Shown: in pieces, positions 1-23,088 of the stretch
How positions within the stretch are numbered: the first letter of the stretch is position 1
Layout of the letters: each line of letters starts with the position of its first letter
From: a virus
Virus record (IMG/VR): IMGVR_UViG_3300023179_003483
Coordinates: 1-23,088 of that record
Reading direction: 5' to 3' (one strand)
DNA: 23,088 nucleotides
Translations under genes and position numbers: made by a program
The notes under the pieces: model-generated
Seen by the model: only the letters and a program-made list of their open reading frames with translations
Database searches by the model: none
Told to the model about the DNA's origin: nothing

Positions 1-152
1 CTACTAAATTTAATTTGTTTACCATTTTTTTTTGCAAATTTAATGAAAGCACTTTTACCCATTTCCTTAAATTCAGGATACCTATTTGCTTCATTCCACT
101 CTTCTGTAAAATTTGGTGGGGTAAATTCAATTTTTTTACTTACAGATGCCAT
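1..152 (-). CDS. Hypothetical protein, N-terminal part only (cut by window edge)
   Basis: An ATG at 152 opens a frame that stays open for 50 codons to the left edge. It reads MASVSKKIEFTPPNF..., followed by a charged stretch containing EEWNEANRYPEFKEMG and a lysine-rich segment. The start is preceded by AGGATAAAAT, a good ribosome binding site, and lies nine bases beyond the stop of the upstream gene, so it is the next cistron of the same operon. No domain is recognised. The acidic-to-basic composition and lack of hydrophobic segments suggest a soluble protein. The C-terminus is outside the window, so full length and function cannot be judged. Confidence 0.7.
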   Translation of the reverse strand, partial: MASVSKKIEFTPPNFTEEWNEANRYPEFKEMGKSAFIKFAKKNGKQIKFS

Positions 153-160
153 ATTTTATC

Positions 161-856
161 CTATTTTGATTTATCAATAATTATATTATTTTTATCAATT
201 TTTTGTTTTTCTGCCATTTTTTCAGATTGTTTGTTTTTTTGAGTTTCGGGCATTTCTTTTGCTTTTTTTTCAGATTGTTTCTTTTTTTGGGATTTAGCTT
301 TTTCTTCTGCCTTTTTTTCTAAAATAATATTTGGTTCTACCTTTCCATCATTTTTTTGTTTTTGTTCTAATTTTTTTAATTCTGCTTCTTTTCTTTGAGA
401 TTCTTTTTTTCTTTCTGCTTCAGAACCTATCAAATCGTTTGGATATTCATAATTATAAACAATAACAGAACGAATATTTTTAAAAAGAAATGTTCTATAC
501 CCCTCTTGTAATAATTTATTTTTAATTTTTGAGGTATATACTCCTTTTGAATTTTTTATAAAATCCAATTTTGCTAATTCTAATTTTTTAATTCTAGCGG
601 TTGTTGTCATTATTTCTTTAAAATCATTTGATAATTTACCAAATATTTGTTCCTTTAAATAGTTTAAATCTAAACAATGAAAGTAATTTTTGAATTTTGG
701 TTCTAAAACAAGCACCCAATAATAATTTTTTTCACCAGAAACTGTAACATATTCTACACGGGCTACCATTCCCCTCTCCAAATACATTTTGTTTAGAGGT
801 GTGGGATCACTTAATCGTTTTAAGTGCTGACCTATGTATATTCTTTTAAACGGCAT
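161..856 (-). CDS. Hypothetical phage protein with Lys/Glu-rich coiled-coil tail
   Basis: This 231-residue protein has two visible parts. Residues 1-145 form a compact, mixed-composition domain beginning MPFKRIYIGQHLKRL, with aromatic strands such as YYWVLVLEP and YRTFLFKNIRSVIVYNYEY. Residues 146-231 are almost entirely K, E, Q and S, with repeated heptad-like KKQSEKKAKE and KNKQSEKMAEK units, consistent with a long helix or coiled coil. Small phage proteins with this kind of N-terminal domain occur in marine T4-like phages as hypotheticals, from memory only. The start overlaps the upstream glycosyltransferase by 11 bases, implying translational coupling. A scaffold, tail or DNA-associated role cannot be chosen from sequence alone. 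Confidence 0.8.
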   Translation of the reverse strand: MPFKRIYIGQHLKRLSDPTPLNKMYLERGMVARVEYVTVSGEKNYYWVLVLEPKFKNYFHCLDLNYLKEQIFGKLSNDFKEIMTTTARIKKLELAKLDFIKNSKGVYTSKIKNKLLQEGYRTFLFKNIRSVIVYNYEYPNDLIGSEAERKKESQRKEAELKKLEQKQKNDGKVEPNIILEKKAEEKAKSQKKKQSEKKAKEMPETQKNKQSEKMAEKQKIDKNNIIIDKSK

Positions 857-2213
857 CTATTTTTTTCAATTCAGGTAGTTTTATTTTTGGTGGTTCGTTT
901 GTTTCACTAACCTTTTTAAGCTTTGGTAATTCAATCTTTTTAAGTGTTGGTAGTTTTAAACCAACCATTTGAGGAGCGGAGTCTGCCCCATACTTTTCCA
1001 AGTATTCAGATAACTTTTCGGTCATTTTATCAAAGGTAAAGTTATCTTTTGCATACTTACGATTCTTTCTGGATAGTTCTAAATACTTATTGTAATTTTC
1101 GTAGATATCCTTCATATACCCAGCTGCTTCGCTTATATTGATTTTAAACCATTTAGAACCTTTAATCAACCAATCATTCACAGCTGATTGATGTATTTCT
1201 TCTAATTCCCCACTAACTAACACATTAAACCCATTATCCAAAAAGTCCATATGCCCACTCCATTTAGGAGCAATGATTGGTTTACCACTTATCATTGCTT
1301 CTAATAGTGGTCTGCCGAATCCTTCACCCTTTGTGAATGATAGATGGGCTTTAACCTTTGTATGGTTGTATAGGGAGTTCATTTCAATATCTGATAAATC
1401 ACCACTCAATAAATAAATATTAGGTAGTTTTGATTCCCCGCTTTCTTTTCGGACTTGCTCTTTCAACGATTCAATTCTTTTTCGTATTTCGTGAGTATCC
1501 ACATAAGAAGGCGCCATTAAACTTGTTTTTAAAACAAGAGCCGGTGGATTCTTTTTACCTTTGAATGATTGTAGAAAGGTATATATCATCGCACATACAT
1601 TCTTACGGTCTTGCCCACATTCGCCAGGCAACCAATGTCCTACGAATAGAAAGCAAAACTCTTCTGAAACATCACTCAATACATCTTTTACAGATTGTTC
1701 AACAGGCAGCTTATTATCGTATATCTGCTCATCAAACCCTTCAAAGAGAACTTCAACCGGCTTTGTTAATCCTAACTCACCAACCTTTTGCTGAGTTTTT
1801 TCATCCTGCATATCATACTTTACCTCCAACCCAGATTTAGCGTGTTTGGATGATACCAAAGTTAGATTCATTCTATTACACCCCTCAATAAATTGAGGTG
1901 AAGCCTGATTTGTTTCAATCCCCGCAGTTATACCAATGTTATAGTTACCCATAGGTTGGAACTCATTTGGTATTGTAATTTGTATCCAAACATCAGGCTT
2001 TTGATTAATCTGCCCTAAAACCAATCTACTCACCAAATCATCATCTATTGGTGATATCAAAGCGTTTTGAGGTGTAGCACCCCACCTTTGAGGTAAAATC
2101 TTAACATCCCAATCCGGTCTTGCTTTTATCAAACTACGGACAAAGTCACGGCTACGCGCACCGTATCCACTACGGGTTGCTATTGGGCAACTAACTATAC
2201 ATAACTTCTTCAT
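846..2213 (-). CDS. GT-B fold glycosyltransferase (family 4-like) with LPxLKKI C-terminal tail
   Basis: This 455-residue protein has a retaining GT4-type organisation. The N-terminal Rossmann half begins MKKLCIVSCPIATRSGYGAR, where the glycine-rich SGYGARSRDF loop fits an acceptor/donor loop. The C-terminal half carries the signature KGEGFGRPLLEAM (about 295-307), the GT4 EX7E-type nucleotide-sugar binding motif, followed by GKPIIAPKWSGHMDF. It probably transfers a sugar from a nucleotide donor; the acceptor is unknown. Residues about 417-455 are an added tail with three copies of a (K/E)LPxLKK(I/V) motif, not part of the GT fold. The start overlaps the stop of the next GT gene as ATGA (4 bases), so the two are coupled. 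No signal peptide or membrane span is seen, so it should act in the cytoplasm. Confidence 0.9.
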   Translation of the reverse strand: MKKLCIVSCPIATRSGYGARSRDFVRSLIKARPDWDVKILPQRWGATPQNALISPIDDDLVSRLVLGQINQKPDVWIQITIPNEFQPMGNYNIGITAGIETNQASPQFIEGCNRMNLTLVSSKHAKSGLEVKYDMQDEKTQQKVGELGLTKPVEVLFEGFDEQIYDNKLPVEQSVKDVLSDVSEEFCFLFVGHWLPGECGQDRKNVCAMIYTFLQSFKGKKNPPALVLKTSLMAPSYVDTHEIRKRIESLKEQVRKESGESKLPNIYLLSGDLSDIEMNSLYNHTKVKAHLSFTKGEGFGRPLLEAMISGKPIIAPKWSGHMDFLDNGFNVLVSGELEEIHQSAVNDWLIKGSKWFKINISEAAGYMKDIYENYNKYLELSRKNRKYAKDNFTFDKMTEKLSEYLEKYGADSAPQMVGLKLPTLKKIELPKLKKVSETNEPPKIKLPELKKIDAV

Positions 2214-3631
2214 ACTTTTACTATTTCAAACTTTTTACGAGGTTTCCAATTTTCAAATACCGCCTCCATTGATTCAATAAAGGTTTCACCCATTTTTTCA
2301 GCTGTCATATTACCAACACCATTTACAAATGCGTGCGCTAACATCCCCGCTTTTGCTCTTTCATCTGCTGGGGTATCATACCATTCCTTAATTGCGTTTC
2401 CAAAATCTCTGAAATCACATCTATCATCAAATATATAAGGTGTCAATGGTGAACCTTGCAATGAACGATTTGATGGCCATACCGGCTTTACCCATTCACC
2501 CCAAGTCAATCTACTCAAATAATCAGAACGAACATCATGCAATGAACCCAATTCCAAATAATCATCTTCGGTTAAGAACTTACCATCCATTTTAAATCCA
2601 CATTGGTCTTGCAATCCACCAGTAACATTTACCACAATTGGTAAACCAGCTCTCATCCCTTCACAAGTACTCAATCCAAACCCTTCGTTGGATGTAAGGT
2701 TTACAATTATATCGCCTGAGTTGTAATACAGGTTTAATTCTTCAGTTGATATGCCAGGATTTGTAAATACATATTTACCACCATTGGAACAATTCTTAAT
2801 AACCTCAGGTATATCCGTTCCATTTTCATCTACAGGTTGTGTGTGTAAAAACAAACAAACCTTATCACGCTTCTCCTTTGGTAATTGTTGAACAAAACTA
2901 TCAAACGCAATAATCAAATCACCTGGCTGTTTTCTACGAATATTTCTATTGTTCCACAACACCACAAATTCCATCTTATCAATACCATACTTTTTCTTAA
3001 ACTCCACCAACTTTTCGTTATCTTTTGGTAGTGGTTTAAAATGTTCGGATACACCATGCGGTACATACTTAAATGTCCAATCAGGTAAATCCATACCATA
3101 CTTTTTCAAACACCTTTTGTTGATACCATATGTTTGCTTTGATATCGCCATCAGCAAATCACAACTTGCGTAATAAGGTGAATTCCACAATGGGTCGGGC
3201 AAGTCATCCCAAATATTATAATAAAATATTGGAATCATCTGCCTGATTTCATGCTCCATCTGATACAACCATATCCAATATCTTGGGTCGGTAAAGTGTA
3301 GAATAGCATCAGGCCTTTCCACATTTATCAATTGACGAACAATATCAGGGTTTCCATATCCATTGGTGCAGTATATTTTTAGATATGCATCCTCAACACC
3401 AGTTTCTTTTGCAGCATCCTGCGATACATCTAAAACTTTTCCGTTTTCTGGGTGATTTAATGCAGCACCTAATTGAACCCAATCGTATTTGTGTAGGGTT
3501 TTTAGAACAAACTCTTTTGATTGAGTTGCTATTCCACTAAATAATCTTAAATCATCTGAAAGAAGGAGTATCTTCTTTTTCTTTGGTTTGTTAGGGTCTA
3601 TTTTCCTAAGCTTTGGTAATTTTAATTCCAT
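2210..3631 (-). CDS. GT-B fold glycosyltransferase (family 4-like) with N-terminal LPKLRKI motif
   Basis: This 473-residue protein opens with MELKLPKLRKIDPNKPKKKK, a basic extension carrying the same LPxLKKI motif found three times at the end of the neighbouring GT. The GT fold starts at about residue 21 with ILLLSDDLRLFSGIATQS. Visible GT4 marks are VPHGVSEHF (190-198), a WNNRNIRRKQ donor-side motif (226-235) and NEGFGLSTCEGMRAGLP (315-331), the E-rich nucleotide-sugar motif. It likely uses a nucleotide sugar; the acceptor is unknown. It begins the three-gene block running to the left edge and is separated from the SLOG gene by a 37-base AT-rich spacer. The start is ATG in an A-rich context without a clear Shine-Dalgarno site. 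Confidence 0.9.
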   Translation of the reverse strand: MELKLPKLRKIDPNKPKKKKILLLSDDLRLFSGIATQSKEFVLKTLHKYDWVQLGAALNHPENGKVLDVSQDAAKETGVEDAYLKIYCTNGYGNPDIVRQLINVERPDAILHFTDPRYWIWLYQMEHEIRQMIPIFYYNIWDDLPDPLWNSPYYASCDLLMAISKQTYGINKRCLKKYGMDLPDWTFKYVPHGVSEHFKPLPKDNEKLVEFKKKYGIDKMEFVVLWNNRNIRRKQPGDLIIAFDSFVQQLPKEKRDKVCLFLHTQPVDENGTDIPEVIKNCSNGGKYVFTNPGISTEELNLYYNSGDIIVNLTSNEGFGLSTCEGMRAGLPIVVNVTGGLQDQCGFKMDGKFLTEDDYLELGSLHDVRSDYLSRLTWGEWVKPVWPSNRSLQGSPLTPYIFDDRCDFRDFGNAIKEWYDTPADERAKAGMLAHAFVNGVGNMTAEKMGETFIESMEAVFENWKPRKKFEIVKV

Positions 3632-3668
3632 AAATTTTCGTAACTAACTTTATTATAAATATTATTTT

Positions 3669-4067
3669 CTACCCAATAAAAGTTACTTTTGAACCAGTTA
3701 TTTTCAACATTTTTTTGAAATGAGATAGTTCTCCGTGTGATATTTCTCCAAAATATAGAATCTTATCTGCGTTCCTAGCAATCAATTCATATTGATGTAG
3801 TTTTTGTGTTGCGTGATAGGGTTTTTCATAATACGATTCGGTCATTCCGCTGTATAGATTCATTGGGGTGGATGCTAAGTTGTATTCAATATACTTAACA
3901 CCCATTTCCAATGCCCATTTCTTAACCCACTTTTCAACCCCATTTTGATTACCTCTTGAAATCAGTATTAAATTATCACCATACAAATTTTTTAACTTAA
4001 AAACCAAATCTTTGATTTCCATTCGGTTTTCATATCGTTCACTACCAATTAATGCTACCCTGATCAT
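3669..4067 (-). CDS. SLOG-superfamily (DUF2493/YpsA-like) nucleotide-binding protein
   Basis: A 132-residue protein beginning MIRVALIGSERYENRMEI. The first strand plus GS/GERY turn, then ILISRGNQNGVEKWVKKWALEMG, match the pattern of the DprA/YpsA-related SLOG fold: a Rossmann-like strand, a glycine turn, and a GxxNGVDxxxxxxA helix. SLOG proteins bind nucleotides or related ligands; the ligand here is unknown. A longer open frame runs to 4103, but the ATG at 4067 is preferred because AGGAG lies seven bases upstream and it aligns with the usual start of the fold. It overlaps the 3' end of the nuclease gene by 26 bases, suggesting co-expression and perhaps shared work. Fold assignment is by eye. 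Confidence 0.72.
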   Translation of the reverse strand: MIRVALIGSERYENRMEIKDLVFKLKNLYGDNLILISRGNQNGVEKWVKKWALEMGVKYIEYNLASTPMNLYSGMTESYYEKPYHATQKLHQYELIARNADKILYFGEISHGELSHFKKMLKITGSKVTFIG

Positions 4068-5085
4068 AATCTTGCTCCTGTAAAATCTCTGTGTTACTTT
4101 CATCTTTTCTACGATAAATACTTAATAAAAAATCGGTTTTAATTCTATCAGTTTTTGGGCATAAATCGTATCTGCTTTTAAAAGGACAAAACTTACATTG
4201 CTTATTATTGAATCCCGCAGTTGCTGGGAAATTGTTATCAACCCTATGAGAACCATCTTTGTTGAATCCCTCTTTTACAAAGTCCTCAAACATTTTAAGA
4301 GTTTTCTTTATAGTTCTACCACCATTTGTTGGTGAAAACTTTTGTAATCGGGTTACATTATACATCATCGCCTCATTCAACTTTCTTTTCAAGATTAAAT
4401 ACTTTACATCAATCTTTTTGTATTCAATCCCAAATTGTTGTGAGAAAAAGTGTTTATATAAAATAAGTTGTGCTGTTTTTGTTTCATCTGTTTTCTGATA
4501 ACTATTCCAACCATTGGTGGATGTTTTGATATCAACAATTAAAATGTTACCCGTTTCAATTTCTTCAAAAACCAAATCTAAGTAACTAATCATTTTTATG
4601 TTTTCCATACCCTTTACTATGGGTTGGTACAACTTTGTTTCAATACCAAATAACTTCCACTTTCTGGTTGAAAATAACTCTGCCCTACTTTTCTTTAGCT
4701 CATTCAGTATTTCTACTCCATCCAAATAAAACTCATTCATTTGAGATTTTGTAATCCAATCTTTTAAATCAGCTCTCTTTTCTAAAAGAGATTTATACTC
4801 CCTAGCCATTGTATCTCTTAACAAAGCCCCCAAATCCATTTCATCGGATTCTAATGGAGATTTTGTAAAAAGTGTTTTTAACCACTCCTGAATAGTTTCG
4901 TGCATACTTGTCCCAAACAGCAGGTGAATAGAAGGTTCATCCTCTTTATGCCCATCCATATAAGTTAATTTCCATTTTTTAGGACAATTAACCCACATTG
5001 TGAACTGAGAGTAAGAAACCTTCACATCGTCTGGAGACTCCGTTGGGGTTGTAAAATCAAGTATACTACTAAAACTATTTTTCAT
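4042..5085 (-). CDS. PD-(D/E)XK nuclease with 4Fe-4S cluster (Cas4/AddB/RecB-like)
   Basis: This 347-residue protein (numbered from the ATG at 5085) carries the RecB-type nuclease set: YSQFTMWVNCPKKW with Cys34, GTSMHETI with His62, Glu149 (GIET), Asp170 (SYLDLVFE), the catalytic Asp185-x-Lys187 (VDIKTS) and Gln206 (TAQLILY). A C-terminal cluster has Cys297, Cys300 and Cys309. Together with Cys34 these four cysteines match the iron-sulphur staple of Cas4 and AddB. Such enzymes process DNA ends with metal-dependent single-strand cleavage. A role in recombination-dependent replication or host DNA degradation is inferred. No helicase domain is fused. A TTG codon at 5091 is a possible alternative start. 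It overlaps the preceding small gene by 11 bases and the following SLOG gene by 26. Confidence 0.88.
   Translation of the reverse strand: MKNSFSSILDFTTPTESPDDVKVSYSQFTMWVNCPKKWKLTYMDGHKEDEPSIHLLFGTSMHETIQEWLKTLFTKSPLESDEMDLGALLRDTMAREYKSLLEKRADLKDWITKSQMNEFYLDGVEILNELKKSRAELFSTRKWKLFGIETKLYQPIVKGMENIKMISYLDLVFEEIETGNILIVDIKTSTNGWNSYQKTDETKTAQLILYKHFFSQQFGIEYKKIDVKYLILKRKLNEAMMYNVTRLQKFSPTNGGRTIKKTLKMFEDFVKEGFNKDGSHRVDNNFPATAGFNNKQCKFCPFKSRYDLCPKTDRIKTDFLLSIYRRKDESNTEILQEQDYDQGSINW
4075..4079 (-). promoter_or_regulatory. Ribosome binding site deciding the SLOG gene start
   Basis: The coding strand reads AGGAG, then seven bases, then the ATG at 4067. This is a strong Shine-Dalgarno match inside the end of the upstream nuclease gene. 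It favours the 132-residue product over the longer 144-residue frame. Confidence 0.7.
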
Positions 5086-5329
5086 AATCAATCAAAAAAG
5101 CTGGGAATGGTTCGTGTCCATGCAAACCTAAAATATTGTATTCATAAAACTCATAGGCCTCTTCGTAACTCATACCATCCCTCTCCATAAGTTTTGATAG
5201 AATGGCTTTAATTGAATAGAGTATTTTTGTATCACTACCCGCCTGCTCAACCCTACCCAAAATACAATCATTAAATCCATCCAATACAATCATACCATCA
5301 TAAACATCATCTAATATGTTATTTTCCAT
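5075..5329 (-). CDS. Conserved small phage protein (unknown function)
   Basis: An 84-residue acidic protein. The central part, LDGFNDCILGRVEQAG, followed by KAILSKLMERDGMSYEEAYEFYEYNILGLHGHEPFPAFL, resembles a small hypothetical family common in phages. In that family the pattern DGFDxAIIG, then RDGMSYEEAxEFFEFNxxG and a terminal PVFL recurs; this is recalled, not searched. The family has no assigned function. It starts ten bases before the end of the DUF3310 gene and runs eleven bases into the nuclease gene, so it belongs to the same tightly packed operon. No metal-binding or catalytic signature is apparent. Confidence 0.8.
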   Translation of the reverse strand: MENNILDDVYDGMIVLDGFNDCILGRVEQAGSDTKILYSIKAILSKLMERDGMSYEEAYEFYEYNILGLHGHEPFPAFLIDYEK

Positions 5330-5549
5330 TTTGTAAGTTTTGAATTTTTCTATCTAAGTACCACTTTGCTTTTAATAAATCTTCTAATTCTTTATCTTGG
5401 TGTTTCTTTCCGGCACGAGATATGTATTTGACTGTATTACCCAAATGAAAATCTAAATCCCATGCTTCTATAACCTTAATTGCCTCATAAGGATTATCTA
5501 CCCCACCATAATGATTAGGGTGGTTTACCATTTCTTTACTTTGCTGCAT
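5319..5549 (-). CDS. DUF3310 family protein (T7 gp1.7-like)
   Basis: A 76-residue protein with the DUF3310 signature: VNHPNHYGGVDNPYEAIKVIEAW, LDFHLGNTVKYISRAGKK and DLLKAKWYLDRKI. The family includes T7 gp1.7, reported as a nucleotide kinase, so a role in nucleotide metabolism is possible but not proven for this short stand-alone copy. The open frame reaches 5588, but the extra N-terminal residues do not match the family. The ATG at 5549 is preferred; the ATG at 5531, giving MVNHPNHYGG, is equally consistent with the domain and starts just after the upstream stop. It overlaps the next small gene by 11 bases. Confidence 0.85.
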   Translation of the reverse strand: MQQSKEMVNHPNHYGGVDNPYEAIKVIEAWDLDFHLGNTVKYISRAGKKHQDKELEDLLKAKWYLDRKIQNLQNGK

Positions 5550-6015
5550 CTTTATACATTTTATCAATTTGAGAATCTTTAACGCCATACTTTTTTATAA
5601 TACTTCTAACCTCATCCTCTGATAATATCTCTAAATAATCATCAGCTTCTCTGCTTGAGACCTCAAAGTACTTACAAATATACGAAATAATTTCTTCAGA
5701 AACAACATTTCCGCCAGATTTTTTTATGTATTTATCAAAAGTTTTTTTCTTTGGTAAAAAATCATAATATACCTTATACACCTCCCTAGCACCCATTTGA
5801 CCATTGGTGAATCTTTGAACTTCATTTACTAAATCAATGAATTCAAAATTCATACTCAACCAACGATTGGCAAGATAAACCGAAAACGATTTTTTATCAA
5901 CATCCGAAAGGGATTCCCATTTCGTTTTGTTTTCTTTCAAACCACTCAAATGGTCAAAAAGAGTTTTAGCTTTTATCGTTCCTTCAGAACTATCACTTTT
6001 TTTCTTCGGGGGCAT
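5536..6015 (-). CDS. 62: Clamp loader small subunit (T4 gp62-like)
   Basis: A 159-residue protein starting MPPKKKSDSSEG. The body reads like the T4 gp62 family: TLFDHLSGLKENKTKWESLSD, then KSFSVYLANRWLSMNFEFIDLVNEVQRF, REVYKVYYDFLPKKKTFDKYIKK and a C-terminal YFEVSSREADDYLEIL helix. gp62 has no ATPase motif; it joins gp44 to load the gp45 clamp at primer ends. Position supports this, since clamp and gp44 lie just upstream in the order 45-44-62 known from T4, here with two extra genes inserted. An upstream ATG at 6063 would add 16 residues but overlap the zinc-ribbon gene by 71 bases. The ATG at 6015 has AAGG nine bases away and a 23-base overlap. Confidence 0.82.
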   Translation of the reverse strand: MPPKKKSDSSEGTIKAKTLFDHLSGLKENKTKWESLSDVDKKSFSVYLANRWLSMNFEFIDLVNEVQRFTNGQMGAREVYKVYYDFLPKKKTFDKYIKKSGGNVVSEEIISYICKYFEVSSREADDYLEILSEDEVRSIIKKYGVKDSQIDKMYKDAAK

Positions 6016-6274
6016 CGAATAAACCTTTTGGTACAAATTTTGGATGAACAGTTCCACACTCATTACAAACTACCACTGGGATAGGAATCATTGATGCTTT
6101 CCCATTTGGAGATTGAATCGCAGGTAGTTCTTTGAACATCATTTTTTCTTCAAAAAAGATACTATCACAATTTGGACAAGTAACTGTTTGAAGCTTCATC
6201 GGGTCTACATTGAACTGAATCGGTTGTTCAGGTTGTTGGGGTGCTCCCCCTTTAAAATCTACTAATTTTGCCAT
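5993..6274 (-). CDS. Small zinc-ribbon protein between clamp-loader genes
   Basis: A 93-residue protein with two CxxC knuckles, TCPNC (Cys33, Cys36) and VVCNEC (Cys70, Cys73), separated by a hydrophobic hairpin IPIPVVV. This is a zinc-ribbon arrangement. The first 25 residues are a flexible, proline- and glutamine-rich lead. Function is not recognised. Zinc ribbons of this sort bind nucleic acid or act as small adaptors. It sits exactly between the genes for the two clamp-loader subunits, overlapping the small subunit by 23 bases and following the large subunit after a 13-base gap, so a link to the loader or to late transcription is a reasonable guess. AAAGGA precedes the ATG. Confidence 0.82.
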   Translation of the reverse strand: MAKLVDFKGGAPQQPEQPIQFNVDPMKLQTVTCPNCDSIFFEEKMMFKELPAIQSPNGKASMIPIPVVVCNECGTVHPKFVPKGLFDAPEEKK

Positions 6275-6287
6275 TTTTATCCTTTAT

Positions 6288-7205
6288 TTACATTAAAATA
6301 TTTACAAACATTGCCATTACATTTATTTCTTTATCCACCACCAACGAATCCTTATATTGCGCTTCGGCTATATTAACAATTGTAGTTCCAACCTTATTTC
6401 CCGCATACTCATCCACCCTTTCATATAGGGTTGAATACAACTTTGTATAATCTCTTACTTTTGAATCTGCCAATATTTGACGAATCTGAGTAAACTTACT
6501 TTTGGTATCTACTCCACTTTTTAAGATATCCACAATTTTTTCGGAATAGGTTGATTCAATGCTGGATTGTTTATCAATAACCAACCTACCATTAATAACC
6601 TGCCGTTGTGCGGCGTTTATTACCCTACGAATATCGGGATATCCACTATTAACAATAACCGCAAGGTCCGGCATCTCAAATTGAATACCCTCATTAATTA
6701 AGATATCATTCAACCTTTTAGCCACATCTTTTTTAGTTGGTGGTATAATTTCAAATGTTTGACATCTACTTTGAATTGGGTCAATAACCTTTTCAGGATA
6801 ATTACAAGTCAATATAAACCTCGTACTTTTACTAAATGTTTCCATTAGATTACGAAGAGCTGCTTGTGCATCTCTCGTTAGGTAATCTGATTCATCCAAT
6901 ATTACTACCTTCCAAGTCTTAAATCCAACCGATGCTGCAAATCCTCTGATTTTCTCTCTTAAAGTATCAATACCCCTTTCATCGGATGCGTTGATATAAA
7001 GATAATCACAATCAATAGCATTTACTATAATTTTTGCTAATGTAGTTTTACCAGTCCCTGCTTCACCATGTAGTAATAAGTGTGGGACATCGTTGTTTTC
7101 TATATAAATATTAACCTTTTGTATGATATGTTCATTACCAACATACCCTTCAAGTCCAGACGGCCTATACCGTTCTACCCATAAGCTATTTTCACTATTA
7201 CTCAT
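6288..7205 (-). CDS. 44: Clamp loader large subunit, AAA+ ATPase (T4 gp44-like)
   Basis: A 305-residue AAA+ protein of the replication factor C/gp44 type. It begins SLWVERYRPSGLEGYVGN, the usual RFC-box start. Motifs are Walker A GEAGTGKT (47-54), Walker B ILDESDYLT with Asp-Glu-Ser-Asp at 104-107, sensor 1 LTCNYPEKV (132-140) and the SRC motif (146-148) that carries the arginine finger. It hydrolyses ATP to open and close the sliding clamp, working with the gp62-like protein encoded two genes downstream. The start is coupled to the preceding DUF4338 gene by an ATGA overlap, with AGGA close upstream. Length is near that of T4 gp44 (319 residues). Confidence 0.95.
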   Translation of the reverse strand: MSNSENSLWVERYRPSGLEGYVGNEHIIQKVNIYIENNDVPHLLLHGEAGTGKTTLAKIIVNAIDCDYLYINASDERGIDTLREKIRGFAASVGFKTWKVVILDESDYLTRDAQAALRNLMETFSKSTRFILTCNYPEKVIDPIQSRCQTFEIIPPTKKDVAKRLNDILINEGIQFEMPDLAVIVNSGYPDIRRVINAAQRQVINGRLVIDKQSSIESTYSEKIVDILKSGVDTKSKFTQIRQILADSKVRDYTKLYSTLYERVDEYAGNKVGTTIVNIAEAQYKDSLVVDKEINVMAMFVNILM

Positions 7206-8419
7206 CTTCCTACTTCTTTTAAATATGTTTCTTTTGCTTGTTCCCAGCTCATTCCTATAATATCTACATAAAAAAGTGCTTCGGGTTTAATTCTCCCTTC
7301 ATCAAACAGGGTGGTGTATCTGCGAATTGCTTTGGGTTTCCACCAATTTATAGTATATTCATCACCTTTAACAAACTTATCCTTCATAACCAACTTATCT
7401 TCTTCTATCTCCCCCTTCAGAAATTCGTTACCATTTTCGTAGAATGGTGCAAGATACACCCCCCGTTTGAATCCGTGATCGTAAGTATCAGATTTGATAC
7501 CAAGCTCTCTATAGATTTGATGTATGATTTTTTGTTTTATCCCACTAACAGGCCCGTTTCTTTCGTAACCCATATTCGCACCATTCCTTTCCCTCTCTTC
7601 GGTTATCTCCCTCTTATACCAATCTGAATGGTTTTCTTTCAACCATTGATGCCACGGGTCATACACACTATCATCAGGCTTAGTACTAATCTTACCCTTA
7701 CTTTCTCCCAAAGTTTTAAAATGCGGAATACCATTATATTGAGAGTGAATTCCATACAACGAAGTCGTTCCTAATGCTACCAAAACATCATCATACTTCT
7801 TTTTCCAATAATTCCTAACAATTGGTGATGTAGCAAGTGCGGCAATTAACTTACCACCTAAAAAGTTGTAACCAAAAGGTTGTGTAGAAACAATCGTAGT
7901 TGCGATACTCGTATTGTTTAACTTCCCCTGCTTAAACTTATTATCCTTACTCCACCCAATGTAGGAATCTCTTACACCCAAAGATGTAATATCAGAACCC
8001 AATGAAACCTGTCCTAAAACTTTACCGCTAACTCTATCCTTTATCCATATCTTTACATTTCGGCCAGGATTAGCAACAAACTCCATTGTATGGATTAGTT
8101 TTCGGACTTCTGTCCAGCGAGTAGATTCTTTTGGATTATCATCAACGATTTCTACATAAGGTTCTAATGATTCAATTTCTTTTATCGTTAGTTCTTTGTT
8201 GTAAATATCCGTTGGAAACCAAAGTGAATCATAGTGGGTAGCAATGGTTGCCTTTTTGGGCATGGTGTTTTTAAGGTCACCATTCCATTCTTGCCACTTT
8301 TTGTATAAAGTCTGCTCTTCAACTGACATTGAGGATAGATAGTTCAAATTATCAATGAACTTCTTCTTTTCAACATCATAGTTGAATTCAGGCTTCGCTG
8401 GTTCAGTATCCCAAAACAT
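7202..8419 (-). CDS. DUF4338 / DruA-like protein inserted in the clamp operon
   Basis: A 405-residue protein. The core at about 110-245 reads VANPGRNVKIWI, VLGQVSLGSD, VRDSYIGWSKDNK, LNNTSIATTIVSTQPFGYN, LGGKLIAALATS and ALGTTSLYGIHSQYNGIPHFKTLGESKG. That order (a GR...W strand, LG.V..GS, RD.YIGW, a P.GYN.LGGKLLA helix, then TSLYG.S.QY) matches DUF4338, the domain of DruA from the Druantia defence system. The molecular activity of DUF4338 is unsettled; its core looks GNAT-like. Residues 1-105 and 260-405 are added regions I cannot place. It lies between clamp and clamp loader, one base after the clamp gene and with an ATGA overlap into gp44, so it is co-translated with the replisome. DUF4338 assignment is by motif memory. 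Confidence 0.75.
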   Translation of the reverse strand: MFWDTEPAKPEFNYDVEKKKFIDNLNYLSSMSVEEQTLYKKWQEWNGDLKNTMPKKATIATHYDSLWFPTDIYNKELTIKEIESLEPYVEIVDDNPKESTRWTEVRKLIHTMEFVANPGRNVKIWIKDRVSGKVLGQVSLGSDITSLGVRDSYIGWSKDNKFKQGKLNNTSIATTIVSTQPFGYNFLGGKLIAALATSPIVRNYWKKKYDDVLVALGTTSLYGIHSQYNGIPHFKTLGESKGKISTKPDDSVYDPWHQWLKENHSDWYKREITEERERNGANMGYERNGPVSGIKQKIIHQIYRELGIKSDTYDHGFKRGVYLAPFYENGNEFLKGEIEEDKLVMKDKFVKGDEYTINWWKPKAIRRYTTLFDEGRIKPEALFYVDIIGMSWEQAKETYLKEVGR

Positions 8420-8420
8420 A

Positions 8421-9119
8421 TTATTTCACTTCAACTAAAAAGTATTCTGATTTAAAACCTTCACTCTCAAATGTACATTGTGCCAACCCTGCAGTTGCGA
8501 TTTTTAGATTAGCTGCTTTTGGAGCCCGGTTCGCATTTAGGATTTCTTTCAAATACTTTGCAGAAAATGAAATAGGCCCAACCGAATCTTTGGTACAAGT
8601 ACAATCAACCTTAATAGAAATTCTATTTGAGTTAATCTTTGAATACCCCAAAATAATCTCACCCTTACCATCTTTACATTGGAAGGTAAAAGTATCGGAT
8701 TCGTTCAAAGCACCTTTTGATTTGATGAACCTACTAATAAATTCATCACTTAGGGTGATTTCAGATTCAAAATCAGGCACCTGTTTGATATCCGGCACAG
8801 CAGGAATAACTGATAGGTCAGCCATCATATAGTTCACCGTAGTTGAATTATCGGAGAACTCCAATGCAGCACTTCCCGCAGTTACATTGATATTAGCATC
8901 CAACACACCTAATAGATTTTTGAGTTGGGATGTAGTATAGACACCAAATTCACCATCAGCAAATTCAGCATCTTCAGATGTAACAGTTCCCAATAGGGTT
9001 TTATCATCTGAAATAAATTTAACATTCATACCAGTTTTATCTGATACGATTTTTACCGATTCAATCTCACCACCTAAATTATAGCGGCTTATGAATCCCT
9101 CTAACGAAGTTTTTTTCAT
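8421..9119 (-). CDS. 45: Sliding clamp, DNA polymerase processivity factor (T4 gp45-like)
   Basis: A 232-residue protein of the gp45 clamp type, close to T4 gp45 in length (228). Visible features are two similar alpha/beta halves: the first with YTTSQLKNLLGVL, the second with the interdomain segment VPDF followed by ITLSDEFISRFIKSKGAL, and a C-terminal CTFESEGFKSEYFLVEVK strand typical of this family. It forms a ring on DNA that tethers the polymerase and, in T4, also activates late transcription. Neighbours (gp44, gp62 and polymerase) support this. It has its own promoter at 9142-9173 and an A-rich leader without a Shine-Dalgarno site. Confidence 0.92.
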   Translation of the reverse strand: MKKTSLEGFISRYNLGGEIESVKIVSDKTGMNVKFISDDKTLLGTVTSEDAEFADGEFGVYTTSQLKNLLGVLDANINVTAGSAALEFSDNSTTVNYMMADLSVIPAVPDIKQVPDFESEITLSDEFISRFIKSKGALNESDTFTFQCKDGKGEIILGYSKINSNRISIKVDCTCTKDSVGPISFSAKYLKEILNANRAPKAANLKIATAGLAQCTFESEGFKSEYFLVEVK

Positions 9120-9141
9120 AGTTTTTTATTTTTTATTTTAT

Positions 9142-9173
9142 ACAATATACGAAATTTTTATCAATTATCCAAA
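9142..9173 (-). promoter_or_regulatory. Bacteroidota-type promoter for the clamp gene
   Basis: On the coding strand TTTG (9173-9170) is followed by exactly 20 bases and TATATTGT (9149-9142), close to the Bacteroidota -33 TTTG / -7 TAnnTTTG pattern. It shares TTTGG and TATATT-GTATA with the promoters at 15165-15196 and 18964-18995. The A-rich leader reaches the clamp ATG at 9119. Confidence 0.6.
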
Positions 9174-9739
9174 CATTTATAGAAAATAATTTTACGATTT
9201 TCACCAGTTGGCTTTACAAACTTTTTAGATAACTCTTCTGAATTATCCCATTTCATAGATGATGATTTGTGTTCGGGTAAGCCTGCTGTAAAACCAATAG
9301 ATTGCCAATTATCTGCTTTATAAACTGCTCCAGTATTACCACCTGCTACAAATGTAATGATATGTTTAAGTTCATCTCCATATTTTTGTTTCCAAGCAAT
9401 CGGGCCTTTTTTTCTCAATTCTTTTAAAACACGAGTTCCTGCATTCTTTATTGATTTCACCATACAAAATCTCCAATTATTACATATTGTGTTGAAAACT
9501 TCTCTATACTCCAACTTACTTAATTGTAACTTATTTAGCAAATCTTTTGGTGGTGGATATACTGAAGAACCTATACCAATCATACCAACAGGCTGAGATG
9601 GAAATGAATCTTCTTCATATATTAACCAATCTATTCTCCTACCAACAGAAGCGTTATGTGGAACATACGAATGATAGTTTTCAATTATTTTTTTAACAAT
9701 ATCTTTTTGAGATTGTGTTTTAACTTCAACTAAAACCAT
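9161..9739 (-). CDS. Small Mom/DruA-like acyltransferase-fold protein
   Basis: A 192-residue protein. Its layout echoes both Mom and the DUF4338 protein nearby: a helix with NYHSYVPHNASVGRRIDWLI (21-40), a strand pair PVGMIGIGSS (50-59), a helix NTICNNWRFCMV (83-94), and ITFVAGGNTGAVYKADNWQSIGFTAG (128-153), the same Y-x-A-x-N-W then G pattern seen in the tandem Mom-like genes at 16782-18336. Mu Mom is a GNAT-like enzyme that alters adenines in DNA; whether this protein does so is inference. The frame extends to a TTG at 9754, but the ATG at 9739 follows the polymerase stop by four bases. It sits between polymerase and clamp. Confidence 0.65.
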   Translation of the reverse strand: MVLVEVKTQSQKDIVKKIIENYHSYVPHNASVGRRIDWLIYEEDSFPSQPVGMIGIGSSVYPPPKDLLNKLQLSKLEYREVFNTICNNWRFCMVKSIKNAGTRVLKELRKKGPIAWKQKYGDELKHIITFVAGGNTGAVYKADNWQSIGFTAGLPEHKSSSMKWDNSEELSKKFVKPTGENRKIIFYKCLDN

Positions 9740-9743
9740 CGTT

Positions 9744-10808
9744 TTAAAATCCAAAAAATTGTGAAGCTTTTTGTAAATTTTTATTTGGTAAATCCCATTT
9801 CATCGCATTATAGAAATCATCTATTTTGTTTTGAAGAGCACCTTCCCAAATAGCATCCAAGTCGGTGTAATCATTAATTATTTTTTCAATCTCCGGCGGG
9901 TCATTCCACCCTGTAAAACCAACGGTATCTAACCCCAAATTGTTTCTTTTCAAATAAACCCACTTAATCTTATCACCATCTTTCATTGGTTCAAATTTAA
10001 ATGGGCATTTGTAGTATTTCAATAGTTGATTATATGCGATGGCTGATTTAACATGTGCAGGTGTTCCTTTAGGGAACTTACCCAATGAATATGTACCATC
10101 ATCATACTTACTTAATTCTTTTACAGCAGAGTTCTTTGCTATATCCTTCTTTGGTTGAGTTTCCATCCCCTCCTTAAAATCCAATATCTTTTTATCAATA
10201 TCACTCTTATTTACCCCCTTTAAGATATCCGATAGAACCTGCTCCATCACACCCTTAAAGTAAGTTGGAAAATCAGAGCGTTTAACATCCAATCCCTTTG
10301 CATCAATCTTATCACAGGGGACGGTGTTATCATTAATAATCCATTGAGCATATCGTTTTTTGGCAACCCAAAACCCAGACTTAGCAATAGTTTCCTGCTT
10401 AATATCAAATCGGTGTTTCTCTATATTGAACAACCTTTTTGACATTACATCATAGGTTTTATTAATATGCTCCTGCACCTCCTTTGCAACTGATAGAATA
10501 GCGGGCACCATTTCCTCATCCGATTGTTCGTTAATAGATGGATTTCTATGCTTTACAAGCGGAAGAGCTGAAAAATACACAGAGTCAGTGTCCGTGTAAA
10601 TGTTGTAATCCCCGTCCGTTCCAATCTGCGAAATGTAATACTGATTCGCAATCTTTTCAGTAGTTTTAATTACCGTCTGCCCCGTAATTGTAACTGCTTC
10701 TGCGTTATCAACATCGTAGAATCTAAACGATGGTAATCCTAATACACCATATAATGAGTTAAGCATAATCTTTTGAACAAGTTGGCGTTGGGAGTAAAAC
10801 TTATACAA
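9744..10808 (-). pseudogene. 43: Family B DNA polymerase, C-terminal fragment (palm motifs B and C, thumb)
   Basis: This frame carries the downstream half of a gp43-like polymerase. Motif B is KIMLNSLYGVLG (Lys13, Asn17) and motif C is YTDTDSVY, whose Asp72 and Asp74 are the metal ligands. The thumb follows, and the C-terminus KASQFFGF looks like the clamp-binding tail of T4/RB69 polymerases. The N-terminal exonuclease and motif A lie in a different frame at 10739-12241. The homologous reading continues upstream of 10808 as KENNKDLYKFY if one A is added at about 10825, so this is a frameshifted single gene rather than an independent start; the only nearby start is TTG. Catalysis needs both halves. 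It could be a true split polymerase, a read-through site or a sequence error. Confidence 0.85.
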
Positions 10809-12241
10809 GTCTTTGTTATTTTCCTTACATACTTTTTCATCAAATCTTTATACTCAACCCTTTTATCAAACCACACATTTAGGATTTCAGGTATTACTCC
10901 CACCTGCTCATTTGAATATATAACCCCATTTGAAGCAACAGAATAATTGTTGGTTTTTATCAACTCATTAAACTCACTATGCACTAATGGTGGTAACTGC
11001 TTCCCTTCATCATCAACCACAACATAAAGTTCAATTTTATTCTTTACATATTCCTCACTCGTAAACCCTTTAACCTTACCAACCTTTGTTTCAGGGCTGA
11101 TGTTCAAACTCATAATAATGGATGGGTATAGGGATGTTAAATCCAAATCATACAACCATTGGTATAAGCCCGGTACAGGCTCTTTTACATACGCACCTTC
11201 AAACTTACCCTCACTATCATCACCTTTCCTTTTTGGTTTGTTAGGAGCAACCCTACCACTTCTACGCAAGAATGTGAGTATCGCACCCTCTAACCACTTA
11301 GATGAAAATAAGAAATCTTCATAAGGAACATGCCCCGCGTGACATATCGCTCTAGCCAAATCAATGAATTGGAGTTTTACATCCAAGTCCACAACCAATT
11401 TAACATCTTCAACATTGTACTCAATGAATCGTTCCAAGTCATCTCGCATCAATTGGTCTAAGTTTCCTGTATATTGAACCTTACCCCTACCCAACTCTAA
11501 CTTTGAAATGGTATCCAGTCGGTAATTAGGAAATTCCTGATAAGTGTAGGTTTTGTAAAGAGCAAGGTAATCTAAGCAAGAAACACCTGCTATCACATAA
11601 CGCTCTCTATTTTTTAGGTAATCTACCTTTCCTATGGGTGATAAGGAATTAGCATTCTTATGCCCTAATACTTTTTTTAACCTATTGTAAAGGTATGGTA
11701 TATCAAAGAAATCAATATTCCACCCAGTTACAATTGTTGGGTTTATTTCCTGCCACTTTTGAAGAAATGCCCACAACAAATCCCGTTCGTTGTTGTATAT
11801 GTTTACCTCTGCACCACCAATAGCTTTGTTCAGTTTAGTATCACCCAAAACATAAACAAAATAATCTCCAGTCGCAGAGTCGTGAGCTGCGATGGAGGTT
11901 ATACTATTATCGGCTTTTTCAACATTTGGGAGACCTGTATTCATCTCCACCTCAATATCAAATGTCAATACAATATTCCCCGTTGAAACATCATCAGATG
12001 TTCCATACTCATCAATCAAAAATCGGGTGTAATCATTTACATCGGATTCATATAGTTCTAAATTGGTATCCTTTTCCCAATAAGTAAGCTTCTTTAAGCG
12101 TTTACCATATATAGAAAAATAAGAACCATTTCCATCAGGTGTGTAGGCGTATCTACTATACTTTTTAATATAGTATCCTTTAACATCATCCCAACAGTGT
12201 ATTGTGTTTGTTTCTTTATCATAGTACAGATTCTGATACAT
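10739..12241 (-). pseudogene. 43: Family B DNA polymerase, N-terminal fragment (3'-5' exonuclease, palm motif A)
   Basis: This 500-codon frame holds the first part of a T4 gp43-like replicative polymerase. Exonuclease motifs are Exo I FDIE (Asp95, Glu97), Exo II NIDFFD (Asn175, Asp180) and Exo III YNVED (Tyr275, Asp279). Polymerase motif A is YDLDLTSLYPSII with Asp367. Homology ends at about residue 475 (DLMKKYV); the final 25 or so residues are out-of-frame translation after a one-base deletion. The remaining palm and thumb are encoded at 9744-10808. AAAGGAAGGA lies just upstream of the ATG, which overlaps the glycosyltransferase gene by 23 bases. Full-length product would be about 830 residues, near the T4 value of 898. 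Confidence 0.88.
10823..10828 (-). other. Frameshift site in the DNA polymerase gene
   Basis: On the coding strand the sequence reads TATGTAAGGAAAATAAC. One extra A after GTA would give TAT GTA AAG GAA AAT AAC AAA GAC, i.e. YVKENNKD, and join motif A upstream to motif B downstream in one frame. As written, the upstream frame runs on to a stop at 10739 with a nonsense tail. No clear slippery heptamer is present. Confidence 0.8.
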
Positions 12242-13346
12242 CTAATATCCTTCCTTTAAAATTGTTTTCTATATCCCAGCTTTTTAGTTGGTTTTCCCAA
12301 CTCAATTTTGAAACCCATTTTGTTAAATCGGGTCTATCAACTTTTTTATCTAATAAATCATTTATCATTTGTTCAAATTCGCTCTTATTATTATACAAAA
12401 AGGGGTATTCATTTCCAACCATTTCTGGATAACAAAAATCATTTGGTAGTAAGTATGGAACTCCTCTGCTTAAACCATCTGTTGTAGACATTGACCATGC
12501 GGAATATTTTTGGAAACACCCTACACCAAAATGTGCTTTTGATAGTTGGGTTAAATAAACTTCCCTATCAGCGTGTCCTATGTATTCTGTATATGGTTTG
12601 GGTAAATCTCTCAATGTAGTCAATACTTTAAAGTCTTTTCTTTTTTCCCATAAATTATCCATAATTTCAAAAAACCAATCAGCCCCAGTGTAAGCATCGT
12701 TTCGGTGATTAAACACTATTGTCTTTTCTCTATACCCAGCTGATGGTTTGTATTCATCTGCACCCAAATACCATGGTTGAATAATCTTATCTAATTTTTC
12801 AATTATATGGGGTTGAAAATCTTCGGATGCCCTTTTCAGTATTAAATCTTTTACCCATTGTGAATTTACACCACACACCCTCATATTTAACATACCTCTT
12901 ATATTTCTCCAAAAAGAATTATCATCTCTGGCGCCATTATCAGGTATTTCCCACCAATGCGAATATCCTATAATTGGTTGAGTTTTGTTGTAAATACGAG
13001 TAATTTTATATTCATTCGTCCATTCGGGTAAATGCGACCATATTAAGTTAAATTCACCATTGTATTTACCAATAATTCTATCAAAAAATTTATGTGGATA
13101 ATCTACCCGCATTTTTGGTGGAAAGCAATCCAGTCCATCCATTTTCATTAACTTAACATTCGGATACTCAAACTGATTGATAATACCCGGATGATTATTC
13201 AAATCGGGGTAGGGTAGAATCCATTCCCATTCTTTACCAATTTGAGTGTTATCTAAAAAAGATTTGAACACCAATAGGAACGAATCCCTATTGATGTCCT
13301 TTGCCATCCCAAAGTTTGTGTAATTAGGTATTATTAATGCTCTCAT
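12219..13346 (-). CDS. GT-B fold glycosyltransferase (third in window)
   Basis: A 375-residue protein with a divergent GT-B layout. Residues 1-200 form an N-terminal Rossmann-like half with LIWSHLPEW and IIGYSHWWEIPD. The second half has VFNHRNDAYTGADWFFE (211-227), like the donor-domain opening strand, and YSAWSMSTTDGLSRGVPYLLPN (281-302), where a GT4 nucleotide-sugar motif usually lies; Asp290 and Glu308 replace the canonical paired glutamates, so the catalytic scheme is uncertain. It follows the 597-residue protein after three bases and overlaps the polymerase start. Acceptor unknown: modified DNA bases, virion proteins and host glycans are all possible. It is unlike the two left-hand GTs and lacks the LPxLKKI motif. 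Confidence 0.75.
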   Translation of the reverse strand: MRALIIPNYTNFGMAKDINRDSFLLVFKSFLDNTQIGKEWEWILPYPDLNNHPGIINQFEYPNVKLMKMDGLDCFPPKMRVDYPHKFFDRIIGKYNGEFNLIWSHLPEWTNEYKITRIYNKTQPIIGYSHWWEIPDNGARDDNSFWRNIRGMLNMRVCGVNSQWVKDLILKRASEDFQPHIIEKLDKIIQPWYLGADEYKPSAGYREKTIVFNHRNDAYTGADWFFEIMDNLWEKRKDFKVLTTLRDLPKPYTEYIGHADREVYLTQLSKAHFGVGCFQKYSAWSMSTTDGLSRGVPYLLPNDFCYPEMVGNEYPFLYNNKSEFEQMINDLLDKKVDRPDLTKWVSKLSWENQLKSWDIENNFKGRILDVSESVL

Positions 13347-13349
13347 ATA

Positions 13350-15143
13350 TTATGCTGCTAAACTTATTGCGTCTATTAGTTGATAAATACTGTTGATTGA
13401 TTTTTCTACAATTTTCTTATTAGTACCACTCAAACTATTTAACATCAAATCATTTCGTTCTGCAACCATTTTCCAATAATCATTTGGTTCACAATCCCAG
13501 TTCCTTAACTTTACATTACCATCTAAGTTATCATCCGTCATTCCCAAAAACCCGTCTTTAGCATTACCACCAGTACTATGTGGTATTTTGTGTAACCATT
13601 GAAGTCCCTCTCCAGTTGAGAAGTTAATTACACATAGATTATTATTGCTCAATGGGAACAATTTCAACCGGGGAACCAATTGTTCAGTTTTAAAAAATGA
13701 ATCGGTTCGTTTCAAAACATTATCACGATATTCAGCTTGATTATCTCTATCTTTAGAACGATTGTCAATATCTGATTGAACATTTAGGAAAACATATTTA
13801 AAAATCTTCTCCCAACGAGCATCAGAGTTTGTTGATTTGTAGGTATCTCGTTCAGTTCCAAAGTATTTCCAAACAGGAACTTTTTCATTGTTGTGGTTTA
13901 CATCACCATTCAACAACCTAGCGTATTCGCTGGTAACCTTCGTTGTAAGTTTAGAGATTCCCAACTTTGGATTCTTTCGTTTGAAGTAAAAAACCATCGC
14001 CATCATTACAATACCAGTGTGGTATTTCTTAATATGAAGGTCTTCCATAGATTGAACTTTAGAACCATTCAACTTATCGGTAACCATTTTATTAATAGCA
14101 ATAGTAATGTTATTCCAATCATCAGATTCAAACACAGTTTTGTATTCTTTATTATACCATTCGGTAAGTGTAGAGTAACTAGCCTCACTAATTACTCTCT
14201 TAAACATATTTTTCCAATATTCGGTTTCCTTACCATCATCCTTTCCATTCTCAAATCCAACAACCATATCATTGAACTTTTTGAATTCATCAATAGTATC
14301 ACAAAAATGAGAACCAATATAGGCTTGGAGGATAGGAATCATTTTAGCCACCTTATGTTTTTCAGCGTAACCTTGATGCCCATACATCAACTTACCTTTA
14401 ACAAAGATATCAGTACCTGATTTGTTAGTAAAATATTCCAACAATTCATCACCACAATAGTGTGTTTTGTATTCATTCATTCGTTTTAAAGGAGTCATAT
14501 AGTAGTTGTAAGCCAACCAAGGGTTAGGTTGACGATTACAATTCATCGTATCCTTTTCAAACTGTTTGATTGTTTGTAAACTAACTACAAACCCAATCTG
14601 AACATTATCATAAAATTCTTTGAATTCTTCAGATGATTCTACCACATCTTTAAGTGAGTAATGGCAGGCAAGTTGTTCCTGTTTTTTGGTTTTAAAAAAA
14701 TTACAAATCAAATGAATTACATACTTATCACCTTCATTGGTGATATCGTATGAATCAATAATATCATGACACATTATCAACCAATCGTTTCCAGTCAAAA
14801 CTTTCTTACCATAATACTTACCAAATGCAAGAGAAAACATTGTTCCGTTATCACGAATATAACCAACTTTAGATGAACTATCTTTTAGGATTGAAACTAA
14901 CAATTGTCCTTTTTCGGATATGCCACTCATATAACGAATAAGGTGGTGAACCTTTCCGTAATACTTAATATTGGTATCCAAATCCTCATCACGATTACAT
15001 TCATTAGTCATTGATGACTTTTCAATCAAATCACGACACATTTTGAATGTTGTTTGACCTATGGTTTTGGCATATATAGCGGATTTTCCCTTGTTATTAT
15101 TAGCAAATTTAATTGCTTGTTCTAGATTTCTTATTGGATTCAT
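13350..15143 (-). CDS. Large hypothetical protein with HNH-like C-terminal motif
   Basis: A 597-residue protein I cannot assign with confidence. Most is helical and mixed-charge, with no transmembrane or P-loop motif. Near the C-terminus there is LQWLHKIPHSTGG (514-526) followed by GMTDDNLDG (535-543), resembling the H-x-x-P-x-S-x-GG ... DN core of HNH nucleases as in GmrSD/DUF262 C-termini. The final H/N of the fold is not clear, so catalytic ability is doubtful. It has its own promoter directly upstream and an A-rich leader. It leads the block of glycosyltransferase, polymerase and clamp. Its size and strong promoter suggest an important early protein. Confidence 0.75.
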   Translation of the reverse strand: MNPIRNLEQAIKFANNNKGKSAIYAKTIGQTTFKMCRDLIEKSSMTNECNRDEDLDTNIKYYGKVHHLIRYMSGISEKGQLLVSILKDSSSKVGYIRDNGTMFSLAFGKYYGKKVLTGNDWLIMCHDIIDSYDITNEGDKYVIHLICNFFKTKKQEQLACHYSLKDVVESSEEFKEFYDNVQIGFVVSLQTIKQFEKDTMNCNRQPNPWLAYNYYMTPLKRMNEYKTHYCGDELLEYFTNKSGTDIFVKGKLMYGHQGYAEKHKVAKMIPILQAYIGSHFCDTIDEFKKFNDMVVGFENGKDDGKETEYWKNMFKRVISEASYSTLTEWYNKEYKTVFESDDWNNITIAINKMVTDKLNGSKVQSMEDLHIKKYHTGIVMMAMVFYFKRKNPKLGISKLTTKVTSEYARLLNGDVNHNNEKVPVWKYFGTERDTYKSTNSDARWEKIFKYVFLNVQSDIDNRSKDRDNQAEYRDNVLKRTDSFFKTEQLVPRLKLFPLSNNNLCVINFSTGEGLQWLHKIPHSTGGNAKDGFLGMTDDNLDGNVKLRNWDCEPNDYWKMVAERNDLMLNSLSGTNKKIVEKSINSIYQLIDAISLAA

Positions 15144-15164
15144 ATTTTTTAATTTTTATTTATA

Positions 15165-15196
15165 CAAATATACAAAATAATTTTCAGATTTCCAAA
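15165..15196 (-). promoter_or_regulatory. Bacteroidota-type promoter for the 597-residue gene
   Basis: The coding strand reads TTTG (15196-15193), 20 bases, then TATATTTG (15172-15165), an exact TAnnTTTG box, followed by TATAAATAAAAATTAAAAAAT before the ATG at 15143. The A-rich stretch is typical of Bacteroidota translation starts. The -33 box lies directly after the stop codon of the preceding gene. TATAAATA is also the T4 late promoter core. Confidence 0.75.
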
Positions 15197-15673
15197 TTAT
15201 ACCATAGAAAATCCGACTGCCGAATTTGTTGTTGAGGGTAGTGGTTCAGAATTTTTAGCTACCAATGCAGCAACCAACGCATCGTGCGCTGCTCCTTTGG
15301 GTTGTTTAATGATTACACCATTATAATTGTTGTATTGTGGTGCGGATGAACTCCAACCTTTTGAGTGATTACTAAAAGCCCTTTGGCCATAGTTAGCAGC
15401 AACCATTGGTGATACCTTTCCAATATTATCCCATCCACTTTCCCACTTTTTCAGTTGGGTTTTTTCCTTAAAGGTGATACTATCTTCAGTAAACCCAGCA
15501 ATCATTTTAGTTGGTGCTTTACGGAAAATGTTTTTACGCTCCTCACGATTTATCTCAATAAACAATACTGAGCGGACTTTTACCCTACAAACCTTTAGGT
15601 TCATAGTGTAATCCTTACCATTCACTGGGATGGTCACTGCGACAACTTTACCTTCCAAACTTTGTAGTTCCAT
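15197..15673 (-). CDS. Hypothetical protein with own promoter
   Basis: A 158-residue protein. The N-terminal half, MELQSLEGKVVAVTIPVNGKDYTMNLKVCRVKVRSVLFIEI, looks like alternating beta strands, possibly a small barrel. The middle contains a lysine-rich stretch, and residues about 95-120 are low-complexity and rich in S, N, Y and Q. The C-terminus is flexible (SEPLPSTTNSAVGFSMV). No catalytic motif is seen. A single-stranded DNA-binding or regulatory role is only a guess from the beta-rich, basic N-terminus. The gene is monocistronic-looking: a promoter and a repeat pair lie upstream and another promoter begins right after its stop. An unusual A7C6 run sits in its leader, and there is no Shine-Dalgarno site. 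Confidence 0.72.
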   Translation of the reverse strand: MELQSLEGKVVAVTIPVNGKDYTMNLKVCRVKVRSVLFIEINREERKNIFRKAPTKMIAGFTEDSITFKEKTQLKKWESGWDNIGKVSPMVAANYGQRAFSNHSKGWSSSAPQYNNYNGVIIKQPKGAAHDALVAALVAKNSEPLPSTTNSAVGFSMV

Positions 15674-15703
15674 AATATAGGGGGGTTTTTTTATCTTACA
15701 TAG

Positions 15704-15735
15704 TAAAGATACAACAGAAAACCTATATTTCCAAG
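15704..15735 (-). promoter_or_regulatory. Bacteroidota-like promoter for the 158-residue gene
   Basis: The coding strand has CTTG (15735-15732), 20 bases, and TATCTTTA (15711-15704), which fits TAnnTTTG except for the last base. Spacing is identical to the other three promoters in this window. A run of six C follows in the leader, before the ATG at 15673. Confidence 0.55.
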
Positions 15736-15744
15736 CTTTCTATA

Positions 15745-15764
15745 TTAAATTTAGGTTAAATTTA
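15745..15764. repeat. Direct repeat of TTAAATTTA next to a promoter
   Basis: TTAAATTTA occurs twice with GG between, so the units recur every 11 bases, about one helical turn. They lie 10 bases upstream of the -33 box of the promoter at 15704-15735. The inner TAAATTTA is itself a palindrome. This is the layout of an activator or operator site; no binding protein is known. Confidence 0.4.
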
Positions 15765-15785
15765 TCCACATTGGTGTAGAAAAGT

Positions 15786-15801
15786 GTCCAATTTATTGGA
15801 C
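15786..15801 (-). terminator. Possible terminator hairpin at the end of the homing endonuclease gene
   Basis: GTCCAA, a four-base loop and TTGGAC form a six-pair stem overlapping the stop codon of the GIY-YIG gene. On the coding strand it is followed by ACTTTTC, a short T run. It is weak by bacterial standards but would separate this gene from the promoter-led gene downstream. Confidence 0.4.
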
Positions 15802-16722
15802 GGTCGCATTATTTGATGGAAACAAGTTATTTAACTTATTACAATTATGAAAATGGTATCTAGTCATATTAGGCCCTTTACCGGTTTTACCACAATTTGG
15901 ACAAATAACTTCTATATGACGAGCTTTTACTTTATGCTTCCAAGTTCTACCTTTATTGGGATGTTCGTTGTTCTTTAACCACTCTGTTTGAGCTTTGCTT
16001 AAATTTTTTTTATGAGTATCTGATAATTTGGTATCTTTATTCGGAGATATTCTTCCCTTAGTATTTTCAGAAATTTGCTTTTTTGTTTCTTCGGAATGCT
16101 TTTTACCTTTGAATCCATTTATATTTGATTTATGCCACCCCACTCTAGCATTTTTCATAAGTGTTTTGCTTTCTTCCGAATGTTTTTTACCAACCATTGG
16201 TGAATTGTTGGTTTTATTCCACTCTTTCATTTTTTCAGATATAATTTTTTTAGTTTCTTCAGAGTGCGTTTTACCTTTAAATGGTGAATTGTTGGTTTTA
16301 TTCCACTCTTTCATTTTTTCAGATATAATTTTTTTAGTTTCTTCAGAGTGCGTTTTACCTTTAAATGGGTTTCCAAATTTATAATTTCTTAATTTTGTTT
16401 GTTCGCCAATATGGCTCAAAACATTGGGTGAAAAAATGTATCCACCATCACCACCTGTTGTTAAATTATACCCACACTTATTTGAAGCATATTCAGAAAT
16501 AAATTTAATTTCAGCCGCATTTAATTCAGCATTGTTGTTACACTCATAAATAACTTCCCAAACAAAATTATCATTACCATATTTTTTTAATGCGCTATGA
16601 AAATACAATTTTGGATTTTTTGATTTTTTAATATGCTCACATTTTCTAGACTCTAATGTGTTTTTAGTTTTACCAATATACACTTTACCATTAATAACAT
16701 TTGTTACTTTATATATAATCAT
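15793..16722 (-). CDS. GIY-YIG homing endonuclease with NUMOD3 repeats and C-terminal zinc finger
   Basis: A 309-residue protein in three parts. The GIY-YIG nuclease spans about 1-90: IIYKVTNVINGKVYIGKT with Tyr4 and Tyr15, Arg26, and catalytic Glu71 in NAAEIKFI, at positions like those of I-TevI. Next come several NUMOD3 repeats of the form PFKGKTHSEETKKIISE, two of them identical. The C-terminus has a zinc finger with Cys274, Cys277, His290 and Cys294, the pattern shared by many phage homing endonucleases. It would cut DNA at a specific target, helping its own gene spread. It stands free between genes with no intron seen, and is preceded by a 59-base spacer. Composition is more AT-rich than its neighbours. 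Confidence 0.93.
   Translation of the reverse strand: MIIYKVTNVINGKVYIGKTKNTLESRKCEHIKKSKNPKLYFHSALKKYGNDNFVWEVIYECNNNAELNAAEIKFISEYASNKCGYNLTTGGDGGYIFSPNVLSHIGEQTKLRNYKFGNPFKGKTHSEETKKIISEKMKEWNKTNNSPFKGKTHSEETKKIISEKMKEWNKTNNSPMVGKKHSEESKTLMKNARVGWHKSNINGFKGKKHSEETKKQISENTKGRISPNKDTKLSDTHKKNLSKAQTEWLKNNEHPNKGRTWKHKVKARHIEVICPNCGKTGKGPNMTRYHFHNCNKLNNLFPSNNATVQ
16198..16365 (-). repeat. Perfect 84-bp tandem duplication inside the homing endonuclease
   Basis: Two copies of an 84-base unit (16198-16281 and 16282-16365) are identical by eye, encoding a duplicated 28-residue NUMOD3 unit. Neighbouring NUMOD3 repeats in the same protein have diverged, so this duplication is recent. Confidence 0.85.
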
Positions 16723-16781
16723 ACTTACATCCAGTTTAAGGCATTAGACCTAATTTAATATAAATATGTAATTTTTAATTT

Positions 16782-17585
16782 TTACCAAAAGTGGGTCTCT
16801 ATACTTTCTTCTGGTGGATATGTTAGATGATGTTCAATGGGATAATCATATGCAGCAACCTCCGTTGGATACGGAAATTCTTCATGCTTCATTCGTTTTA
16901 ACATATCTCGCCGTTCCCTCTTATTTTGAGCAAGTATTTGTATATATCGGTGTTTTTCAGGCTCACGCCTTCTCCAAAATTCTGCATACCCACTTTTACC
17001 AATCTCTCGTTTTAAGTGCTCTAAATTGTTACTGCCCCACCTACTAAATACTGTCCTACTATGTATCCACTTATAAGGGTTTTCTGTCAAAGATATCCCG
17101 TAGTTCGGCATCAGCGCAAGGTCGCTAGAAATTCCCTCATATCGCCAGTTGGTTGCTTTATAAATACCACCCAAATGCCCCATACCGTTATCAGCATAAG
17201 ATATTAATAGTTTGATTTCCTTATCATTTTCTCTGAACCATTTGAATGTTTGCCCAATAGCATAACTTTCAATATTTGAACCATACCCGTCATGCACAAA
17301 TAATCGGGTCAACTCTAATGCATTATCTTTGGATAACCCCTCACAAATTGAGGTTGCTGCTTTCGCACCGACCGGAAATCCGTAGATTGCGCATCCTATC
17401 AACTTTTCTGAATTACCAAATACATCGTTTTCATCACCCCTATAAAATATTCCGAAAGCGTATCGGCACATTGTCCATGCGTGAGTGTAGTGATAGGTTA
17501 CAATCATATCCTTTGCTATTGACTTAGCAATTGGATGTACCCTAACACGGCTTACATCGCAGTATTCCTTACCTTCAATTTTCAT
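16782..17585 (-). CDS. Mom-like DNA-modification acyltransferase homologue (copy 2)
   Basis: A 267-residue protein resembling phage Mu Mom. Visible conserved blocks are IVTYHYTHAW (28-37), KLIGCAIYGFPVG (61-73), LELTRLFVHDGYGSNIES (90-107), LLISYADNGMGHLGGIYKATNWRYEG (126-151) and a closing HSRT segment. Mu Mom is a GNAT-fold enzyme that turns adenine into N6-carbamoylmethyladenine, protecting phage DNA from restriction. Activity and product here are inferred. The C-terminal 60 residues are rich in arginine and lysine (WRRREPEKHRY), fitting DNA contact. It is a clear paralogue of the gene immediately upstream, with which it overlaps by 11 bases. It is followed by a spacer and the homing endonuclease. 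Confidence 0.82.
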   Translation of the reverse strand: MKIEGKEYCDVSRVRVHPIAKSIAKDMIVTYHYTHAWTMCRYAFGIFYRGDENDVFGNSEKLIGCAIYGFPVGAKAATSICEGLSKDNALELTRLFVHDGYGSNIESYAIGQTFKWFRENDKEIKLLISYADNGMGHLGGIYKATNWRYEGISSDLALMPNYGISLTENPYKWIHSRTVFSRWGSNNLEHLKREIGKSGYAEFWRRREPEKHRYIQILAQNKRERRDMLKRMKHEEFPYPTEVAAYDYPIEHHLTYPPEESIETHFW

Positions 17586-18336
17586 TTGATATAGGTTCTA
17601 ATTTGTGTATCTCTTCCGCAATAATTTCACTTACCTTTGGATAAGGTTGTAGGGGATGTTTTATACTATTCAATATTTTCTTTCTATTCTTTTTATCCAA
17701 TATGTAAAAGTATCTATGTTTTTTTGGTTCTCGCCGAATCCAAAATGGTTTTGTAATTACTTTTTGTATTTGCTTTGGGTCATTTGTTCCATACCTAACA
17801 AACGATGTTCTACTATGAAACCAATCGCCATCCTCATCCCACCTAAAACTCCAACTATCAGTCCATCGTAAATTATTACCCTGATACAACCAATTGGTAG
17901 ATTGATACACCGTTCCCAAATGCCCCTCTTTCGGGTCTGAATACGATATAAGTGCCCTAATATGCGGTGCGTTTTTCTTTAACCAATCAAATGTTTGAGA
18001 AACAAACCAACTCTCAATATTACACCCATACCCATCTTCAATCCATAAGCGGGTCAACTCCAGCACCTCCGTCCGTTCTAAAAGTTCGGATATGGAGGTG
18101 CCAGAATTTCTACCCACTGGGTCACCATAACAGGCAACCCCCACCAACTTTTCATTAACCCCACCGAAAAATTGGTGTTCCCCCTCATCTAAATAAAATA
18201 AACCAATTGAATAACTAACTTTTGTCCATAAGTGGCTGTAGTGATTTTTTACAATCATCTCCTTTGCCACCGATTTACTAATCAATCTTACACAAAATTT
18301 GGATACATCTGAATAGTTTTTACCCTCTACTTTCAT
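17575..18336 (-). CDS. Mom-like DNA-modification acyltransferase homologue (copy 1)
   Basis: A 253-residue protein aligning end to end with the next gene: MKVEGKNYSDVSKF, IVKNHYSHLW, KLVGVACYGDPVG, LELTRLWIEDGYGCNIES, ALISYSDPKEGHLGTVYQSTNWLYQG, HSRTSFVRYG and WIRREPKKHRY. One conserved position differs: SYSD here against SYAD in copy 2. Divergence is large (roughly half of residues differ by eye), so this is an old duplication, likely with different sequence preference or donor. Function is inferred from the Mom family as above. It overlaps the small HTH gene by 17 bases, placing it in the operon that starts with the MazG-like gene. No Com-like zinc-finger activator gene is seen nearby. Confidence 0.82.
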   Translation of the reverse strand: MKVEGKNYSDVSKFCVRLISKSVAKEMIVKNHYSHLWTKVSYSIGLFYLDEGEHQFFGGVNEKLVGVACYGDPVGRNSGTSISELLERTEVLELTRLWIEDGYGCNIESWFVSQTFDWLKKNAPHIRALISYSDPKEGHLGTVYQSTNWLYQGNNLRWTDSWSFRWDEDGDWFHSRTSFVRYGTNDPKQIQKVITKPFWIRREPKKHRYFYILDKKNRKKILNSIKHPLQPYPKVSEIIAEEIHKLEPISNEN

Positions 18337-18520
18337 AAGGCCATGTTAATATATGTTTCCAAGTGTAACCCTTAACGATTTTACGAATATTAGCAGGTGA
18401 AACACCATTGTTTCTTGCAAGAACTTTGATGTTCCTATGTCCAACACTCCACAACTCACGAATAGATTTTACCTGCCCCTCCGTAAGTTTATGTTTTGGA
18501 TGTGATTCACCACACAACAT
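18320..18520 (-). CDS. Small helix-turn-helix protein (homing-endonuclease-type DNA-binding tail)
   Basis: A 66-residue protein starting MLCGESHPKHKLTEGQVKS. The remainder, IRELWSVGHRNIKVLARNNGVSPANIRKIVKGYTWKHI, is the helix-turn-helix that often follows HNH homing endonucleases and also occurs alone in phages. With the nuclease part absent, it may be a remnant or a small repressor. A frame reaches 18595, but the ATG at 18520 is chosen because GAGGAG lies seven bases upstream and it follows the MazG-like stop by one base. It overlaps the first Mom-like gene, so regulation of that pair is conceivable. Confidence 0.75.
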   Translation of the reverse strand: MLCGESHPKHKLTEGQVKSIRELWSVGHRNIKVLARNNGVSPANIRKIVKGYTWKHILTWPYESRG

Positions 18521-18521
18521 A

Positions 18522-18956
18522 TTAAATCTCCTCATTAAAAGGAATTTGAATTTGTGAATTTTTTGCTTCCCAAAATCTATAAACGATTTTTCCAATGTCA
18601 GGTTTTCTATAGTTCGGACCTTTTAAGATTTTACCATCCTCTCTATAAATTGGATTACCATTTTCATCCAACTTTGACATATTGGAACTATGCACTTCAT
18701 CAAATACATCTTCAATAATATCACCCATCCCATGTTGTAGAATTGTTCCTAATAAGATGTATAATTGGTCGGTGAGAGCATCTGCAATACCAACCGGGTC
18801 ATCATTCTGATTTGCCTCTTTGTATTCGTTTAACTCTTCCAAACCAAGCCTATACCTCAAATCGCATATTTCATCCGATTGAACCATTGGGCTTTTGTAA
18901 TACTTCTGACCATATACCTCGTGAAATTGCTTCACCCGCTCTAATTGTTTTTTCAT
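18522..18956 (-). CDS. MazG-like / PRA-PH-like NTP pyrophosphohydrolase
   Basis: A 144-residue all-helical protein: MKKQLERVKQFHEVYGQ, then LRYRLGLEELNEYKEA with Glu40, Glu41 and Glu44, and ADALTDQLYILLGTIL with Asp59 and Asp63. This EExxE...DxxxD set binds magnesium in the MazG/HisE/dUTPase-like superfamily, which hydrolyses nucleoside triphosphates to monophosphates. The tail has a conserved-looking GKILKGPNYRKPD. It may clear unwanted nucleotides, for instance to favour modified or phage-specific dNTPs. The start at 18956 is chosen over a TTG at 18974 because a promoter lies directly upstream; the -7 box ends seven bases before the ATG, so the transcript may be leaderless. Confidence 0.85.
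   Translation of the reverse strand: MKKQLERVKQFHEVYGQKYYKSPMVQSDEICDLRYRLGLEELNEYKEANQNDDPVGIADALTDQLYILLGTILQHGMGDIIEDVFDEVHSSNMSKLDENGNPIYREDGKILKGPNYRKPDIGKIVYRFWEAKNSQIQIPFNEEI
18528..18533 (-). promoter_or_regulatory. Ribosome binding site deciding the HTH gene start
   Basis: GAGGAG followed by seven bases and the ATG at 18520. It lies within the last codons of the MazG-like gene and supports the 66-residue product. Confidence 0.65.
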
Positions 18957-18963
18957 AACTATA

Positions 18964-18995
18964 CAAATATACAAAATAATTTTTAAAGTGCCAAA
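18964..18995 (-). promoter_or_regulatory. Bacteroidota-type promoter for the MazG-like/Mom-like operon
   Basis: TTTG (18995-18992), 20 bases, TATATTTG (18971-18964). The segment TTATTTTGTATATTTGTATA is identical to the promoter at 15165-15196. It lies partly in the end of the thioredoxin gene. The ATG at 18956 is so close that transcription would begin at or within a few bases of it. Confidence 0.72.
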
Positions 18996-19219
18996 TATTC
19001 TCCTAAAGATTTTACTCCAATAATTCTTTTGAACTCTGAACCATCTTTCATCAATATCACCGTTGGAACGCTTCTAATTCCATACGAAACTGCTAATTCA
19101 GATTCTGAATCCACATCAATCTTTTTTACAGGTATAGTTTTAGATACCTCCGCCATAATAGGAGCTAATTGTTTACAAGGTGCGCACCATTTTGCGCTAA
19201 AATACCAATATTCTATCAT
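18983..19219 (-). CDS. Thioredoxin
   Basis: A 78-residue minimal thioredoxin. The redox motif is WCAPC (Trp11-Cys15), a variant of WCGPC. Other marks are the KIDVDSES strand and the cis-proline SVPT (Pro52). It is shorter than bacterial thioredoxin (about 105 residues), like phage and archaeal small forms. It most likely reduces the C-terminal cysteine pair of the ribonucleotide reductase encoded directly upstream; the genes are 23 bases apart. AAAAAGGA precedes the ATG. Confidence 0.93.
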   Translation of the reverse strand: MIEYWYFSAKWCAPCKQLAPIMAEVSKTIPVKKIDVDSESELAVSYGIRSVPTVILMKDGSEFKRIIGVKSLGEYLAL

Positions 19220-19242
19220 TTTTAATCCTTTTTAATTTATTA

Positions 19243-21036
19243 TTAACCGTCACATGAAACGCAATCTGGGTCAGTTGCTCTTGCTGCAATATCACCCCTT
19301 AATACTGATTCAGTTCTCATATAGTATAAAGTTTTGATTCCTTCTTTCCAAGCTTCCAAGTGAACTTGATTTATCCACTTTGGAGATGCTTGTGATGGGA
19401 ACGCAAGATTTAACGATACGGCCTGGTCAATGTATTGTTGCCTAATCCCAGCTTGCTTTATTAATTCTAATTGATTGATTTCCTTAAATGTTTTATACAC
19501 ATCTTTTACCCAATCAACTTCTTTATTTTTGATTGCGGTTTCGGGAATATCCTGAATGTTTGTTAGTTTATTTCCCAAAAATCCCCACTTTTCCAACTCA
19601 TCAATCCCTTGAACCGAACCACCATCTTCTAAAATCTTATCCCAAGTTTCTTTGTTATTGATTCCAATTTTACGAAGAACCTTTTCCAACTCAGGATTCT
19701 TACGAATGAATGTTCCTTTTGAGGTTTGTTCCGTAAATACATTCGCTGCCCAAGGTTCAATACCCGGTGAGATATTACCACTTAACTTTGAATTAGATAC
19801 TGTTGGTGCGATTGCCCTCAAGTGAGTATTCCGCATTTCAGTTCCAACACACCATAGGGGTTCACCATATTCTTTGGCCAAATCCCTACTTGCTCTCTCA
19901 CTTTCAATCTTTATTTGTGAGAATATCTTCCTCGTTTCAAATTGAGCAGGTAATCCTTCAAATGAAATACCCCTTTGTTGTAAGTAAGTATGCCACCCAA
20001 GAACACCCAATCCCAATGCTCTCCCTTTTTCAGCAGAACGAACTGAGTTTTCAAATCCCCTCATATTCTTTGCTTTCTGAATGAACTCTTCTAATACCCC
20101 ATCCAAAAACCAGATAGCAGTATAAATTAAATCAGTATCTTTCCACTCATCGTATTTTGCAAGATTGAGTGATGATAAACAACACACAAACGAATGTGAT
20201 TCATCAGTATGTAAAGCGATTTCAGAGCAAATATTGGTCATAAACACTTTCAACCCATTTTTCCTATACGCCTCTGGGTTTTGTTTGTTTACATTCCCCT
20301 TATACATAATATAAGGTTCTCCCGTTGCTTTTCTCTTCTGCAATAACTTACCCCATTTTCTTCTTGCTTCTTCATCCCCATCCTCCAATTTTCGCATAAA
20401 CTTATCACCCACAACCGCACATTGATGTAGATTAAGAGATTGACGATTCACATCCCCTTTTGGTTCTCTGATTTCCAACCAATCTTCAAAATCTTTATGT
20501 TCAATGTTTAGATTGACAGATGCTGCTCCCCTACGAACTGCTCCCTGATTTGTTGCAAGGATAGTAGAATCAAATATTTTACAAAATGGAACAATACCAT
20601 CGGATGTTCCGTTTCCAGTGATTTTACTCCCCGCAGGTCTTATCATATTGATACCAATACCAACACCACCGCCATGCTTCGCAAGTAACATCATTTCTAA
20701 ATTCTTCTGTCCAATTTCTTGAATAGAATCACCTACATCAATACCAAAACAGGAAATAGGTAATCCCCTATCTGTCCCCGTGTTTGATAAGACAGGTGTA
20801 GCAAGGTTTAGCCAACCACGCCATATATAATCAAAAAACTTTGATGCAAGTTGTGGTTTATCCAATCTCCTTGCTACCGCAGTACATACCCGCCAATACG
20901 CATCTTTGGGTTTCTCTCCTGCTAAAACATAACCTTTTGATATTGTTTTTAGGTAAACTTCAGTATGCCCCCAAGCGGGGTAATCAACTTCTTTTTCCCA
21001 TCCTAATTCTTCTGCTATTTTATCTGCTGTATTCAT
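19243..21036 (-). CDS. nrdA: Ribonucleoside-diphosphate reductase, large subunit (class I NrdA)
   Basis: A 597-residue NrdA, catalysing reduction of NDPs to dNDPs. Visible marks are the redox cysteine in GLPISCFG (Cys96), the flavoprotein-like AKHGGGVGIGINMIRPAGS loop, the active-site TNICSEI (Asn268, Cys270, Glu272), the partner cysteine in FVCCLSSLNL (Cys285 or Cys286), the radical-transfer tyrosines in TLYYMRT, and the C-terminal shuttle pair CVSC (592-595). It is shorter than E. coli NrdA (761) because the N-terminal ATP-cone is missing, so dATP feedback through that domain is absent. AAGGA precedes the start. NrdB is encoded 12 bases upstream and thioredoxin follows, giving a complete reduction unit. 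Confidence 0.96.
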   Translation of the reverse strand: MNTADKIAEELGWEKEVDYPAWGHTEVYLKTISKGYVLAGEKPKDAYWRVCTAVARRLDKPQLASKFFDYIWRGWLNLATPVLSNTGTDRGLPISCFGIDVGDSIQEIGQKNLEMMLLAKHGGGVGIGINMIRPAGSKITGNGTSDGIVPFCKIFDSTILATNQGAVRRGAASVNLNIEHKDFEDWLEIREPKGDVNRQSLNLHQCAVVGDKFMRKLEDGDEEARRKWGKLLQKRKATGEPYIMYKGNVNKQNPEAYRKNGLKVFMTNICSEIALHTDESHSFVCCLSSLNLAKYDEWKDTDLIYTAIWFLDGVLEEFIQKAKNMRGFENSVRSAEKGRALGLGVLGWHTYLQQRGISFEGLPAQFETRKIFSQIKIESERASRDLAKEYGEPLWCVGTEMRNTHLRAIAPTVSNSKLSGNISPGIEPWAANVFTEQTSKGTFIRKNPELEKVLRKIGINNKETWDKILEDGGSVQGIDELEKWGFLGNKLTNIQDIPETAIKNKEVDWVKDVYKTFKEINQLELIKQAGIRQQYIDQAVSLNLAFPSQASPKWINQVHLEAWKEGIKTLYYMRTESVLRGDIAARATDPDCVSCDG

Positions 21037-21048
21037 CGCATCCTTAAA

Positions 21049-22041
21049 TTAAAATATATCACCCCAATCTTCACCTTCACCTGCTTTACTATAATCGGTT
21101 GGCCTCATAGCAAAGAAATCAGTATGAGTCAATCCCCCCGTAAGGTGGTAAAACCACTCTAAATTACCTGCACTAACTTTATCATACTCAAATATGGGGT
21201 CATAACCTAATTCAACCAATTTTTCGTTAGCTCTTTGTTTTATAAACTCTTTTAAATCTACCGCTGATAGGTTTTCTAAATCACCCATCTCAAACATTTT
21301 ATCAATAAACTTTAGTTCCATCTCCACCATCAACTTTGCAGCAACCTCTATATCGTTTCTTACCTCACCCAATAGTTCAGGAAATTCTTCACACATATGT
21401 CTGAATAACCCACACCCCATTTTAGAATGTAAAGATTCATCCCTAACCGACCATTTCATCTGCTGACCTATTCCTTTGAGTAAGTTTCTCATCTGAAACG
21501 AATAAAGAACTGCGAATGATGAATACAACGATACCCCTTCTGCAAACGCTGAAAAGATTGCCAAACTACGGCCTACCTCTGCTCTTGCTTTTGGGTTTGT
21601 TTGTAACTCTTCAGGTGTCCAATTTGCTGATACTTGTGTTAGGAATTCAAATTTTTCTTTGATTTCCGGCTCATGCATAAATGCAGCAAAATCTTCTAAC
21701 CCTAATGTTTCATTAAGATAAGAATACGCAGTTGCGTGGATTGTTTCTTGCGAACCAAACGCCATAGCCATCTGCCGTATCTCATGTTTTGGAAACCACT
21801 TTGTAACCATTCCTGTCCAATAATCAGAAACAGCACATTCAGTTTGAGCGAACCCTAATAAGATATTACCTACTAAATTCTTTTCATGCTTCTTTAAATT
21901 TTCTTTCCAATCCTTCACATCCCCTTGCATCGGAATTTCGGTGTGTAACCAAAAGGCCTGCATTTGGGGTAGCCATCCATCAGTATAATATTCTGGATAT
22001 TCAAATGGTTTAAACGGTATTCTCTCTTCAAATAATCCCAT
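21049..22041 (-). CDS. nrdB: Ribonucleoside-diphosphate reductase, small subunit (class I NrdB)
   Basis: A 330-residue R2 subunit holding the dimetal centre. Ligands by spacing against E. coli NrdB are Glu68 (E. coli Asp84), Glu99 and His102 in ETIHATAY, Glu168 in FAEGVSLY, and Glu202 and His205 in RDESLHSK. Tyr106 sits at the radical tyrosine position. The first ligand is glutamate rather than the usual aspartate, a change known from class Ic enzymes, though those lack the tyrosine. The C-terminal GEDWGDIF is the acidic/aromatic tail that docks on NrdA. A strong AGGAG lies six bases before the ATG. The 41-base spacer upstream has a weak promoter-like TATATTTA (22067-22074). Confidence 0.95.
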   Translation of the reverse strand: MGLFEERIPFKPFEYPEYYTDGWLPQMQAFWLHTEIPMQGDVKDWKENLKKHEKNLVGNILLGFAQTECAVSDYWTGMVTKWFPKHEIRQMAMAFGSQETIHATAYSYLNETLGLEDFAAFMHEPEIKEKFEFLTQVSANWTPEELQTNPKARAEVGRSLAIFSAFAEGVSLYSSFAVLYSFQMRNLLKGIGQQMKWSVRDESLHSKMGCGLFRHMCEEFPELLGEVRNDIEVAAKLMVEMELKFIDKMFEMGDLENLSAVDLKEFIKQRANEKLVELGYDPIFEYDKVSAGNLEWFYHLTGGLTHTDFFAMRPTDYSKAGEGEDWGDIF

Positions 22042-22082
22042 AATAATCTCCTAAAAATTTTGTGTGTAAATATAAATACATT

Positions 22083-23088
22083 TTAAAACCCAATATCACC
22101 TTTCATATCTTTGTATTTTTGTAATAAATTTTTTCTTACTAAAGTACCCCCATCTTTCATCTCTTTTTGGGTGTTTTGACCATCAATAGAATTATCATTG
22201 TATATCAAAATTTGTCCATTTGAAAAATTAGCTTTTGAAGGGAATGTCATTCCATCAGGTCCAAATCGGTTTTTAATAACATGCCATCTCCCCGTCCCCG
22301 CTAACTTATCATCAATCTTCCTACTCAATGAAACTACGAAATCAGCAGTCATCAATTTGGAAAAAGAACCTGCAATTGATGTTCCCGTAATTACATCTTG
22401 CTCCGCCCCTCCACGATTAATCTGCGACGCGGTATATAATGGAACACCATACTCCCCAGCCATACCCCTTAAATCTACTATCAACTCTTCTAAAACCTCA
22501 TATCGTTTTTCTTTAGCAGAACCTTTTAACAAATCAGCATAATCAACCACAATTACATCAGGTTTCTTACCCTGCAATGTCATCCTATCTATGTGGGCTT
22601 TTAAGGCATTCAAACCAGCAGTACCTGAATTAAACCCTTTAATAACCAAATCACCTCGCAAAGAACCTACTACCCTCTCAACCTCTTCCATATTGTATTT
22701 TAGGTTTGGTATAGGTATTCCCGTAAAAACTGAATCAAACCTTTGACCTATCATCGCCTCTGAAAGTTCCAATGTATAATACACCACAACCTTACCATTC
22801 TTAACAGCGTTTGATGCAACATTAACCAATGACCAGGATTTACCAATGCCAGGTGGTGCTGCAAATATTATCAACTCCCCCATTCCAAATCCACCCTGCA
22901 CAATTTCATCTATAACATCCCACCCCGTAGGTATTGGATTTCTTACTAAATCATCATACCTTTGATTTACCATTGTTTTATACTCATGCCCAACATCCGT
23001 TGGTTGGCCTGCTTTCATAGCAGTATCAATGGTTGATTTTATCTTATCATACTTACCCTGCTCTAAAAGTGGGATTGAATCTAAGATA
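22083..23088 (-). CDS. 41: Replicative DNA helicase, DnaB/gp41-like (N-terminus cut by window edge)
   Basis: The frame is open to the right edge, continuing about 23 codons upstream of the Met at 23018 (reading ...LLEQGKYDKIKSTIDTAM), so that Met is internal. Counting from it, the RecA-like core has Walker A APPGIGKS (54-61), the LELSEAMIGQR segment, Walker B VIVVDYADLL (Asp159), motif 3 YTASQINR (Gln199) and the KNRFGPDG arginine-finger region (249-256). This is the hexameric 5'-3' helicase that unwinds the fork and pairs with a primase in T4. The N-terminal domain is mostly outside the window. The product ends DMKGDIGF. It is upstream of nrdB with a 41-base gap. Confidence 0.94.
   Translation of the reverse strand, partial: ILDSIPLLEQGKYDKIKSTIDTAMKAGQPTDVGHEYKTMVNQRYDDLVRNPIPTGWDVIDEIVQGGFGMGELIIFAAPPGIGKSWSLVNVASNAVKNGKVVVYYTLELSEAMIGQRFDSVFTGIPIPNLKYNMEEVERVVGSLRGDLVIKGFNSGTAGLNALKAHIDRMTLQGKKPDVIVVDYADLLKGSAKEKRYEVLEELIVDLRGMAGEYGVPLYTASQINRGGAEQDVITGTSIAGSFSKLMTADFVVSLSRKIDDKLAGTGRWHVIKNRFGPDGMTFPSKANFSNGQILIYNDNSIDGQNTQKEMKDGGTLVRKNLLQKYKDMKGDIGF

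Follow-up and report, generated by a model that had tools for sequence, protein, structure and literature searches.

A DruA-family gene lies inside the replisome operon of a T4-like phage, in a coupled position between the sliding clamp and the large clamp loader subunit, and its product is predicted to adopt a GNAT acyltransferase fold. Among the explanations considered, the one judged most likely, at a little under even confidence, is that this Mom-related GNAT protein, alone or as the replisome-side subunit of a larger enzyme, would acylate bases of the phage's own DNA at the replication fork and thereby protect phage DNA.

Gene content of the window

The window (the whole stretch of DNA analyzed) is a 23,088-base IMG/VR virus record. 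In transcription order, its replisome operon encodes DNA polymerase, a short DruA, the clamp, the full-length DruA, gp44, a zinc-ribbon-like protein, and gp62, with a pair of Mom genes (16782 to 18336) further upstream (Table 1). The initial annotation had placed a DruA-like DUF4338 gene between clamp and clamp loader, joined to them by a one-base gap and an ATGA overlap; the open reading frame is real, and both junctions are present, with one base separating the clamp from DruA and 4 bases shared by DruA and gp44. The earlier gene list covered the full-length DruA and overlooked the short DruA gene and the tandem Mom genes. Its view that this is not a stand-alone defense gene agrees with the conserved position and coupling described below and with the lack of a Druantia partner among the 14 window proteins scanned with PADLOC.

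Table 1. Features of the replisome operon and the upstream Mom gene pair in the window
Feature	Coordinates	Strand	Evidence and remarks
Clamp loader small subunit (gp62-like)	5536..6063	-	PHROG 225, E 7.7e-17
Small zinc-ribbon-like protein, between gp44 and gp62	5993..6274	-	Weak, sub-cutoff Pfam zinc-ribbon matches; conserved position
Clamp loader large subunit (gp44-like)	6288..7205	-	PHROG 168, E 9.5e-84; Pfam AAA
DruA-family (PF14236) protein with predicted GNAT fold, T4-like replisome subfamily	7202..8419	-	405 aa, ATG start
Sliding clamp (gp45-like)	8421..9119	-	PHROG 223 DNA polymerase processivity factor, E 4.7e-12
Second, single-domain (short) DruA-family gene, between DNA polymerase and clamp	9161..9754	-	PF14236, 33.2 bits; PHROG 1384 Mom-like, E 6.9e-5
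Family B DNA polymerase, two overlapping frames	9744..12241	-	PF00136 and PF03104
Mom-family DNA modification protein, copy 1	16782..17585	-	PF25680, 150.9 bits
Mom-family DNA modification protein, copy 2	17575..18336	-	PF25680, 161.8 bits

The window's polymerase has one base fewer than its counterparts in related loci covering the junction between its frames, and an error in sequencing or assembly probably explains the split reading. Since every other locus that spans the junction reads through, a conserved programmed frameshift was rejected. A GIY-YIG homing endonuclease gene with five NUMOD3 repeats (15793 to 16722) follows just downstream of the Mom pair, and two group 1 glycosyltransferase genes (846 to 3631) lie downstream on the same strand. 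Neither an RNA family match nor a tRNA was found in the window.

Family membership and motif residues

A profile search with DUF4338 matched residues 83 to 336 of the protein (254 residues) to PF14236 with 76.6 bits against a cutoff of 27 (E 2.4e-21), and the PADLOC DruA profile also matched (E 5.4e-18). The flanks outside the Pfam match comprise 82 and 69 residues, not the roughly 105 and 145 first reported, and are mostly helical in the predicted model; the short DruA lacks these extra N- and C-terminal helical regions.

Most of the HY, NNxRF, ETF, and CYRAANW-type residues found in a canonical DUF4338 protein (P0001) differ in all 23 rows of the alignment (A1), with the NN pair retained in the window DruA. 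The canonical motif was taken from this one aligned protein, because searches for bacterial DruA yielded one locus and two plasmid records, and its status as family defining is our own reading; membership in the family is assigned by the profile match and not by motif residues. The short DruA keeps HY, RFC, and VYxADNW, all at sites where the full-length window protein carries replacements. Because these motifs are replaced, catalysis by the full-length protein may differ or may have been lost. Full-length phage DruA proteins carry a signature of their own (QPxGxNxxGGKL and TTSLYG...SxY) that differs from canonical DUF4338. Most positions of the QPxGxNxxGGKL loop are invariant across the 23 rows, and the loop persists with small changes in 13 distant cyanophage and pelagiphage sequences. 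It presumably occupies the place of the GNAT coenzyme A (CoA)-binding loop. This pattern of residues suggests a pocket that has been re-tooled rather than one that has decayed.

Predicted fold and bridge to Mom

An AlphaFold model built from 23 sequences (mean pLDDT 83, pTM 0.79) supports a GNAT fold for the window DruA. Almost all of the listed Foldseek matches in the PDB were GNAT acyltransferases, ribosomal-protein acetyltransferases among them, at marginal E values (best E 2.8e-3 with probability 0.99; GNAT probabilities up to 1.00), and a PDB sequence search with DruA gave nothing convincing. Phage Mu Mom (8bv8) headed the list after reranking with VIA-align (181 residues aligned at an rmsd of 4.3, Z 10.0), with Z scores of 8 to 10 to many GNATs. 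Since SpeG and other GNATs fall within 1 Z of Mom, the comparison supports the fold class, and the preference for Mom is only suggestive. Three giant-virus proteins in BFVD, from Faunusvirus, Yasminevirus, and Dasosvirus (A0A3G4ZXG3, A0A5K0UAJ3, and A0A3G4ZRA1), resemble the DruA model over 346 to 416 alignment columns (E <1e-3).

At the profile level, hhalign linked DruA to the short DruA (E 9e-10) and the short DruA to Mom (E 7.5e-7). A direct hhalign comparison of DruA with Mom gave no match (probability 1.6%), nor did a search of the full-length window protein with the Mom family profile (PF25680), so the link between DruA and Mom runs through the short DruA as a bridge and through the fold. 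The short DruA itself was left out of the structural comparison, as its model had a confidence of 65 with long stretches below 50. Another short DruA (L083) scored 29.4 bits for DruA and 18.8 bits, below the cutoff, for Mom, and matched the Mom-like PHROG 1384. This gene (3001 to 3564, 61% identity to the window's short DruA) is on a contig, possibly of phage origin, assigned to a Bacilli metagenome-assembled genome from horse feces.

Position and slot content in uncultured relatives

Among the best 80 of 82 IMG/VR relatives of DruA, 68 have it adjoining the clamp, gp44, or both, with other genes intervening on one side in three of them (L055, L061, and L062). The arrangement therefore recurs across T4-like relatives, and the concern that it might be unique to this assembly was rejected. 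In the remaining 12 loci (L056, L057, L063 to L071, and L075) DruA has another context, which includes terminase genes, identified by eye, in L056, L063, and L069. Full-length and short DruA occur together in three such contigs (L065, L069, and L075), and neither a clamp nor a gp44 gene was seen there.

Because this sample had been selected by DruA, a second was started from gp44. DruA is directly upstream of gp44 in 65 of the best 80 gp44 relatives (out of at least 594), the clamp being in view in 57, and 15 of the 80 are without it. A wider gp44 sample of 216 loci, less 69 duplicates and 17 with no clamp in view, left 130 nonredundant gaps between clamp and gp44; in this sample, which is weighted by its three query clades, the gap held DruA in 52 cases, dUTPase in 58, a methyltransferase (MTase)-like gene in 8, a TET-associated glycosyltransferase (TAGT) in 1, a GIY-YIG gene in 1, another gene in 3, and nothing in 7. 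On the gp44 tree, seven changes of slot content are needed, and the starred branches alone force two for the presence of DruA.

Several gp44 relatives nested inside the DruA clade have a TAGT, an MTase-like gene, or a 495-residue gene in the slot. The TAGT (L171) matches PF20691 (E 3e-35) and PHROG 842, HMC glucosyltransferase. PHROG 498, DNA methyltransferase, matches the MTase-like genes of L153, which barely exceeds its Pfam cutoff (27.1 versus 26.7 bits), and of L154, which like L190 has no Pfam match. The 495-residue gene of the L215 group, with no Pfam or PHROG match, is similar (E 2e-12) to a window gene at 12219 to 13346 that has no Pfam match and appears glycosyltransferase-like by eye. 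A homing endonuclease occupies the slot in L175. The neighboring gap between polymerase and clamp holds a short DruA, a Mom gene, or nothing in relatives.

Insertions are found in nearby genes as well. In L104 (2577 to 4126), and also in L006, L010, L026, and L117, gp44 breaks off near its Walker B motif, where an intein-like N-terminal segment and a separate open reading frame precede the remainder of the gene; this arrangement resembles a split intein (E 1.1e-4 for Intein_splicing, below the Pfam cutoff). The C-terminal part of the polymerase contains an insertion of about 1 kb in L003 and L004.

Coupling, selection, and a natural deletion

The distance from clamp stop to DruA start was −1, +1, +4, or +7 nucleotides in all 58 scorable cases, and the DruA stop overlapped the nearest gp44 ATG by 4 nucleotides (45 cases) or 1 nucleotide (13 cases) in 58 of 59. 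DruA is under purifying selection of clamp-like strength: pairwise dN/dS was 0.034 to 0.092 for DruA (window and four relatives), compared to 0.045 to 0.094 for the clamp and 0.065 to 0.085 for gp44 (window and three relatives each).

In two contigs (L078 and L079) the DruA start and last ~89 residues remain in frame, the rest is deleted, and the clamp and gp44 are intact. With two mismatches in 4,124 bases these contigs are effectively one strain. At least this natural variant can therefore do without DruA, barring a copy beyond the ends of the short contigs. The initial description of the gene as locked between clamp and loader was thus too strong, given this deletion and the exchange of the slot's content in related phages.

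Nearly all polymerase C termini in these loci end in A[SA]xFF[GSE]F, and the terminal ASxFFGF peptide is presumably the clamp-binding tail of the polymerase. Neither this pattern nor a PIP-like one was present in the DruA sequences, so direct binding of DruA to the clamp is without sequence support.

Occurrence in phage isolates and with Mom

Relatives of DruA, at 25 to 36% identity, were found in 31 phage records, compared to 722 with a gp44 relative, which makes DruA an accessory gene in phages. Seventeen of the 31 were examined (the remainder are mostly RefSeq twins or near relatives; one of the 17 is unannotated), and all 17 matched PF14236, 16 of them above the cutoff. In 13 cyanophages the distant DruA is flanked by gp44 and gp62, in some cases with small genes intervening; in S-CAM9 and S-PRM1 gp62 is annotated as hypothetical, and its identity comes from position. 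In S-B68 and the pelagiphages Mosig and HTVC008M, DruA is near gp46/gp47-type recombination genes, and a second HTVC008M copy overlaps the end of the DNA polymerase by 4 bases, with UvsX next. DruA genes thus occupy a variety of sites within operons for replication and recombination. The isolate with the nearest gp44, Microcystis phage Mel-JY01, has polymerase, gp44, gp62, and, in the place of the clamp, a gene annotated as hypothetical; it lacks any insert the size of DruA. The short DruA had no match when searched against phage isolates.

Within the gp44 lineage, 26 of 28 records with DruA also carry Mom (PF25680), compared to none of 25 without DruA. Both Mom-less DruA records (L187 and L188) stop a short way upstream of DruA, the usual location of Mom. 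These counts are not independent, because the set includes many fragments and many closely related records, and the independent contrasts on well-supported branches number only two. Mom was found in none of six DruA records with a terminase-type context and in 1 of 17 DruA-bearing phage records searched; HTVC008M, S-SM2, and S-PRM1 are among those lacking it. DruA therefore accompanies Mom in this lineage and occurs on its own elsewhere, and Mom was rejected as an obligatory partner.

Proposed function and alternatives

Under the preferred reading, synthesis of DruA would keep step with that of the clamp and clamp loader, and nascent phage DNA would thereby be marked at or just behind the fork; DruA, or an enzyme containing it as the replisome-side subunit, would transfer an acyl-type group to bases of that DNA, and the marked DNA would resist host restriction or defense. 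The fold class, the short-DruA bridge, slot swaps with DNA modification genes, co-occurrence with Mom, and the conserved loop suggest DNA marking. Counting against it are the replaced canonical motifs, the failed direct match to Mom and the tied Z scores, the scarcity of Mom in DruA-bearing phages elsewhere, the missing clamp-binding peptide, the accessory status of DruA, the small number of independent contrasts, and the fact that dUTPase, a nucleotide-pool enzyme and not a DNA modifier, is the commonest alternative occupant of the slot. The initial annotation had offered a replication-linked or counter-defense job: the former is supported by position, coupling, recurrence at other replisome positions, and clamp-like selection, and the latter would fit by way of DNA modification, since Mom is an anti-restriction enzyme (PMC6483171, accessible text).

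The loss of canonical residues makes a noncatalytic role a real, if unlikely, alternative, in which a GNAT-fold adaptor would assist the replisome or recruit proteins to it, for instance by tethering Mom or the short DruA to the clamp. An adaptor could dispense with its canonical residues, whereas the short DruA and Mom of the same window retain theirs, and the helical extensions absent from the short form, the clamp-like constraint, and the termini preserved in L078 and L079 would suit it. However, strong conservation of the former active-site region, with a distinct signature (QPxGxNxxGGKL and TTSLYG) that is also kept in Kyanoviridae phages lacking Mom, is more like that of a working pocket, and DruA has no clamp-peptide match. 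Acylation of a protein instead of DNA is improbable in our judgment; here DruA would modify the clamp, the clamp loader, or a host protein and tune replication or transcription, as phage Rac-type GNATs do. Proteins or small molecules are the substrates of many GNATs, the structural matches include ribosomal-protein acetyltransferases, and phage GNATs targeting RNA polymerase are described in the accessible part of PMC7824862, but the nearest bridge families are DruA and Mom, and the slot swaps involve DNA- and nucleotide-modifying enzymes.

Highly improbable is a counter-defense decoy, a phage DruA copy that poisons host Druantia complexes. Shared family membership with Druantia DruA and the reported structural similarity between cyanophage proteins and the DruA of Druantia type I (PMC12774648, accessible text) are compatible with a decoy, yet DUF4338 also occurs outside Druantia, such as beside an integrase gene on a plasmid, and tight conservation in replication operons of phages with very different hosts calls for a general function. 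Least credible of all is that DruA is cargo carried along at a site prone to insertions and has no function in the replisome: the slot is variable and also takes homing endonucleases (L175), and related gp44 genes bear intein or endonuclease insertions, but dN/dS values of 0.03 to 0.09, precise coupling at the loci measured, and recurrence at several distinct replisome positions all argue otherwise.

Extending the preferred reading of DruA as a DNA base acylase, the clamp/gp44 operon of T4-like phages may contain a DNA-marking slot in which a GNAT-fold DruA, Mom, TAGT, or DNA methyltransferase is interchangeable, with DruA, acting at the fork, providing a new base acylation in cyanophages, pelagiphages, and the uncultured lineage of the window, and with giant-virus homologs of the same architecture. 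This wider proposal is possible but doubtful. If it were true, the DruA of defense systems would by analogy act on DNA bases too. The searched literature, which mostly excludes subscription journals and so makes for weak absences, contained no paper joining DruA with the sliding clamp, and a biochemical account of DruA activity was not found in it. Because phage DruA sits in the replisome operon, in a slot shared with DNA-modifying enzymes, and is found in culturable cyanophages and pelagiphages, its activity is directly testable; a new base in the DNA of druA-positive phages would establish a further class of DNA hypermodification and hint at the role of DruA in Druantia.

Comparison with known systems

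The window protein resembles the DruA of Druantia type I in its match to PF14236 over 254 residues and to the PADLOC DruA profile, and DUF4338 is a GNAT domain according to the accessible text of PMC10853773. It differs in its location in a phage replication operon, its replaced motif residues, and its extra helical termini, and no DruE-type helicase or other Dru match was found among the 14 proteins scanned in this 23-kb fragment. Phage Mu Mom (PF25680, 8bv8) shares the predicted fold class, the bridge family, and the co-occurrence in this lineage; it differs in giving no direct HMM or profile-profile match, in its conserved residues, and in its absence from 16 of 17 DruA-bearing phage records. 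Mom has also been described in jumbo phages (PMC7824862, accessible text).

TAGT (PF20691) and phage DNA methyltransferases occupy the same clamp/gp44 slot in relatives and belong to other families. The Phold paper (PMC12774648) reports six Synechococcus phages with DruA-like structures and treats the proteins as structural matches of Druantia type I DruA, with replisome position unmentioned in its accessible portion. These proteins are distant homologs of the window DruA, mostly at 25 to 30% identity, with S-PRM1 common to both sets, and their genes lie between gp44 and gp62, whereas the window's lies between the clamp and gp44.
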